From assembly GCA_001766655.1 (NCBI GenBank), contig MJCC01000004.1:331377-395376 (forward strand): 64,000 nt of DNA. Reading direction: 5' to 3'. The position numbers and the translations under genes are program-made. Of the stretch, positions 1-64,000 are shown piece after piece. The notes below the pieces were generated by a model. That model searched no databases. It was not told the origin of the DNA and saw only the letters and a program-made list of their open reading frames with translations. Source of the stretch: Phytomonas francai. Taxonomy: Eukaryota; Euglenozoa; Kinetoplastea; Trypanosomatida; Trypanosomatidae. Positions within the stretch are counted from its first letter, which is position 1. Every line of letters starts with the position of its first letter.

Positions 1-1
1 G

Positions 2-2740
2 CAGGAAATATGCCAGAAATGCTGGAATGCAATGGCACTCCGGAAGTGGCCGAAGGAACGCCTCAGGCTCAAGGTACTCTATCGCAATCTAATCGCCCAT
101 CTATCCCTTATAGGAAACAACTTTTTCGCGCCTTTGACGGTGCGAACAAGCTACTTCGCAAGTCATCCTAGAGAGGCTGAACAGTGCATCCTGATTTGTC
201 TGAAGACAGCGAAGAATTTATCTTCTCAGAGCATGAGCGAGGCTGCTAAGGAGCTTTTGGAGCATGCGACGGCGATCAGTAATTGTTGCGCCCGCAAATC
301 CGAATCCAGACTTGATTATCTCGCATTGGAGATCCTATTTTGCCAGATGCACGTTTTGAGGGATTTGAAGGAATTCGAGCTGTCAGCGGAAATTGCCGCT
401 CAGATTTGCTGCGAAACGCAGGACCATTACTACGCCTACCGTGAGGGTCTTCTGGAGTTTATCTTTTCCGTAGGGGAGGGCCTTGCCGCAGCTGAGTATC
501 TCCCAAGCAATGGGGAAGACATCTCCAATAAGGTGATGAATGCTGAGGACGAACGTCACGAAGCGTACATCCGTCGGCTTCTGCAGCTTTCCATCGATAT
601 TCAGCAGAGCGAGGAGCATACTCTTCGACGCGATCAGGCGCTTTACGGCGTGACACTCTTGCAGATAGCTTCCTCCCTCATGCGCAGCGGCCTTTACGCG
701 GAGGCCCTGCCTTACAGTGAAAAGGCGTACGAGGAGCTTCGGTCCTTCGAGCCTGTCTTAGTTCAGCTCAAGGCGCATGCCTTGCTGCATCACCACGAAG
801 CCAGCATCGCGCTCTTCCGTCGTATCGTTTCGACCACGGCGACGGATCTTACCTTGGAGGAAATCTTCATCCTGGCGTCCTTGGTTTTGAGGAACAATAC
901 CGAACTTGCGGAGGTTCTGACCAATGTACTCAAGGAGGCGGCGGATCCCAAGAAAGGCCTCCCCCATCGCGTTTCCTCCCCATCCGAACACAGCGTGGGC
1001 TATCCCAAGTTGGAGGAGTTTACCCTGGGATACTTTTGTCTGATCTTTCCTCTCAAGACGGTATGGGCGCTGCGGGAGATCTGCACAAGGCTCCAATTCG
1101 TGAGGGTTTTGTACCCCATCGTGTTGGAGCCGTACGCACGGTTTTACTTCTCTATGCTATGGAGTATGCGTGAGTGGGAGGCGGGGTGCGAACGCCTGCG
1201 CGCCCTAGAGCTCGCCCTGACCTTTGACAAAGGCGCCTCCATGGAGGAATTGGATAGGGTACTGCAGGATTTAGCGAGCCTGACCTTTGAAATCTTCCTC
1301 CAGACGAAAGAAAAGGAAGGGGTGGAGAGGTGTTATCGGGTTTTTCTCGAACACCGGTATGTGCTGCTGAGTATTCATAGCAGCACCTACCTCGCGCAGT
1401 TGGCGCTCATAGTGGAGCCTAACAAGGAAGATGCGCAGCGGTATCTACGCACGCTTCTCACCTACGATCGCCAAACTCGCGTTGAAGAGGGGGAGGTGGG
1501 GGGGAATAACGTCGCCGCAGCGTTGGCATCTCTTGTTAACTTTTTCCATTCCTTAGGTGACCTCACGATAGCCTCTAAAATCGCAGAGATGGCGATCAAG
1601 GAGGGCGGCGAGCTCACGGATGAGGACCGGATTGATTTTTTAAAAGTCTGCGCTCTATGCCTTCTTTGCAATGCAAAGGAGTCGTCCGATTCGTCAATCA
1701 CAGCGGCAGCCCTCCTAACGCAGCATATTATTCCAACCTTGAAAAAGCGCCCCGCAGTGGACCCTTCCGAGTACTTTTGGTGGTGTCGTTTCCTATGTTG
1801 CATCAGTGAATTCATTTCTGACGTAGAGGCTAACGTAGGGTTCGAGATTGACTGCGCCACAGTGGAGATCTTTCAGACGAATTGTGATTGCTCACTCGAG
1901 GAGAACAAGCAAATGCTCTATGGACTCGCGATTTCTATCCTGGAGCGAGAGTTCGATTTCTTCGTGTACGGAATGCCCGCGTTGTCGGTAGAAAATGTTG
2001 CCTCGTTAATCTTGCTAACGCAGGAAGGCACCGATTCAAGGGAAGACTCGAAGGATATGGTGACCATTTTTCTGAGCCGTATTGAAATTGACCTACGCAA
2101 GCTTCCAATCACGACCACCATGGAAGAAGTAAAAGCGGTGGTAAAATTGGAAAAGCTGATTACTGCTGGGGCATCACACTATGACTTGGAGGCTCTTGCC
2201 AGCGCAATAAACGTTGTTGGGCATCAGCTGGACAACGATGCGGTCCTTAGCTATTCTTCAACCGTGCAGCTCTCTGCTGCCTCCCTTTATGGCGAAAGTC
2301 TAGAGAAGTTGTCTTCGAATTTATCTCAAAAAGATTATGGTATGCCCCCTACGCCTGATACCCTGGTGTCGTGGATACTTATGTATTATAGAGCATATCA
2401 GATGGCGACAAGCGCCGCTCAGTACCAGGAGGTACTTGAAGCCGTGAAGGAAAAGGTGCTCTACAAACTATCCTCCTCTCAGATGGTTCAGGAACATATA
2501 GAGGAATGGGTGAATGGCTATAAACATTTTGAGGATGCGGTCGGCGAAAGGATAGAGACCATTCTTGAGTACTTCGCGGTTGATGCCTGGAACAGGGCGG
2601 TTCGTTTTAACGCCGTTCACAACCGCGAGCAGATGCACTGTTGGCGGGATTTGGCGGATACCTTTGCGCACGTGTTGGCGTCAGCAAATCCCTCAAGAAT
2701 TGCCATCTTGGATTTCGTGGACAAAATGCCCGAAATGTGA
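2..2740 (+). CDS. Large alpha-helical repeat protein, 5' end probably cut by window edge
   Basis: The frame is open from the first bases of the window. Ten codons precede the first ATG at 32, so the true start may lie outside. From that ATG there are 902 residues. The sequence is almost entirely amphipathic helix with many Leu/Ala-rich pairs, resembling TPR or similar superhelical repeats, for example the stretch around codons 190-300 with 'YAEALPYSEKAYEEL'. I see no catalytic motif, signal peptide or membrane segment. It could be a scaffold of the SPO22/ZIP4 or TPR type, but I cannot support a specific family. It is the first gene seen in the + array, 440 nt ahead of the Spinster-like transporter. 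The coding nature is clear from length and composition; the function is unknown. Confidence 0.8.
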   Translation, partial: QEICQKCWNAMALRKWPKERLRLKVLYRNLIAHLSLIGNNFFAPLTVRTSYFASHPREAEQCILICLKTAKNLSSQSMSEAAKELLEHATAISNCCARKSESRLDYLALEILFCQMHVLRDLKEFELSAEIAAQICCETQDHYYAYREGLLEFIFSVGEGLAAAEYLPSNGEDISNKVMNAEDERHEAYIRRLLQLSIDIQQSEEHTLRRDQALYGVTLLQIASSLMRSGLYAEALPYSEKAYEELRSFEPVLVQLKAHALLHHHEASIALFRRIVSTTATDLTLEEIFILASLVLRNNTELAEVLTNVLKEAADPKKGLPHRVSSPSEHSVGYPKLEEFTLGYFCLIFPLKTVWALREICTRLQFVRVLYPIVLEPYARFYFSMLWSMREWEAGCERLRALELALTFDKGASMEELDRVLQDLASLTFEIFLQTKEKEGVERCYRVFLEHRYVLLSIHSSTYLAQLALIVEPNKEDAQRYLRTLLTYDRQTRVEEGEVGGNNVAAALASLVNFFHSLGDLTIASKIAEMAIKEGGELTDEDRIDFLKVCALCLLCNAKESSDSSITAAALLTQHIIPTLKKRPAVDPSEYFWWCRFLCCISEFISDVEANVGFEIDCATVEIFQTNCDCSLEENKQMLYGLAISILEREFDFFVYGMPALSVENVASLILLTQEGTDSREDSKDMVTIFLSRIEIDLRKLPITTTMEEVKAVVKLEKLITAGASHYDLEALASAINVVGHQLDNDAVLSYSSTVQLSAASLYGESLEKLSSNLSQKDYGMPPTPDTLVSWILMYYRAYQMATSAAQYQEVLEAVKEKVLYKLSSSQMVQEHIEEWVNGYKHFEDAVGERIETILEYFAVDAWNRAVRFNAVHNREQMHCWRDLADTFAHVLASANPSRIAILDFVDKMPEM

Positions 2741-3052
2741 GATCCATAATATACAGAACTAACTAATCTACCCTTCCCTTTTTTTTTCTGCTTTCTATTC
2801 CTTTATTGTTTGTAATTTAATCACACACTGCTATTCGGCTTTCCAGCCCCACCTCCCTTTTTCACACATACACCCATACGTATTATTTTTGTTCATGTTT
2901 TTCAGACCCCCTATTCACGCTTTGAATTTCTTGTGAGCCATGTCGAGTTGAAGGCCGGTTACTGTTGGCTTACCGCGTGCTATCTCAATCTACGCATGTT
3001 GTTGTTGTTTTCCTCCCCCCACCCCCTCACTCCCTTCTCCCCTCACTATTTG

Positions 3053-3086
<34 letters not shown>

Positions 3087-3181
3087 CAGCCACCCGTGTG
3101 CTCTCAGGCGATACCTTCATTAACGAGGCCAAGAGAGGGAAAGCCATTGATAGCTGACACCGCACGTTCGATTGGGCGTGG
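2741..3181. other. Intergenic region with trans-splicing signals
   Basis: No gene is seen. It holds T-rich runs, then a strong pyrimidine stretch at about 2998-3053, a CA repeat at 3054-3083 and the first following AG at 3085-3086. This is a plausible spliced-leader acceptor for the gene starting at 3182, with the dinucleotide repeat lying between tract and AG. Confidence 0.6.
3054..3083. repeat. (CA)15 microsatellite
   Basis: Fifteen uninterrupted CA units sit between a polypyrimidine tract and the AG that probably serves as trans-splice acceptor. Its length could vary between alleles and would change the tract-to-AG distance. Confidence 0.9.
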
Positions 3182-4771
3182 ATGGCCCGCTGGCCGGTAA
3201 CAGGGTCGTTGGCCGACGCCGACGCGGGCCGGCACCTGCTGGGCTCGCGCAGCCCCCCTTCCCCCCTCACGCTTCTCCTCGTCCTGCTGGCCCTCAACTT
3301 CCTCCTCTACTTCGACCGCGGGGCGGTGGTGCGGGTGCTGATGGCGATCCGCGCAGATCCGGCCATGCACGCCCCCACCGACGCCGAGAGCGGGCTCCTC
3401 GTCTCGAGCTTCATCGTCGGGTACATGCTGAGCTGCCCGATCTTTGCCGCGCTGCAGGTGCGACTGGGGTTCAAGCCCGTGGTGCTCGCGAGCCTCGTCG
3501 GGTGGGCCGCGGCGGGGCTCGCGACGGCCCTCGCGCAGAGCTACGCCGAGCTGCTCGTGAGCCGGGTCCTCGCGGGCGTCGGCGAGGCCGCCTTCATCAG
3601 CTTCGCAATGACGACCACCGATAATATCGCTCCGGCGGGACGGCGGACGACGTGGATTGGGGCCTTTTACGCGATGGTCCCGCTCGGGATGGCGGCCGGG
3701 ATCGCCGTCGGGGGCGTCGTCAGCGGGTGGCCCGCAGCGCCGTTCGCGGAGGGCTTCGCCGCCTGGCGAGTGGTCTTCCTCGCCGAGGTGGGGGCCGCGT
3801 GCCCGGTGCTCGTGCTCTTCACAATGGTGCCGTCGAGGGTCTATCGCAAACCCACCGAGTCGAGGGAAAGGAGCGCGGAAAGAGAAGGCGAACAGCAGCA
3901 ACTACAACACCATGAAGAAGGGGAGGAGGAGCCTGTTCCGCTTCCCGCCGCCTTTGTGCGGCTGCTGCGGAATCTCGACTATGTCCTTCTGATTGCGGGG
4001 TTTTGCGTGTTTTCGTTTGTGGCGACGGCGCTGGCGGTGTGGGGGATCCCGACGCTCGTTCAGGGGCCCCTGCGGCTGGAGAAAGGACCGGCCGCGGCGC
4101 TCATCGCCGGGGCCACCGCCTTTTGCGGCGTCATCGGCGCCCTCCTCGGCGGCGGGATGGTCGACTTCCTCGGCGGCAGCCACGGCGACGCCGGGGTCGC
4201 GAACTGCCTGCTTTTTAATCTGACCATGCTCCTCATCGCGATCCCATGTGGGCTTTTCGCCTTCCTGCAGGCCCACCTCTGGTCATTCCTGATTTTTTTC
4301 GTTGTGGCGATGTTTTGCCTCTTCCTGATGGCAGCGCCTGTGAATGCTTGTATTCTGACCATCGTGCCGCCCCCCATACGACCCTACGCGATCGCAATCT
4401 CGGTCTTTTTTCTTCACATCTTTGGCGACTTCCCGTCCCCGACGATTGTGGGGATGCTTTCCGATAGGCTCGGCCGTCGGTGTATGCGACACACCAATGA
4501 GAAGGCATGCCATACTGATCCAAGCGAGCGCTGCTCGTGGCGTCCTGTCTCCACCACAGACCTCACCTGGCGGTGTTGGTATGAGGTTCAGCTTCGAAAT
4601 GCGCTTTTGATTACCTTTTCGCTGCTGACCTTGACGCTTTTATGTTGGTACGGGGTTTATCGTCGCGTTCGGGCGCGACTGAGGTCTGCTGGGGTGATCC
4701 TAGTAGCGAATACGGATCCGGACGGCGAGACAGGTGACGAGCGTGGAAGAGGGGAAAGGCAAGAGGGATGA
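3182..4771 (+). CDS. Spinster-like major facilitator superfamily transporter
   Basis: This 529-residue polytopic membrane protein starts at the only well-placed ATG. TM1 (about residues 29-47) carries the N-x3-YFDRG motif (N39, F44-D45-R46) that marks Spinster-type MFS carriers. It is followed by the conserved 'SGLLVSSFIVGYM' helix 2 and a 'SRVLAGVGEAAF' segment matching the family's helix 4 motif. A charged, Glu/Gln-rich central loop (about residues 220-255) separates the two six-helix halves. A Cys-rich loop lies before the last helix (about residues 437-470). Family members export lysophospholipids or sphingosine-1-phosphate from lysosomes or the plasma membrane; the substrate here is unknown. 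Codon use is strongly GC-biased compared with the flanks. The MFS fold is sure, and the Spinster subgroup is likely. Confidence 0.85.
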   Translation: MARWPVTGSLADADAGRHLLGSRSPPSPLTLLLVLLALNFLLYFDRGAVVRVLMAIRADPAMHAPTDAESGLLVSSFIVGYMLSCPIFAALQVRLGFKPVVLASLVGWAAAGLATALAQSYAELLVSRVLAGVGEAAFISFAMTTTDNIAPAGRRTTWIGAFYAMVPLGMAAGIAVGGVVSGWPAAPFAEGFAAWRVVFLAEVGAACPVLVLFTMVPSRVYRKPTESRERSAEREGEQQQLQHHEEGEEEPVPLPAAFVRLLRNLDYVLLIAGFCVFSFVATALAVWGIPTLVQGPLRLEKGPAAALIAGATAFCGVIGALLGGGMVDFLGGSHGDAGVANCLLFNLTMLLIAIPCGLFAFLQAHLWSFLIFFVVAMFCLFLMAAPVNACILTIVPPPIRPYAIAISVFFLHIFGDFPSPTIVGMLSDRLGRRCMRHTNEKACHTDPSERCSWRPVSTTDLTWRCWYEVQLRNALLITFSLLTLTLLCWYGVYRRVRARLRSAGVILVANTDPDGETGDERGRGERQEG

Positions 4772-5173
4772 CGCTCGCGCTCAATATAGACTCGAAAAAT
4801 AGGTTCAATTATATATATCGATGTATACGCAGTAATAACTTATCCCCGTGCTGAGTTACTTTTTTTCATTTGTTTTCGATCTTTTATACACTTTTCTGTT
4901 TTGCGAAACGTTCTCCCAATACAAATACCACGATATTTTTACATTTTTTTAATACCTTTTATTCTCAAACATTCCCCTTTTCGGGTGTTTCTCTGAAATC
5001 TAGTAGACTTTGTCATGCATCTTTGACTGTCAATCTTTCATTTCCCTCTCCCTTTTTCTCCCTTTTAGACAAAGTACCACACCTGTGTGCAGGAGTTTTC
5101 CCTCTCTTTCGTTTCCCCCCCCCTGAAGAGTACACACAGAATAAAACAGCAACGATAAATAATAATAGTAATA
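4772..5173. other. Intergenic region, no gene seen
   Basis: AT-rich, T-dominated DNA ends in pyrimidine tracts (about 5040-5125) followed by an AG near 5127, ahead of the ATG at 5174. I see no ORF or structured RNA worth calling. Confidence 0.5.
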
Positions 5174-6157
5174 ATGAGTGAAGACCCCAACATTGTGTAT
5201 GTCTTCGTCGAGGAAGAGAACGAGGGCAGCAGCGTTACGATCGAGGACGTGAGCGACTGGCTCGGCATCATTGATGAGATCGAGTCCATCAAACTTCAGT
5301 TCGACGCCACTTCGGGGAGGACGTGCTATCAGGTCCGATTTCGACGAAGCGTATCAGCTCAGCAGACTGTGCAGTATTTAAGCGGTGCGAAGCTGAAGAA
5401 CTGCACGGTAACCGTCAAATCCAGGACTTTCCAGAAGCGTGAGGACGCGCCCGCCGAGCAGGGCGGTACCAGCGGCGATGCCTGCGTGGCGTCTGGGCGG
5501 TCGAAAGAGGTGAATCGAGCGGCCCCTGTCAACGCGAGCAATAGTAGCGCGGCACTGCCGTTTAACGACAAGCTCCCGCCGGAGGTTCAGATGGATGCCG
5601 TCCTGGCCGATCTTCTCCCGGCGTTAGCGAAGGAAACAGATTCGTACCCAGGGGCTGGGGATCTGATGCAGGAGCTCCTTGCCGCGCAGACGAGGCTGGC
5701 TGGTGTGCTCGAAAGCCTCTCCGACGTGGACGAGCAGATCCAACATAGCAACGAGGCCCTTGAGGAAGCCCTATCCGCGCAGAAGAAGCAAGCCCCCAAG
5801 AAGGCGGTCGATACATTGAATGGGGAGGAAACTACCAAGAAACAAGCTAATTTCCCACCTAAACCAAATACCTTCAGTAATTCCACAGGTATAGCAGCAT
5901 CCCAATGCTCGCCACTGGATCTCGTTTCGTTTTTGACGGAAACGTTCGGTCCCATTTCGCTGTGTGAGTGTTTTATCAACCCCCAAACAGAGGTGTACTT
6001 TGTATCCTTCCAGTTTATGATGCCGAGTGATAGCGACGCATTTAAACAACGGATCGATTCAAGCACAGACCGGGTTTTGGGGCAGCAGAAGAAATCACGG
6101 GTGGAGGTTAGTTTGTGTGAAGGGATTATGTTGGCTCAGCAGTGGAATGTTTTGTAG
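5174..6157 (+). CDS. Protein with two RRM-like domains, unknown function
   Basis: The product has 327 residues. The N-terminus (about 7-85) has the beta-alpha-beta-beta-alpha-beta rhythm of an RRM: 'NIVYVFVEE' as strand 1, a helix, then 'TCYQVRFRRS' as strand 3 with hydrophobic alternation but without clear RNP1 aromatics. A second similar unit lies at about 245-320 ('LVSFLTETFGPISLCECFI' then 'EVYFVSFQFMM'). Between them is a polar linker with a coiled-coil-like helix (about 150-205). It is probably a divergent nucleic-acid or protein-binding adaptor. The fold assignment is inference from pattern. The start is the first ATG after the inferred acceptor near 5127. Confidence 0.6.
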   Translation: MSEDPNIVYVFVEEENEGSSVTIEDVSDWLGIIDEIESIKLQFDATSGRTCYQVRFRRSVSAQQTVQYLSGAKLKNCTVTVKSRTFQKREDAPAEQGGTSGDACVASGRSKEVNRAAPVNASNSSAALPFNDKLPPEVQMDAVLADLLPALAKETDSYPGAGDLMQELLAAQTRLAGVLESLSDVDEQIQHSNEALEEALSAQKKQAPKKAVDTLNGEETTKKQANFPPKPNTFSNSTGIAASQCSPLDLVSFLTETFGPISLCECFINPQTEVYFVSFQFMMPSDSDAFKQRIDSSTDRVLGQQKKSRVEVSLCEGIMLAQQWNVL

Positions 6158-6518
6158 TGCATAAATTTATTTTATGGAATAAATCCTGAGATCTGCATGT
6201 GAACGTATCTTTTACAGTTCCTTTTCACACGCACAGGTGCACACAAAACACACCCGCCTCCTCAAAAAAAAAGAAATCATTACACAAAATGAGAGAAGGA
6301 ACCCCATTGATACTGTAACAATGATATCCCACTTTTAAATACGCATGCAACCCTCTTTCCAACTTCCCCCCCCCCCCTCCCCCCCGACACGCACCAGTTT
6401 ATCGCATCCATACTATTATTCAATTACCATCACGAGCATTACCCCAACCCTGCCCGTCCAAGCAAGCAACCGCAGCAACCCCCGTTTTGGTTCCCGCCAC
6501 CCCCCAAGAAAGAAAAAA
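6158..6518. other. Intergenic region with poly-C tract
   Basis: No gene is seen. The AT-rich half ends in a C12-T-C7 run (6366-6385) that acts as the pyrimidine tract for the next gene. An in-frame ATG at 6345 lies upstream of the inferred splice site and is therefore not the start of that gene. Confidence 0.6.
6366..6397 (+). promoter_or_regulatory. Inferred spliced-leader acceptor of the MVD gene
   Basis: A C12-T-C7 tract is followed by the first AG at 6396-6397, 121 nt before the ATG at 6519. This is the typical polypyrimidine-AG layout and it decides the start codon choice for the downstream gene. Confidence 0.55.
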
Positions 6519-7717
6519 ATGCCGACATACCCGCGCGTCACCGTGGAGGCCCCGATCAACATCGCCTTCATCAAGTACTGGGGCAAGCGCCCGGGCGGGG
6601 AGGCGCTGATCCTGCCGGTGAACGACTCCTTCAGCCTGACCCTCTCCACCCGGCCCTTCCGCACCCGCACCACCGTCGAGCTCCCCGACGGCCTCGCCCA
6701 GGACGAGCTCTGGCTGAACGGCGAGCGCCGCGCGCTGGACGGGGCGGGGGAGGAGGGCCGCCGCGTCCGCGCCGTCCTCGCGCGCGTGCGGGCGGCCTGC
6801 CCCTCCCCGACCCGNNNNNNNNNNNNNNNNNNNNNNNNNNNNNNNNNNNNNNNNNNNNNNNNNNNNNNNNNNNNNNNNNNNNNNNNNNNNNNNNNNNNNN
6901 NNNNNNNNNNNNNNNNNNNNNNNNNNNNNNNNNNNNNNNNNNNNNNNNNNNNNNNNNNNNNNNNNNNNNNNNNNNNNNNNNNNNNNNNNNNNNNNNNNNN
7001 NNNNNNNNNNNNNNNNNNNNNNNNNNNNNNNNNNNNNNNNNNNNNNNNNGGGCCGGCCGCGCCGCCGACGGCGCCGACAGCCGCGCCGAGGCCCTCGCGC
7101 CCGCCGCGCACTGGCCCGAGCTCCAGATCCTCTGCGCCGTCCTGCGGAGCGGCCCGAAGGCGGTCTCCAGCGCCGAGGGCATGCAGCGCTCCCTCCGGAC
7201 GAGCCCGATGATGGCCGCGCGCGTCGCCGAGGTCGTGCCGGCGCGGGCCCGGCTCGCCGAGCAGGTCGTCGCCGCGCGCGACTTCGCGGGCCTCGCCGCG
7301 ATCACGATGGCCGAGTCCGACGACCTGCAGGAGATCTGCCGGACGACGACGCCGCCGATCCAGTACGCGACCGAGGACAGCTACGCGATGATACGCCTCG
7401 TCCGCGCCTACAACGAGTCGCGCCGGCGAACCGTCCTCGCGTACACCTTCGACGCCGGCGCGAACTGCTTCCTCTTCACCCTCGTCCAGGACCTCCCCGA
7501 GGCGGTCGCGATGCTCATGGCGCACTTCCCAACCGAGCCGGAAAAGTTCTACTTCGAGGACGAGGAGCTGAAGGCGGCGTGTCTCCAGGCAAAGGTGCCC
7601 GAGGACTGCAGAAATCTGATCGATTACCCCAAAAAGAGCTTCGAGATGCTCCTCCAATCGGGCGTGGGGTCGGGGCTGAGGTACCTCGACGATGAGGAAG
7701 CCCTCATCAACCAGTAA
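6519..7717 (+). CDS. MVD: Mevalonate diphosphate decarboxylase, interrupted by assembly gap
   Basis: This enzyme makes isopentenyl diphosphate from mevalonate 5-diphosphate with ATP. The N-terminal part (about 98 residues from the ATG at 6519) has the family hallmark '[14 protein letters not shown]' followed by '[11 protein letters not shown]'. After the gap the frame from 7052 reads '[12 protein letters not shown]', '[15 protein letters not shown]' and '[15 protein letters not shown]', matching the C-terminal half of eukaryotic MVD. The N run at 6815-7049 removes the glycine-rich ATP-binding loop region, about 80 residues judging from the family. The two halves sit in different frames (offset 2), so the run of 235 N is only an estimated gap length. 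An upstream in-frame ATG at 6345 precedes the likely splice site and was rejected. Confidence 0.9.
6815..7049. other. Assembly gap (235 N) inside MVD
   Basis: A run of 235 undetermined bases lies in very GC-rich coding sequence. Its length is not a multiple that keeps the flanking MVD halves in one frame, so the real size differs. Confidence 0.98.
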
Positions 7718-8252
7718 CCGCTTTCCTGCCCACGGAGCTAAACGAGGGAGGGGGGCTTAACTAAGTTGAAGATTACGCGATCGTTTCAGATGAATAATAT
7801 GTAAGAACAGGTAAAAAAGATAATTTGGTTCCATCTTTTTTTTTTCCCCGAGTGATTCAGTTTCATGGTCTCTATTTTTATCGTTATGATTAGTAGTAGT
7901 ATTGTGTACATGTGAACTGAGTATATATTTTTTTACTTTCCCCACTGTTAGTTTACTACTTGATAACCAGTTGATGATGTCAATTTTTAAGTGAATTACT
8001 ATTTTCTTCCAAGAAAGAAGAAGGGGGCAAAAAAGTAGATTTATGGACGCGCATAGATATGCTAAATAAATAAATAAATAAAACAGCGATTACTTCGACT
8101 TGCTTTCACAAAATGTCCACCATATTCACTGCACACCCACACAGCCTTCAACCCCTCCCTTTTTGGTTGATTCTATCCCGTGTTAGTATTCCACGCATAG
8201 GATTTTTTAGAACTTCTAAACGAAACGAACGGACATCCGCCCATCTATATAC
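7718..8252. other. Intergenic region, no gene seen
   Basis: AT-rich DNA holds T runs, a short (AAAT)n-like stretch near 8066-8082 and a pyrimidine tract at about 8145-8180 with an AG at 8185-8186. The AG is a plausible acceptor for the PPR gene. I see no ATG-opened frame of note. Confidence 0.5.
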
Positions 8253-11200
8253 ATGATGCGTCGGTGTGCCGTGGCACTTCAACGCCGTGTGGCTGGGTTG
8301 TTTGCAAGCTCGGCTGTTTGTTATCGTACCAACTCATTCCGACCCTTTACCGAAAAAGACGAGGACGACCTTGTGCGCGTGGTCAAAACAAAACCACACC
8401 ACGTCCTTAAGCACGTCCGCCAGCAAGTCTGGCGCTCGAGAAAACGCGAGATACATTTCCGGAACACGGTTACGCAGTTGATGATCATCTTGCAGGAGTT
8501 CCTGCGAAAGCAGATGATCGACCCCGCGCACGCCTCCCAGATCATAGAAGGTGTGCTGGAGGAGTGTGTGACCTACTCCCAACATGATATGGCGCACCTC
8601 CTCTTCCGCGCATTCTTGCGCTTTCGAAAGTACGGATGCATCATCTCCGTCGATGCCATTCGCCACCTCTTCGAGTCTTACAAAACCACCAACAGCGCCG
8701 AGTTGATGCTTCAACTCGCGCAGGAGATGAAGTCGGATATCGCGTTAAGGCCACTCTGCGCGGCTGCCTATCTGTTCGCCAACGACGAGGCAGCGGCCGA
8801 TGCGCTTCGCGAGGGGCTTTCGCTCTTGGAGCTCCCCAAAGAGGACAGCCTCGCGCTGGTAGCCGGCTACGACCATTTGGGGAAGACGGAGAAGCTGTTT
8901 GAAATTTTGGACAGCCTCAAGGAGAGCGTACGGGAGCCCGCAGAGAAGGCTCAAATCTACGCCGCACTCTTGCGCGTCTTTCACAGACGCAACGACGACG
9001 CGTCGTTCACGCGCGTGCTGCAGGCCGCCTCAGAAAGTAAAGCCCCGCTGGATAATGCGACCTTTACCGTTGTTTTGCGGCGTAAGCTGCGTGGCGTGGC
9101 CAGCGCCGAGGAGATTGAGTCCGTTGAGGCGGAGCTGAAGGAAAACGGCTATGTTGCGGACATCACAGGGAACTCCATCATCATCAGCGCGTACGCCCGC
9201 CTCATTCGCTACGGCGATCACGGCAACGATGAGCTGATGCTGTCGAAGGTCGACATGCTTCTCTCCTCGATCGAGTCGCGTCTAAAGGAGGGCGATCCTG
9301 ACATGGATATCAACGCAGCTCATATCAAGTCGATCATTCGCGGATACGGCGCGGCTGGGCGGCCGGAGGGCATCAAGAACGCCTGGTCGAAGCTCCAGTT
9401 CAAGGGCTTGACGGACGATGTGGGCATCTACAACGAAATGCTCAAATGGTACGCCTTGATGGGGAGTGTGAAGGACGTGCTCGCGCTCAAGGAGGAGATG
9501 GAGCGGGAGGGAGTGAGGACAGATTCCACCACCTACACGTGGATTCTGCGCGCACTTGGCAGGTTCTACCCTCGCCACGTTGAAGAGATAGCCAAAGAGC
9601 TGGAAACCCGACGGGTGCGACCGAATATTTACCTTTACAACACATTGATTGGTATCTGGGGAGACCTTCAGCAGCTCGACCGTGTGGACTCGCTTCTTGA
9701 CGAGATGAAAAAGCGTGAGGAGTCCGGCACCCTGCAATTCACGCCCATCACGTTCGCGGTGCTCATCCGCGTCTACGCCAAGGATGTGGTGAGGTCGGAA
9801 GAGCTCTACGCAGAAGCGAAGCGGAGGAATTTGGCGGATCACCCACATGTGCAGACGACGATGCTGCATGTTTACGCAACCAATGCCTTAGTATCCAAAG
9901 ACAACAGCAAGCTTGAGAAACTTCTTGCCGGAATTCCCTCGTGGAGCATTGATGTCTATAACGTCCTTCTGAACATGTACGGCCGGCAGAAAAATCGTGA
10001 AAAGTTTGACGAGGTGCTCGAGAAGCTGCAGAACGACACCGTCTCGATGAACGACGTCACGTTTGGCACCCTCATCACCGCCTTCGCGCGCTGGGGCGAC
10101 TCTGCGAAGGTGGACCAGACCGTCGCGCTCGTGCGCGCGCACCACGGCGAGGTCTCCGCGACCTTCTACTCCGTTCTGGCCTCCTCGCTGAGCCGGATGG
10201 GGCAGGCGGGCGGCGTGAACGAGGCCTGGGAGGACCTCATCGCGTCCCGGCTCTTCCCGGGGACCGCGGTGTACAACCAGTTCCTCACCCTCTACAGCCG
10301 GCAGGCGGACCTGGGCCGGATGCAGGGCGTGCTCGACGGCATGATGGCCCAGGTCCCGCCGAACCCCATCACCGCCACGACGGTGCTCGACCTGCTCGGG
10401 AAGTCCGGCCAGGTCGCCGAGATGGAGGCCCTCTTCGAGGACATGAAGACCCACACGGACACGCAGCCGACGGCCGTCACCTACCACCAGGTCATGAACA
10501 CCTACGCCAAGTCGGGGGAGGTGGAGAAGATGGAGAAGGTCCACGCGGAGTACCTCGAAAAAGGCTTCAAAGACAGCGCCGTGACGAACAACATCCTCCT
10601 GGACGGCTACGGCCGCGCAAGGGATCTGGTGCAAATGGAGGAGGTCTTTCAGAAGCGGCAGTCCGATGCGATCCCGCTCGACGAGTTCACCTACTGCGTC
10701 ATGATCAACGCCTACGGTAGGGCGAAGGCGGAGAAGGGTGTGATTCGTCTTTTTGGTGAGGTATCCGAATCCACCAATGCCTCCGCTCTCTCTAAGCGAG
10801 TGATTTGGTCCTGCGTGGATGCCTTCTGCCGGTGCGGAAATACGGAATATATGGAGAAGGCAATCCAGCTCCTGCAGAGCGCGAACGCGGACAACAAGCT
10901 GCTTCCATCGGACAACATCAGGCTCATTTCATACTATTGCCGTGCCGGCCTCATGGATAAAGTTGAAGAGCTAGAGAGGGAGCTTGCAGGGCGTGCTGAG
11001 ACGCTGAGCTACAGAGCGCTGAATACCATGGCGCGGGGCTACGCTCGAGCCGGACGCTTTGACAAGACCGTTGAAATTTTGCATCAACTTCGGGATCGAA
11101 ATCTGGTGCCGGATGCTTCAACAACACTGCACTTGTCCGGCGCATTTTTGAAGGCTGGGCTGCACGAACAAGCGAAGCAGATCATTGAGTGGCGGCGCCA

Positions 11201-11258
11201 GTACGCAAAGATGGCTGAGTCTGGCAAAGTTGATGCAGAGGGTGGCTATGACCCGTAG
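8253..11258 (+). CDS. Pentatricopeptide repeat (PPR) protein, mitochondrial
   Basis: The product has 1001 residues. The N-terminus (MMRRCAVALQRRVAGLF) is Arg-rich, amphipathic and lacks acidic residues, as in kinetoplastid mitochondrial presequences. From about residue 300 to the end the protein is built of tandem 35-residue helical hairpins of PPR type, such as 'DVGIYNEMLKWYALMG', 'NIYLYNTLIGIWGDL', 'VTYHQVMNTYAKSGEVEKM' and 'DEFTYCVMINAYGRAK'. I count well over ten. PPR proteins bind single-stranded RNA. In kinetoplastids many are subunits of the mitoribosome or of mRNA polyadenylation and editing complexes, but I cannot assign this one to a named member. It is the last gene of the left + array; a - gene follows convergently. 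ATG 8253 or 8256 both fit. Confidence 0.92.
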   Translation: MMRRCAVALQRRVAGLFASSAVCYRTNSFRPFTEKDEDDLVRVVKTKPHHVLKHVRQQVWRSRKREIHFRNTVTQLMIILQEFLRKQMIDPAHASQIIEGVLEECVTYSQHDMAHLLFRAFLRFRKYGCIISVDAIRHLFESYKTTNSAELMLQLAQEMKSDIALRPLCAAAYLFANDEAAADALREGLSLLELPKEDSLALVAGYDHLGKTEKLFEILDSLKESVREPAEKAQIYAALLRVFHRRNDDASFTRVLQAASESKAPLDNATFTVVLRRKLRGVASAEEIESVEAELKENGYVADITGNSIIISAYARLIRYGDHGNDELMLSKVDMLLSSIESRLKEGDPDMDINAAHIKSIIRGYGAAGRPEGIKNAWSKLQFKGLTDDVGIYNEMLKWYALMGSVKDVLALKEEMEREGVRTDSTTYTWILRALGRFYPRHVEEIAKELETRRVRPNIYLYNTLIGIWGDLQQLDRVDSLLDEMKKREESGTLQFTPITFAVLIRVYAKDVVRSEELYAEAKRRNLADHPHVQTTMLHVYATNALVSKDNSKLEKLLAGIPSWSIDVYNVLLNMYGRQKNREKFDEVLEKLQNDTVSMNDVTFGTLITAFARWGDSAKVDQTVALVRAHHGEVSATFYSVLASSLSRMGQAGGVNEAWEDLIASRLFPGTAVYNQFLTLYSRQADLGRMQGVLDGMMAQVPPNPITATTVLDLLGKSGQVAEMEALFEDMKTHTDTQPTAVTYHQVMNTYAKSGEVEKMEKVHAEYLEKGFKDSAVTNNILLDGYGRARDLVQMEEVFQKRQSDAIPLDEFTYCVMINAYGRAKAEKGVIRLFGEVSESTNASALSKRVIWSCVDAFCRCGNTEYMEKAIQLLQSANADNKLLPSDNIRLISYYCRAGLMDKVEELERELAGRAETLSYRALNTMARGYARAGRFDKTVEILHQLRDRNLVPDASTTLHLSGAFLKAGLHEQAKQIIEWRRQYAKMAESGKVDAEGGYDP

Positions 11259-12362
11259 GGGTGTTTGTCGACTCTTAGGACTTAGGATTGTGCACGTTCT
11301 ACAAAGTTTAGTGAGCGCCATGTTGCTGCGCCAAGGCTAAGCGCTAGTAAGGCGATTCTTATCGTATATTTTCTCTTCTCGTGATGCCGCGAATTTATTG
11401 AAAATCAGTTCGCGCCCGTGCTCGAGTTCGGGGGGAAGGGAGGGATTCCTTTTTCTGTTGTTAGATTAATTAATTACGAGATGGAAGCTGGCGACAGCGT
11501 GTATGATGGAAAAAGGTTTTTCTCAGGTACAATTTTTTACGCTACGTGAATTTTAATTGATTCTGTATTTTTCAACGCCAAAACTTTTCTTTCCCTTTCA
11601 TTCCAACATAAAAAATGAAGAAAATAATAAAGGGGTCGCGCTTCCCTTCTGCTAAAACCGTTTTCACCCCGGAAAGAGCGTGTTTTCCATCCGGTGGGAC
11701 CCCCGTTCTAGCGCGGGAAAGCGCCCCTGGGCACTCGTTGAGGGGCATAAAATTCAGGCATTCGTCCTACTGACTCCCTATCGGGACGCCAAGATCCCCA
11801 ACAGGTTGATAAGGCACGGCAGGAAATATTTGCGGCCAATCTGTTTCTGCTGATTTGCAGAAATATGGTACCACTAGTTAAAGGGGAAAGGGAAACATAT
11901 ATTAAATATGCCCTCTCGGCGCGTGGGTAGGGGCCATACACACATACGGAACGGTGTGATGGGATGGGGGGCCTGGCGCCTCTACCAAGCAGTCAAGACT
12001 CCAAAATGAAGGTGCCACGCTCTCCTTTAGGGGCGGACTCTTCATCATTTTTATCGGATTTTTTTTTTTAGAGGGAAAAAAAGTAAAAAGAAGAAGTATT
12101 ATTCGTCATGGCACAAAGAAATGAAGTGATCTCTTTTGCCCATTTTTTACTTGCACACTCACTGAGTTTTTGAAATATCACAGCTAAGCAAGCGGTGCTG
12201 GAATGCGAAGCATAACGTTGTAATCTACAAACTGAACCAAACACAGGAACGTTTATAACAGCAGCAACAGTGAGAAAAAGGTATTGACATAAAGAACGCA
12301 AATTAAATAACAATTGTGTCTTTGTAGCTCACAGCTTTTTTGTGCGCGAACTGGTGGAGGAC
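11259..12362. other. Convergent strand-switch region
   Basis: The + array ends at 11258 and the - array ends (3' side) at 12363, so this 1.1 kb is where two polycistrons meet, the usual Pol II termination zone. It holds both 3' UTRs. A GC-richer island at about 11640-11830 contains a perfect 6-bp hairpin (GCCCCT...AGGGGC, about 11725-11748) and other short inverted repeats, but I recognise no tRNA, snRNA or rRNA. The - strand frame at 11708-11941 opens with GTG and is not called. Confidence 0.6.
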
Positions 12363-13859
12363 CTATTCAAGGTTTAACAGCACAACTAAATCCCTTAGGG
12401 GTATCTGCCGCGCAGCAGCAAGCGAGGCGTGCATGCGCTGCGCGAGCTCTAACAAATCAAAAGTTGACCCTCCTGCGCCGGCGTCAGCGTGCAGCGCACC
12501 ACTATCCCCCATTGCCCCTTCGTCGTCGTCGGAGCCCGCAGGATGGTGATGGAGTGGTAGTGCAGCCATGGTGTCGAGCAGGATGCCGTCTGAGCGCGGC
12601 AACCGCCGCTGCTGGATCCTTACGCTCTCTGCGGGAAACAAAGTCGTCGCCATTCGTCGAACAAAGTCGGGCGGCGCGGCGGCATTCACCTCCGTCTGTG
12701 AGGGGGGGGTATCGCACCCTATGGCCTTGCCAGGGGCGCCGGCTTTGGGCACTCGCGGGCTCCCCGCGCCTTGCGTTTCTTGCAGGGTTGAAGGCTTAAT
12801 GGCCAGGGGCAGTACAGCACCGAAGCCCCCCGGTGGTAGGGAGAGCGGCGTCATGCGACTCAATGGAGGTAAAGGGAGCAAAGACGGCGATGGCATTCCG
12901 CAGATTGGTATTGGGGCAGTGGTGGGCGCCAAAGAGGGTGTGCACTGCGACTTAAAGGAGCCGCTTGGGGATGACGTGGTCTGGTCGCAGGCGGTTGCGT
13001 TTGTATGTACGGTTGGTGAGACTATAAGAGCTCCCAGGGCAGCTTGGGTGCATTCAAATACCTTTCCCTGCGTCATAGCCTTATCTTTTCCTGGCGAAGG
13101 ACTTCTTTCTGCGGAATCCAGCCCCATGGGTGTGGGAGACGGTTGAGTGCTTTGCTTCCTTTGCGTGAGGAGTTGTGTGCGCGCAAGGGCATTGGTGGTG
13201 ACAATGATACGAATAAGATCCGCAATGCACCATCGTTGTGTGCGAGGGTATTCCATATCAAGCTTGGGGAACTCCTTCTTGCTGCTATGGATGGTAATGA
13301 GGAACTGCTTTGCATTGGTGGTCCCCACAGCGGCATTTTCGGTGTTTGAGCCCGCTTCCTCCGCGTTCTGGGGTACACTATCCCCGTTAAAGCCCTTGCC
13401 CTCAACGCCTTGTAGCAGATGCTGCGGCACATACCGTCGAATATTGTTTACTCGGAGATAGGTGTATATGATGCGCACCAACGTGTTTAACGCTTCAAGC
13501 TGATTGCAGCTAAACGGAACGGAGTTTTCGAAGTTCGCATCGCGATAGTCCACCAACTCCCATTGCTCTATTACAACATCGTCGTAAGTTACCGTTAGGT
13601 AAAGTGGGCCTGCAAAAGTCGGGCTTTCTGCCTCCCAAGGACCCTCGGAAAACGCTTTTTTAGCCAAAGCAGACCACTGATCCTCAGCCTCAGTGAAAGG
13701 ACCCAAATCAAACATGCGAAGACCACCAAAGTCAAAGGAAACAAGACTGTCGGCGCTGAAAGAAAGGGCATTGTATTCTTCTTGGCGCCCATTGCGGATG
13801 AGGCGCAAAAAATTCACCAGCAAAGGGGTGCTATCGACAGTAGTTTTGTGTTCTTCCAT
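12363..13859 (-). CDS. Candidate ATG13-like HORMA-domain protein
   Basis: The product has 498 residues and starts at ATG 13859. The first 245 residues look folded. They include 'LYLTVTYDDVVIEQWELVDY' (about 86-105), then a helix 'LEALNTLVRIIYTYLRVNNIRRYVP' (121-145, partial quote), then 'FLITIHSSKKEF' leading to another strand-helix unit. The order of a Trp-containing strand, a 'LVRxIYTxLR' helix and further strands resembles the HORMA domain of autophagy factor ATG13. The remaining half is Pro/Ser/Thr-rich and disordered, as in ATG13 tails, ending in a short amphipathic helix. If correct it would regulate the ATG1 kinase. No motif is unique, so this is an inference; an unrelated kinetoplastid protein is possible. 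Confidence 0.45.
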   Translation of the reverse strand: MEEHKTTVDSTPLLVNFLRLIRNGRQEEYNALSFSADSLVSFDFGGLRMFDLGPFTEAEDQWSALAKKAFSEGPWEAESPTFAGPLYLTVTYDDVVIEQWELVDYRDANFENSVPFSCNQLEALNTLVRIIYTYLRVNNIRRYVPQHLLQGVEGKGFNGDSVPQNAEEAGSNTENAAVGTTNAKQFLITIHSSKKEFPKLDMEYPRTQRWCIADLIRIIVTTNALARTQLLTQRKQSTQPSPTPMGLDSAERSPSPGKDKAMTQGKVFECTQAALGALIVSPTVHTNATACDQTTSSPSGSFKSQCTPSLAPTTAPIPICGMPSPSLLPLPPLSRMTPLSLPPGGFGAVLPLAIKPSTLQETQGAGSPRVPKAGAPGKAIGCDTPPSQTEVNAAAPPDFVRRMATTLFPAESVRIQQRRLPRSDGILLDTMAALPLHHHPAGSDDDEGAMGDSGALHADAGAGGSTFDLLELAQRMHASLAAARQIPLRDLVVLLNLE

Positions 13860-14903
13860 CTATAGAACGAAAGAAGTTCGAAGCACAAAAATGTAAAAAG
13901 ACGAAATCATCCAAAATATGAACGTCAGGGACAACCCACAGGCGCATTAAAATTTAAGACACTGAGACGCGCGTCTAAAATACTAAATCAGAGACAAGGG
14001 TTTTGGGGGAGGGAAAAAAACAAACCAGGTCCTTTGTTAATTACGTATCAAAAATTTTACATGAGTTCCCATGTATACCTGGTGGCTATGACATTCTTTT
14101 TCTTCCTTTACTGAGCCCAATAAAAAATCTGTACTTCTTGGAATAGTGCGGCACGGGACACTGAGCAGTAATGCGTTGCAGTTGGTACCACGCTGCAAAC
14201 CCCACCATGCAGAGATGTGGATGGCAAATCTTTGTACCCTCTACGGAGACGCTAATACCATGGGCGAGTCTTACCCGCACGGCGCCAGGCAGACGTCCGC
14301 TGGAGTAATCAATTTCGCTACATCCTTATCAAGAAGACTCGGTGCAAATCACCATCGACCCTTCCTTGGAAACCTTTTACGTGCAGTTGGTTGCTCCAAT
14401 ATAGCTTAGATACACACAGTATTATATGTTGATTCAGTAGTAGTAAAATTAGATCCTAATGAAGAATATTAAGTGAAGCATTTCCTTAGGAAAAAGTTGT
14501 GTAAAGAATATTAAGTAGGCTAGGCTAATAAAGTTGATAGATATGGGGGAAAAGCGTAATAGGTTCAAAAAGTAAAGAATACAGTTGGTTGTTTAAGGCA
14601 ACAGACAAATTCCCATGTGCAGTGATTCTCAAAGTAAATTTAAAAAAAAAGAGTACGTACTAATGATTGAAAACAAATCGTTGTTGCTCACATAAGTAAC
14701 ATTCTAAGCGGGCATAAGGGGGGAAAAGCTACCTACACTAAGTCTAGAAATGAGAAGCAAACTAACAAAAACCTACATGACGTCAAGTTATAAATATATT
14801 CCTACGTGCCTCCACTTGCACAATATACTTTTATAATTTTCGGAAAGAAAATACTACAGTACTGTGACCAGCCCCCTAAACCCTACTTTAAGTGAAGAAG
14901 CAA
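13860..14903. other. Long intergenic region with a coding-like island
   Basis: Mostly AT-rich sequence lies between two - genes. A GC-richer island at about 14086-14400 is reported separately as possible coding or decayed coding sequence. The rest (14410-14880) shows no ORF. Confidence 0.5.
14086..14325 (-). pseudogene. Possible small gene or decayed coding segment
   Basis: On the strand of the surrounding array, a frame from a stop at about 14328 runs to a stop at 14086. It reads protein-like text, including 'SSGRLPGAVRVRLAHGIS' and 'PVPHYSKKYRFFIGLSKGRK'. It lacks an ATG at its head; the first internal ATG is at 14208. Just upstream an ATG (about 14331) sits one base out of frame ('ATG T AGC GAA'). 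Base composition is coding-like against AT-rich flanks. This may be a small gene with a frame error, a pseudogene or an RNA gene. I do not recognise the product. Confidence 0.25.
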
Positions 14904-16355
14904 CTAGTTCCAGTTGCGTACAATCTTTCCATCCCAGTTCAACCGGTCACCCTTCTGCATGGTGTAGTATCGATGCGTCTTCCATCGACGCCACGGACTA
15001 CCAGCTTTACCCCAGTGCGGGTTTGCAGACCAAAACCTCTCGATGCGTTCGTGTAGCAGCGGCTCAAAATGACGAATAAGTCCCTGCACAGGCCACGCGG
15101 CAGCTGTGCCAAGAGCGCAAATGGAGCGACCCTCAATTTGCTTCGATACGTCCCACATGGTGTAAATATCCTCCTTTTTAGCGTTACCACTCACAAAACG
15201 CCTCATCATTTTCTCGAGCCAAGGGGCGCCCTCGCGACATGGTGTGCACTGCCCGCAAGATTCGTGCTGGTAGAACTGTGAAAGCCGTTCAATTGCATCG
15301 ATGACATCCGTGGACTTGTCCATGACTATCACCGCCGCCGTCCCGAGACCAGTTTGGTATCCCTTCAAATCGTCAAAGTCCATTAAAGCCTTGTCACAGA
15401 TGTGTTTAGGAATGAGTGGGCACGAAGAGCCGCCTGGGATAACGCACAATAAATTATCCCACCCACCCCGGACCCCTCCCGCGTGCCGCTCGATCAAGTC
15501 CCGCAGCGGAATACTCATCTCCTCCTCAACGGTACAGCGTCGGTTGACGTGCCCAGAAATGCAGAACAGCTTCACCCCCGCGTTATTCTTGCGCCCGAAG
15601 GACGCAAACCACCCCGGGCCCCGGCGCAGAATAGTGGGAGAGACGGACACCGTCTCGCAATTCGTGACGGTCGTCGGACAGCCGTAGAGCCCAACGTTGG
15701 CCGGGAAGGGTGGCTTCAGTCGTGGCTTGCCCGGGCCACCCTCGAGGCTCATAATCATAGCGGTCTCCTCCCCGCAAATATATGCACCTGCACCGCAGTA
15801 AGTGTAAAGGTCAAAGTCCCAGCCGCTGCCGCACGCATTCTTACCCAGATAACCTTTCGCATAAGCTTCGTGAATCGCTTTATCTACTGCACGGTACTCG
15901 TTGTAGAACTCTCCACGAATATAAATGTACCCGTACCGAGCCCGCATCGCAAAACCAGCAATGAGGGACCCCTCCACAAGCTTATGCGGTTCATGCCGCA
16001 TAATCTCGCGGTCCTTACATGTACCTGGCTCCGACTCATCACAATTTATAACAATATAACTTGGTCGATCGTCCGGCTTTTTTTGGGGCATAAAAGACCA
16101 TTTTAAGCCGGATGGAAAGCCGGCACCGCCGCGGCCCCGGAGGCCGCTCGCTTTGATTTCGTTGATAATCCAATCATGACCTTTGAGGATGAGATCTCTG
16201 GTCCGATACCAGTCACCGCGCCTTTCCGCTGCCTCAATATCTGTTCCAAAATCATTGTAAAGGTTTGTGAAGATGCGATCCTGATCCTTCAACCCACCGT
16301 GTACGCGCTCCAGGAGCACACCACTGCGCGAGAGAAACCCTCCCACCCTAAGCAT
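14904..16355 (-). CDS. NDUFV1: NADH:ubiquinone oxidoreductase 51 kDa subunit (NDUFV1/NuoF)
   Basis: This is the flavoprotein of mitochondrial complex I that accepts electrons from NADH through FMN and passes them to an Fe-S cluster. The 483 residues cover the whole family. They show the NADH-binding glycine loop '[16 protein letters not shown]' (71-86), the FMN site '[14 protein letters not shown]' (104-117), '[11 protein letters not shown]' (143-153) and '[13 protein letters not shown]' (188-200). The 4Fe-4S ligands are 'CGQCTPC' (367-373) plus C413. A short Arg-containing N-terminus fits mitochondrial import. All catalytic and cluster residues are present, so it should be functional. The start at ATG 16355 gives the expected N-terminal length. 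Confidence 0.97.
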
Positions 16356-17584
16356 TCGTCAACACGCTAAAATTTATTTTCCTAAATGATATATTAGCGA
16401 ACCTACTAACTAGAAAACAGGCACACAGTGTTTGTATCGTAGCCTCAGCGATAATAATAATAATGCTATGAAAACCTTGTAACTTTGCCTTCGGCTTCTT
16501 ACCCGGATGTGTCTCTACAACTACTTCATAGAGAAATTCACGTCATAACGCATGAAAATAAAAGAGAAAAGAAACAAGAAAGCAACCAACACGATATACA
16601 AGGCCAATCACCAGAAACATGAACAAAAAAGGTGTTTATAGAATCAAGAGCCATTGAGAAAATATACGTGTATAGATATTTTCGAAGCAAAGATGAACTG
16701 AAAAGTCACCTGGATGGAAGGAAACTATTTATGTTTCCATAAATTACAAGAACTATAATATCAGCAAAAATTAGCGGCGATCTAAAGGCACACACAAAAT
16801 AGCAATAGAAACAAAACACAGAATACTCTCTTACTTTAAAATGGAAAATGGAAAAGTTTCAGACAACGTATCTCATCCAAAAGAAAAAATAACACAACTC
16901 CAGAATTTAGTTCACTTCTGATAGGTAAATCGTATCCGTGAAGGAAACACACGCAACTGCTGCAGCACCCTTTCAAAGGAGGGGCAATAAACATGTTTTC
17001 CATAGAACAAAACGCATTTGAATAGCTTTTGAAACCCAACATTTTAAAATTTGCAAAGTTTTAGAAGCATACCTTTACACTGAGATAAACCACTCTTAGT
17101 CAATAAAATATTAGATTGAAAAATAACAAGCACACACCTTGCAAATCTTTTGTCAGAAATACTAAAAAAGGCTCTCATTTTTCGGCGGCCGTTACAACAG
17201 GTGCTCTGGATTATATAGTAAACACGCACACGAACGCCAAGGGAGAACAAGCACTGGCAATTTTTATCCTGTGATGGGTTGCGTAGCACTACCCTTCTGG
17301 CAGCATCTGTCGAATGCACAACCTCGAAAACATTTGATACGGCCCACCCAAGTTTCCATTGGTTGGGGGCAGCTACAACAGCTTTTCTCAGACTATATAT
17401 ATATGGGTATGTATGGTGCTTTCAATTGAAATTTTGTTACAAGTGTTAAATAACGAGTTACGCCTTTTCGTTTTATTTTTAATTACTTCTCCGAACCATT
17501 TCTCCGGAAGAAGACATTTTATTCTTGCAGAGTTTCGTGGATGCAGTTTAAATCAAGCGCCTAGAAATACATCGTCGGTGTACA
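16356..17584. other. Long intergenic region, one coding-like island
   Basis: AT-rich DNA between - genes. The segment at about 17150-17400 is GC-richer and on the - strand reads a stop-free, protein-like frame without ATG; it is listed separately. The rest shows only short AT-rich frames with no support. Confidence 0.5.
17154..17420 (-). other. Coding-like island without ATG start
   Basis: The - strand frame is open from about 17420 to 17044. Its GC-richer upstream half reads plausible protein text ('SLRKAVVAAPNQWKLGWAV', 'HSTDAARRVVLRNPSQDKN') and fades into AT-rich sequence. There is no ATG in the first half, and one GTG at 17319. It may be a decayed gene, a small gene with a sequencing error, or chance. 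No product is recognised. Confidence 0.18.
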
Positions 17585-17893
17585 TTACTTTACAATATCC
17601 CACACCAAGGGTATCGTGCGGCAAAGAGGGCATCGACTAATCTGCTGAGCATCATTCACACATAGCACGTTGTCGCAGCACCATAGTCTAACAAAGCATC
17701 CTTCTGGGGGACTTTCCAAGCAAACAGCGCATATATCCTCGTCCATGGAGTCCAAAGAAACGGGAAAGGATGAATTTTCCATGTTTCGTGTACTATTAAT
17801 TATACCGTCATCATGATCGGTATTGTTCGCATTCCCTAGAACTTGGTTAGCAGTCTCATGGGCATCGGAAAGAGGAATGACCTGATCTTCCAT
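17585..17893 (-). CDS. Small RING-like zinc-finger protein
   Basis: About 102 residues from ATG 17893. The frame extends further upstream to 18022, but on the - strand a T-rich tract followed by the first AG near 17940 places the mRNA 5' end downstream of that. The C-terminal half has 'DICAVCLESPPEGCF', 'LWCCDNVLCV' and 'RCPLCRTIP'. These are paired cysteines spaced like a C3HC4 RING with the central His replaced or absent. Such domains usually recruit E2 ubiquitin-conjugating enzymes, though degenerate ones may only bind proteins. The N-terminal half is acidic and polar. It resembles the C-terminal RING of IAP or MUL1-type E3s in position, but no other domain is present. Confidence 0.65.
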   Translation of the reverse strand: MEDQVIPLSDAHETANQVLGNANNTDHDDGIINSTRNMENSSFPVSLDSMDEDICAVCLESPPEGCFVRLWCCDNVLCVNDAQQISRCPLCRTIPLVWDIVK

Positions 17894-18415
17894 ATTCTGT
17901 GATTTGGGATTGAGACCTCTGTATATATATCTCCACGACTGTATGACGTAGGGAGAAAAGATGTAAATGAATTTACTATTTAATATTAAGTAAAAAAGAC
18001 TCGGAAAAAAAAAGTAGTGCAATAATTATGTAGGTGGACAATAGAAGATGCGGATATATATACAAGCTTCAATACTAAAAGCTCATGGTACATTTTACTT
18101 TTGCTGTTCACCTTCATTATGTCTGAGATTCAGAGCTTCTTCGGATTTTAATTAGTTCTGAGTTAAGCTGGAGCAAAGGACAAAAAGAAAAAATCCTTTA
18201 CGGCCTCCGATTCAATTTCAAGAAGAAACCTGTGAAGTTTTAAACGCTTATGTATTATAATAAAATCAAACAGGTTATTCAGTTACGGATTTCCGTCGTT
18301 CTCAAATCAATGTGGCAATAGCCCCCCCCCCCCCCCCCAAATGAAGAAGAGCAACCGCACCAATTGTTGAAGTCAAGGCATTCTTCAAGGATGGGAAGGA
18401 TTGCAATGCCTCCAT
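17894..18415. other. Intergenic region with C17 homopolymer
   Basis: No gene is seen. The region contains the pyrimidine (on the - strand) T tract near 18006 and AG near 17940 of the downstream RING-like gene. It also has a run of 17 C (18322-18338) that is a G run in the sense transcript, inside the 3' UTR of the TRM11-like gene. Confidence 0.6.
18322..18338. repeat. Poly-C homopolymer (17 nt)
   Basis: An uninterrupted C17 is preceded by a single G. On the transcribed - strand it is a G17 run. It is one of several long C runs in this window. Confidence 0.95.
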
Positions 18416-20290
18416 TCATCTATGGTCCGTCGTATCCGTCTGGACACGGGCCTGGGAAACGTGAGCAGAAGCCTTTGCATTTTCTTTGTGAGAAGCCTCC
18501 TGTTTTTCTTTCCGGATGCGAATGTTTTTCTCACGGTTGGCAACAATCATTTCCTGCGATATCAGCTTAACCCTTTTAGGATGGTGGGCCTTGCAGCCAT
18601 CTTCTTCGCAGCATCGCATCGGCTGCTGCTGCTGGCCACCGTCAACCCCCGTGGGACTTTCCCCCGGGGCCGTTTGCAGAGCCACCGGAGCTTCTAAAAT
18701 CGGCCCCTTCTCCGAATGAAAACGTCTGGAGGCCTGACGCTTACGGAAGACCTTGGCGCGGTAGTGCGTGTAGTCCGCATTATCCGGGAGAGAGGTGAGG
18801 TCCATCAGCTGCCGGAGGTCGTCCGCGATTTTGAGCGGCCCGCACGCCTCGCGCGTCGGGCGGGCCGTTGGCATCGGGGCTATTTTGCGCATGAGAACTA
18901 ATCGGCGCACCACTTTTAGCGAAAGGCGCTGTGGGAGGTCGTACTCGAGCTCGAGGCAGGGATGCCTTGGGAGCTCCTCGCGGGTGTAGTGATCGGTGGT
19001 TGGGAACCAGAACGCCAGGCGACCCCCCACCCGCAAATGCTCAGCGGCAAACATCACGAGATCAAGCGCTACTTCGTGGGTGCTATAGGATGCTACTAGG
19101 AATTTCGTTGATCCGCTTTTTGAGTCGTTTGGATCCTCGGAAGATGGTGCGGCGTGGTCCATCTTCTCGATTCGTCTCCGTGGCTCTCGAAGGCCGTAAG
19201 GGGGGTCAGTCAGAATCGCGTCAAAAATTTCAATCCCGCGAAAGCAACACCTCCAGTTCGAGAAATTCATGCGCACGCATTCAGGCGGGCGTAGTCCGTA
19301 GAGTCTGAAGTTCGATTTCATGGACGGCAGGACGCGATCCTCGGCCGACAGGACGGCTAACTCGTCCTCCGAGTAGGCGCTCAGTGCGAGTTGGCGTTGC
19401 TGCCGCATTTGTAGGCTCGAGGAGACCTTTTGGCTGCCGCTCCGCATCGCGCGGCCGTCGGCGTCCATGCCGATCGTGTGGGCCCCACAATGCGCCGCCG
19501 AAACGAGTAAGCTGCCCGTTCCGCAGAAAGGATCACAAACGTAGTGAGCCGTCTGAATACCGCAAAGATTCGCCATCGCAATGGCCTCTTCGGGGGGCAT
19601 GGAGGTCGTACCGATGTACGGTCGCTTCTTGAGATCGTACCTTCCGAGCATCTGGCATCGGTTCGATTCACACAGCTGGACGGCGTGAAAGGCACGTTGG
19701 ACTGGGCCATCGGACTTCCATTGGCCCTGCGATTTAGGGGGCGCGTCCGAAACGGAATGCTGGATCATGATAAAAAAACGATGCGCTGGCGATTTCCAAT
19801 CGATAATACCCGGTGTTCCGTTTTCTTTGGACCGTCGGCTAATGAAAAAGTCCGCAATTTTCTTTTTTTCCTCCATACTATACTTTTTACCAATAGTCTC
19901 CACTTCATACCAAAAGCTTCCCTGGGAGAATCGGTCCTCGTTTTCGCCAAGAAGAACAGTTGGCGCTGCTTCCGTGTTGGAAACCCTACACGTGCGATCT
20001 AGGTGCCATTGGATGAGGGCCTCTAGGCTTGGCGCACCCTGCAGAAGCACATAGATTCCCTGCAGAAGAATGCATCGGCTGGCAATCTGTCTCATCCGTT
20101 TTGCAATTTCATCGCTTCCATCGTCAGGACTATCAAAAACACAAAATACATTACTGTCATCACTCTGGAGCCAATCAAAATCGTCAACGACTGTCATATC
20201 GATATGCAGCGTGCGTGCTACCGCGATAAACTCTACCGAACGAATCTTCGCGAGTGAAGGAGAAGATGCAAAAACTGCAATAAACCTCAT
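18416..20290 (-). CDS. TRM11: tRNA (guanine-N2) methyltransferase, TRM11-like
   Basis: This enzyme methylates guanosine 10 of tRNA using S-adenosylmethionine, as the catalytic partner of TRM112. About 624 residues run from the ATG at 20290; the open frame 8 codons longer begins with TTG and was rejected. Motif I is 'VCDPFCGTGSLLVSA' (about 251-265) with the following acidic loop 'GMDADGRAM'. The catalytic motif IV is 'LTDPPYGLREPRRR', the (D/N)PPY signature of N2-guanine and N6-adenine enzymes. The N-terminus 'MRFIAVFASS' aligns with the start of eukaryotic Trm11. A long basic, disordered C-terminal tail (about 540-624) exceeds the usual 430-460 residue family length. Confidence 0.88.
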   Translation of the reverse strand: MRFIAVFASSPSLAKIRSVEFIAVARTLHIDMTVVDDFDWLQSDDSNVFCVFDSPDDGSDEIAKRMRQIASRCILLQGIYVLLQGAPSLEALIQWHLDRTCRVSNTEAAPTVLLGENEDRFSQGSFWYEVETIGKKYSMEEKKKIADFFISRRSKENGTPGIIDWKSPAHRFFIMIQHSVSDAPPKSQGQWKSDGPVQRAFHAVQLCESNRCQMLGRYDLKKRPYIGTTSMPPEEAIAMANLCGIQTAHYVCDPFCGTGSLLVSAAHCGAHTIGMDADGRAMRSGSQKVSSSLQMRQQRQLALSAYSEDELAVLSAEDRVLPSMKSNFRLYGLRPPECVRMNFSNWRCCFRGIEIFDAILTDPPYGLREPRRRIEKMDHAAPSSEDPNDSKSGSTKFLVASYSTHEVALDLVMFAAEHLRVGGRLAFWFPTTDHYTREELPRHPCLELEYDLPQRLSLKVVRRLVLMRKIAPMPTARPTREACGPLKIADDLRQLMDLTSLPDNADYTHYRAKVFRKRQASRRFHSEKGPILEAPVALQTAPGESPTGVDGGQQQQPMRCCEEDGCKAHHPKRVKLISQEMIVANREKNIRIRKEKQEASHKENAKASAHVSQARVQTDTTDHR

Positions 20291-20511
20291 CCATAAGAAT
20301 GATACGCTATCCAAGGGTAAATATGTATATTATGCCTTTTGAATGAAATAAAAGTCTGAGACGGTTCAAAATATCACAACCTAAATAGGGGAAAAAGGAA
20401 GAGTAATTACACCGTCAAGTCTAGTCTATCGCTAGATAAGATGATACTACAGGCAAAAGAGCTTTCTTCTTTGATTTCATTTAGAAGGGAAAAAAACGAT
20501 GATTCTGTGAC

Positions 20512-20769
20512 TTAAAGTTTGCATCTCCTTTCAATTATCGGTACAGGCGTCGAAAATTTCCATGCCTTTCTTCCAAAACAAGAAATATATATATCGTAAA
20601 AGGTGCTCAGAGAGGATGTGGTTAGTTTCATTTTCAAGTAGAACGTTTCCTTACGCCTTACATATTGTGTGTGTTGTCCGGTGAGCAGCGTCTCGCGCAC
20701 TCTAACGCGGGATAAAAATTGCGGATTACTTGTCCGCACCCTCTCTGTAGTACCCCTCTCACCTGCCAT
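20512..20769 (-). CDS. Possible small basic protein, unrecognised
   Basis: An ATG at 20769 opens an 85-codon frame on the strand of the array. The first 50 residues are basic and polar ('SRVRVRETLLTGQHTQYVRR') and the DNA is GC-richer than its surroundings, like real genes here. The last 30 residues are encoded by AT-rich DNA and look less protein-like. An AG at about 20795 behind pyrimidine-rich sequence could serve as acceptor. Size and charge would suit a small ribosomal or mitoribosomal protein, but I recognise no family. A GTG 40 codons upstream was not used. Confidence 0.35.
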   Translation of the reverse strand: MAGERGTTERVRTSNPQFLSRVRVRETLLTGQHTQYVRRKETFYLKMKLTTSSLSTFYDIYISCFGRKAWKFSTPVPIIERRCKL

Positions 20770-21123
20770 AACAATTTGGGCCAATGACTTCAATGCAGGA
20801 GACTTATTAATGTACAGAAGCGTACAACGGCAACGATGAGTGATTTTATATCGGCAATTGTAAAAGAAGTTCAACCCCTTTATAATCACTGATCAAAGTT
20901 TGAGCATATTGAAAATGATTTGGATTTGAGAATCGACCCTGAGACACCTCTCGCACCTTGGTTTTTCTTCTCTGCATTCATCTTTGAATGCTCCGCTAAC
21001 AGAGGAAGAAGTTCAGCTTAGACTATAGGGAAAACGAGCAAGCCCAATTTGCGGTTACAATTGCCAGAAGTAGAACTCGTTAGGATAGGCCCATTTAAAA
21101 CCGCCTTTTTAGATTATTACTAT

Positions 21124-21311
21124 TCACTTGGGTTGGTATCCAGATATTTCTAAAACACGTGCGTACCCTAAAACGATGAGCACAGCCCACAGATATAGCC
21201 CACGCCCTCGTGAGATACAGCGTCTAATACTGGTCGGTGGTGCTAGCTGCTTTTGGAGTTGTTTTGCTAATTGGGCATCGAGGTCTATTTTCTTTTCGCT
21301 GCCATTTCCAT
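21124..21311 (-). CDS. Small single-TM protein gene with apparent one-base frame break
   Basis: From a stop codon at 21124 the - strand frame runs about 60 codons with highly protein-like text. A polar helix 'DLDAQLAKQLQKQL' is followed by 'PPTSIRRC', then a membrane helix 'GLYLWAVLIVLGYARVLEI' and a short tail 'SGYQPK'. No ATG lies in this frame. Two ATGs (21311 and 21305) sit directly upstream one frame off and would join it if one of two adjacent A4 runs (T4 at 21288-21291 and 21293-21296 on +) were one base longer. A T-rich tract and AG lie upstream near 21390-21360. This is most simply a real gene of about 62 residues with a homopolymer error or a recent frameshift. The family is unknown. 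Confidence 0.5.
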
Positions 21312-21705
21312 GGAAGCTCGGGGAAACTTGATTTTACGCAGCCAATTTCTTGTCATAAATATTCTTCATAGAGGATTCAATACATTGGGGAAAAAAAAAT
21401 ATATATATATACCACTTAGTGATTTTAAGGAAAAAATGACAGACTTTTTCAGAGTTTCATAGATGCGATCAAAATTTCCCGCGTCGGAAAATGGAACTAG
21501 GCCTCTTGAGTGGTATCAGTCAGTAGATGGTACATTTTAAAAAGCATAACTAAAGATACATGGGAATACGGATGTAAAAATACCACTTCTGGTGCGCTGT
21601 GGATTCGGCAAGAAAGCAAAATTAATCACCGCTTCCTTTCTCGAAGTGCTAAATACATAAAAACTTATCGATACGCCGAGAAAAAAAAGCAACGTTACCT
21701 CATTT

Positions 21706-24399
21706 CTAGAACTCCTCACCAGAACGTGTGTATAAAGCCGCTAATCGCGGATCCTCTGACAGTCGCTGCGCAAGCTGCTCGTACTTCTCACTTGCCTGGT
21801 CAACGTGTTTCGCCAGGCGCTCATCGACGACTTTTATTCGACGCGTTGCCTCTTTACAGTACGCTGCAAATTCCTCGGCCTCCTTGCCCCCCTCGATAGC
21901 CGATGCGTTCATCCTCTTCTTGTAAAGTTGCTGCCGCTTGTTAAACTCGTCCTTCTCCTTATCGATTCTCATTTGCATGATCTGGCCGCGTTGGATAAGG
22001 CGTTCCTTCTGGTCCGATAACGCGGCATCCCGGACCTGCCGCGCCTGCTCAACCGTGAGCTTAACGGAAAGATAATTTCCGTCGAAGTTGGAGAGCAATT
22101 TGAGCTTCGCGATGTACGGCGCGAGATAATCCTTTTGGGACTCTTCTTTGAGCGCGCGCTCAGCGAGCTTCAGCGCGAGTTCGGCCTCCGTTTCGCTCGT
22201 GCGGTTGCGTAGCGTATCGTAGGTGCTGAGAACGCGCTCGACGTTCTGGTGGTCCTTCTCGAGGGTCTTCAGAAGGTTGACGTGCTCGTCGAGCTTTGCG
22301 TGGACCTCCGCCAAGCATTCCGACTCCATCGTCGAGAGCCATTTTCGCTCGGTGTAAAGCTCCAGCTCGTTCGGTGGATCTTGCCCAGGAAGGGTGGTGA
22401 TTTTAACCGGGAGCTCCGGAGGCCTTTTGGATTTAGAAGCCGCGATGTAGTCCTCAACACTCGAGGAAACCTTCGTAAACACGTGGAACGGTCGGATAAT
22501 GCTGCCTTCGGAGTAGTGGAAGAAAATTTTCATCTCCCCAGGGCCCTCGTCCGACGAAGCGGGGGAGGTGAAGATGGCCTTGGCAATGTCTTTATAGAAG
22601 GGAATCTCTTCATTACGCAGGAACTTCTGGCTAAGTCGGATCGGCGCTAGACGGGTAAATTCAGTTAAGCACGATCCGCGCCCCGTGCCCATAAGCCTGC
22701 CGTGGGCATGTACATCCGACAGGCGCTCCGGCCTAGCAAAAGAAATGCCTCGGTAGCATAAACGATCCGTGCGACCTTTGTAATACTCTTTGATTTTATT
22801 AATGGAATAATGATCGTAGAAGAGCTCGATACGTTTATACAAACCATCTTCACGAACTTTGGAGTAGAATTTCATAACCCTTTCTTGACCTGGTTTGAAA
22901 GTAAGCACGTGAAGACCATCGATCAAAGAGGTGCGCATGCGGCCCCTTTCATACACTTCCTCCAGGATGAATTTTTTGGGTAAATCTAAGACATGGGTCG
23001 TTTCATTGATGTGCTGGATATCAACCTCTAGGTTCCCCTCGTTGATCAAGCTACGTCTCCGCAGTTTGTCGGCTCGATGTTTATAAAAAAGATTCATCTT
23101 CTCGTGACCCTGTTTTTCAACATCTTTCAGGTACACCTCTTTAACACAAAGATCCCGTTGAGAATATTCAGCAAAGAAGCGAACGGTCGCATTGGAGTAT
23201 TTGAATTCCTTGCAGTTTCCTGGATAGCGGCTTATATACTGTTCAGGGGTTATGATCAACTCTTGCACCCATGAGCGGGGAATGGAAACATTGCACTTGG
23301 AAAACATGTCCGCCGATTGGGTCCCCCCGATGGGTTCCTGTGATAATTCCTGAAATACACGCCGGGTTAGTGTCGATGATGATGTTGTCCCAGATAAGTC
23401 ATGTCCATCGCCTTCGCTTGTTATCGGGATAACGCTTTCCCATTCTGATAAATCACGCAAATCAACGGACAAGGAAGTGATGGGTAACTCTGGTTTCATG
23501 TTCACATAGTAGTTTTTGTTGTTAAAGACAGATTCAATCCCCAAGTAGTATTGATCCGCCTCCAATAATGGAATAAGCTTCCCAGTCGCTGGCTCGATAA
23601 AGACAGAATTTTTCAAGTCTTTCCTACCCCCCCTCAGCACCATAACCCAACAGTGTAGTGGTCTAATGGAAGGAGCATTCACAGTTTTTTCCGTTTCACC
23701 GCGGTCAGAGGGATTTTCAAGCGGCCCATCCTCTTCAGACGGTAGTTCGGGATCGGGGTCGTCAACATGGCGAAGCACAGGACGTTGTTTTACTAAATCA
23801 ATGTAGTCAAGATCCTCCTCTACAGGGGTACCACTATCGTCATCGTCGGTATTCACCTCTGAAATATTCTCCCTAAACAAATCCTTGCTATGATCATTAA
23901 GACACACAATCGGATGCGCGTAACCAACCACTACAAAGGCATTATAACCCGAACCGCATAGCAATGAAGTTAAAACGGTGCTCATCTCGAGGCAGTTCCC
24001 GGTTTGCCACATCAATGCAGTCTTCGGGGAGACAAACCGCGTTGGAATATTTTCAACTATGTCATTTTGGTTGTCAAGATAGAGCTCATCTTTGTACAAT
24101 GGCTCGTATCTCATGTATCCAGCAATAAATTGGGCGCATTTCTCAATGTCATACAGCTCATCATACCTGAGAACGCTCGGGCGGATAAAAGTGCAAATCA
24201 TTTTCTTTTGGTTACATTCATTACGGACTATAAGAAGCAACGGTTTTCGCTTCGGGAAATACCTATGGAAAGTTGATTCAAACTTTTCCGTGAATTCTAT
24301 TAAAGAATTTTCCTGAGGTGAATTATGAAGGTAAGACCGTGGTATGTCAGCAGAGTGCAGGATCTTTTGCAAACGCTCGAATTTTGGAACAAATTCCAT
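21706..24399 (-). CDS. DRC7: Dynein regulatory complex subunit 7 (DRC7/CCDC135-like)
   Basis: DRC7 is an axonemal linker between the nexin-dynein regulatory complex and doublet microtubules, needed for flagellar motility. The 897-residue protein has the family's N-terminal transglutaminase-like fold: 'SPKTALMWQTGNCLEMSTVL' (124-143) with Cys at 136, followed by 'GSGYNAFVVVGYAHP' and, after an acidic insertion (about 175-235), 'PLHCWVMVL' with His at 249 and 'VFIEPATG'. The middle (350-620) holds the repeated 'FY(K/D)xR.D.L.RR' segments typical of DRC7. The C-terminus (690-890) is coiled coil. Length matches the family (about 870). It supports a flagellated organism. The start at ATG 24399 gives a natural N-terminus. 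Confidence 0.92.
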   Translation of the reverse strand: MEFVPKFERLQKILHSADIPRSYLHNSPQENSLIEFTEKFESTFHRYFPKRKPLLLIVRNECNQKKMICTFIRPSVLRYDELYDIEKCAQFIAGYMRYEPLYKDELYLDNQNDIVENIPTRFVSPKTALMWQTGNCLEMSTVLTSLLCGSGYNAFVVVGYAHPIVCLNDHSKDLFRENISEVNTDDDDSGTPVEEDLDYIDLVKQRPVLRHVDDPDPELPSEEDGPLENPSDRGETEKTVNAPSIRPLHCWVMVLRGGRKDLKNSVFIEPATGKLIPLLEADQYYLGIESVFNNKNYYVNMKPELPITSLSVDLRDLSEWESVIPITSEGDGHDLSGTTSSSTLTRRVFQELSQEPIGGTQSADMFSKCNVSIPRSWVQELIITPEQYISRYPGNCKEFKYSNATVRFFAEYSQRDLCVKEVYLKDVEKQGHEKMNLFYKHRADKLRRRSLINEGNLEVDIQHINETTHVLDLPKKFILEEVYERGRMRTSLIDGLHVLTFKPGQERVMKFYSKVREDGLYKRIELFYDHYSINKIKEYYKGRTDRLCYRGISFARPERLSDVHAHGRLMGTGRGSCLTEFTRLAPIRLSQKFLRNEEIPFYKDIAKAIFTSPASSDEGPGEMKIFFHYSEGSIIRPFHVFTKVSSSVEDYIAASKSKRPPELPVKITTLPGQDPPNELELYTERKWLSTMESECLAEVHAKLDEHVNLLKTLEKDHQNVERVLSTYDTLRNRTSETEAELALKLAERALKEESQKDYLAPYIAKLKLLSNFDGNYLSVKLTVEQARQVRDAALSDQKERLIQRGQIMQMRIDKEKDEFNKRQQLYKKRMNASAIEGGKEAEEFAAYCKEATRRIKVVDERLAKHVDQASEKYEQLAQRLSEDPRLAALYTRSGEEF

Positions 24400-24835
24400 C
24401 GTAATGAATATCGTATCCTTTATGTAACTTATAAAATCATCATTTCTTAATTGAGGAAAATAATCATAGAAGCAATGAGAAGTTAAATAAGAAATAGATC
24501 TTTGTTCAAAATGCTCGATTGCCTTTCAATTTACGCATTTCATTGATTGCCATACCACTATGAGTAAAATAAACACGATAATGAGACAAAAAGATAGGCT
24601 TTGTCTGTCGTATATATATACAGATATATGCGACTACCTAGGGATAACATAGATCCTTCAATGATAGAAAAAAACTAACTAACTCCTATAAACTAATAAA
24701 GCTTCTACGGCCCTAAAATATCATCGTTTTGGGGTTTCATCCACAAATCAATATATATATATATATAGATATATATATATTCTGTGTGCTTTACTTTCAT
24801 TCTTTTTTTTTTAAGCAAATGTCTAACTCATATTA
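24400..24835. other. Intergenic region, AT microsatellites
   Basis: Very AT-rich DNA with tandem AT units at about 24751-24780 and T runs. No gene is seen. Confidence 0.6.
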
Positions 24836-25276
24836 TTATTGTTTGTCACTTCGTAAAGCGTTGGGCCTAGATATCAGAACACACTCATAGTGTCTTCGGC
24901 AATAAAGATCCCAGTAAAAAATACCCCATGCTGCAGAGGCCAAACACATAAGAAAGCAGTAAAGCGGCACAACAGTTAACAGGTTAACAACTCCTGGCAT
25001 CGCGAAAATACCTGTTATTGTTTTGGGTTTCACTTCACTGTAGTTCATGAAAGCTGCCTCATTACGTGCGCCGACCTCTGAACCCTTTGTACTACCCCTA
25101 TATTCATGGGAAGAACGAGAATGGTGAGTCATTTCCTTCATTTTAAAGTTTTGTACATACTCCTCAATTTCATGAGAAGGATCACCTTTTTTCTCAAATG
25201 TGCTTCGTAGGATATTACAACACGACAACAAGCCGCCTTGGCGTGCAGACATAATAAAAAGACTCCTTTGCAACAT
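24836..25276 (-). CDS. Small membrane protein, unknown
   Basis: The product has 146 residues from ATG 25276; a second ATG at codon 9 is also possible. A polar N-terminal two thirds is followed by one strong hydrophobic span 'VVNLLTVVPLYCFLMCLASA' (about 97-116, continuing to W124). A short charged tail with 'WDLYCRRHYECVL' ends the protein. A single-pass, tail-anchored-like topology is likely. I do not recognise a family. It sits between DRC7 and STOML2 on the same strand and ends 246 nt from STOML2's ATG side neighbourhood, typical spacing for the array. ATG start, array strand and the clear TM segment support a real gene. Confidence 0.6.
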   Translation of the reverse strand: MLQRSLFIMSARQGGLLSCCNILRSTFEKKGDPSHEIEEYVQNFKMKEMTHHSRSSHEYRGSTKGSEVGARNEAAFMNYSEVKPKTITGIFAMPGVVNLLTVVPLYCFLMCLASAAWGIFYWDLYCRRHYECVLISRPNALRSDKQ

Positions 25277-25521
25277 GTTGAGAAATATTTGTACTGCTTT
25301 AAAAGCTTTTCTTTGTATAATAGATAAAAAAGGTTAAAAGTAAATTACCTATAACTCTACTTCACATTTGAAAGATTCACATACACTTGAAAGAGCAGTT
25401 TTAATGAGTAGAATCTCTTAGGAAGAGGCTTACCACCCTATAGGGCTGTACTTCATATCAAAGGTTATCAGTATATATAGAAGCCAAGCAAACCGGATTT
25501 TCACTGATGTGGCGATTTGAA

Positions 25522-26592
25522 TTACTTAATTGTTGGAGTTGTCTTAGAAGCAGAAGTAGCCACTGCGTTGAAAACTGATAATGCTTGTGTCGTAAAAACA
25601 GAGGGGTCACTGATTGGCTGAGAGAGAACGACTGTATTTGTCTCTTTTGCAAGTTTTCCAAATTTACTAATGTAGTCTTGGGCTACATGTAATGAAATTG
25701 CTTCATTGCTGTGTTTCGTCTCCTCAATAGCCTTTGAAACGATAGAAATGTTATCTGACATCGCCTCTGCCTTTAAGCGAATTGCCTCTGCTTCGGCCTC
25801 AGCTTTTTTCAAGATGCTGTACTTATGAGCATCTGCTGCCAACTGTTGGGCTGTTTTTAGTCCTTCGGCTTTGTTTGCCTCCGCCGTCGCTTCACCTTCA
25901 CTTTCGAGAACGAATTTTCGTTTTCTCCTCTCAGCTTCAGCCTGCAAGTCCATCGATTGACGTACAAGTTCACTGACAATAATATCTTTAATTTCATACC
26001 GCTTGCATTCAATGCCCCATTCATGAGCTTCTCTGCGAAGCATATCGACAATATTTTCGTTTAAACTTGCTCGCTCACGAAAGAGATTGTCAAGAGTCAT
26101 ACGGCCGATTTCGCTGCGCATGGTTGTTTGCGCCAAGTTAATCAAATTATACACTGGATTCTCGATATTGTAACTTGCTTTCTTGGAATCTACAATTTTC
26201 AAGAAAAGCACACCATCAATCTCGACTATAACGTTGTCGCATGTGATAGCCGATTGATTTGGAATATCAATACCTTGCTCCTTGACATTATAATTGTATC
26301 GAATCTTATCGATTACGGGTATGACAAACCACCAACCCGAGTTTAATGTTCGATGGTAACGACCCAAACGCTCAACAACGTACTCATGACCTTGTGGAAC
26401 AATATTTAAAACTTTATTTCGAGGTGGTGTTTCAATGAAAAAGGAAGGGTCCATGAAACGCTTGTGAGACCGTGGCTTCATTTTTTTAATCGAATTGGGG
26501 GCTTCTGGGTGGTCAGGTAATTTCTGACTAGAGGGTGGCATAGAAACACCACCTTGGTTGTAATAATGGAGAAACACAACTGCCCTGCGCAT
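25522..26592 (-). CDS. STOML2: Stomatin-like protein 2 (SPFH/band 7, mitochondrial)
   Basis: This is a prohibitin-family scaffold of the mitochondrial inner membrane that organises cardiolipin-rich domains and protease complexes. The product has 356 residues. The SPFH domain spans about 62-230: 'IVPQGHEYVVERLGRYHRTL', 'GWWFVIPVIDKIRY', 'DNVIVEIDGVLFLKIVD', 'AQTTMRSEIGRMTLDNLFRE'. This is the SLP-2 version rather than erythrocyte stomatin, since it lacks the N-terminal hydrophobic hairpin. A long Ala/Glu-rich coiled coil (215-290) follows. The Arg-containing N-terminus 'MRRAVVFLHYYNQ' fits mitochondrial import. It is the first gene of the - array, next to the divergent strand switch. Confidence 0.93.
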   Translation of the reverse strand: MRRAVVFLHYYNQGGVSMPPSSQKLPDHPEAPNSIKKMKPRSHKRFMDPSFFIETPPRNKVLNIVPQGHEYVVERLGRYHRTLNSGWWFVIPVIDKIRYNYNVKEQGIDIPNQSAITCDNVIVEIDGVLFLKIVDSKKASYNIENPVYNLINLAQTTMRSEIGRMTLDNLFRERASLNENIVDMLRREAHEWGIECKRYEIKDIIVSELVRQSMDLQAEAERRKRKFVLESEGEATAEANKAEGLKTAQQLAADAHKYSILKKAEAEAEAIRLKAEAMSDNISIVSKAIEETKHSNEAISLHVAQDYISKFGKLAKETNTVVLSQPISDPSVFTTQALSVFNAVATSASKTTPTIK

Positions 26593-28237
26593 TTTATTTA
26601 AAACTAATAGTTGAACTAAGCTTGGAAAAATGGAACAGTAAAATAGAGAAAATTAAACTAAGATTTACTAGTCATCCGAAGTGTCACAAGGAAAAATTAT
26701 CGTCGGACATGCTCCCGAATTCACATTTTAAAGTCTAAATAACATTTGGAAAACATCATCTATTAAAAATTTGAGTTGCCCCACTGTAAAGAAGAAAGCT
26801 CGTGCCTTTGAAGCCTTAAAAATGTCATAACACGTTTTACTCACAATTAAAGGGTGAAAATGCTTGCTTCTAATAGCATGATTGCCTAGTTTACAGGCCT
26901 GCACACGCCCTCTTCGCCAGGGAAAAGAAAAGGGGGAGGATAAAAACAATCCCTCGAGACGGGGTGTAGGGGTGATTTTCTGTCCCACGGCGTTTGGCAA
27001 GCTGCAAAGCAACGTTCTGACGTGGCAAAGCGGGTGCTGGAACTCTCTTCCATGGTTTGTGGTGTCACACATGATATTTCATAATTTTGCAATGGAAGGC
27101 GAGTTGCTAGAATATCGAAAGCACCCCAAATATTTTAAGTAAATTTCAGGATCTGCCCTATACGGTTTAGCGGGCGCCGAAATGCGTTCTTTTTTAGATA
27201 GGGCGAATTGCATTATTTATTTTTCCATAAGCTGGGCGTGTTATCATTGCTTGCTGGCAGTTTTGCGTGGAAATATTCCTACAGGCTTTGTTAAATTGCG
27301 GTGGCGCGCTTTGCAGGTGTTTCCCACATTTTTTCGATGAGCCAGTGAGCTCTTAACCGTGGATATGATATTAAACACAACCTATCTTCCCGTGATGTGC
27401 ATCAGGCTAAATTCAAATCGGCGGTTGAGTTAATTATTATTTAAACGGGACTTCTATTTTTTTTTTTACTTTAAAAAAATAAGAGTATTCATATTAATAA
27501 TAATATACATGGAACTTGACATGGTATGTTGGGAAAGAATGTATGCTTTTGACGATAATAATGTAGCATCGTATTTGTAAACAAATAACGGGGGAGCTGT
27601 CACTATTCTAAGCTTTTGGCTGGGTATATCAATATGAAGTAAGAAAAACTTATACAAGAAGAGCAACGGGTCACCCTAGGTAACTTTTATTAAAGTGAAA
27701 ATCGATCAAAGGTTATCCACCTAGTGAACAAATAAGGGGTATAGACGGAAGCTTCGGATTTTTTTCGTATGAATTACTGATCAATGTGCAAAGAATAGGG
27801 GCTCGTAAAGATATCAGCGCTGTGTCAATGCATAAAAATAAGATAATTAAAAAATAAGAAACATCATTCTGCTTATTGATGTCGGACCAAAGATGAACTT
27901 CAAAAAAAATCAGGTTGTCTTTAAGAGAATCAATTGTAGAAAAAAACCTGTATTAAATGATTAAGTCAAAACAAAGATAATGTTACTGAAAAGGGACTCT
28001 CCGACCCTTAGTCTTAATGAACTAATAGATATGCCTTACTTTATATATGGCACCAGTCAAGTTCCAATGAGACCTGGTTTCCTTGAAACCAGTCTGTTTT
28101 AAGCAACACCAAAGACTAACCCATATAAAAACAGTCGCAGAGTTGGTCCATTCATAATGTTGTCTGAATTCAAACCGACAAAGAATAATTGTTGAAACAA
28201 AAGGAAGGAAAAAATACATTTATGCCCTCCTTTTCCA

Positions 28238-28255
28238 CCCCCCCCCCCCCCCCCC
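28238..28255. repeat. Poly-C homopolymer (18 nt) followed by A11
   Basis: C18 is directly joined to A11 in the divergent strand-switch region. G17-18 on the - strand could form a G-quadruplex. Confidence 0.95.
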
Positions 28256-28774
28256 AAAAAAAAAAAGTTTTTAAATAAATCTAAATACTCATTAAAAAAA
28301 AAAGAATCAAGCAGGTCTCTAATTTTTTTTGTTTTTAGGCAATGTGCTAAATTAAGCAAATACTCAAGGGATTCTTTATCCATGGTTCAAAAATGGAAAT
28401 ACATTATAACATATTGAGATCGATGCAAGAATGAAGGTACATAGAATAAATGTTTGTATCATAAATGCTTTTTATTCACCTTAAAAAAAAACTAGCAATG
28501 TATTGTGATCCAACTTGAAGTAATTAATACATATTTTATTTATCATCTTATTTAAGGTGATTCCCTTGTAATTGTCTTTTATAGGTAGAAGAATTTGCTT
28601 TGTGGTGGTTCATAGTATATTTAATAGAGGAGTATGTGAAATGGACCTGAAAACTATACAATTCATTTTTATTATTTACTCATGCCCTTAAAAAAAAATT
28701 GTGTAAAAAAAAATGATGAATATTACTCTGTAAGTATATAAATAACCTTGAATCAATTATTAATTCCGTCTACA

Positions 28775-28836
28775 GTTTTTCCATTGTTTTCTGAGTGCGC
28801 ACAAAGGATATCTTTTTTTATATCGATGAAAAAAAC
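28775..28836 (+). promoter_or_regulatory. Inferred 5' UTR of the AFG1-like gene
   Basis: The AG at 28774-28775 ends a pyrimidine-rich stretch and leaves a 61-nt leader before the ATG at 28837. The longer open frame begins with GTG at 28795 inside this leader, so ATG 28837 is preferred. Confidence 0.45.
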
Positions 28837-30282
28837 ATGTTCCGTAAATTCTTTTGTTATTTGTCAAAAAAGCCTTCTGATGCTTATAAGGAGCTCGTCG
28901 TCTTAGGCAAAATTGCATCTGATGAGAAACAAATAGAGGCTTTACCTGTTTTTGACCGACTATATGAGGATTTGATTCAATACAAAGAAAATGAGAAGAT
29001 TGCTAGAATCCCTAAAAGACAAACAGATCTGCGCCCACCAAACCGCTTGGGTATAGTACCACCGTTTTTCCTTTACCAAGAACAGAAAAAAAAAGTTTTT
29101 CGTGCCCTTGCCTCGATCAGAAATGACAAAAAAGAAACCGTGAGAGACTTCCATCCTTTGTCTGACGTGAAAGGATTGTATGTATGGGGTGGTGTTGGGT
29201 GTGGTAAAACGATGCTTATGGATTTGCTGTACGACAATCTACCCTTGGATATTAAGAAAAAGCATATTCACTTTCATCAATTCATGCTTGATGTTCAAAA
29301 AACATCTCACAGTATTCGCTACAATACCAAGGAGGACATGCAAGACGTAAACAACCGCTCGAATATGATTAACTACAACATTGAAAGTGGTCTGAAAAGA
29401 ACACCAAGTGCGGATATCAATTTATTCGACGAGTTGGCGCAGCGCTTAATCAGTGATGTGGAGCTTCTTTGCTTTGATGAAGTTGCAGTTTCAGATGTCG
29501 CGGGTGCCATGATTTTAAAAAGACTGTTTTATTCTTTTTATAAAATAGGGTTAGTTGTTATCTTCACTTCCAACAGGCCCCCAGACGACCTCTATCCAGG
29601 TGGTCTGAACCGAGGAGGTTTTCTACCGTTCATTGATCTTGTAAAAAAGCAGACACACATTTACCACCTCGTGAGCGACACGGATCATCGTTTGCTAGGT
29701 CAGGAGGGTGACACTTATATCACGCCTTTTACCGAAGAAAATGATAAAAAATTTGCTCAATTATATAATACTTTGTGCAAGGGAATGCCTTCATCGGAAC
29801 GTATTCTGAAAGTTTTCGGTAGAGATGTAGTCGTGCCATGTGCATGCGGCGATGTGTGCTGTTTTGATTTTTATGAAATTTGTGGGGCAGATGTTTCGTC
29901 TGCTGACTATGAATTAATAGCTTCAACTTTTCATACAGTCTTTATTCGTGGTGTTCCGATTTTTCCCTTTAAGGACAGCGATGTAAAAAATCGCTTTCTT
30001 TTATTGATTGATTCATTGTATGAATACCGCTGTAAAGTCATTATTTATGCTCAGGCGGAGGTTTTCAAGCTTCAGCCCAGTAAAGATGATTCTGTGGAGG
30101 CCATTGCCGATGGTGGGAAGCGATTCGATGAACTAACTGATATGGAGAAAGAAATAGGAGGAGAACTGGCAGATTATGAAGATTTGTCTTTTCAAATGAA
30201 GCGCTGCATTTCAAGGCTTTGTGAAATGAGTTCGAAGGAGTATCTTAGATCTGCCCATAAAAGACGAAACTTTGACAACTGA
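28837..30282 (+). CDS. AFG1: AFG1-like mitochondrial AAA+ ATPase
   Basis: AFG1/LACE1 (bacterial ZapE) is a mitochondrial inner-membrane ATPase linked to turnover of respiratory chain subunits. About 481 residues run from ATG 28837. The N-terminus 'MFRKFFCYLSKK' is a typical import signal. Walker A 'GGVGCGKT' is at about 118-125, followed by the family segment 'KHIHFHQFMLDVQ'. Walker B 'LLCFDEV' lies near residue 215. Sensor-1 region 'VVIFTSNRPPDDLYPGGLNR' is a diagnostic AFG1/ZapE stretch. The C-terminal domain follows ('FSDV'-like 'PFKDSDVKNRFLLLIDSLYE'). It is the first gene of the right + array. All ATPase motifs are intact. Confidence 0.93.
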   Translation: MFRKFFCYLSKKPSDAYKELVVLGKIASDEKQIEALPVFDRLYEDLIQYKENEKIARIPKRQTDLRPPNRLGIVPPFFLYQEQKKKVFRALASIRNDKKETVRDFHPLSDVKGLYVWGGVGCGKTMLMDLLYDNLPLDIKKKHIHFHQFMLDVQKTSHSIRYNTKEDMQDVNNRSNMINYNIESGLKRTPSADINLFDELAQRLISDVELLCFDEVAVSDVAGAMILKRLFYSFYKIGLVVIFTSNRPPDDLYPGGLNRGGFLPFIDLVKKQTHIYHLVSDTDHRLLGQEGDTYITPFTEENDKKFAQLYNTLCKGMPSSERILKVFGRDVVVPCACGDVCCFDFYEICGADVSSADYELIASTFHTVFIRGVPIFPFKDSDVKNRFLLLIDSLYEYRCKVIIYAQAEVFKLQPSKDDSVEAIADGGKRFDELTDMEKEIGGELADYEDLSFQMKRCISRLCEMSSKEYLRSAHKRRNFDN

Positions 30283-30671
30283 CTTTTACAAAATGTGTTT
30301 TCTTTTTTTTTTTGTTCCATATTCTTGTAATGACTTCCAAACATCCTCCATCATTATTTTATACTGTTAGTTCATAGAGTTAAATTCCAGCTCTTACTTT
30401 TTTTCCCAAAAGAAAACATTTCATAAGGCTCTGGGGAAAAATAAACGAAAAAGATCTGCTTCTGATAAATTCCTTGTGGTTTTTACACTAATGTGTAATG
30501 TTATTATTTGAAAGGTGAAAAGAAAAGCAGCATATTGAATTGATCTAGCGATATTAACGATTTCTACATGTTATTGTCAGATGCTTGGGGTGTGACAGTT
30601 AATCCCTACTTTGCTTTTAAAATAATGAATCATATTTCTCGAAGAAACATCTAAGCATTTCTCAAATACCG
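30283..30671. other. Intergenic region, no gene seen
   Basis: AT-rich 3' UTR and 5' flank with T runs. No supported ORF. Confidence 0.5.
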
Positions 30672-32165
30672 ATGAAGCTAATTCTACTTTTTAGTTTTAT
30701 TTTCCTGTTTGCTGTTCCGGTCCTGGTAAGGTGCCATAATCGCACCGAGGATCTGCCCCGTGGCGTGATTCGTGGTCCGTTGCTGCATGAGCACAGCCTT
30801 CAGGTGCCCTTGGTTCACGACTGGTGGGAGGAAGGTATTCCGCATTTCATGATTGGCGGATCTACGACTGCGACGAACAATTTTATCCGTCTTACCAGCA
30901 ACAACCTCGACGATCACGGGTTTGCCTTCAACACAGCGCCAATGGATCATGACAACTGGGAGGCTCGCATTAAGTTTTCTGTTCGTCCACCGGCCCCTGC
31001 CCTGCGTTCGAATGCGAGTGGAATTGAATACCAGGGCGGCGATGGTCTTGCTATTTGGTATTTACAGCAGCCAATTGGGGATGACCACCAACACGTTTTG
31101 AAGTACAGTAAACCCATTACGCGAGAGATGGATTTGAAAATACGGGATACGGAAAACCCTTGGAGGATTGTTGACACCATCTTAAACACAAATGAAGAAG
31201 AATTTGACGAGTTTGCCGGTTTACCTGACGAGGACCTGACTGAGGAGGAGAAAAAACAACGCGACAGCGCGAATGAACGCAGGGAACTCAAACAAAAGCA
31301 GCGTAATGAGCTATTCCGTAAAATTTTCAAAAGAGGTGCGTCAGTGGACGACACAGATCCCGAACCCCGCATCATGGGCGTGAGGTACTCGGATTTCAGC
31401 AATGGATTCGCGATCGTACTGGATTCGGTTGGCGACGAAGATGTGCAGAAGGATGAAGGTGGCGCTGTCAGACGCCAACATAAGCCTAGTATTTCCTTGC
31501 TTCTTAACTTACCAAATCACACGGCTAAGTCCAAGGCGACCATATATAATAACTTTGATGCATCACAGCCAGACTTTCGTAGGTTCTCACCTCTTCTTCG
31601 ATGCGATTATGATTTCCGCCAGTTGCCTAGTAAACTCTATACATCAAAGGAGGGTGTCGATAAAGTAACCTGGGCCCTTAACGCCCCTGAGGAGCCGGCT
31701 GAGCTAATAATTCGTTATTACGAACGAAAACTTTCCATAATTATTCAACGTGAAGATGTAACCAAACGAAAAGTTTCCCGTGGGGGAAACCAGAACATGG
31801 CGGATAGGGCTGAGGTAATTGACATCCGCCGTACATACAGGGAGACACTCTGTGGGGAATTGTTTCCGGTTGATATTCCCCTTGGGTTCCACTTTGGGAT
31901 TTCAGCGAGCACTGGCCATCTTAAAGACCATAAAGCACATGAAAAGCACGAGGATGCTTTTTATCAACACGGAAACGACGGTCTAACGCATGTGGACGTC
32001 CATGACATTCACAGGATTGAGTTCCGTGAACTTGGAACCAATCCCAGGGAGATGGGATACACAAAGAGTGTTCCTATCGAGAGATTTAATTATGAAGGTG
32101 ATCAGCGTGAACGTGAACACTTCTCTAGACAGATACCTGTGAGACCAGATGCCGATATTCCCTAA
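30672..32165 (+). CDS. L-type (legume-like) lectin of the early secretory pathway, soluble
   Basis: ERGIC-53/VIP36-type lectins bind high-mannose glycans on cargo in the ER and Golgi. The 497-residue product has a clear signal peptide (hydrophobic core 3-19). The lectin fold follows: 'HDWWEEGIPHFMIGGST' (49-65), 'RLTSNNLDDHGFAFN' (73-87), 'WEARIKFSV' and 'GGDGLAIWY' (122-130), the conserved Asp loop for ligand and calcium binding. An acidic then basic helical insertion (about 170-225) interrupts the beta-sandwich before 'SNGFAIVLDS'. Unlike ERGIC-53 and VIP36 it lacks a C-terminal membrane span and cytoplasmic sorting tail, ending in a charged stretch. It is therefore probably luminal or bound to a partner. 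The family is secure and its role is inferred. Confidence 0.85.
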   Translation: MKLILLFSFIFLFAVPVLVRCHNRTEDLPRGVIRGPLLHEHSLQVPLVHDWWEEGIPHFMIGGSTTATNNFIRLTSNNLDDHGFAFNTAPMDHDNWEARIKFSVRPPAPALRSNASGIEYQGGDGLAIWYLQQPIGDDHQHVLKYSKPITREMDLKIRDTENPWRIVDTILNTNEEEFDEFAGLPDEDLTEEEKKQRDSANERRELKQKQRNELFRKIFKRGASVDDTDPEPRIMGVRYSDFSNGFAIVLDSVGDEDVQKDEGGAVRRQHKPSISLLLNLPNHTAKSKATIYNNFDASQPDFRRFSPLLRCDYDFRQLPSKLYTSKEGVDKVTWALNAPEEPAELIIRYYERKLSIIIQREDVTKRKVSRGGNQNMADRAEVIDIRRTYRETLCGELFPVDIPLGFHFGISASTGHLKDHKAHEKHEDAFYQHGNDGLTHVDVHDIHRIEFRELGTNPREMGYTKSVPIERFNYEGDQREREHFSRQIPVRPDADIP

Positions 32166-32560
32166 TCATCTATTAAGGCGGGAATTTTATTCTTTTATGC
32201 ATCAGTAGTAGCACGAATTAAGCCCTTGCGAAACTCTAAATGTAAATATTATCAGCTATTTGAATTATTTAAATTATGTCTACACTAATTTGCGAATATC
32301 GTGATGTAAACTTTTGTACTTTTCCACACACTAGTCATAGTACACACAAAAATGTGGCAAATGATATGTGCCCTTTATTAAAACCGCAGACTCTTTATTT
32401 TGATCTTCGAATTGTTCTTTGATTTTAAAAATTTTCTTTTTGTGTGTGTGTACTGTGCTAGGCAGGATGTTGGTGTTTTGTTTTTCTCTCCACCCAACTT
32501 TTATTTTTCTTTACTTTTGAATACAGTAAACGTAAAGCATTTTGCACTTTTTGCGTGCCA
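32166..32560. other. Intergenic region, no gene seen
   Basis: AT-rich with T-rich tracts at about 32400-32520 ahead of the MORN gene. No supported ORF. Confidence 0.5.
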
Positions 32561-34672
32561 ATGTCTGACGATAGCGAGACTGCTTTGGAGTTGCCAGAGA
32601 TATGGAAGCTTATTCATCCACACTACGACGAGGAATCCTCCGATGAAGAGGGCTCCGAGACGTCTCCAGTGAAGAGGAAGATCGACGATTATGTCAAGCT
32701 ATCGAAGCGCGCCCCGCGGCTAAGCATGCTTCTACGCTTTCTCAACAACGTCGAGGATCTGGAGGAGCTCCAGCAGCTCGTTCTGCCCAAAGATCCGGTG
32801 ACCCAGCAGACCCTGCTCCAGTGGTGCACCCTCAACGACCACTTTATGCTCGCCGAGTACCTCGTGCGGCGTCTTCAGCGCGGCGCCTTTGCTTTTGATC
32901 CCGATTTCGACGAGCTCGTCGTGTACGACCGCTGGCGGGAGATGCGGCCGGAGCTCCCGACGGCCGCCGAGGTCGCCGAGCGCCAGCGTCAGCGCGACCA
33001 CGAGCGGGTCGAGCGTCTCGCCCTGCGCGCGCAGCGTCAAAACGACGACGACGACGAGGACTTCGAGGAGGACGAGGAGGACGCCGAGCCCGCGCCGGAG
33101 GAGCTCGTGCACGGCTCCCTCGAGGAGTTCCACGAGCAGTGGGGGGAGGCCGGGGTGGGGCTGGTGAAGCGGGTCGGCGAGCTCGGCGTGTACGCGGGGG
33201 CGCGGCGGCGGGACGGCACGAAGGAGGGCCTCGGGCAGACGCTCTTCCCGAACGGCGACTGCTACGCCGGCGCGTACCGGGCGAACGAGCGGCACGGGAA
33301 GGGGGTCTACTGGTGGTCGCAGAGCTCGGCGGTGTACTGCGGGGACTGGGTGCGGAATGTGCGGCACGGCTACGGCCGCATGGCCTACCCGGACGGCTCC
33401 CGCTACCTCGGCCACTGGACGAACGACTCGAAGAGCGGCCAAGGGCGGTATCTCTACGTGGATGGCAGCAGCTACGATGGGATGTGGGTGAACAATGAGA
33501 AGCACGGCAGGGGGCGCTACGACTTTCCGGACGGATCATCCTATGTTGGTAATTTCTTCCATAATGATTTTGTGTTTGGGGAGTGGCGGCTGGCATGCGG
33601 CACCGTGCGTTATGTGGGCAGTTTTGAAAAGGATGTCCCGGTAGGAGCCGGGGCGTTTGTTCACCGGTGTGGAATAAAACCTGGTAGCTTTATCCAGGAG
33701 GGAGTCTATGAGAACGGCTGCTGGGTTCCAGGTGCGATCAAGAAGTCCACGAAGCTCAATTCAATCTTCGAGGTGGTCGTACCCGGACAAGATGACTGCC
33801 CACGTGTGCCCATCGCGTTTGGCGCAGCTTTATTGGCTGACGAGAGGTACACCATAACGGATCTGGTTAGGGTGGCCAACTTCACACCATTCCAGCGCTG
33901 GCTGTATTCGTTGTCAGCTGCCCCTTCGGGTAAAGCGATTCTAAAGCGTGTGGAAGTGGTTGGTATTACGGTCGCGCAACAGAATCCCGACCAGGTGATT
34001 GAGGTTCGAATGCGACCGCTACTGGCCAACACCGAAGGCGTTCGGATTAACACCGAACTCAGCGAAGAAGAGAGGGTTATCACGCTAAGAGAGCCTTCCA
34101 CGCGACTTTTGTTGCTGCTGCTAGTTGATGAGGAGCCTCTGGTGGTTCTCGAGAACCTTCCTCTGAGTGGTGCTGACGCAGGGAACGAAGGCGAGACGGC
34201 GGGCGCGGTATATAGCTTGCCTGAGGTGCGGTGGACTGTTGACGGCTCTATTGAGGGCGAGGTGATTCGAGCTGTGATGCCAGCGTTGCGCCTCGACGTC
34301 AATAAGCGTACCCTTAAGCACCTGACCGAGCCCTCAGGTGCGTTCAGCGCGGGGGACTGTGATTTATGGATGTATGCTCAGGTGCTTCACGCTGATACTT
34401 TGGCAAGACTTGAAGAAAAATTTGAGTCCTTGCCGTCTTTCAAATATGAACTTCTTAGCAACGTACAAAATTTACGCACTGACATCGCAACTGGAGGTGT
34501 GATTTCAGAATTTTTGCACACTTATAGGGAAGGAATCCTATCGCCACTAGCCACGGCGCCCGCCCAACGACCACCAACGCCGATTCCGCCCTCTGTCAGA
34601 CCGCGACCTGAAATGGAACCTTTGTATACCGCTAAAGCTGCGCGCGAAGAAGCTATGGAGAAAGAGGATTAG
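32561..34672 (+). CDS. MORN-repeat protein
   Basis: About 703 residues from the ATG at 32561; a GTG two codons upstream was rejected. An acidic N-terminus leads into an ankyrin-like helical pair ('DPVTQQTLLQWCTLNDHFML', about 83-102). A second very acidic linker (about 165-185) follows. Then come at least five MORN repeats of about 23 residues, e.g. 'YAGAYRANERHGKGVYWW', 'YCGDWVRNVRHGYGRMAY', 'YLGHWTNDSKSGQGRYLY' and 'YDGMWVNNEKHGRGRYDF', spanning about 225-375. The C-terminal half is globular without a known motif, ending in a Pro-rich tail. MORN proteins in kinetoplastids are often cytoskeletal or flagellar. This one's role is unknown. Confidence 0.85.
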   Translation: MSDDSETALELPEIWKLIHPHYDEESSDEEGSETSPVKRKIDDYVKLSKRAPRLSMLLRFLNNVEDLEELQQLVLPKDPVTQQTLLQWCTLNDHFMLAEYLVRRLQRGAFAFDPDFDELVVYDRWREMRPELPTAAEVAERQRQRDHERVERLALRAQRQNDDDDEDFEEDEEDAEPAPEELVHGSLEEFHEQWGEAGVGLVKRVGELGVYAGARRRDGTKEGLGQTLFPNGDCYAGAYRANERHGKGVYWWSQSSAVYCGDWVRNVRHGYGRMAYPDGSRYLGHWTNDSKSGQGRYLYVDGSSYDGMWVNNEKHGRGRYDFPDGSSYVGNFFHNDFVFGEWRLACGTVRYVGSFEKDVPVGAGAFVHRCGIKPGSFIQEGVYENGCWVPGAIKKSTKLNSIFEVVVPGQDDCPRVPIAFGAALLADERYTITDLVRVANFTPFQRWLYSLSAAPSGKAILKRVEVVGITVAQQNPDQVIEVRMRPLLANTEGVRINTELSEEERVITLREPSTRLLLLLLVDEEPLVVLENLPLSGADAGNEGETAGAVYSLPEVRWTVDGSIEGEVIRAVMPALRLDVNKRTLKHLTEPSGAFSAGDCDLWMYAQVLHADTLARLEEKFESLPSFKYELLSNVQNLRTDIATGGVISEFLHTYREGILSPLATAPAQRPPTPIPPSVRPRPEMEPLYTAKAAREEAMEKED

Positions 34673-35108
34673 ACTTATTCAAAAGCTTTGTTTTCTGCAG
34701 AGATGCTCTTGTTTATGTAGCAGCGATCAGATTTATCTTTTCTCCCTTGAAATAACGAGCTTCCTCCTTTACAGCGGGAGGGGAAAAGGATAGCAGGCTT
34801 TTAATTTGTAGCGTTATGTAATGTAGATAGGCAAAGATGTAACCAAAAATTCAAAACTAAGAGATACAAAAAAATGCCGACATTTTCTTTGTGCCCATAT
34901 CCAATCTATTTTCCCTTATTCAGTGTTTTCTCCCTTTCCTTTTTTTTCTTTTCGATTAAATTATCGTGTTCCACGCTCTTAACAGTTTCCACAGCTAAGT
35001 GTCATATAGATTCATATTTCTTCTTCTTTCTTCGCCCCCCCCCCGCCCCCCTTATCCTTTTAGCGCCGCATTCCGTGTTTTTATTCATCATTTCTGAAGA
35101 AAAAGAGT
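34673..35108. other. Intergenic region with strong pyrimidine tract
   Basis: No gene. An ATG-opened frame at 34874 is only a pyrimidine-tract translation running out of frame into the next gene. Confidence 0.6.
35013..35063 (+). promoter_or_regulatory. Inferred spliced-leader acceptor of SCC1
   Basis: A T/C-only-like stretch (about 35013-35060, including two C runs) ends at the first AG, 35062-35063, 45 nt before the ATG at 35109. It supports that ATG as the start. Confidence 0.6.
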
Positions 35109-36845
35109 ATGTTTTTCTCTACCTACGTCCTTACAAAGAAAGGCCCCTTGGCAAAGGTATGGCTGGCGGCGCACTGGGATAAGCGGTTGACGCGTAATGA
35201 GGTTAAGGTGGTCGATCTTAGCCAGATCATTATGCATATCGTCCAACCTGTAGTTCCCATTGCCCTGCGCACATCTGGTGAGCTCCTAGTCGGTGTCGTC
35301 CGAATTTATGCCCTCAAGGTAAAATATCTCCTAAAGGAAGCCACCGAAGCCACAGTTTTCTTGCGGGTCACGACCACCAACACCGTAAAAGATGCCGCTG
35401 CGACCGGTGGCGCTTTGCCGATGGGGGCAGAAAAGGCTACGACCGCAAACGGCATGTTGGTGAATCAGAAGGGGGATGTGGAGGCAGTCACCCTCGCATG
35501 GGGAAAAGAGCTGGTAGCGAAATATGGGTCCTTTTCGGAGGCTGCGGAGGCCTTCGGTGAGGGCCGCTTCGATGCTATTGCGGATTTGCTTGGTGCCCAG
35601 CGTGTTGAGGGGCTGCATAAGGGAGATGGGCTGCTCGCCTCCGCGTGGTACACGGTCGAGCCTACTTCTCAGATCGCCGAGGGTCCGCACGGTTCTCAGC
35701 AGGATTACGATGAAATCGCAAAGATGCGCGCAGATTTAATGACCTTCAATGAGCGTGCCAGTGGTAGTAGTGCAAGCAAGAGTAAATCTAGTTTGTCTAG
35801 TATCGAAAAAGGCCGTGGAAGCGCGGCGGCCGCGGTGGATGCGGCTGAAGGCGAAGCGGGCATTCCCTATCCACCCGTTACCGATGAGCTCGATATTGGG
35901 ATACCTCTACCAGATGAGACATCGGGAGAATTATATCCCGCGCTCGGATCGCAGGTGCCTGGCTACGTTCCAGAGGATCTGTTCACTGTACCGGCTATGG
36001 TGGATAACGAGGAAGCCGCGGCGTTGGGGACCACCCCCTCGCGTACAGGTATCAAAAAGGGTCGCCCGGTAAATATGCTCGACCTGGCGGCCACGACTCT
36101 TTCTCGTGAGGCTTTTGAGGCGTTTATGTCGGATCGCAGCAGCGTTCTTAACAAGACCCACAGACGGGGGCCGTTGGATGCTCAGGAGCAACAAGAGCGC
36201 TACCTCGTGGCGAGCATTCCCGACCCAGAGGACCCTGTTTTGGCGAGTCTTGCGCAGATTGTGGATTCCTTACCTATCGCTGATATCAGGATGAAATCGG
36301 TGCAGTCTAATCCCGCACTCCGCGCCGCGTACGCCTCTGCGCTCCATCAGCAGGTGGATACGGCGATTCAGGAGGCGATACGCGCCTCGCAAAACTGCCC
36401 GGGGCATCGCGCGGATCCGACGACCGGCGGGCTTCCCCCTCCAGAGACCCATGATGAGGCCATCGCACCCACAAGCCCTGAACCCAACGCCCGCAAGCGA
36501 GCACGGCAGAGCGACGAGCCCGCCAACGAGGATGACGATTCCATGAGTCTCTCCTCGAGCGCCGTTCGAACGCTCAAGCGCATTCGCGACGAGCTATCGT
36601 CCTCCTCCTCGGCAGAGCGGCAGGCTAGAGGGCCTCGTATTTCGAGCCCTGGGCCCACCGTGGGGGCCTCATGTACGTTGAAAAGTGTGTGCCATGGCAT
36701 GCGCAGACGAGACGCCGCGCGCGCGTTTGTCGATCTACTTGTGCTAGCCTCCAGGAAGCTTGTGGAGGCGTCCCAGGAAGCGGGCTCAGAGGATATAAAG
36801 ATTACCCTGAAGGAGGCCGCCATCGCGGTGCAAACGGCGGAATGA
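35109..36845 (+). CDS. SCC1: Cohesin kleisin subunit SCC1/RAD21
   Basis: This subunit closes the SMC1-SMC3 ring that holds sister chromatids together and is cut by separase at anaphase. The 578-residue length is usual for kinetoplastid SCC1. The N-terminal kleisin domain is unmistakable: 'MFFSTYVLTKKGPLAKVWLA' then 'AHWDKRLTRNEV' and 'LRTSGELLVGVVRIYALKVK' (1-95). The C-terminal winged-helix that binds the SMC1 head is at about 530-575 ('RRDAARAFVDLLVLASRKLV'). The middle is acidic and Ser-rich, as expected for the protease-sensitive linker. Meiotic REC8 is the alternative paralogue; the strong N-terminal RAD21 match favours SCC1. Confidence 0.92.
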   Translation: MFFSTYVLTKKGPLAKVWLAAHWDKRLTRNEVKVVDLSQIIMHIVQPVVPIALRTSGELLVGVVRIYALKVKYLLKEATEATVFLRVTTTNTVKDAAATGGALPMGAEKATTANGMLVNQKGDVEAVTLAWGKELVAKYGSFSEAAEAFGEGRFDAIADLLGAQRVEGLHKGDGLLASAWYTVEPTSQIAEGPHGSQQDYDEIAKMRADLMTFNERASGSSASKSKSSLSSIEKGRGSAAAAVDAAEGEAGIPYPPVTDELDIGIPLPDETSGELYPALGSQVPGYVPEDLFTVPAMVDNEEAAALGTTPSRTGIKKGRPVNMLDLAATTLSREAFEAFMSDRSSVLNKTHRRGPLDAQEQQERYLVASIPDPEDPVLASLAQIVDSLPIADIRMKSVQSNPALRAAYASALHQQVDTAIQEAIRASQNCPGHRADPTTGGLPPPETHDEAIAPTSPEPNARKRARQSDEPANEDDDSMSLSSSAVRTLKRIRDELSSSSSAERQARGPRISSPGPTVGASCTLKSVCHGMRRRDAARAFVDLLVLASRKLVEASQEAGSEDIKITLKEAAIAVQTAE

Positions 36846-37500
36846 TATTCGGCTAAACAACTTTTTGAGGTGCGTAAAAGCGTTTTCTTCTATCTACAAG
36901 TCATACACACACACAGACATACATACCTATATATATATATATATATATATTCAATAAAATAATAAACTTTGTATAATTCCAAACAGGGTGCTAATATAAC
37001 AACTGGTTTATTGCTCACGGAATATAGAACGAAAGGTTAAGCCTTCGTAACGCTTTTTAAAATTGCCATCTGCTTCTTACAAGTATAAACTATATATCTG
37101 ATTTTATTGTAACTAAAATAGAGGTTGTGACTTTTTTATAGATTCTATTATTCGAAATGATAAATTTTACTTGCTTGCGCAATTCGAGAAGAATTTCCTA
37201 TTACCTTCTAGAGCAATGGGAAAATATTATTTTCATCATCAGAATCTCCATAGAATGTTTTTTCAAAACCATAGAAATGCTCTGTGTATAGAAAATTACT
37301 AAGGGGTCCTTGTTTTTCTGTTGTGCTGGTTCTTGGGCTCACCACTAGCACGATCAATACTAATAGTAAAGCTTGTGCTTGGAGCGGACAACATCTCAAT
37401 TACGAAATTTCCTATTCATTGCTCTTTTTTTTTCTTAAATAAGAAAGGAAGTTAATCCTCCTGGAAAGCTGGGAAGGATAAAAATACAGGTTCACGCGGA
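36846..37500. other. Intergenic region with TA repeat
   Basis: AT-rich DNA with a TA tandem run at about 36928-36951. A - strand frame at 37208-37399 reads a signal-peptide-like N-terminus but opens with TTG and is antisense to the array. No gene is called. Confidence 0.5.
36928..36951. repeat. (TA)n microsatellite
   Basis: About twelve TA units in the 3' flank of SCC1. Similar short TA runs occur near 24751-24780, 50459-50475 and 51301-51323. Confidence 0.85.
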
Positions 37501-38226
37501 ATGTCTAAATACTCTAATCAGGAGTACTGGGAGGAAAGGTATCGCAGCAGTGATACTACCTTCGATTGGTTCCTTACGTATGACAACCTGAAGCCGATTC
37601 TCGAGCCGCTTTTGCAGCCTGCCGAACAAATTCGGGTGCTCGTCGCTGGTTGCGGAAATAGTCGCCTTTCTGCGTGCTTATCTGAGCATCTTGGAATCAA
37701 ACACATTACAAATGTGGATGTTTCCCCGACTGTTATCGGTCAGATGCAGAGGAGATACGCGGAACTGAAGGGGATGCAGTGGATATCTTTAGATCTGCTC
37801 ACAACCCCAATAGATAAGCTTATTCAAGATTTGTGCCCCAATAGGGAATTGTTTGATTTCATTATTGACAAAGGATTAGTGGACTGTATTCTCGGTGGAG
37901 GGAATTCTTTTCATAACGTACACGTCTTCAACAAAAATATGTCAAAGTTGTTAAAGAAGGGTGGTTCCTATATAGTAGTGTCTTACGGATCGCCAGAAAC
38001 CCGTATCGATCATTTCCGGCGCAAAAAATTGTTCTTCGATGTAGAGCATAGATCAATTGAAAAACCCATGTTTTATTCATCCGATACAAGCCCCACTGGG
38101 CATTACCACATGTACATTATGGTGAAGAACGAAGAAAAACAGCAGCAACAGTCCTTGGATGGTGGGATTCAGGATGAAGATTCTGACGACGACGATTTCT
38201 ACGATCGCTTTATGACACGAAAGTAG
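37501..38226 (+). CDS. Class I SAM-dependent methyltransferase, METTL13/EFM-like
   Basis: The product has 241 residues. The N-terminus 'YSNQEYWEERYRSSDTTFDW' (4-23) is the pre-motif found in the METTL13 N-terminal domain and related eEF1A or lysine methyltransferases. Motif I 'VLVAGCGNS' (46-54) and the post-I acidic loop 'ITNVDVS' (69-75) bind SAM. Motif IV is represented by 'DFIIDKGLVDCILGG' (about 119-133). A short acidic Asp-rich tail ends the protein. Human METTL13 modifies eEF1A; the substrate here is not shown by sequence. It is cytosolic by lack of signals. Confidence 0.85.
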   Translation: MSKYSNQEYWEERYRSSDTTFDWFLTYDNLKPILEPLLQPAEQIRVLVAGCGNSRLSACLSEHLGIKHITNVDVSPTVIGQMQRRYAELKGMQWISLDLLTTPIDKLIQDLCPNRELFDFIIDKGLVDCILGGGNSFHNVHVFNKNMSKLLKKGGSYIVVSYGSPETRIDHFRRKKLFFDVEHRSIEKPMFYSSDTSPTGHYHMYIMVKNEEKQQQQSLDGGIQDEDSDDDDFYDRFMTRK

Positions 38227-39484
38227 ACAGAAAGGCAACCCCAGTACTCGAAATGATGTAATGAAAAAAATCATTGTTATAAAAAATTACCCTTTCTGCA
38301 GCTTACTAATAAATTGACTTCTCCAACATGTACAAGGCATGGAATGCTTAAAGAAAAAAGTTGCACAACAGAGAAAAATGGCAACAGATCCTTTGCTACA
38401 ATTCCATCGGATTGATGCATTCCGATTTTCCTTTTGGCATACCCCTCTAATTTCTCCTCTAACCTTCTTGATATTTTAATTTGCAGGCTACTAAGCTTAG
38501 ATATTAATTAGTATTTACAGAGGTTTTCACCTCAAGCTTTCATAAAGTTAATTTTCTTGCTTTAGTTGACTAAAAAAATCCTTCTTGCTTGTTGTTTTTC
38601 CTTTTTTAAAAATTGGCGATATCAATTTGTGGTTGTTTGTACATCTTTATAGTATTTTTTTTGCCAAGCAAAATAAACATAAGGAGTTGCCAGGCTTCGC
38701 TTTCTTTTGATAAAGAGGTACCATAAGATTTCTAAAGCCGGCAAATCAATACAATAGTATTTTACTTGTTAGATTGGACTTTTAAAAGGGTGAATTTTTT
38801 CTCAACACTTAAAACCTTTCGCGTGATATAGTTTCACTATTGAATTAAGACGTAGACAAAGCACTCACCCACCCACAGACACACACTGGAAGAAAATTCA
38901 TATAGGATTTCTCTTTATAAATCAATTTATTCAACCAAAAGCTAAAATTCACAAGTACACAAATCCGAAATCTACACACGTACACATCGTTTAGATTGCG
39001 AATTAGGCACTTCTTTTGGTTGAATATAGTTAAATAGAAAAATTTACTCACCCCTCCCTACTTTTGTCTTTTAGATACACATCACTTACTCTTTGTATAC
39101 CATATTTGATTGCCCGTACACTTTTGTGCATAAATCACTTAAAAAGGCAAATAAAGAGTGAATAAAGTCGTACTAAATATTACATTTATATCAAAAAAAA
39201 GTGGTATCTCGTAATAAATATTTCAAATCTTAGGAAAAAAGAAGTTGAAGTCAAATAGGTTTATTTAAAGCAAGAGAAACCACACAGTGTTTATTGTAAC
39301 CTATCAGCACATTCGTCTAAGTCTTGATATTAGGATCTCGTTCGCCGCATACATACTCTCTTTTGGTGTAAATATATATGCGTATACATACATATTTAAA
39401 TATACGGTAGTCATTTTCGTCGTTGTATAGGTTTAAATAATATTGTTCCATTTTACGTTTTGATTTTTTTTTAAAATTTGTTAT
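38227..39484. other. Long intergenic region, AT-rich
   Basis: This 1.26 kb is mostly A/T. The only ATG-led + frame that looks mildly protein-like is 46 codons at 38339-38479, listed separately. The rest shows nothing. Confidence 0.5.
38339..38479 (+). CDS. Possible 46-codon micro-ORF
   Basis: An ATG directly behind an AG opens 46 codons with a basic N-terminus ('KKKVAQQRKMATDPLLQF') and a hydrophobic end ('PLISPLTFLIF'). It is on the array strand, 112 nt behind the methyltransferase stop. It may simply be 3' UTR. No family is recognised. Confidence 0.15.
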   Translation: MECLKKKVAQQRKMATDPLLQFHRIDAFRFSFWHTPLISPLTFLIF

Positions 39485-42400
39485 ATGCGCACTCTAAACA
39501 ACAGCGTATCTACAATGAGCCCCAAGCTAAATTGCAGGAGTAATAATACACCCCAACCATCGCGACACCATTCTCAGAGCAAAACTACAAACCCCCCTTC
39601 ACTCTCTCGGACGCCGTCATCGGTGCATTTTTCGAGATCTACCTCTTCGAACAGCTTGCCCGCAGAAATGCCGTCTTCTAACCCTGTTTCTGAGCCACCG
39701 GTTGCACACACGGGGCCGGAGAAAGCCTTCGAGGAAATAAAGGTGCCCCAAATGGTGCCATCTTTTTCAGTTTCAACCTATGCAGCAAATGTAAATAACA
39801 TCAACAAGCCTCCAGGGCGTGCTCTAAACCCTGCCGCCAAGGAGTTCGAGCTCCCTAAGAACGGCACTATCTTAGCATTCGGCGGATTATTTCGAGACCC
39901 GAGCACGGACGCTCTTTTTGCCATGCCATCGCAGCGCAGGATTCCGAACATGTCGCCCCAAGCCCCCATCATTGCGAGCAATTACACGACTTCATGGAAT
40001 GTGATGGGCACAGAGCCACAGCCAAGACTGCAGATGCCATCCGCTTCAGCTGAACACTCGATAAATTACGCATTGAACGTGGATGGTACGATTGTGGAGA
40101 AGCTTGTTGCTTACATCCGCACGACGTATATACTCAAGTGCAAAGAGAAAAAACTCCATATGGTGGCCGTACTGAACTTGGAGCCTCACACAATCGGTAA
40201 AGATCTATTGGATATATTTACAGCGATGAACGCCACCGAGGCGATTACCCTGAATGTGAACGACTTACCCTATGGGATTGTCAGTACTAACAGTTGCATT
40301 ATTCGCCGTGGGATTGGTGTTGTTTTCTTTTCAGCAAAGAGTTTTGCAATCCTCGGGGTCGATAAAATGAACAACTTCGTTCCTAGTGGTCAGCATCAGC
40401 AGCTCATAGTGCGGTACTGCGGCCCGGATGGGGAAACGCTCGCCCCTTCTGGCGACATCACGGCTCGTCCAGGGAACACTAATACGAACACAAACTCAAG
40501 CCCGGTCTTACAAAACCAACTCCCGTGGATTTTGCCTCCCTCGGATTTGGAAAAAGTTCACGAGGAGATGCGGTTGGTTTATGAACACTTGGGTGAATCC
40601 TCTCAGTTCATGGTCGCCATCCACGGCCTTTGCACTAGCGCCGATGTCCGGGTGCTCAAGAAGAACGTTATGAATGGGGATGTCCACCGCAATATGCGGT
40701 GGCCTCCGACGAACCTGAAGCTGGCTCCCCAAATAAGGTCCTCCATCCCCTGGCGCTGTCGGAGCGTCAGTGCGGTGGTGTGGTACTCGTCGGAAAACGC
40801 GGCGAAGGCTGCGGTGCGGGACCTTAACAACCGCATCCCCGAGGGACAGCAACGGAAGGTGTCTCTTTTCCTGCTCGGACCGCCAAAACCACAACCCTTT
40901 CCCTCATCCAACCACGACGCCCTCTTCGGTGTTGGCGCGCCAGACCAGAAGAACTCGGTCCAGATATTACCCACACCACCCAGTTTCGCTACCGCCATTA
41001 CCATAGGAACCCAAGCAAAGAAGGTTTTGAAAGCTGCAGATGGGACTTCGTCTTCGCAACCGTGCACGGGCGCACCTGGAAACGACAACGCCGCCATTTT
41101 CGCCCACATTGATGCGTATTTTTTGGATAAATTCGCTAATCCCAATTATTATATTGTTGCGGTTCATAAACTAGATATCAAAACCGTTAAAAAGAATTTG
41201 CACGAAATTTTTTACCCCCATGGTGCAGTGGATACGGAGTTGTATCCGGATGTTGTCATTGTCGAAGGCAAGCCCCGCCTCAGCGGTCTGGCACTTTTTT
41301 CATCTGAGGAAATGGCAAAGGATGCGGCCAGTCGTTTTAATGAATTCGTTCCAAACGGCCAGACCCGACCACTCTTGACACGGTACCTTGAACGTCCCAA
41401 GACTAATTACCCACACATTGCGAGTAAAGGTGGCTTGAATGTGCCCTGTCCTGGCAGGGGAGAGCCTGCTTCTGGAGCATCTACCATCACCTCGGGAACA
41501 GGAAGCGTTGAGCAGAGCATGGCTGCCTTGCGATCTGCAGGGTTAGGAAATGGATGTCGGGGCATAGCTGATTTCTCTTCTCAGCAGGCACAAAATAGAT
41601 CTGCGCCCTTTTCAACCCCGCGTGTTTCGTTAAACAGCGTTGAGGACCTTCTGTGCAGCATTGAAAATCAACTCTCTTCCCATAATATTGATGCCAAACG
41701 CCTGGAGGAGGACATGGTGAGTCTCGCAAATCACAGTGACAGTGCCCAGGAAACGGGCACCAAGCTCGCGAAGCTGCTCGTCAAGATCCTTATGGAGGCG
41801 AAGCACCAGTCCATGATGCTGTCGACACCGCTCACCAACGCTCTCTCTGGCCTTCACGACCGCCTCGGCATTCCAAAGCGCGACACTGCGACGTCGAACG
41901 GTGCCTGTAATAACAGTCTGAACGAGGACTCTCAGGGCGATATGAGCAAAGGGATTACCTTTGTCTTGCAGATCGCGACCGAGCTGTTGGTGCTGGTGAT
42001 AGAAAAGGCGATCTCGCCGCAGACACGGCGTGTGGTGGGCACCCTGTGTGCCTATAGTTTTCAATATTCCTATTTACATAGCAGCCCTTGTAAATTTGCC
42101 GTGAAATTTCTCTCCAAGCACCGAGACAAGTGGAAGCGCGCAAAGGTGTCCGCATCAAACGACTCCACTGCTATAGGAGGCACGGATAAAGATGATCAGC
42201 AGCTGCCATGGGTTTCCTTTATTGAATCCTTCGACGATATGACACGGTTTTGGCTGAAATGTGAATCTTGCATAAAATCGGACGAGTACGCGAGGCAATA
42301 TCTCATCTTAAGGCACGAGATATTGGCAGAATGTGAGTCCCTATCATCGGGTGCAATGGCCAACTCAGCACTCGTGAACCCCGAAAAGGGTGCTAAGGCG

Positions 42401-44152
42401 GATCCGTCTACCCTCTCTCCATGTGGCAACACCGATTACTTCAATGGCAAAAAGACAGCATCGGGTGTCGTGTTTAACCGTGATAGCATGGGAGGTCCCA
42501 CCACCGCTAATACGACTGCAGCCCAAGGCATCGGCTCTACGAATCTTTCCTCTGCGTTGCAAACGCCAAGTGCGCGTCCGACCCCTCTTCGCGTCACCAA
42601 AGGCTCCATGACGAGCGGGAGCGGCAATCGATACAAGCAGCCCCCCCCCGAAGGCGCGAGCAGCTCTGCCCAGGTGCCTCCCCCACGCGTGATGCTAACC
42701 CCTGGCAGCAATCAAACCCAGGGTGTTACCGCGAATACTTCGCTCGAGAGCGCCGCTGATCAGAGTACGGCGCGTGGCCACGCCTTTATACCCGATCTGA
42801 ATACAAGGAGCCCCTCCGCGGCGCATTACTCTCAGACATTTGCTAATGTGATAGGCCGGCGCAATACCTCACCGTCCTCACGTGGGACGACGGCAGCCGG
42901 GGGGGTGGGTAATCAAGTTTTCCCAAGCAATCACGCTCATCCTGCGGCGCCCTTTCTGGAAAGCAAACCCGCAGCGCCCTCTAACATGGATATCAAGATG
43001 GAGACTTTCCAGCGCTCTCCCCAGATTGTGATTAAACACCGCCCCGATGTCAGTGAGTGCACAGTCTATATTACAAAGCTGCCCTCTTCGTTCACCGCTT
43101 CTCAGGTGCGTCGGCTGTTTTTGAAATTCGGCTCCATCACAAAGGTTCGTCTTTGCCATGACGACAAGGAAGATGCCACACCTGCTGGGGCTTCTTCAAA
43201 TAACCACGGAAGGCTGTGTTTTGTATTTGTTGAATTTGCCGAGACTGTTGGCGCGAAAGCCATCGTGGAGCACTTCCGGAACGCCTCTCACATACCAAAT
43301 GCCTTTGATTTTATGCGCCAACCATACAAATCGAATGCTGCTGGCACGGCTTCTTCTCCCACAGGCGTGGCTACTTTAACCTCGGAGCAAAAGATGCTCT
43401 TGGAAAGGGATATTAAGCTCTTAGCGGGAACTCGAGCGAGCCCTGCCCGTAAGCCTATCCATGATCAACAATACCTAGATGCTGTATTGCGTCCCCCCAC
43501 CCCTTTGGAAAGGGAGCGCCTTGATATCTTGCCGAATGCTTCCATTCTTGAGCGAGAATGCCTCTTTGGGGTTTTGATGCCCGATTTGGCTATTGAAAAC
43601 TACAACAGCAACACCTGTGCCGAACTTCGTCTTCCTCTGCCATCGGCTCTTACCGGCAACACCAGCAGCAATCTCACGACGCATACGCCACTCCAAACCC
43701 CAGTGGTGGAAGGAAAAGTGCAGACATTGGAGGTAAACGCATCTTCTCAGCCGGCGTTTTGCTCGCACACTCCCACGGTGAACTCTGCCGACCCTATAGT
43801 GCTGCCTTCTGACGCACAGTCCACGGCGGATGTGACGAACCTCACCCATTTTGACTTTCTTCATGGGGAAAGGGATGATGTCGACAAGGAAGAGATGCAT
43901 TGGAATTTTCATCCGTCGGCGAACCTTTACTCGGAGAATATGTTCATTCCCATTCATGAGCTCAGGCGCCAGGAAACTAAAAAACCTCCAGAAGGCGTGA
44001 TTGGCGATAACGCTGATCGGTTTGAAAGCAAAGCGAAGCTTACTCATTCCAGGGAGTCTTCCCTGACAAGGTATAATGATACTAGGAGTGAGAATACTGA
44101 TATAAACGGTTCGCCAAATCCAAGTAATATTTGGGTAAACCTTGATATGTAA
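39485..44152 (+). CDS. Large RNA-binding protein with three internal RRM-like repeats and a C-terminal RRM
   Basis: The product has 1555 residues. After a disordered Ser/Pro/Asn-rich start (1-200), three related modules occur at about 206-316, 364-470 and 540-645. Each has a hydrophobic strand ('LHMVAVLNLE', 'FMVAIHGLC', 'YYIVAVHKLD'), a helix, a strand with 'VVFFSA', 'VVWYSS' or 'LALFSS', then an ending with a PxGQ motif ('FVPSGQ', 'RIPEGQ', 'FVPNGQ'). This is RRM-like topology. A helical region follows at about 720-980, possibly HEAT/MIF4G-like. A canonical RRM lies at about 1190-1285 with RNP2 'VYITKL' and RNP1-like 'LCFVFVEF'. The tail is disordered. It is likely a post-transcriptional regulator, the main control layer in kinetoplastids. 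No named orthologue is assigned. Confidence 0.8.
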   Translation: MRTLNNSVSTMSPKLNCRSNNTPQPSRHHSQSKTTNPPSLSRTPSSVHFSRSTSSNSLPAEMPSSNPVSEPPVAHTGPEKAFEEIKVPQMVPSFSVSTYAANVNNINKPPGRALNPAAKEFELPKNGTILAFGGLFRDPSTDALFAMPSQRRIPNMSPQAPIIASNYTTSWNVMGTEPQPRLQMPSASAEHSINYALNVDGTIVEKLVAYIRTTYILKCKEKKLHMVAVLNLEPHTIGKDLLDIFTAMNATEAITLNVNDLPYGIVSTNSCIIRRGIGVVFFSAKSFAILGVDKMNNFVPSGQHQQLIVRYCGPDGETLAPSGDITARPGNTNTNTNSSPVLQNQLPWILPPSDLEKVHEEMRLVYEHLGESSQFMVAIHGLCTSADVRVLKKNVMNGDVHRNMRWPPTNLKLAPQIRSSIPWRCRSVSAVVWYSSENAAKAAVRDLNNRIPEGQQRKVSLFLLGPPKPQPFPSSNHDALFGVGAPDQKNSVQILPTPPSFATAITIGTQAKKVLKAADGTSSSQPCTGAPGNDNAAIFAHIDAYFLDKFANPNYYIVAVHKLDIKTVKKNLHEIFYPHGAVDTELYPDVVIVEGKPRLSGLALFSSEEMAKDAASRFNEFVPNGQTRPLLTRYLERPKTNYPHIASKGGLNVPCPGRGEPASGASTITSGTGSVEQSMAALRSAGLGNGCRGIADFSSQQAQNRSAPFSTPRVSLNSVEDLLCSIENQLSSHNIDAKRLEEDMVSLANHSDSAQETGTKLAKLLVKILMEAKHQSMMLSTPLTNALSGLHDRLGIPKRDTATSNGACNNSLNEDSQGDMSKGITFVLQIATELLVLVIEKAISPQTRRVVGTLCAYSFQYSYLHSSPCKFAVKFLSKHRDKWKRAKVSASNDSTAIGGTDKDDQQLPWVSFIESFDDMTRFWLKCESCIKSDEYARQYLILRHEILAECESLSSGAMANSALVNPEKGAKADPSTLSPCGNTDYFNGKKTASGVVFNRDSMGGPTTANTTAAQGIGSTNLSSALQTPSARPTPLRVTKGSMTSGSGNRYKQPPPEGASSSAQVPPPRVMLTPGSNQTQGVTANTSLESAADQSTARGHAFIPDLNTRSPSAAHYSQTFANVIGRRNTSPSSRGTTAAGGVGNQVFPSNHAHPAAPFLESKPAAPSNMDIKMETFQRSPQIVIKHRPDVSECTVYITKLPSSFTASQVRRLFLKFGSITKVRLCHDDKEDATPAGASSNNHGRLCFVFVEFAETVGAKAIVEHFRNASHIPNAFDFMRQPYKSNAAGTASSPTGVATLTSEQKMLLERDIKLLAGTRASPARKPIHDQQYLDAVLRPPTPLERERLDILPNASILERECLFGVLMPDLAIENYNSNTCAELRLPLPSALTGNTSSNLTTHTPLQTPVVEGKVQTLEVNASSQPAFCSHTPTVNSADPIVLPSDAQSTADVTNLTHFDFLHGERDDVDKEEMHWNFHPSANLYSENMFIPIHELRRQETKKPPEGVIGDNADRFESKAKLTHSRESSLTRYNDTRSENTDINGSPNPSNIWVNLDM

Positions 44153-45170
44153 AGCATGCTTAAAAGAGAGGAAAAGAAGAGGTAATGCTCATTACTAGTG
44201 AAGAAGTAGAACCTTGATGAGGGCATTTAGGGGATTAAATAGCAATAATAATACTATAATTAATAAATAATGTGAACAAAATAGCCAATCTATATTACAC
44301 TTAAATGACTGCCGTGAAACCGTATAGGCTTTCTGGGTTAGTGGAATAAGGATCGTATTTATATTTACATAGAGATATTTTATTTCTTTAATGTACGAAG
44401 TTGATATCATGAATCTGGTGCACCAAGGGGAGCTATTTTCATTATTGGTTTTACTGATTTTGTTTGTATTTTATTTCGCACCAGTACGTATTCCTATGCA
44501 CCTAGACCTTTTTTGTTTAAAATTTGATCTATTTAATATACATTTTTCCAACCACTTTCATAAAGTATAATGTATTTTCATCTCCCCTTCTGGGGGGATT
44601 GTTTGTATTTTTGGATGTATTGAGTCAGTTAATCGATAAAAAAGCACGGATAGTGATAATAAGATAGCTTCAAAGCTGTCATTTTTTTCTAGAAAATCTT
44701 TTCGACCACAATTCATTTTTGTTCGTTTCCTTATTCAAGAAAGACTGTACATAAAACTGCAAATCAAATAATAAGGATATAAAAGTATTGTGTATAATTT
44801 TTTTTTCTCTGTATCTTTCTCCCTTCACTGAGTGCTTGAACCACATAGATAATGTGCCTTGATTGAATATGTCCACCCGTAATTTGTGTATACGCACACA
44901 TGTTAGATGGAGTTTATTACTGTTTGATTTCTTTCCCTAATTTCCCATTAGGAACATAAAAGGTCTACACACACACACACAAAATTTTCGTTGTCATGGT
45001 TCCGTGCAGATAACTACTTTTCTTCTGTGTGACTTCAACCCTTGTAGTCTTTTCGTTTATCACATAAACGATTGTCTTAGGTGCGAAAAGTAAGCCCCCA
45101 GGAGAAAAAAACACAATGCCGTGGAACGTTCTTTCAGTTGGTTGGTTTTAGCTCCATTTATTTTACCGTA

Positions 45171-45218
45171 CCCCCCCCCCCCCCCCCCCCCCCCCCCCCN
45201 NNNNCCCCCTCCCCCCCC
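45171..45218. repeat. Very long poly-C tract containing 5-N gap
   Basis: C29, then 5 N (45200-45204), C5, T, C8. The N run shows that the assembly could not resolve the homopolymer, so its real length is unknown. Confidence 0.95.
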
Positions 45219-45817
45219 ACTATTGCTTTTCCCTTTATTCACCTCTCCAGGACTTGATTCATTTGCTTAACCGGCATCATGAGCGAAAGAGCGTTTGGTA
45301 AACGGTTATGTTCAATAAATTATGCAGTAGTGTTCCTGTAAGACGCTCATAGGCATCTTGGGTCTTGTGATGATCATGGCGTCGTAGCTGAGCCCATAAG
45401 CTTTTGCGGAACCTCATGCAAGTGAAAAGCAGATGCAATCGCTTAGCAATACAATACGTTTTAGACATTACATTCAAAGAGTAGAGAAGCTTCCACGCAA
45501 TGTTTCCTCTCCAAAAATTCTTTTTATTTGTCTGCTTCTTTTTCAGTATGAAGTTATTCTAATACCGTGAACATAAAATTAAAAATTGCAAGGCGAGCCT
45601 TGAAACAGGAAACCAGTTTATCTCTTCAGAACAGGACAGCCTTTCTGGTATTCTATCTCGTCATCCCGTTCTAGTTCTCTGAGCATACACTTATATGAAA
45701 AGAGGTTTGCCTGCTTTCCTTTCTATTCCTGTTCTTTAACGTTGGTTATTCCCCCACCGACCCCCCTTCCCTATTACAGTAGAATCAAAGCTTGCGACAA
45801 GCGCCCAGTTAATTCAT

Positions 45818-45848
45818 CCCCCCCCCCCCCCCCCCATTTTTTTTTTAG
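45818..45848 (+). promoter_or_regulatory. Spliced-leader acceptor of V-ATPase subunit d
   Basis: C18 (45818-45835), A, then T10 (45837-45846) is followed by AG (45847-45848), 62 nt before the ATG. The composition and first-AG rule make this a clear trans-splice site. Confidence 0.7.
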
Positions 45849-45910
45849 GAGGAAGGAAAAAAGTCCGTTGGCCTGTCACAGTTCCCGCCCTCACCCCTAC
45901 TCTCAGGTAA

Positions 45911-46975
45911 ATGGCTCGCAACATGCTCACCTACAACCTCCACGAGGGCCACCTCGAGGCCATGGTGCACGGCTACCGTGACGGCCTTCTCCGCATGGAG
46001 GAGTACAACAGCCTGTGCCAGTGCGACACCCTGCAGGACCTCAAGAGCCAGCTCCAGGTCAGCGACTACGGCGACTTTTTGCAGCAGGAGGGGCTCCTGA
46101 CGGCCCGCGGGCTGGTCGACCGTGCCCAAGGGGTGCTGCTGCGTCAGTTTCGCGAGCTCCAGGCCTGGTCCGAGCCCCCGCTCTCCGAGTTCCTCGACTT
46201 TGTCACTTACGAGTACAAAATTTTGAACATCCTGAAGCTGGTCACCGCGAAACGGAGCGGGCGGGCGAGTTTGGAGTTTCTCACGAAGTGCCATCCCCTC
46301 GGGACGTTCCCGGAGATGCCTACCCTCGTCGCGGCGACCGATGTGCGGGAGATGTTTGAGGCCGTGCTCGTGGATAGCCCGGTAAGCCGTTTTTTCAGTT
46401 CCGAGGGGAGCTTTGAGCGTGATCTGGATGAGCTCCCTGTGGAGTTTATCCAGGGGACATTGCTAAAAAATTATTATGACCAATTTTACGACCTGTGCGA
46501 TCGCCTGGGGGGGACCACAAGGGAGGTGATGTGCCCGCTATTAGATTTTGAGGCCGACCGGATGGTTTTAACATTTATTATTAATACCTTGGGAATGCGG
46601 GAAATCACCCCGTCGGATCGGCGGAAAGTCTTTCCGAATCTCGGAACGTTGGTGGATATTCACTACGATCTTGCTGAGTGTGAGAATGTAGAGCAGCTGC
46701 GTGAGAGGTTACGGCGTTTCCCGGATTATTATCAGCTTCTAGATGATAATCGATCAATCGATTCGACTAGCAAGAAGTCGTTAGAGCGTAGTTTTGTGGA
46801 GTATTCGGTTTCCTTGTATAACGATGCGATGACGAGGCAATTCCAGTATGGAGTTTTCTACGCCTATGTCAAACTAAAGGAGCTGGAGATTAATAACCTG
46901 AGGTGGATTTCCGATTGTGTTGTGCAGCAGATGCGGAATCGTTTGCATGAGTACGTCGTTATTACCCCTCAATAG
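45911..46975 (+). CDS. V-type H+-ATPase subunit d (AC39/Vma6)
   Basis: Subunit d caps the membrane rotor ring and connects it to the central stalk of the vacuolar proton pump, which acidifies acidocalcisomes, lysosomes and similar organelles. The 354 residues match the family length of about 350. The N-terminus 'LTYNLHEGHLEAMVHGYRDG' and 'YNSLCQCDTLQDLKSQLQ' match the conserved start. 'EFLDFVTYEYKILNI' and 'MVLTFIINTLG' lie in the helical repeats, and the C-terminus has 'FYAYVKLKELEINNLRWISD', a diagnostic V-ATPase d/C stretch. It has no signal or TM, as expected for a peripheral subunit. Confidence 0.95.
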   Translation: MARNMLTYNLHEGHLEAMVHGYRDGLLRMEEYNSLCQCDTLQDLKSQLQVSDYGDFLQQEGLLTARGLVDRAQGVLLRQFRELQAWSEPPLSEFLDFVTYEYKILNILKLVTAKRSGRASLEFLTKCHPLGTFPEMPTLVAATDVREMFEAVLVDSPVSRFFSSEGSFERDLDELPVEFIQGTLLKNYYDQFYDLCDRLGGTTREVMCPLLDFEADRMVLTFIINTLGMREITPSDRRKVFPNLGTLVDIHYDLAECENVEQLRERLRRFPDYYQLLDDNRSIDSTSKKSLERSFVEYSVSLYNDAMTRQFQYGVFYAYVKLKELEINNLRWISDCVVQQMRNRLHEYVVITPQ

Positions 46976-47354
46976 CTATTGCGAAAAAGAAAACTGCCGA
47001 GGTACCGGCAAGACTTCTGAGGGGAAAAAGGGGAATGAAGGCGATGGGGATGTTTTTTCGGAGAATATAGCACTATTCTCAACATGCTCTCATTGTTAGT
47101 GATATTTCGTCAAGGGAATAAGGAATTCATCAAAATGAGTCGGGTTGGATTAGGTTTCTAAACCCAGAATTTATCTATATATATCTTTACCTGATTTTTT
47201 TTAGCGCACTACCTAGAAAAGCTATAATTGTGTTTGGATAAAGTTTTGCTGTTAAAAAGGTTTCTTCTTTTAGTATTTTCTCTTCCTTTTCTCACCTTTC
47301 CCTAGGTATGCACTGAAGAAAAGGCTTTTGGGGCATACTCACTTTCTTAAAACT
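46976..47354. other. Intergenic region, no gene seen
   Basis: 3' UTR followed by a T/C-rich tract (about 47265-47303) and AG at 47304-47305. An ATG at 47308 opens only two codons and could act as a tiny uORF before the next gene's ATG at 47355. Confidence 0.45.
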
Positions 47355-48926
47355 ATGAAATCGATCTTGTCGAAACTGTCCGGTCGTCTAAAAACAAAGA
47401 AAAAGCGCGCTATTGCTCCATGCGATTGCACAGATTTCCTTGAAGCGGTTGAATTCCCTCCGAGTGTAAAGGATTTGAGAGATTTTGTTCGATCCTCTCG
47501 GTTTACGAACGGCATCGGTGAAAACGCGATAATTGACATAAGACGTGAGCATGGCGTTCATAGCATAGCGTTTGATCTTCGTTATCGTTGCGGGGGAGAA
47601 GGACGGTGTATCTGTGCAGGGACACCGTCTTGCCGATTTCCTACCTGTTTTACTATGCGCCCATTTACAAAAGGTGCCGAAGTTCAATCGGAAAGATACT
47701 CTTTTGAATCGAAGGATTCGACAAACCAGGCGATTCACGCTTTGATCGAGCTAGCACGTCAGGATCAGCTGGAAAAAGCAGTGGAAGGGATAAAGAAGCT
47801 GGTCGATCTAAATCTAAAGAAAGCCGCAGGAGGGAGGAGGATGAGCGCCGCCTTGGAGATGGAAAGTGATACCTTGGAAGGTTTTATCCCCGGTGCTTCG
47901 AAAACAGGATCGATGAGTTCGCATTCGGGTGTGAATCCCCTTTCCGAAACTGAAGAGCTTCAAGAGGAAGTGATTTCTTTGTATTTGTGGAGGGCAGCCC
48001 TCCTCGTTAACCTGCGTTGCGATGATGCCGCCGTGAATTCACTGCTCAATCTGGCGAACGCATTACCTCCAACGCAGCGGACACGTTTGTACGAAGCAGC
48101 GGGAAAATGGGCGGTGCTGAACGATATGGAGATTATTTATTATCGCGCGCTTCTAGGGCAATATCGATCCTTTCCGCAAGCGGAATTTTTTGCACGTGAG
48201 CGCCCTCTTTTACTACAGAAGGTATTTGAGTGTGTTAAGCACGATGATTTTCATACGCGGCATTGTGCAAGCGTGGTGCTTTCGAAGGAAGTGATGTCTG
48301 CGGTTTCCCGTATGCAGGCTGCGCAAACGTACGGCGATCTGACGGAGGATCCCATGAAAAGCCTATGTTTCCCACTTACGATTCCCTATTACCGTTTTCG
48401 AGTTGGCGATGCGTTTTGGAAACATTTTTTGAATTTACTCTGTATGCCTCCCCTTCCCGCGCCGGATCTAGAAGCACCAAACGAAGGAAACGAATTCGAG
48501 AAGCCATCATCGACGAATCTAATGATGGGGCCCGGACTGATGCCGCATTACATTTTCGATGCGGTTGGGCGGGGGATGCTTCTGCATCATTTAATCGTCT
48601 TCGCGGATACGCGGGAGCGCGAGATCGACTCGGGCGCCGTCGTTGATTGCGTAAACCGTCTGAAAGCGCGCGGCGAGGAGGTGCACCCCTCGACCTACGA
48701 TCACGTTTTGAGCGCGAAAGATATGAAGGTGGCCGTCGGGCGCTTGCGGGAGTTCCTTGTCGTGTCGAATCGGCTGCGCGGAAGGCCCCAGGAGGAAATT
48801 GGCGAGGGCCGCGGCGGGGAAAAGCCCGAGTCGCTGGATCCAAACAAAGACGAGGAAAGAACGCAGCTGGCGTCATCCGCTGTCGAGGTGGACGCCTCGA
48901 GGGCTTCAATCCCCTCGCGGAAGTAG
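47355..48926 (+). CDS. Unknown protein with Cys-rich N-terminal region
   Basis: About 523 residues from the ATG at 47355; the frame nine codons longer starts with TTG. The N-terminus is very basic ('SKLSGRLKTKKKRAI'). Residues about 75-105 are Cys-rich ('RYRCGGEGRCICAGTPSC'), possibly metal-binding. The rest is mostly helical, with pairs such as 'NQAIHALIELARQDQLEKAV' and 'SLYLWRAALLVNLRCDDAAV' that recall TPR-like repeats. The C-terminus is polar and disordered. I do not recognise the family. A gene is certain from length, composition and position between conserved genes. Confidence 0.75.
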   Translation: MKSILSKLSGRLKTKKKRAIAPCDCTDFLEAVEFPPSVKDLRDFVRSSRFTNGIGENAIIDIRREHGVHSIAFDLRYRCGGEGRCICAGTPSCRFPTCFTMRPFTKGAEVQSERYSFESKDSTNQAIHALIELARQDQLEKAVEGIKKLVDLNLKKAAGGRRMSAALEMESDTLEGFIPGASKTGSMSSHSGVNPLSETEELQEEVISLYLWRAALLVNLRCDDAAVNSLLNLANALPPTQRTRLYEAAGKWAVLNDMEIIYYRALLGQYRSFPQAEFFARERPLLLQKVFECVKHDDFHTRHCASVVLSKEVMSAVSRMQAAQTYGDLTEDPMKSLCFPLTIPYYRFRVGDAFWKHFLNLLCMPPLPAPDLEAPNEGNEFEKPSSTNLMMGPGLMPHYIFDAVGRGMLLHHLIVFADTREREIDSGAVVDCVNRLKARGEEVHPSTYDHVLSAKDMKVAVGRLREFLVVSNRLRGRPQEEIGEGRGGEKPESLDPNKDEERTQLASSAVEVDASRASIPSRK

Positions 48927-49131
48927 GAGGGCGAACAATGCACTTTAATTTCTTCTACACCATTTTTTTTTTTTGGGGGGGGGGGTGAGAAGGGAGTTGC
49001 TGCTACTATTATTATTGATTTCCCATTAAACGACTCATGATCGAATTAATTTGTTTTCAGATCATTGCTCTCTTTCATTCACGCTTTCTCCCTTTTTTTC
49101 CTTGAATACCATGTAGTTATTTTATAATACC

Positions 49132-50346
49132 ATGTTCGGTGGAGCAACAGAGGAGCAAAAAGCAGCGATGAGGCGGAACTTTGCTTCGGCAATATCTTCT
49201 GAAGAAGCGAAGAAGCCTGAGTCGGATGGTGAGGATGATTTATCCGATAATGAAAATGTTGAGCATTCAGCAGACCCGCAATCCTCATTACCTAATAAAC
49301 AGTCTGAAGAGGCATCCGAGGCATTTCGTATTAACGTCGATAATGAGAGTGTCGAGATCAGCAACATTCGCATGTTCGCCCTTAACGAAGTCGATTTCAC
49401 CTTGCTCACTCGATGTACGTCTCTTTCTTTGCGAAAAAATCTCATTCATCGACTTTCAGCGCTTCCACTAAATTTGGTAAATCGCCTCCACGAGCTTGAC
49501 TTTTTTGACAACAAGATAAAGAAAGTGGGGGATTTTTTTGAAAGCGCGCTTGTAGAGACCTCTATAGATGGAAAAGTGGAGTGGATCAAACAGCTACAGT
49601 GCAAGCCTTTCTCGTCTTTAGTTAAGCTCGATTTAAGTTATAATCAAATACGCGTGATATCTGGACTGGAATCATTGGGGGATACTCTCAAAGAATTATA
49701 TCTTGTCGAAAATAAAATTAAGATTATTCAAGGTCTTGATACGCTCTGCAACTTGGAGCTGTTGGAGCTCGGTGGAAATCATATCCGTGAGATTGGCTGC
49801 GGCTTAAAGAATCTTGTGAATCTCAAACAGCTATGGCTTGGAAAGAATAAGATAGCGACTATCGGGGATAGTCTTCGCACATTGCGCTCGTTAGAGCTTT
49901 TAAGTCTGCAGGCAAATCGAATTCTCACCATAGAGCCGGAGTGCTTTACGAATGAGCACCATCCCTGCTTAAGAGAGCTGTATTTATCCGAGAATGGCAT
50001 CAGCAAAATTGAGCATATCTGCCTCCATCATCTTCGCACACTTGATTTTAGCTTTAACCCCATTGAGCGCATCAACGAAGAGGTGGTGGATTGCGCGAAT
50101 ATGCCGCTCCTGGAGGAGTTTTGGCTAACCGATGGAAAGATTAGTGAGTGGGGGGAGGTGCAGAAGTTTGCGCCCTTCAAGGAAACCCTGCGCACGGTTT
50201 ATCTTGAGCGAAATCCTATAGAGCAGGATAAGCGGTATCGAAACAAGGTGTATTTATATCTGCCCTTTTTAGAGCAAATTGATTCCTGGCCGGTGATAAA
50301 TGTGGCAGATTTGGAGATGGATCGAAGGATTGAACGCGATCGATGA
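49132..50346 (+). CDS. SDS22-like leucine-rich repeat protein
   Basis: The product has 404 residues. An acidic N-terminus (20-60) is followed by at least nine 22-residue SDS22-type LRRs from about residue 80 to 340, e.g. 'LVKLDLSYNQIRVISGLESL', 'LKELYLVENKIKIIQGLDTL', 'LKQLWLGKNKIATIGDSL' and 'LRTLDFSFNPIERINEEV'. An LRR cap 'RNPIEQDKRYRNKVYLYLP' ends the array, as in PPP1R7. SDS22 binds and matures protein phosphatase 1. A 17-residue insertion interrupts one repeat (about 140-155). Similar caps occur in other LRR proteins, so orthology to SDS22 is likely, not proven. A pyrimidine tract and AG at 49115-49116 precede the ATG. Confidence 0.85.
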   Translation: MFGGATEEQKAAMRRNFASAISSEEAKKPESDGEDDLSDNENVEHSADPQSSLPNKQSEEASEAFRINVDNESVEISNIRMFALNEVDFTLLTRCTSLSLRKNLIHRLSALPLNLVNRLHELDFFDNKIKKVGDFFESALVETSIDGKVEWIKQLQCKPFSSLVKLDLSYNQIRVISGLESLGDTLKELYLVENKIKIIQGLDTLCNLELLELGGNHIREIGCGLKNLVNLKQLWLGKNKIATIGDSLRTLRSLELLSLQANRILTIEPECFTNEHHPCLRELYLSENGISKIEHICLHHLRTLDFSFNPIERINEEVVDCANMPLLEEFWLTDGKISEWGEVQKFAPFKETLRTVYLERNPIEQDKRYRNKVYLYLPFLEQIDSWPVINVADLEMDRRIERDR

Positions 50347-50683
50347 CAAGCACCGACAAGGTTCGGAGTCTCTCTGTGCGTGTGTGTGTATAAATCATTC
50401 TTTATGATATCGTTTTGTTGTTTGAATGTGTGCAATTACGTTCAAACACATACATACATATATATATATATATATGTGTGTATATGTATGTTTATGTGCA
50501 GCGTTACTTTGTTTATCATTTTTTCCGTTATTTGCTTGAACTGTTTTAATGCGTATATTCTTCAATTAATTCTTATTTCACGACAATGGCTTCACTCATC
50601 TACTCAAAAAAAAGTTTTAATACTCCAGTTAACCTAATTCTCGCAAACTTAACTTCAGGAATCATTATTTCTTCGAAAGAAAA
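50347..50683. other. Intergenic region with TA repeat and acceptor
   Basis: It contains CA/TA dinucleotide repeats (about 50445-50490) and an acceptor AG at 50657-50658 before prefoldin 6. No gene seen. Confidence 0.5.
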
Positions 50684-51118
50684 ATGCAGAAACTTCATCC
50701 TGAGATACGCGCCATGAACGATCAGCTCAGGTCCATTCTGAAAGAAGCTCAGGAACTTGCTGAAAAAAAGGGCAAATTGATCGAATCTCGCCGTCATCTT
50801 GGTGGGCAGAAGAACGAGAACGAGCTAGTGAAAACGGAGATCCACAACTTAGAGCCCGACGCGATGGTCTACAAACTCATCGGACCTGCCCTGGTCCCGC
50901 AGGACTCCAGCGACGCCCGGACGATCGTCGAGAATCGACTGGACTACATTAACAGCGAAATCAAAAAGGTCGACGGCAGCATCGTGGAGTTAGACAGAAA
51001 AGAGACTCAACTCCAAGAAAAGGCGCAGGAAATTTACCGCAAAATGCAGGAAAAGCAGACCCAAATTGTCCAGCGCCAGCAACGTCAACAACAACAACAA
51101 CAACAGCAGCAAAGTTAA
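50684..51118 (+). CDS. PFDN6: Prefoldin subunit 6, with polyglutamine tail
   Basis: This is a beta-type subunit of the hexameric prefoldin chaperone that hands nascent actin and tubulin to the CCT chaperonin. The product has 144 residues. The antiparallel coiled coil with the beta-hairpin reads 'NENELVKTEIHNLEPDAMVY', 'KLIGPALVPQDSSDARTIVE' and 'NRLDYINSEIKKVDGSI', matching PFDN6 rather than PFDN2 ('FKLLGPVLV..A..TV..RLDYI' pattern). The C-terminus carries an unusual Gln-rich extension (about 125-143) with an uninterrupted run of nine or ten Gln encoded by CAA/CAG. The family usually ends shortly after the second helix, near residue 125. Confidence 0.93.
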   Translation: MQKLHPEIRAMNDQLRSILKEAQELAEKKGKLIESRRHLGGQKNENELVKTEIHNLEPDAMVYKLIGPALVPQDSSDARTIVENRLDYINSEIKKVDGSIVELDRKETQLQEKAQEIYRKMQEKQTQIVQRQQRQQQQQQQQQS

Positions 51119-51644
51119 GGATGAAGCCCAACGAAAGGGCGAGACTTGCCTTCGTAAGAAATGGCTGCTGCTGTTGGTATTGGGTTGTTAATGATTTGGT
51201 ATTTGTCTACTCTCCCCCTTTTTGTTGACAATGGAGGAAATGATAGTAGGGCTTGTTTGAAATGCGGAAACGCACGTACATAACGATATATATAGATATG
51301 GATATATATATATATATATATATCGACCTAATAACCTGGATTGAAATTCCCCGTAGCATTAAGCCAAAAATCACACTATTGGAATAAAAAAAATCGAGCA
51401 CTTATTCTTAATAGGAGAAAATTGGATCTTCGCTCCCGCTTTGTGATATTTCTTTTTTCGCTGTTTCATTTCTTTGTAATGAATCAATCTACCCATTATT
51501 GCCGCTTGATAGCGTGTGGTTTTGATTTTTGCTAGTTGATTCTTATCCAAGCACGCACACAGCGGTATTTTTCCTCTTTATAGAAAGAAAAAAGGGAGCT
51601 AATAATAGTATCAAAAACAAGCAACTCTTTGTCTTTGAGCTTCT
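51119..51644. other. Intergenic region, no gene seen
   Basis: AT-rich DNA with a TA run at about 51301-51323 and T-rich tracts ahead of the next ATG. No supported ORF. Confidence 0.5.
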
Positions 51645-54600
51645 ATGGATGAAAAGTATCATTGGAAGCAATCTCATAAAAACCTATGGGCGGCGGACAC
51701 CTCCCCAATTTCTCCCTTATCAGAGGATCCTTTCTGCCAGAATGAAGGAGAATCTCTGAACGAGGAAAATGTGCAGGGAAAGGAGAGGGAGGAGGAGGGG
51801 GCGATAATCCCCCCTGAATCTCGTCTTTTTTTAGATCTTTTAGGAGAATGTGCGGCAGTTCATGGTAATCGGAAAGAAAAGAAGGAAGCCCTTTCCGATA
51901 CCACGCGGCATAAGCTTATAGATTGGTTAAATCACGCTTCAGGGGAGAAAAGGCCTCCTTATGTAAAGTATTTAGTGAAGGCTCTACTTTTACAGGATGA
52001 AAAGCTATCCAATGTGTTATGCGCGGGTAAAAATGATACCAGTAAGGGCGAACACACCCTAAATCGATCCAGCCGGCGCCTAAGGTCGATAATCACCGAA
52101 ATCGCCCATCACCTCGCTTCGGATGACGAAACGGAAGACCTCCCTGCATCCTCGTCGGCGCATTTCGACCTCGATGCGAGTTCGGATACGGATCTCGAGG
52201 GGGCTTTGTACCGCGTTCTTTTGGAGGTGGAGAAGTGCGAGGAGCTCGCCGAGCGCGCCTTTCGCCCGGCCGGGCGGCGATCGCTTCGTCGGATGCTCCT
52301 TGACGCGGCGGCGGCCCCCCCCCCGTCCGCGCGGCGGCTCCTCGAGGAGGTCGTGGAGATTTTGCAGGCGGGCGGGCCCGGGGGCGTGGGCGACCTCGCG
52401 GAGGCCCCCGCGCGCGCCCTGGCGGTCGTAAAGGAGGCCGAGGCCCTTCGCCGCGCGGCCCTCGCCGCCCCCGCGCGCGCGGCGTGGCTTTGCGAGGCCG
52501 TCCGTCGACTCCGCGAGGGCCTGCGGGGATGCCCGGCGGAGGTGGTGGGGCCCACAGAAGCGAAGGAGGCCGAGGAAGAAGTGGAGAACGCGCCGAGGAC
52601 GGCCCCGGACGAAATTCGCGCGGCCTTTTCGGCGGCCCTAAACCGCACGGAAAGGGGGCTGGCCGCGCTCAGCGACGAGTACGCGGCCGCGAAGGGCGCG
52701 GTGCGGCGCCTCCTGCACGCGAACGCCGGCGCGCCGCACAACGACGCCGCCCTCAAACTTTCCGAATTGCTGGCGGCCCTGCCGGGACTAAAAGGGGATG
52801 AGGGGCAGGAGGAGATGCTCGTTCAGCACGCGATGGCGCTCGATACGTTCGATCAGCTCATTGGGAAACTCCCGGCATCGCTTCGAGAGCGGTTTCACCT
52901 GAAAGTGGAGCAGCCCTTTGATAAGGAGACGGCGGGGTCGATGGTAAAGGCCTTGGCGAGCCTTGTGGAGACGAATGCAGAGATGGAGGAGGGGGTGGAT
53001 TCGCTTTACGGGCGATTGCGGCAGCAGTTTCGCCTTTCGCAAGAAGTTTTGTCGAAAACCACCCCACAACGGGAGCGTTTTCGGTTTTTGGAGGATACGA
53101 TTTTGGCGGTTTGCGGGCGATCCTGCGAGACCGCCATCGCGGAGTCGGTTTTGCAAAAAACCGTCAAGAACGCCGTTGAGGAGCTCGCGCAGCTGCTTTT
53201 GAGCCTCACGGGAAATGAGAATACGCTGACAGGGGGGGAGTTGGAGCCCTCTGTGCGAATTGCCCCGCCCACGGAGGATTTAAGCGAGATGGTCCGCGTT
53301 TTAAAACTTCGTCTGCTGGAGTGGCAGGCGCAGCAGCAAAAGCAAATCGCCTCGGGAGGGCAGTGGAGGCTGGAGGGGATTCGTCTAAACGAGATTACCC
53401 GACGCTTTCTTTCGCCCGTTCAGCAATTACTGCTCGAGATGCTTTCTTCCGCCGATGCCTCTACGGGAGGGGGAGGAGTTGATGAGTTTGAGCCCGCTGG
53501 TATGGAGGCTGAAAATGTCTCTATTGAAGGCTATCCCAGTCCTTCTCGTCAGAATTCTTCCTGGCGCCATCCCGATGTCGTGCATAATGATAAGCCGATG
53601 TCGATTTCCGAAATCGAAAAATCGTTCAACGACGTACTGGATCGGGTTAGACTTCTTAAGGGGAAACATTCTCGCAATCTTCAGGCGATTTCCTCACAAA
53701 AAATTCGCCTTCGATCTCTCACGCAGCGGAACAGCGATTTGCTGAAACGGAATAAAAAGATCTTTGCGCGCGTTGGTAAGATATGCTCGGCACTCGGCAT
53801 CGATGTTTCTGCTTTCGCCAGTGATTCGCTCATGGCTAAGGTCAGCAAGGGTATGTCGACGGCTAACGCTACGATTTCTTTAGCGAATGAGGATCCGAAT
53901 AGTAGTAAGAGCGTAGCCCTGTTGACAACTGGAGGCGGCGGGGGTTTAGAAATCACCGAGGATACGGTTTTGAGCGCCTTGAAAATGATTGAGGCTCGTC
54001 TAGACAGTGACGTGGAGCTCGTTGAGCGATCCATCTTAGTGGCCGAGTTAAACCGTTTGAAAGAGGTTGAGAAGTGCTGGGAGAGCGATCGGGCCGCGTT
54101 TATGGAGTCGATCGCGATGATTTTGAAGCGCTTGGCAGAGAGCGGCGTGTTAATTAAGCAATCCTTATTTCTCTTAGGCACGGACGAATCCGCGGAGGAT
54201 GAGTTGCTCGAGTCGGTTCTTTTGAAGACCGATGAGAAGCGATCCGGGACGGGGAAACAGAAAGGGCAGAGGGGCGATGGGAAGGCACCTGGGGGGGGAA
54301 ACGAACCCTTCCCCCCCGCTAGTAATGCGCCGATCGAAGACGACGACGACGACGACGAAGCGGGGGAGGGGGGTGATGAGCATGACCCGCACGGCGGGGT
54401 GGAGGGGATGCTTGCGGGTCTACTGCAGAAGTACGCGCGCTGGACGGCGCGGCTCGAGGAGACGATCGTCGACCACCTGGATACGCAGCAGCGGATTCTG
54501 AAGTACTTCAGCGTCGTCCGGGACTTCTTCGCGGGGGCCGACGCGGGCGGGCGTCGGACCCCGCCGGTGGTGGACAACTTGATCGACCTCGACGCGGCGC

Positions 54601-57203
54601 TCGTGGGGGTGGCGGACGGCGTCCTGCCCGTCCTCGATCGCGCGCGGGGCGGGGGCGGGGCGGGTCTCCCCCCCCCTCCCCCCTCGGGCCCGCCGGGCGA
54701 CCACCGCCTCGCGCGCCTGCAGGACGCCATCGCGCGGCTGCGCGCGGTCGTCGGCTCCCTGCGCTGCGTGCGGTACTTGGCGATCCCGACGGCCGCGCGC
54801 CCCCGCGGCGACGGCGACGTCGAGCTCCTCTTCGACGAGCCCACGGCGGGCGCCTTCGCGCGGACGGCCCCCCCCGCCGCCCCGGACGACCCCGGCGCCC
54901 CTCTGCAGGCCGCCGTCGCCGACCTCGACGCGCTCGACAGCGGCCTGCGCGCCTTCAGCGGGGGCTACAAACTCGCGGCAATCCTCCTGCGCCGCGACAC
55001 CGACGCCAGCCACGGCCTCCTCGCCGAGATGCTCGAGGCCGCCCTCCGTCTCACAGACGACGACGAGGCCGAGGCCGTCTGTGACGGGGAGGGGCTGCGC
55101 GGCCTCCACGCCGCCCTCCTGCGCGGGCCCCCCGGCGGCTGCTACTTCTTCTCGCGCGTGCGGGGGGAGGGGGGGCTGTGCGTCGCCGCCCGCGCGCTCG
55201 CGGCGCTGCGCGGGGTCTTCGCGCGCGCCCTCGCCGCCCGCGCGCGGGACCGGCAGCTCCGCGGCGACGTCGTCGACCTCTGCGCGATGTACGCCGGGTG
55301 GGCCGAGCGCGCCGCGCTGCCCCCGGGCCACGCGCTGCCGCCCGCCGTCCTCGCCGGCGCCGTCCGCGAGGGCGAGGCGGGGGGGAAACGAGGGCCGGCG
55401 GAAAGGGGGGCGGCGCGCCCGCCCAGGCCGCCGCCCCCACCGGCCGCCGCCCACGCCCCGATCGCGCACTTCGTCCGCGACGACCTGGTGTTGTCGGTCA
55501 TCGGCCACATGTTCCAGCTCGCGCGGCTCGCCGTGGAGGGCAAGGACAGGGAAGCGGGGCAGGGGCAGGGGCTGGGCGAGGACCCCAACCAGGCGGAAGA
55601 GGACAGGGGGGAGACGGCGACGGGGACGGGGGGGGGCGCGAAAGCGCCCGCGCGCGTCCAGGAGCTGGAGGCGCAGCTGGGGCTGCTGAAGGAGGACGTC
55701 GCGCTCGCCGAGAGGCGCGCGGCCGAGGCGGAGAGTCGCCAGGCCGCCAGCGAGGAGGCGCGAAATTGCGCGCAATCCGAGGCTGCCCTCGCACGCGCGG
55801 AGCTTCGCCGTCTAAAGCGCGATTTGGCGAACGCGAACAAGGAACAAGTCGACGGCGGCGGACGCGATGCCGCCGCGGTGGAGTCGCTTCCGCCGTGGAT
55901 GGCGGCAAGAGGCGGCGGCGCGGCGGCGGCGTTGCCGGTGGTCGAGGGCTCCGCGGAGTGGGATGGGATGACGGAGGTCGCGCACTATGCGAGGGCCCTC
56001 AGCGAGGAGCTGCGCTACGCAAAATCGCTCGTCCGCGACTCACGTGCGCAAAAGGGCAAGGCGTCCGAGAGCGCCAGAGCGGAACCCCGACGCGCCGGGG
56101 ATTTCGCGCGGACGCGCAAAGGCAGCAGCGATAGGACGGTTGGGAACCCCCGCGAGGGGCTTTCGTCGCAGTCGGGCCGGGGGTCCGCCGCGGGTGGGGA
56201 TCCGTTAATCGACTTCCAACAGCGGTTGGCGGAGGAATATCGGACTCTTCTTCATGTGGTCGCCGAGCCGGAGATACACAGCTACGCGGGGAACCTCTCG
56301 CGCACGACAAGGGCCAACGAGAGGGCGGGGGATCGCAGCTTGTCACGTTCCCGGGATCGTGCGCGGACGATACGCGACGAGGAATGCAGGGAAAATCCCA
56401 ATTATGCTGGGAAAAAGCCGCCTCTTAAAGGCAACCGAAGCCCCAACGTGGTGGTGGATGCCGTCGTACGTTGCGATAGCGACGGGCGCGTTGGATACTC
56501 TGAGCGCAACGCCGTAGCCGGTAGGAGCCTGCCGTTGAATTACCCTGCTCATCCCTCCGGTTCCTCAGCTGAGGGGATCCGACGAATGACGCGATCCTCG
56601 AGTCTTGGGTTCGCAGAAGTACCTGCTCGATCGTCGTCGTTGTCGTCTCACTATCGAGTGGTTCAACAAAGTGGTAGACGGCAAGGCGAGCTGGACCATC
56701 GACTAGCGGCGGCGGCGGGTGGTGGTGGGAGCCGCCATCTTCGTGGCCCGGAAAGCTCTTTGGAACGTTCATACGGCCTTAAGCAGCAGCAGCAGCAGCA
56801 ACATACCTCATTTCAAAAGGATCGCCTGCACCCGCGTGAAGTTGACCACCGCGCGCTTCCTCATGGCGGAAAAGCCAGAGTAAGCTCTCCTCCACATTCG
56901 CTACAAACTACATCGAAGAGGAGGTCTTCGCCGCAGCCCTCGCTGGAGGGTTCGGGGGATCCCTTTCCGCCGACGCACCGCTCCAGCATTCCTATAAATG
57001 ACACTCACCCTCCCAACAGCCGTCGTGACTCCACCCAACCCCCGTTAACGGGTACTATGCAATTTTTCAAAACGGAAAGGCACCTACCTGCATCCTCCAG
57101 TCGCAGTAGAGCTACCACGCCGCTTGTTCCGCAGCATTCTTCTTCTTCGCGGCGAGAGGCCCCAAGAACGGAGGAGCTGCGCGGAGGTCGCTTCAGACAC
57201 TAA
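51645..57203 (+). CDS. Giant GC-rich coiled-coil protein, unknown
   Basis: The product has 1852 residues. The first 800 residues are mainly helical. An acidic Asp/Glu run ('EDDDDDDEAGEGG') lies near 895-910. A very Ala/Arg/Gly/Pro-rich segment (about 930-1330) is encoded by extremely GC-rich DNA (54.4-56.1 kb). A clear coiled coil follows at about 1335-1405 ('ELEAQLGLLKEDVALAERRA'). The last 400 residues are Ser/Arg-rich and disordered, with a short Gln run near 1705. There is no catalytic motif or TM. Such proteins in kinetoplastids are often cytoskeletal or basal-body components, but this is a guess. Many shadow frames on both strands in 54-56 kb result only from high GC. Confidence 0.8.
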   Translation: MDEKYHWKQSHKNLWAADTSPISPLSEDPFCQNEGESLNEENVQGKEREEEGAIIPPESRLFLDLLGECAAVHGNRKEKKEALSDTTRHKLIDWLNHASGEKRPPYVKYLVKALLLQDEKLSNVLCAGKNDTSKGEHTLNRSSRRLRSIITEIAHHLASDDETEDLPASSSAHFDLDASSDTDLEGALYRVLLEVEKCEELAERAFRPAGRRSLRRMLLDAAAAPPPSARRLLEEVVEILQAGGPGGVGDLAEAPARALAVVKEAEALRRAALAAPARAAWLCEAVRRLREGLRGCPAEVVGPTEAKEAEEEVENAPRTAPDEIRAAFSAALNRTERGLAALSDEYAAAKGAVRRLLHANAGAPHNDAALKLSELLAALPGLKGDEGQEEMLVQHAMALDTFDQLIGKLPASLRERFHLKVEQPFDKETAGSMVKALASLVETNAEMEEGVDSLYGRLRQQFRLSQEVLSKTTPQRERFRFLEDTILAVCGRSCETAIAESVLQKTVKNAVEELAQLLLSLTGNENTLTGGELEPSVRIAPPTEDLSEMVRVLKLRLLEWQAQQQKQIASGGQWRLEGIRLNEITRRFLSPVQQLLLEMLSSADASTGGGGVDEFEPAGMEAENVSIEGYPSPSRQNSSWRHPDVVHNDKPMSISEIEKSFNDVLDRVRLLKGKHSRNLQAISSQKIRLRSLTQRNSDLLKRNKKIFARVGKICSALGIDVSAFASDSLMAKVSKGMSTANATISLANEDPNSSKSVALLTTGGGGGLEITEDTVLSALKMIEARLDSDVELVERSILVAELNRLKEVEKCWESDRAAFMESIAMILKRLAESGVLIKQSLFLLGTDESAEDELLESVLLKTDEKRSGTGKQKGQRGDGKAPGGGNEPFPPASNAPIEDDDDDDEAGEGGDEHDPHGGVEGMLAGLLQKYARWTARLEETIVDHLDTQQRILKYFSVVRDFFAGADAGGRRTPPVVDNLIDLDAALVGVADGVLPVLDRARGGGGAGLPPPPPSGPPGDHRLARLQDAIARLRAVVGSLRCVRYLAIPTAARPRGDGDVELLFDEPTAGAFARTAPPAAPDDPGAPLQAAVADLDALDSGLRAFSGGYKLAAILLRRDTDASHGLLAEMLEAALRLTDDDEAEAVCDGEGLRGLHAALLRGPPGGCYFFSRVRGEGGLCVAARALAALRGVFARALAARARDRQLRGDVVDLCAMYAGWAERAALPPGHALPPAVLAGAVREGEAGGKRGPAERGAARPPRPPPPPAAAHAPIAHFVRDDLVLSVIGHMFQLARLAVEGKDREAGQGQGLGEDPNQAEEDRGETATGTGGGAKAPARVQELEAQLGLLKEDVALAERRAAEAESRQAASEEARNCAQSEAALARAELRRLKRDLANANKEQVDGGGRDAAAVESLPPWMAARGGGAAAALPVVEGSAEWDGMTEVAHYARALSEELRYAKSLVRDSRAQKGKASESARAEPRRAGDFARTRKGSSDRTVGNPREGLSSQSGRGSAAGGDPLIDFQQRLAEEYRTLLHVVAEPEIHSYAGNLSRTTRANERAGDRSLSRSRDRARTIRDEECRENPNYAGKKPPLKGNRSPNVVVDAVVRCDSDGRVGYSERNAVAGRSLPLNYPAHPSGSSAEGIRRMTRSSSLGFAEVPARSSSLSSHYRVVQQSGRRQGELDHRLAAAAGGGGSRHLRGPESSLERSYGLKQQQQQQHTSFQKDRLHPREVDHRALPHGGKARVSSPPHSLQTTSKRRSSPQPSLEGSGDPFPPTHRSSIPINDTHPPNSRRDSTQPPLTGTMQFFKTERHLPASSSRSRATTPLVPQHSSSSRREAPRTEELRGGRFRH

Positions 57204-57847
57204 ACTGAGAAACCTGAGACAAATGGTATTAGAAATCATTATTTGCCTATTTATTTATTGGATGTGAATCTTCATTTGATTTTTCTTTTTTTTTTTTTTC
57301 ATCCGCATCATACTGTAAATTTCAAGGTTTTGTTTGTTTCTGTACATAATAATAGGTGGGTGGACTTCATCGCTTTGTTGCTAAAGTGTGAGGTGTAGAG
57401 TGGGCAGGTGAGACGATATTTTGCGTCATACCTGCGGTATTTCGTTTGTCATTATCTCAATGATCCTCCCTATTTTTCTCAATATAGAGGTTTTTATAAT
57501 GTCGTTAGATCCCTGTTAGAAGTCCTTCAGCGTTTTCTTTTTTTTGTCTTGCAGTGTTTATCGGTGAACTGCCGTTTCTTGGGACAATTGTTGGCCGAAC
57601 CACCACCCTGAGTACCCTGCGATGGATGAAATGACTAAAAATTAGCTGTATTTCCTTTTATTCCTTCAATCGGTTTCCACCTCCCTCTTACCTTTTTGTT
57701 TCAAAGGATTTACTTGTCTAGAACTTGTCAAGGAGATTCGTTTATTTAGTATCGGGCCGTGCGAAGGTTTTTAGTTGTGTGCATTAAAAGCACACCTAGG
57801 GAAAATTGGAAGCACCATCGGAACGGTAGGGGAAGGGGGAGGAAGCG
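57204..57847. other. Intergenic region, no gene seen
   Basis: T-rich 3' flank and 5' flank. The frame at 57408-57611 opens with GTG and is not supported. A T/C-rich stretch at about 57655-57700 may guide trans-splicing of the next gene. Confidence 0.5.
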
Positions 57848-59374
57848 ATGACTTTTAATCCGCGAGTGGGGTTACTGTATAATGCTATGCATCCAAGCTC
57901 GGGGAAGGGTGTTGTCTTCATGCGGCATCTTCGATCCCCCATAGCGACAGCCCTTCCGTCATTGCAAAGGACGTCGGGGGCTGTGGGGGCGCCTGTTTAC
58001 CTTTTTGCAGCTCGGCATCGCCTGACCAACGCAAGCATCCTCACTAACATCAAAGAGATGGCAAACGAAAAGAATGACAACACGTGCAAGCTTGTTTATG
58101 CGCGCCGTCGCCAGGAAGACGCCATTGCGTTCGCTATAAAGGAGAAGGAGCTTCTTACCGAGAAGGCGAAGCGGCATCTAAAGGATGAGGAGGAAAAGGA
58201 GCAGGAGAAGGCGAAAGAGGAGGCTCTCATTGCTGAGGCCGCCGCGCTTGGCGGACCGGCTGCGGCTGAGGAAATGCGGAAAAAAATAGCGTCCGATCGC
58301 AGCAAATACTTGCGTTCCGTCGACGCCTTTGGGGACAAGAGCGTCCACCTCCAGCACACCTTCACCGGCTTCGCCGAAAACCGCATCATCCAGTGGTGGG
58401 AGCACCTGTACTGGAACTACCTTCGCTACTTCTTCACACAGGAGGTCCTCATCGCGAAGGACCGCTTTGGCAACAAGTTCACGGTGACCTGGCAGTTTAT
58501 CAAAGGGCGCCAGGAGCAGCGCCGGATGTACCGCCGGGACAGCAATAAAAAACACCAGCCCTACGGCGCCCTCGCGACGGACGACCGGCTGTGGGAGCGG
58601 TGGATGCGGAGCCACCGCGCGGACCCCCCCAGCGTCGCCGAGGAGGAGTACCTACGCCACTACAAGCGGGAGTTCTTCGGGCCAATGGTCCTCGACGACG
58701 AGGAGGTCGAGGACTCCATGATGCGCCTGCTCGCGCACATGAACCGCTCCCAGGCGCTCTTTCAGGAGTTGGACGAGGATCAGGATTACGGTGACGCCCA
58801 GCGGGCCGCGAAGCCGCTGCGCGAGACGGAGCGCAAGCCAGGGGACGAGATGAAGGCCAAGGCGAAGAAGGGCGCGACCTGGACGCTCGGGTTCGTCCGT
58901 GGCGACCTCTTCTACAACGAGGAGGAGACCCAGGTCATGCGAAATGAGCTTGGGCACATCTTCCGGAACATGGAGTGGCAGGCGCTGGAGTACAAGAGGC
59001 AGGTGCGCACGAACAAGGGCCAGCACCCGCGCGGGAAGCCCGCGGAGGGCACCACCGACCCCAACGCCCCGGACGGCGAGCCGCTGAAGCACTACTGGCA
59101 TCGCACGGACTTGGATGTCCCCTACCACGACGCGGTGTCGGACCTCAGCACGCCCGAGCTGGAGCGCCTGCGCATCGAGTCCGACCAACTCGAGGACGAG
59201 CGGCTGGCCATTCGCAAGGAACTGGGGCTGACGGATCTGGGGGATATGCGGGAGGGCCGGGACCCCATCCAGCAGGACCACGCCCCGTTCCAGCCGCCGC
59301 CGGTGTCGAAGCACTGGAAGCCAAAATGCTGGGAGGAGGCGTGGGGGACCGGCGCCGGAGGGATGTTTTGCTGA
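57848..59374 (+). CDS. Mitochondrial protein with NDUFA12/NDUFAF2-like domain
   Basis: The product has 508 residues. The N-terminus (1-60) has Arg/Ser/Ala and no early acidic residues, compatible with import. A charged coiled coil occupies about 75-150. At about 196-265 the text 'VLIAKDRFGNKFTVTW', then 'RRMYRRDS', then 'LATDDRLWERWMRSHRADPP' repeats the order of the NDUFA12 (B17.2) and NDUFAF2 family: G/D-xFGNK(Y/F), Arg-Arg, then WxxWL...DPP. Those proteins bind complex I near its NADH arm. The domain is embedded in a much longer protein than the usual 145-170 residues. Domain assignment is by motif order. It is the last protein gene of the + array. Confidence 0.6.
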   Translation: MTFNPRVGLLYNAMHPSSGKGVVFMRHLRSPIATALPSLQRTSGAVGAPVYLFAARHRLTNASILTNIKEMANEKNDNTCKLVYARRRQEDAIAFAIKEKELLTEKAKRHLKDEEEKEQEKAKEEALIAEAAALGGPAAAEEMRKKIASDRSKYLRSVDAFGDKSVHLQHTFTGFAENRIIQWWEHLYWNYLRYFFTQEVLIAKDRFGNKFTVTWQFIKGRQEQRRMYRRDSNKKHQPYGALATDDRLWERWMRSHRADPPSVAEEEYLRHYKREFFGPMVLDDEEVEDSMMRLLAHMNRSQALFQELDEDQDYGDAQRAAKPLRETERKPGDEMKAKAKKGATWTLGFVRGDLFYNEEETQVMRNELGHIFRNMEWQALEYKRQVRTNKGQHPRGKPAEGTTDPNAPDGEPLKHYWHRTDLDVPYHDAVSDLSTPELERLRIESDQLEDERLAIRKELGLTDLGDMREGRDPIQQDHAPFQPPPVSKHWKPKCWEEAWGTGAGGMFC

Positions 59375-59871
59375 GGGAGCGACGCGTCGGTTAGGCAGGG
59401 GTTAGGTGGGGCAACGGGCGGTTTGTGGGAACGATTTTCGAAATGAAAATCTCAATTTAGGCAGAGTTCGTCTTATTAGTATTTGAGCGCCGCAGTTGCG
59501 GCTACGGCGATTCCTTTCTGTTGTCCTTTTCATATTCCCTGTACCTATATACTGTTAGATTTCACGCGTTCATCGGAAAGTTCAGTTTCTCCCCGCTTTT
59601 GGGGCCAATTCCACATTTTTCCTGCAACTTCGTTGATTGCTCTTTCTTACTATTCTTTTCTCGAGTTATTTTGGTCTCACAGCAAGGAGTAGCTCCTTTT
59701 TTGCATAAAAATTCTAACTTAACACAGACATAGAGAAAAACTCTTATAGTCTTGACGACGATGATGTTTTTTTTTTTTTGCGTGGTATTAAATCCGCTTT
59801 ATGCGCGCCCTGAGCGGGGAACCATCCAAACCGTGATCCTGTTCGAGCGGATTGTAGAATTTTCGACCGGG
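59375..59871. other. Start of convergent strand-switch region
   Basis: 3' flank of the + array; T-rich pieces but no ORF of note. Pol II transcripts from left probably end here before the RNA genes. Confidence 0.5.
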
Positions 59872-59877
59872 AAAAAA
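59872..59877 (-). terminator. Pol III terminator of tRNA-Arg
   Basis: A6 on + (T6 on -) lies directly behind the tRNA 3' end, the normal Pol III stop signal. Confidence 0.85.
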
Positions 59878-59949
59878 CATCCGTGACAGGATTCGAACCT
59901 GCAACCCTCTGATCCGTAGTCAGATGCTCTTCCATTGAGCCACACGGAC
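59878..59949 (-). tRNA. tRNA-Arg(ACG)
   Basis: A full cloverleaf of 72 nt. The acceptor stem GTCCGTG pairs with CACGGAT (G-U at the first pair). The D stem is GCTC/GAGC. The anticodon stem TCTGA/TCAGA encloses loop CTACGGA with anticodon ACG (read as ICG, Arg CGN). The T arm is GCAGG-TTCGAAT-CCTGT, and the discriminator is G. A box (TGGCTCAATGG) and B box (GGTTCGAATCC) are intact, and no intron is present. It lies head-to-head with the 7SL RNA gene about 100 nt away and probably supplies that gene's promoter elements. Confidence 0.96.
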
Positions 59950-60050
59950 ATGTCACCCGTTCAATAAGATCGCATTAAATAAGTACAATTATCAACTCGC
60001 GGTTTTCATATTAGCTTGGCTCAGTGCGGTAAGGAGGGGAGAGGTTAGCC

Positions 60051-60328
60051 GGAGCTCTTGCTCTGTAACCTTCGGGGGCTGTACAGGCTTAGTGGTGGTG
60101 CCCTGGGACGGTGAGGGGGATCCGCTGCGTTGACGTGGCGCCCTGCTTGGCTGTGTGTCGGTGCCGCCCGGGCCCCTGTAGAGGGGCTCTGGGGGCGCCG
60201 TTGAAGTAGGGGGACCGGGTTCAGACCGGAAACGGGGCAGCCCACCTCGCGCACGTCCGCCGTTGTAGGAACACGCCGCAGAGCATGTCGACCCTCGGTC
60301 CCCCCAGGGACCGTTGCGAAGCCTTTTT
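60051..60328 (+). ncRNA. 7SL RNA (signal recognition particle RNA)
   Basis: The SRP RNA scaffold targets ribosomes to the ER. The S-domain helix 8 is recognisable at about 60206-60250: 'GGTTCAGACCGGAAACGG' then 'GGCAGCCC', matching the universal SRP54-binding loop of eukaryotic 7SL (human has CAGGUCGGAAACGGAGCAG). The Alu-domain side shows 'CTCTGTAACC' and 'GGCTGTACAGGC' at 60061-60088, like the UGUAA/UGUA loops. Long-range pairing of CCCTGGG (about 60104) with CCCAGGG (about 60303) closes helix 5. A T5 run (60324-60328) ends it. About 278 nt fits trypanosomatid 7SL. The 5' end is uncertain by some 10 nt. Confidence 0.88.
60324..60328 (+). terminator. Pol III terminator of 7SL RNA
   Basis: T5 flanked by C at the predicted 3' end of the 7SL structure. 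Confidence 0.7.
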
Positions 60329-60837
60329 CCCGTAATGGGGAGGGGAAGGGGGGGGGGGGGGTTTGCCCTTCCCCGCCCGGCGTGTCGCTAGACCACATTG
60401 ATCCTCCCTCATGCGGCGAAGCTTCAAAGAAAGAAGAAGTGGGGAAAGAAGAAATTCAGAAATGCAACCACCTGAAAAAGGGAACAAATACAAAAAAAAA
60501 CGATCGGTTTTCTGCATGCGCTTCATCATTAGTTTTTTTTTTCTCCTTTTGTAGAAACCCCACGCGCATTGTCGCTTCGTCTATTTCCATCATGGCAATA
60601 AATGTTACACGTTTGACGCGTCAAATTTTCATCATGGAAAGTTCATGAAAAGTAATTTCACATCACACCGTTTTATACAAATTCAGCGCTCGAGTTCCTT
60701 GCATTTTTTCTATATTACATGTCCCTTTCTTTAGCCCCAAAGGGTAAATATGCCTTTCTTAATGGAAGAGATGGGGTTGGGTAGTGCGCGCATATGGGTC
60801 TGGGTATCATGGCACCTCCCCACCCACACCACGACAA
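60329..60837. other. End of convergent strand-switch region, G14 run
   Basis: It contains a G-rich stretch with G4, then G14 at 60348-60361 directly behind the 7SL gene, then AT-rich 3' flank of the following - gene. No ORF is supported. Confidence 0.6.
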
Positions 60838-63800
60838 TCAGCCACCTATGAAGAGGTTACGAATAAAACCTGCGATAGCGTCGCCGCGGTGGAGTATGAG
60901 CGCGTCCGATGGATCGGCGTTTCCCTTTAAGATTGAGAGCGGAGTGAAATCGGACCCCTCCATGGAGCTCACACTAGGACTACCAAGATGGCTTACCTTC
61001 TCAAAGCTTTCTTCCGTGATATTCGTTTGGTGCGGCTGCGACGCCTGACGGATGGCTTTACCGTGCGAAAGCCGCATGCCCTGCCCGAACCTCAGGTTAT
61101 TCATGTTATTGGGAAAGTTCATGATATGGGTCTCAGAACTGGAGTTCGGCCCCTTTAATAGCCTGATGGATTCGCTTCTTCTTTTCCCCTCCCCCACGCG
61201 CCCTCGCAGATAGCTTGGAAATGCCATGGATTGCGGGAAAACAAGCTTCGGCGTCGAATTTAAAATACTTGTGCTTGCCATATCGACGTTTGGCGGTTTA
61301 TCTGATTCATTTAATTTGCTTTCAACACCTTGTTTAGTGATCGAAAGGCTGTCGCTGCAATGCAAGGTATAATTTTCCGGTGAAGGGGAGGCGGACTCCT
61401 CCTCTATACTGGCGTGATTAAAACTCTGCAAAGTGTTTTCCAGCGCTGTGAGAATTTCTCCTTTTTTTTCCACTCCTTTAGCGCTGCTTTTGCCTTTTTT
61501 CGGTTCTTGGAAATTATCTTTGCTCATGGAAGTCTCATCTAGCCCCTCCTTGGTTCCGGAGTGAGCTCCAATGGAAAAGAGTGTTGTAGTGCCGCGATGG
61601 GGGCTGCGGCTCATCTTCAGCGGCAAAGCTGCGAATGTTGGAATCACCCCGGACAGCGGTGACCTTTCGAGTCCAGAGTTCATGCGCAGATCCGGCGTCC
61701 GCACGGCTACGGAGGGGAGAGTGTGCTCATGGGGGCCGATATCTGGTTCACATTCCCTGGTCAAACCACGCTGGTGTTGGTTCTGAACGGAATTGTCAAC
61801 CAGAAATGCACTTGCTCGTGTGGCACCCGAATTTTGGCCCCCATTGGCATTGTGCGCGCGTTTGAGTTCAGTGGCATTTCTCTGCCAGTACTTGAAGACG
61901 GCATTCAGCAATGTGTCCCTCTCTCGAATCTTTTGCTGCATCTCCGAGATGCGACTGCGTGTCTCGGCTAGTTTCTTTTGCAGGACCCGATTCCGGTTCA
62001 GCAACCCGTTTAAGACATTGCTCACCTCGTTTTCTACCCTCGAACCTCGTGCGGGAGGGGGAACTTCAGAAGTCGTCAACGGCATCGGCTTCACGAGCGC
62101 CGGAGCGGGAAGGTACTGCGAATACGGAGCTAACAATTGCCCCTGCGTTTTTTCGGTGCCTTTTTCTTCATTCTGTTTCGGCGTATTAGTGAGACACAGA
62201 CGCGACGAGTATGCTTTCTTGTCATTATACTCTTTAGTTTTGTTGGGGCGGTCGAGAAAGAACGATTTGTCGTTCTCAAGTTGAACGTTCTCCCTCATTA
62301 CTCTGGCGACCTCTTGCCGCAGGGTCCGAAGCTGTTCAAGTAGGCCCATGTTGTGTTCTGCCGTCTTTGCCATCACCGCATTGGCCTCCAAAAGCTCCTC
62401 CATGAGATCGTCAGCGAGCTGAACGACCGGGACACTCGGGAGGGAAGGGAGCGGCTCCGGGTTGCCCGCGCAGGACCCACCGGAAAGATTCACATGTTGG
62501 GTGGGATCGGACGCATTCGCCTCCACGATGGAAGGACATGGTCTCGCGCCACTGGCGTTCGCTACGGGCGCAGTGTTGCCGTCCGTGCATCCATCGGGGT
62601 TATCGGTAGAGAAAGCAAACCGATCCGGCCCGCAGGTACCGCTCTGATTTTCTAAAATAGAGCTCCCTTGCGTAGGAAGGAGACAAGAGGGAGCCACTTC
62701 TATGGATACCGATGACTTTTGTATCGGAAGATCGCTGTTTGTCCGTCTTCGAAAGGCGCTCATCGTTTCGCTTTGTTGGAACGACAACGACGGCCGTGGG
62801 GTATCTTGCAAGCTGACGGAGAGCAGCGACACCGCCGCTTTCGTGGCTGCGGTGCCCATCGTGCTGACCGAGTGCAAAAAAGATTCCTCATCGTACGCGT
62901 GGGAGCTCTTACTTTTGTCCCCCGAATGGTTGCTTGATGGCGCGCGCTCACTTTTTACCGACTTTTCGATTTTGCTCCCCTCCAGCTCGATTTCTGTGGA
63001 CGGGGCTGATTCGAGCCGCTCTGCCGAGGCACGTAGGCGATCCTCCGTGCGCTGCGGCGTGGCACCGGCGGCGGTTTTCCTGCGCTTTTCCCTTGTGGAA
63101 GAGCTCCTCCTCTGCTCGATAGCCACGCCGTCACCCCTGTCGCCTTCACCTGCGTCGCCATTCCTTTCCACGGCACCACCGTCCTCATTTTTATCGCTAC
63201 TACTGGAAGTTAGGGGTGCTTCTTTTTGGTGGCGGTCCTGAACGCGCCGCGTTGTTGTTCGGCTTGTGCTGGGAGACTTGGATGGACGCAGCGCTGAGGA
63301 GGTCCTTGCGGATCCCAAATTTTTATACTGCCCTTTCTTTGCGTCTTCGGAAGGGGAGCGGACGGCGAAGATGCACGCGTCCTTTGTCGCCTTCTGGAAT
63401 CGCTTCTTTTCTTTCCACAACCATAGCGGACGCTCTTGGATGTGTTTCCGCAGCTCGCTTTTAATTTTTCGCTCCATTTTTATCAGCTTCAAGTCTTCCT
63501 CGTCGTTCTCGATATCACTGGACGGAGCATCCCTCTCGTTAAGAGGGAATCGGAAGAAATCACCCGAAACCTCGGGCTTTCGATCGCACTGAAGGTCCTT
63601 TTGGGCGGCCAAAAATTTCCTGAAGGGCTCCCCGAGGATCTCCCGGAGCTGCCGCAAACGCTGTCTCGAGGCCTGCGAGCCGCACTTCGGCTGCAGCGCG
63701 TACCACGTGATCACATTCCGCACCTCCTCCAGGCAGCACTTGAATCCCTCCTTCAGCTGCCGCATCCCCTTCTCCCGCCTCTCCATCTCCCGCGCCTGGT

Positions 63801-63999
63801 TCAAGGCGGCGGCCTCGGCGAGCTGTTCCCGCTTTTCTTTAAACCGCACGATCTCGCCGAGGACGCGCGCGCGCTCGCCGTGCAGGGTCCACTCCTCGGC
63901 CCGGTGGCGGCGCTCGAGGAGGGCCTCGGCGTCGGCGCGGAGCCCCGCGAGGTCGCCCCGGACCATCGCCGCGCGGCCCGCCATCCACGCCGCGGCCGC
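60838..63999 (-). CDS. Coiled-coil protein, unknown, probably cut by right window edge
   Basis: The frame has 1048 codons from ATG 63984 and remains open to the window edge through five more Ala/Trp codons, so the real start may be outside. The N-terminus (1-115) is a highly charged coiled coil ('EEWTLHGERARVLGEIVRFK'). A basic and Ser-rich disordered middle (200-520) follows. Two further coiled-coil segments occur at about 525-575 ('LMEELLEANAVMAKTAEHNM') and 650-700 ('NRVLQKKLAETRSRISEMQQ'). The tail is disordered. No enzymatic or membrane motif. It is likely a cytoskeletal or scaffold protein of a new - array. Function unknown. Confidence 0.8.
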   Translation of the reverse strand, partial: AAAAWMAGRAAMVRGDLAGLRADAEALLERRHRAEEWTLHGERARVLGEIVRFKEKREQLAEAAALNQAREMERREKGMRQLKEGFKCCLEEVRNVITWYALQPKCGSQASRQRLRQLREILGEPFRKFLAAQKDLQCDRKPEVSGDFFRFPLNERDAPSSDIENDEEDLKLIKMERKIKSELRKHIQERPLWLWKEKKRFQKATKDACIFAVRSPSEDAKKGQYKNLGSARTSSALRPSKSPSTSRTTTRRVQDRHQKEAPLTSSSSDKNEDGGAVERNGDAGEGDRGDGVAIEQRRSSSTREKRRKTAAGATPQRTEDRLRASAERLESAPSTEIELEGSKIEKSVKSERAPSSNHSGDKSKSSHAYDEESFLHSVSTMGTAATKAAVSLLSVSLQDTPRPSLSFQQSETMSAFRRRTNSDLPIQKSSVSIEVAPSCLLPTQGSSILENQSGTCGPDRFAFSTDNPDGCTDGNTAPVANASGARPCPSIVEANASDPTQHVNLSGGSCAGNPEPLPSLPSVPVVQLADDLMEELLEANAVMAKTAEHNMGLLEQLRTLRQEVARVMRENVQLENDKSFFLDRPNKTKEYNDKKAYSSRLCLTNTPKQNEEKGTEKTQGQLLAPYSQYLPAPALVKPMPLTTSEVPPPARGSRVENEVSNVLNGLLNRNRVLQKKLAETRSRISEMQQKIRERDTLLNAVFKYWQRNATELKRAHNANGGQNSGATRASAFLVDNSVQNQHQRGLTRECEPDIGPHEHTLPSVAVRTPDLRMNSGLERSPLSGVIPTFAALPLKMSRSPHRGTTTLFSIGAHSGTKEGLDETSMSKDNFQEPKKGKSSAKGVEKKGEILTALENTLQSFNHASIEEESASPSPENYTLHCSDSLSITKQGVESKLNESDKPPNVDMASTSILNSTPKLVFPQSMAFPSYLRGRVGEGKRRSESIRLLKGPNSSSETHIMNFPNNMNNLRFGQGMRLSHGKAIRQASQPHQTNITEESFEKVSHLGSPSVSSMEGSDFTPLSILKGNADPSDALILHRGDAIAGFIRNLFIGG

Positions 64000-64000
64000 C

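What the first reader, a model, noticed from the sequence alone, without database searches (positions are those of the whole stretch)
59872..60328. Head-to-head tRNA-Arg / 7SL RNA pair at a convergent strand switch
The sequence shows a complete tRNA-Arg(ACG) on - with intact A and B boxes and, about 100 nt away on +, an RNA with the SRP helix 8 signature and a T5 end. In trypanosomes it is established that 7SL, U6 and U3 genes use A/B boxes of a divergent neighbouring tRNA gene as external promoter. For T. brucei 7SL the partner I recall is tRNA-Lys, while tRNA-Arg partners the U3-like RNA. A tRNA-Arg partner here would be a swap, informative for lineage and promoter evolution.
Basis: partly seen in the sequence, partly recalled or inferred. 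Interest (0 to 1): 0.75.

Follow-up and report, generated by a model that had tools for sequence, protein, structure and literature searches.

The report
tRNA-Arg beside 7SL in Phytomonas
In a plant-parasite relative of trypanosomes, a transfer-RNA gene sits back to back with the gene for the protein-export RNA (7SL) and very probably serves as its promoter, a known kind of arrangement with a different transfer RNA in the promoter role than in the sleeping-sickness parasite.

Summary
tRNA-Arg(ACG) lies at 59877-59950 (-) and a 7SL/SRP RNA at about 60048-60328 (+), head to head, about 98 bp apart, at a convergent strand switch. The genome is a Phytomonas, not a Trypanosoma, and this is the only 7SL match found. 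The geometry is the classical trypanosomatid one: box A starts about 106 nt upstream of the predicted 7SL 5' end, against 104 for U3-tRNA-Lys(TTT) and 103 for U6-tRNA-Gln(CTG) in the same genome. By sequence, U1 and U5 candidates also face tRNAs, and two U2 genes and a U4 face tRNA-like sequences. Best explanation: boxes A and B of the divergent tRNA gene act as external Pol III promoter (inferred). Relative to T. brucei (U3-tRNA-Arg(ACG), PMC2784804 passages; 7SL-tRNA-Lys, recalled) the partners are exchanged, but U3-tRNA-Lys is known from Leishmania and Leptomonas, so partner turnover is not new. A Phytomonas genome paper has a figure on tRNA-U3/7SL association (PMC3916237, legend only seen). 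An ordinary member of a known arrangement, useful for tracing partner turnover.

The parts
59877..59950 (-). tRNA-Arg(ACG) gene; nucleotide 1 at 59949; one of three copies with identical gene body found in the genome
   Evidence: ARAGORN; Rfam RF00005 66.3 bits; other copies at C30 and C5
59932..59942 (-). box A of the tRNA (TGGCTCAATGG); first base 106 nt from predicted 7SL +1
59889..59899 (-). box B of the tRNA (GGTTCGAATCC), first base 149 nt from predicted 7SL +1
   Evidence: offsets; sequence
59872..59877 (-). T6 run, presumed Pol III terminator of the tRNA gene
59950..60047 (.). 98-bp spacer between tRNA nucleotide 1 and predicted 7SL 5' end; best local alignment to the U1 candidate's spacer is about 10 bases
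60048..60323 (+). 7SL (SRP) RNA, about 276 nt plus terminal U's; only match found in the 17.4-Mb genome; 5' end predicted, not mapped
   Evidence: RF01856 92.2 bits at 60059-60296; single genome match (31 of 220 first-look candidates scored); fold; primer match
60324..60328 (+). T5 run, presumed Pol III terminator of 7SL
57848..59374 (+). last protein gene of the left unit, 508 aa, conserved in kinetoplastids
60838..63984 (-). first protein gene of the opposing unit, 1048 aa, only Phytomonas homologues found

Best explanation
This is the trypanosomatid composite Pol III promoter. Transcription factors assembled on boxes A and B of the tRNA-Arg(ACG) gene start the tRNA transcript on the - strand and also position Pol III roughly 104-106 nt on the other side of box A, so that 7SL RNA is made on the + strand and ends at T5. 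The pair sits between two converging protein-coding units, a common place for Pol III genes in this family. Shown here: both genes, intact boxes, T-run terminators, spacing, a single 7SL match, and similar geometry at other small RNAs of this genome. Inferred: use of the boxes as the 7SL promoter, which is reported for T. brucei and Leptomonas collosoma 7SL but not tested in this species.
For: Genes and boxes. One 7SL match in the genome. Box A first base to RNA 5' end: 7SL 106, U3 104, U6 103, U1 candidate 99. Upstream of the two U2 genes an A-like element and a B box lie at offsets 107/150 and 105/148; the U4 gene has a B box at offset 156. Published spacing is 104-106 bp (PMC4950102 passages), and the same passages say that boxes A and/or B control 7SL in T. 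brucei and L. collosoma. Of 14 head-to-head tRNA-tRNA gaps 11 are 66-78 bp, 1 is 93 bp, and 2 (218, 222 bp) hold the U1 and U5 candidates, whereas the small RNA-tRNA gaps are 98, 96, 95 and, for the U1 candidate, 91 bp.
Against: No expression or promoter data for this species. The 7SL 5' end at 60048 was chosen from the fold and by recalled resemblance to other SRP RNA 5' ends, so 106 is good to about 5 nt. One tRNA-tRNA pair (Thr/Arg, 93 bp) falls in the small-RNA range. The U1 candidate's 99 is off the published value, its 5' end being uncertain. The loose A-box pattern matched at several places upstream of each U2 (4 and 3) and I took the nearest; the strict B-box pattern did not match at U6, where the tRNA-Gln reads GGTTCGAGTCC by eye. 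PMC4950102 passages also say that not every gene needs every element: box A is dispensable for L. collosoma U4, box B for U6 in vitro.
Confidence: 0.9

Rival explanations
1. 7SL has its own internal and short upstream promoter, and the neighbouring tRNA-Arg gene is close only by chance or because Pol III genes cluster at strand switches.
For: Pol III genes do cluster: 66 tRNA genes in 25 loci plus the window. tRNA genes occur in 14 of 39 L. major convergent strand switches (PMC2695483 passage).
Against: Spacing is within a few bases of U3, U6, U2 and the literature value and differs from 11 of 14 head-to-head tRNA-tRNA gaps that are 66-78 bp. 7SL dependence on companion boxes is reported in two other trypanosomatids.
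Confidence: 0.05
2. The pair is mainly a boundary: the Pol III genes stop or insulate the two converging Pol II units, and the promoter link between tRNA and 7SL is secondary.
For: Convergent position. Pol II transcription of two converging units ends in a tRNA region on L. major chromosome 3 (PMC2695483 passages).
Against: Does not exclude the promoter role. U3 and the U1 and U5 candidates have the same kind of pairing inside tRNA clusters; whether those clusters are strand switches was not examined. No chromatin or run-on data available.
Confidence: 0.05

Closest known systems
T. brucei 7SL gene with divergent tRNA companion (Nakaar et al. 1994, recalled, not read; 7SL control by boxes A/B stated in PMC4950102 passages)
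   Same: divergent tRNA upstream; boxes A/B as extragenic elements; about 104-106 nt spacing
   Different: companion there is tRNA-Lys (recalled), in a large Pol III cluster (PMC2695483 passages); here it is tRNA-Arg(ACG) in a stand-alone pair at a convergent strand switch
T. brucei U3 gene with divergent tRNA-Arg(ACG) (PMC2784804 passages)
   Same: same tRNA species and anticodon, same orientation, similar spacing
   Different: faces U3 there; here U3 faces tRNA-Lys(TTT)
L. tarentolae, L. major and Leptomonas collosoma U3-tRNA-Lys pairs (PMC2784804 passages)
   Same: the U3 arrangement of this genome; in Leishmania within a ten-tRNA cluster with U1, here a ten-tRNA cluster with a U1 candidate
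   Different: no 5S gene was found here; the 7SL partner in these species was not given in the passages I could read
Phytomonas EM1/HART1 tRNA synteny figure (PMC3916237 Figure S7C, legend only)
   Same: same genus; the figure concerns tRNA genes associated with U3 and 7SL
   Different: the legend names L. major and marks a hypothetical 7SL promoter with '?'; the tRNA is not named in the legend

Membership tests
SRP (7SL) RNA, protozoan type | covariance match over the whole model above the gathering score | tested here: met
   RF01856 92.2 bits vs 65, model 1-228
SRP (7SL) RNA, protozoan type | expressed and bound by SRP proteins | not testable with these tools
   no RNA or binding data held
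tRNA-Arg(ACG) gene | cloverleaf, ACG anticodon, intact A and B boxes, T-run terminator | tested here: met
Trypanosomatid tRNA-companion Pol III promoter | tRNA or tRNA-like sequence upstream in divergent orientation | tested here: met
Trypanosomatid tRNA-companion Pol III promoter | box A about 104-106 nt upstream of the RNA 5' end | tested here: met
   106 with a predicted 5' end, uncertain by about 5 nt; reference value from PMC4950102 passages
Trypanosomatid tRNA-companion Pol III promoter | small RNA output depends on boxes A and/or B | not testable with these tools
   needs a reporter experiment
Trypanosomatid tRNA-companion Pol III promoter | element within the first about 21 nt of the small RNA gene (not needed by every gene) | not tested
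   described for snRNAs in PMC4950102 passages; I had no 7SL consensus to test against

The most novel reading that the evidence does not exclude
In the Phytomonas lineage a copy of the tRNA-Arg(ACG) gene became the 7SL promoter at a stand-alone site, apart from the U1/U3/tRNA type of cluster in which T. brucei and T. cruzi keep 7SL, so that two identical tRNA-Arg(ACG) genes now face two different essential RNAs (7SL and, by sequence, U1) while U3 faces tRNA-Lys: a reciprocal exchange of promoter partners relative to T. brucei.
Probability: 0.35. Interest if true: 0.35.

Novelty: new member of a known kind. Interest (0 to 1): 0.22.

Why it matters
It gives a partner map of Pol III small RNAs for one Phytomonas genome and shows the box A distance nearly constant while the identity of the tRNA varies. 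This supports the view that partner identity is a drifting, lineage-specific character rather than a requirement for one particular tRNA. The map is also a practical annotation aid: Rfam reported neither the U1 nor the U5 candidate, and missed U4.

Tried and rejected
Cross-species DNA comparison: the 22-base 7SL primer sequence had 0 matches in genome contigs and 0 in viral contigs, as expected for prokaryotic and viral collections. I had no kinetoplastid DNA other than G000, so conservation of the tRNA-Arg partner in other Phytomonas or in Leishmania was not tested.

U3 with the general Rfam model RF00012: best match in the genome 17.4 bits, E 0.87, rejected; RF01848 then gave U3 beside tRNA-Lys at 57.4 bits, cut-off 55. 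U4 and U5 by Rfam search of the genome: none at E up to 1 (the U5 search rang in no control genome either, so it shows nothing). U4 was found by a 15-letter pattern complementary to U6: 5 places, of which 1 lies in U6, 1 is accepted as U4, and 3 were dropped because no box B was matched upstream and, by eye, they do not continue as U4. 5S: none at E up to 0.001 (47 of 696 first-look candidates scored).

Protein checks that did not bear on the question: Pfam scan of ten ORFs, four of them without a family, among these both neighbours of the pair; solved-structure search of the 508-aa neighbour, 0 matches; PPR protein, 34 matches, none named as a trypanosomatid protein; DRC7, 6 matches, in line with its identification.

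Papers. PMC4950102, PMC11894013, PMC3916237, PMC2695483, PMC2784804, PMC3395564, PMC12421993, PMC6463643 and PMC3091756 were seen as found passages only. Ben-Shlomo et al. 1997 (PMC147140) is not held. Nakaar et al. 1994 is recalled, not read. Nine paper searches showed me no text that states a 7SL-tRNA-Arg pair; I saw listings and abstracts' beginnings, most subscription papers are missing from the library, and supplements could not be opened, so this does not show that it is unpublished.

Full report
What is there. ARAGORN finds one tRNA in the 64-kb window, tRNA-Arg with anticodon ACG at 59877-59950 on the - strand. cmscan of the window against Rfam gives two matches above threshold: that tRNA (66.3 bits) and Protozoa_SRP RF01856 on + at 60059-60296 (92.2 bits, gathering 65, E 5.2e-18) (same pair). 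The 7SL gene is followed by T5 at 60324-60328 and the tRNA by T6 on its own strand. A published forward primer for trypanosomatid 7SL, seen in a passage of PMC3395564, matches without mismatch at 60059-60080. The stretch 60048-60323 folds with z -2.06; 4 of 200 shuffles fold at least as well. That is modest support on its own; the covariance match is the strong evidence.

Where it is. The window lies in a 17.4-Mb, 37-contig genome. The DRC7 protein of the window is 81% identical to a Phytomonas sp. EM1 protein and 79% to one of Phytomonas sp. Hart1; the next best of the 101 proteins found is at 51% or less. The 508-aa neighbour is 90% identical to EM1 and 78% to a Leishmania protein. The organism is therefore a Phytomonas; the species was not identified. 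The left neighbour (57848-59374, +) has 45 homologues; the right neighbour (60838-63984, -) has 2, both Phytomonas, at 50% and 45% identity (candidates capped in both). The two units therefore converge on the pair. Beyond the window the held sequence reads N from C32:395377 to 405757; after it both strands have ORFs near the masked edge and then - strand ORFs only among those of 250 aa or more. This fits a - strand unit but is no proof. In EM1 the homologues of DRC7, the 508-aa and the 1048-aa protein are each listed with a contig of 877,237 bases, which suggests that the neighbourhood is conserved within the genus; the DNA between them was not available.

The rest of the genome. RF01856 has a single match in the genome (31 of 220 first-look candidates scored). 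The tRNA search gave 63 matches (63 of 504 candidates scored, so a lower bound). ARAGORN on 25 loci covering them plus the window gives 66 genes. U3 (RF01848, 57.4 bits vs 55) lies on C30 facing tRNA-Lys(TTT), and U6 (59.6 bits vs 44) on C37 facing tRNA-Gln(CTG), both divergent. Two U2 genes (84.6 and 84.2 bits) have no tRNA that ARAGORN recognises but a B box and A-like elements upstream, as published for U2 in other trypanosomatids. A U4 gene, found by pattern, starts almost like the L. major U4 primer printed in PMC6463643 and has a B box upstream. Candidates for U1 (C30, facing a second tRNA-Arg(ACG)) and U5 (C36, facing tRNA-Cys(GCA)) are by eye: an AAATTTTGG Sm-like site and stems on either side; Rfam did not report them at E up to 0.1. 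That 9-base site occurs 6 times in 264,914 strand-bases of the 25 loci, so it is not decisive alone. The support is that the two candidates lie in the only two of 14 head-to-head tRNA gaps longer than 200 bp, and in clusters of ten and four tRNA genes like those said to hold U1 with U3, and U5, in Leishmania (PMC2784804 and PMC2695483 passages).

Geometry. From the first base of box A to the RNA 5' end the distance is 106 (7SL, predicted 5' end), 104 (U3), 103 (U6) and 99 (U1 candidate, 5' end uncertain). For the U2 copies the nearest A-like element starts at offsets 107 and 105, the B box at 150 and 148; the loose A pattern matched 4 and 3 times there. For 7SL the B box begins 149 nt upstream. 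At U6 the strict B pattern did not match; the tRNA-Gln box reads GGTTCGAGTCC by eye. PMC4950102 gives 104-106 bp as the usual box A distance (passages). Head-to-head tRNA-tRNA gaps in the same genome are 66-78 bp in 11 of 14 cases, 93 in one, 218 and 222 in two, while small RNA-tRNA gaps are 98, 96, 95 and 91. The 7SL pair therefore belongs to the promoter-type spacing class.

Mechanism. For T. brucei and L. collosoma 7SL, and for several snRNAs, boxes A and/or B of the companion tRNA or tRNA-like sequence are reported to control expression, with differences from gene to gene in which box is needed (PMC4950102 passages). What can be checked in sequence agrees that the same holds here. The dependence itself is inferred.

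The swap. T. brucei U3 faces tRNA-Arg(ACG); L. collosoma, L. tarentolae and L. major U3 face tRNA-Lys (PMC2784804 passages). T. brucei and T. cruzi carry a 7SL gene in the large Pol III cluster that in L. major has a 5S gene in its place (PMC2695483 passages). In this Phytomonas, U3 faces tRNA-Lys in a ten-tRNA cluster with a U1 candidate, and 7SL stands alone with tRNA-Arg(ACG). Relative to T. brucei, with 7SL-tRNA-Lys as recalled, the two partners are exchanged, but each half fits a wider pattern of changing partners. The three tRNA-Arg(ACG) genes have identical bodies; their flanks look unrelated by eye, and the one pair of spacers that I aligned, 7SL against U1, shares about 10 bases. Two of the three face a small RNA (one of them by the U1 candidate) and the third faces tRNA-Met at 72 bp. 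Whether tRNA-Arg-7SL is shared with Leishmania or with other Phytomonas could not be tested. A supplementary figure of the Phytomonas genome paper deals with the topic, but only its legend was readable.

Verdict. A correct and careful observation of an ordinary arrangement, with a partner tRNA that differs from the best-studied species.

Noticed in passing
G000 C30, L050:2618-2860: A U1-like candidate faces a second, identical tRNA-Arg(ACG); Rfam does not report it.
   Followed up: partly
G000 C36, L056:2464-2757: A U5-like candidate lies in the 222-bp gap between tRNA-Cys(GCA) and tRNA-Leu(AAG); not reported by Rfam.
   Followed up: partly
G000 C10:251948-252097 and C15:108263-108412: Two U2 genes with similar upstream tRNA-like elements and similar near flanks.
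   Followed up: partly
G000 C22, L068 from 1499: U4 gene missed by the Rfam genome search, with a B box (tRNA-like) upstream.
   Followed up: partly
whole genome G000: No 5S rRNA gene found with RF00001; possibly an assembly gap or a limit of the search.
   Followed up: no
G000 C6 (L041) and C29 (L048, L049): A tRNA-Ser/Asp/Ala cluster occurs on C6 and on the 14-kb contig C29, which also has a tRNA-Ser at its very start; perhaps an unplaced haplotype or repeat.
   Followed up: no
window 60348-60361: A run of 14 G about 20 bases after the 7SL terminator (my note gave 15 and one base off).
   Followed up: no
window 60838-63984 (-): A 1048-aa protein gene with only Phytomonas homologues found (45-50% identity), apparently fast-evolving, across the gap from a well conserved neighbour.
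   Followed up: partly
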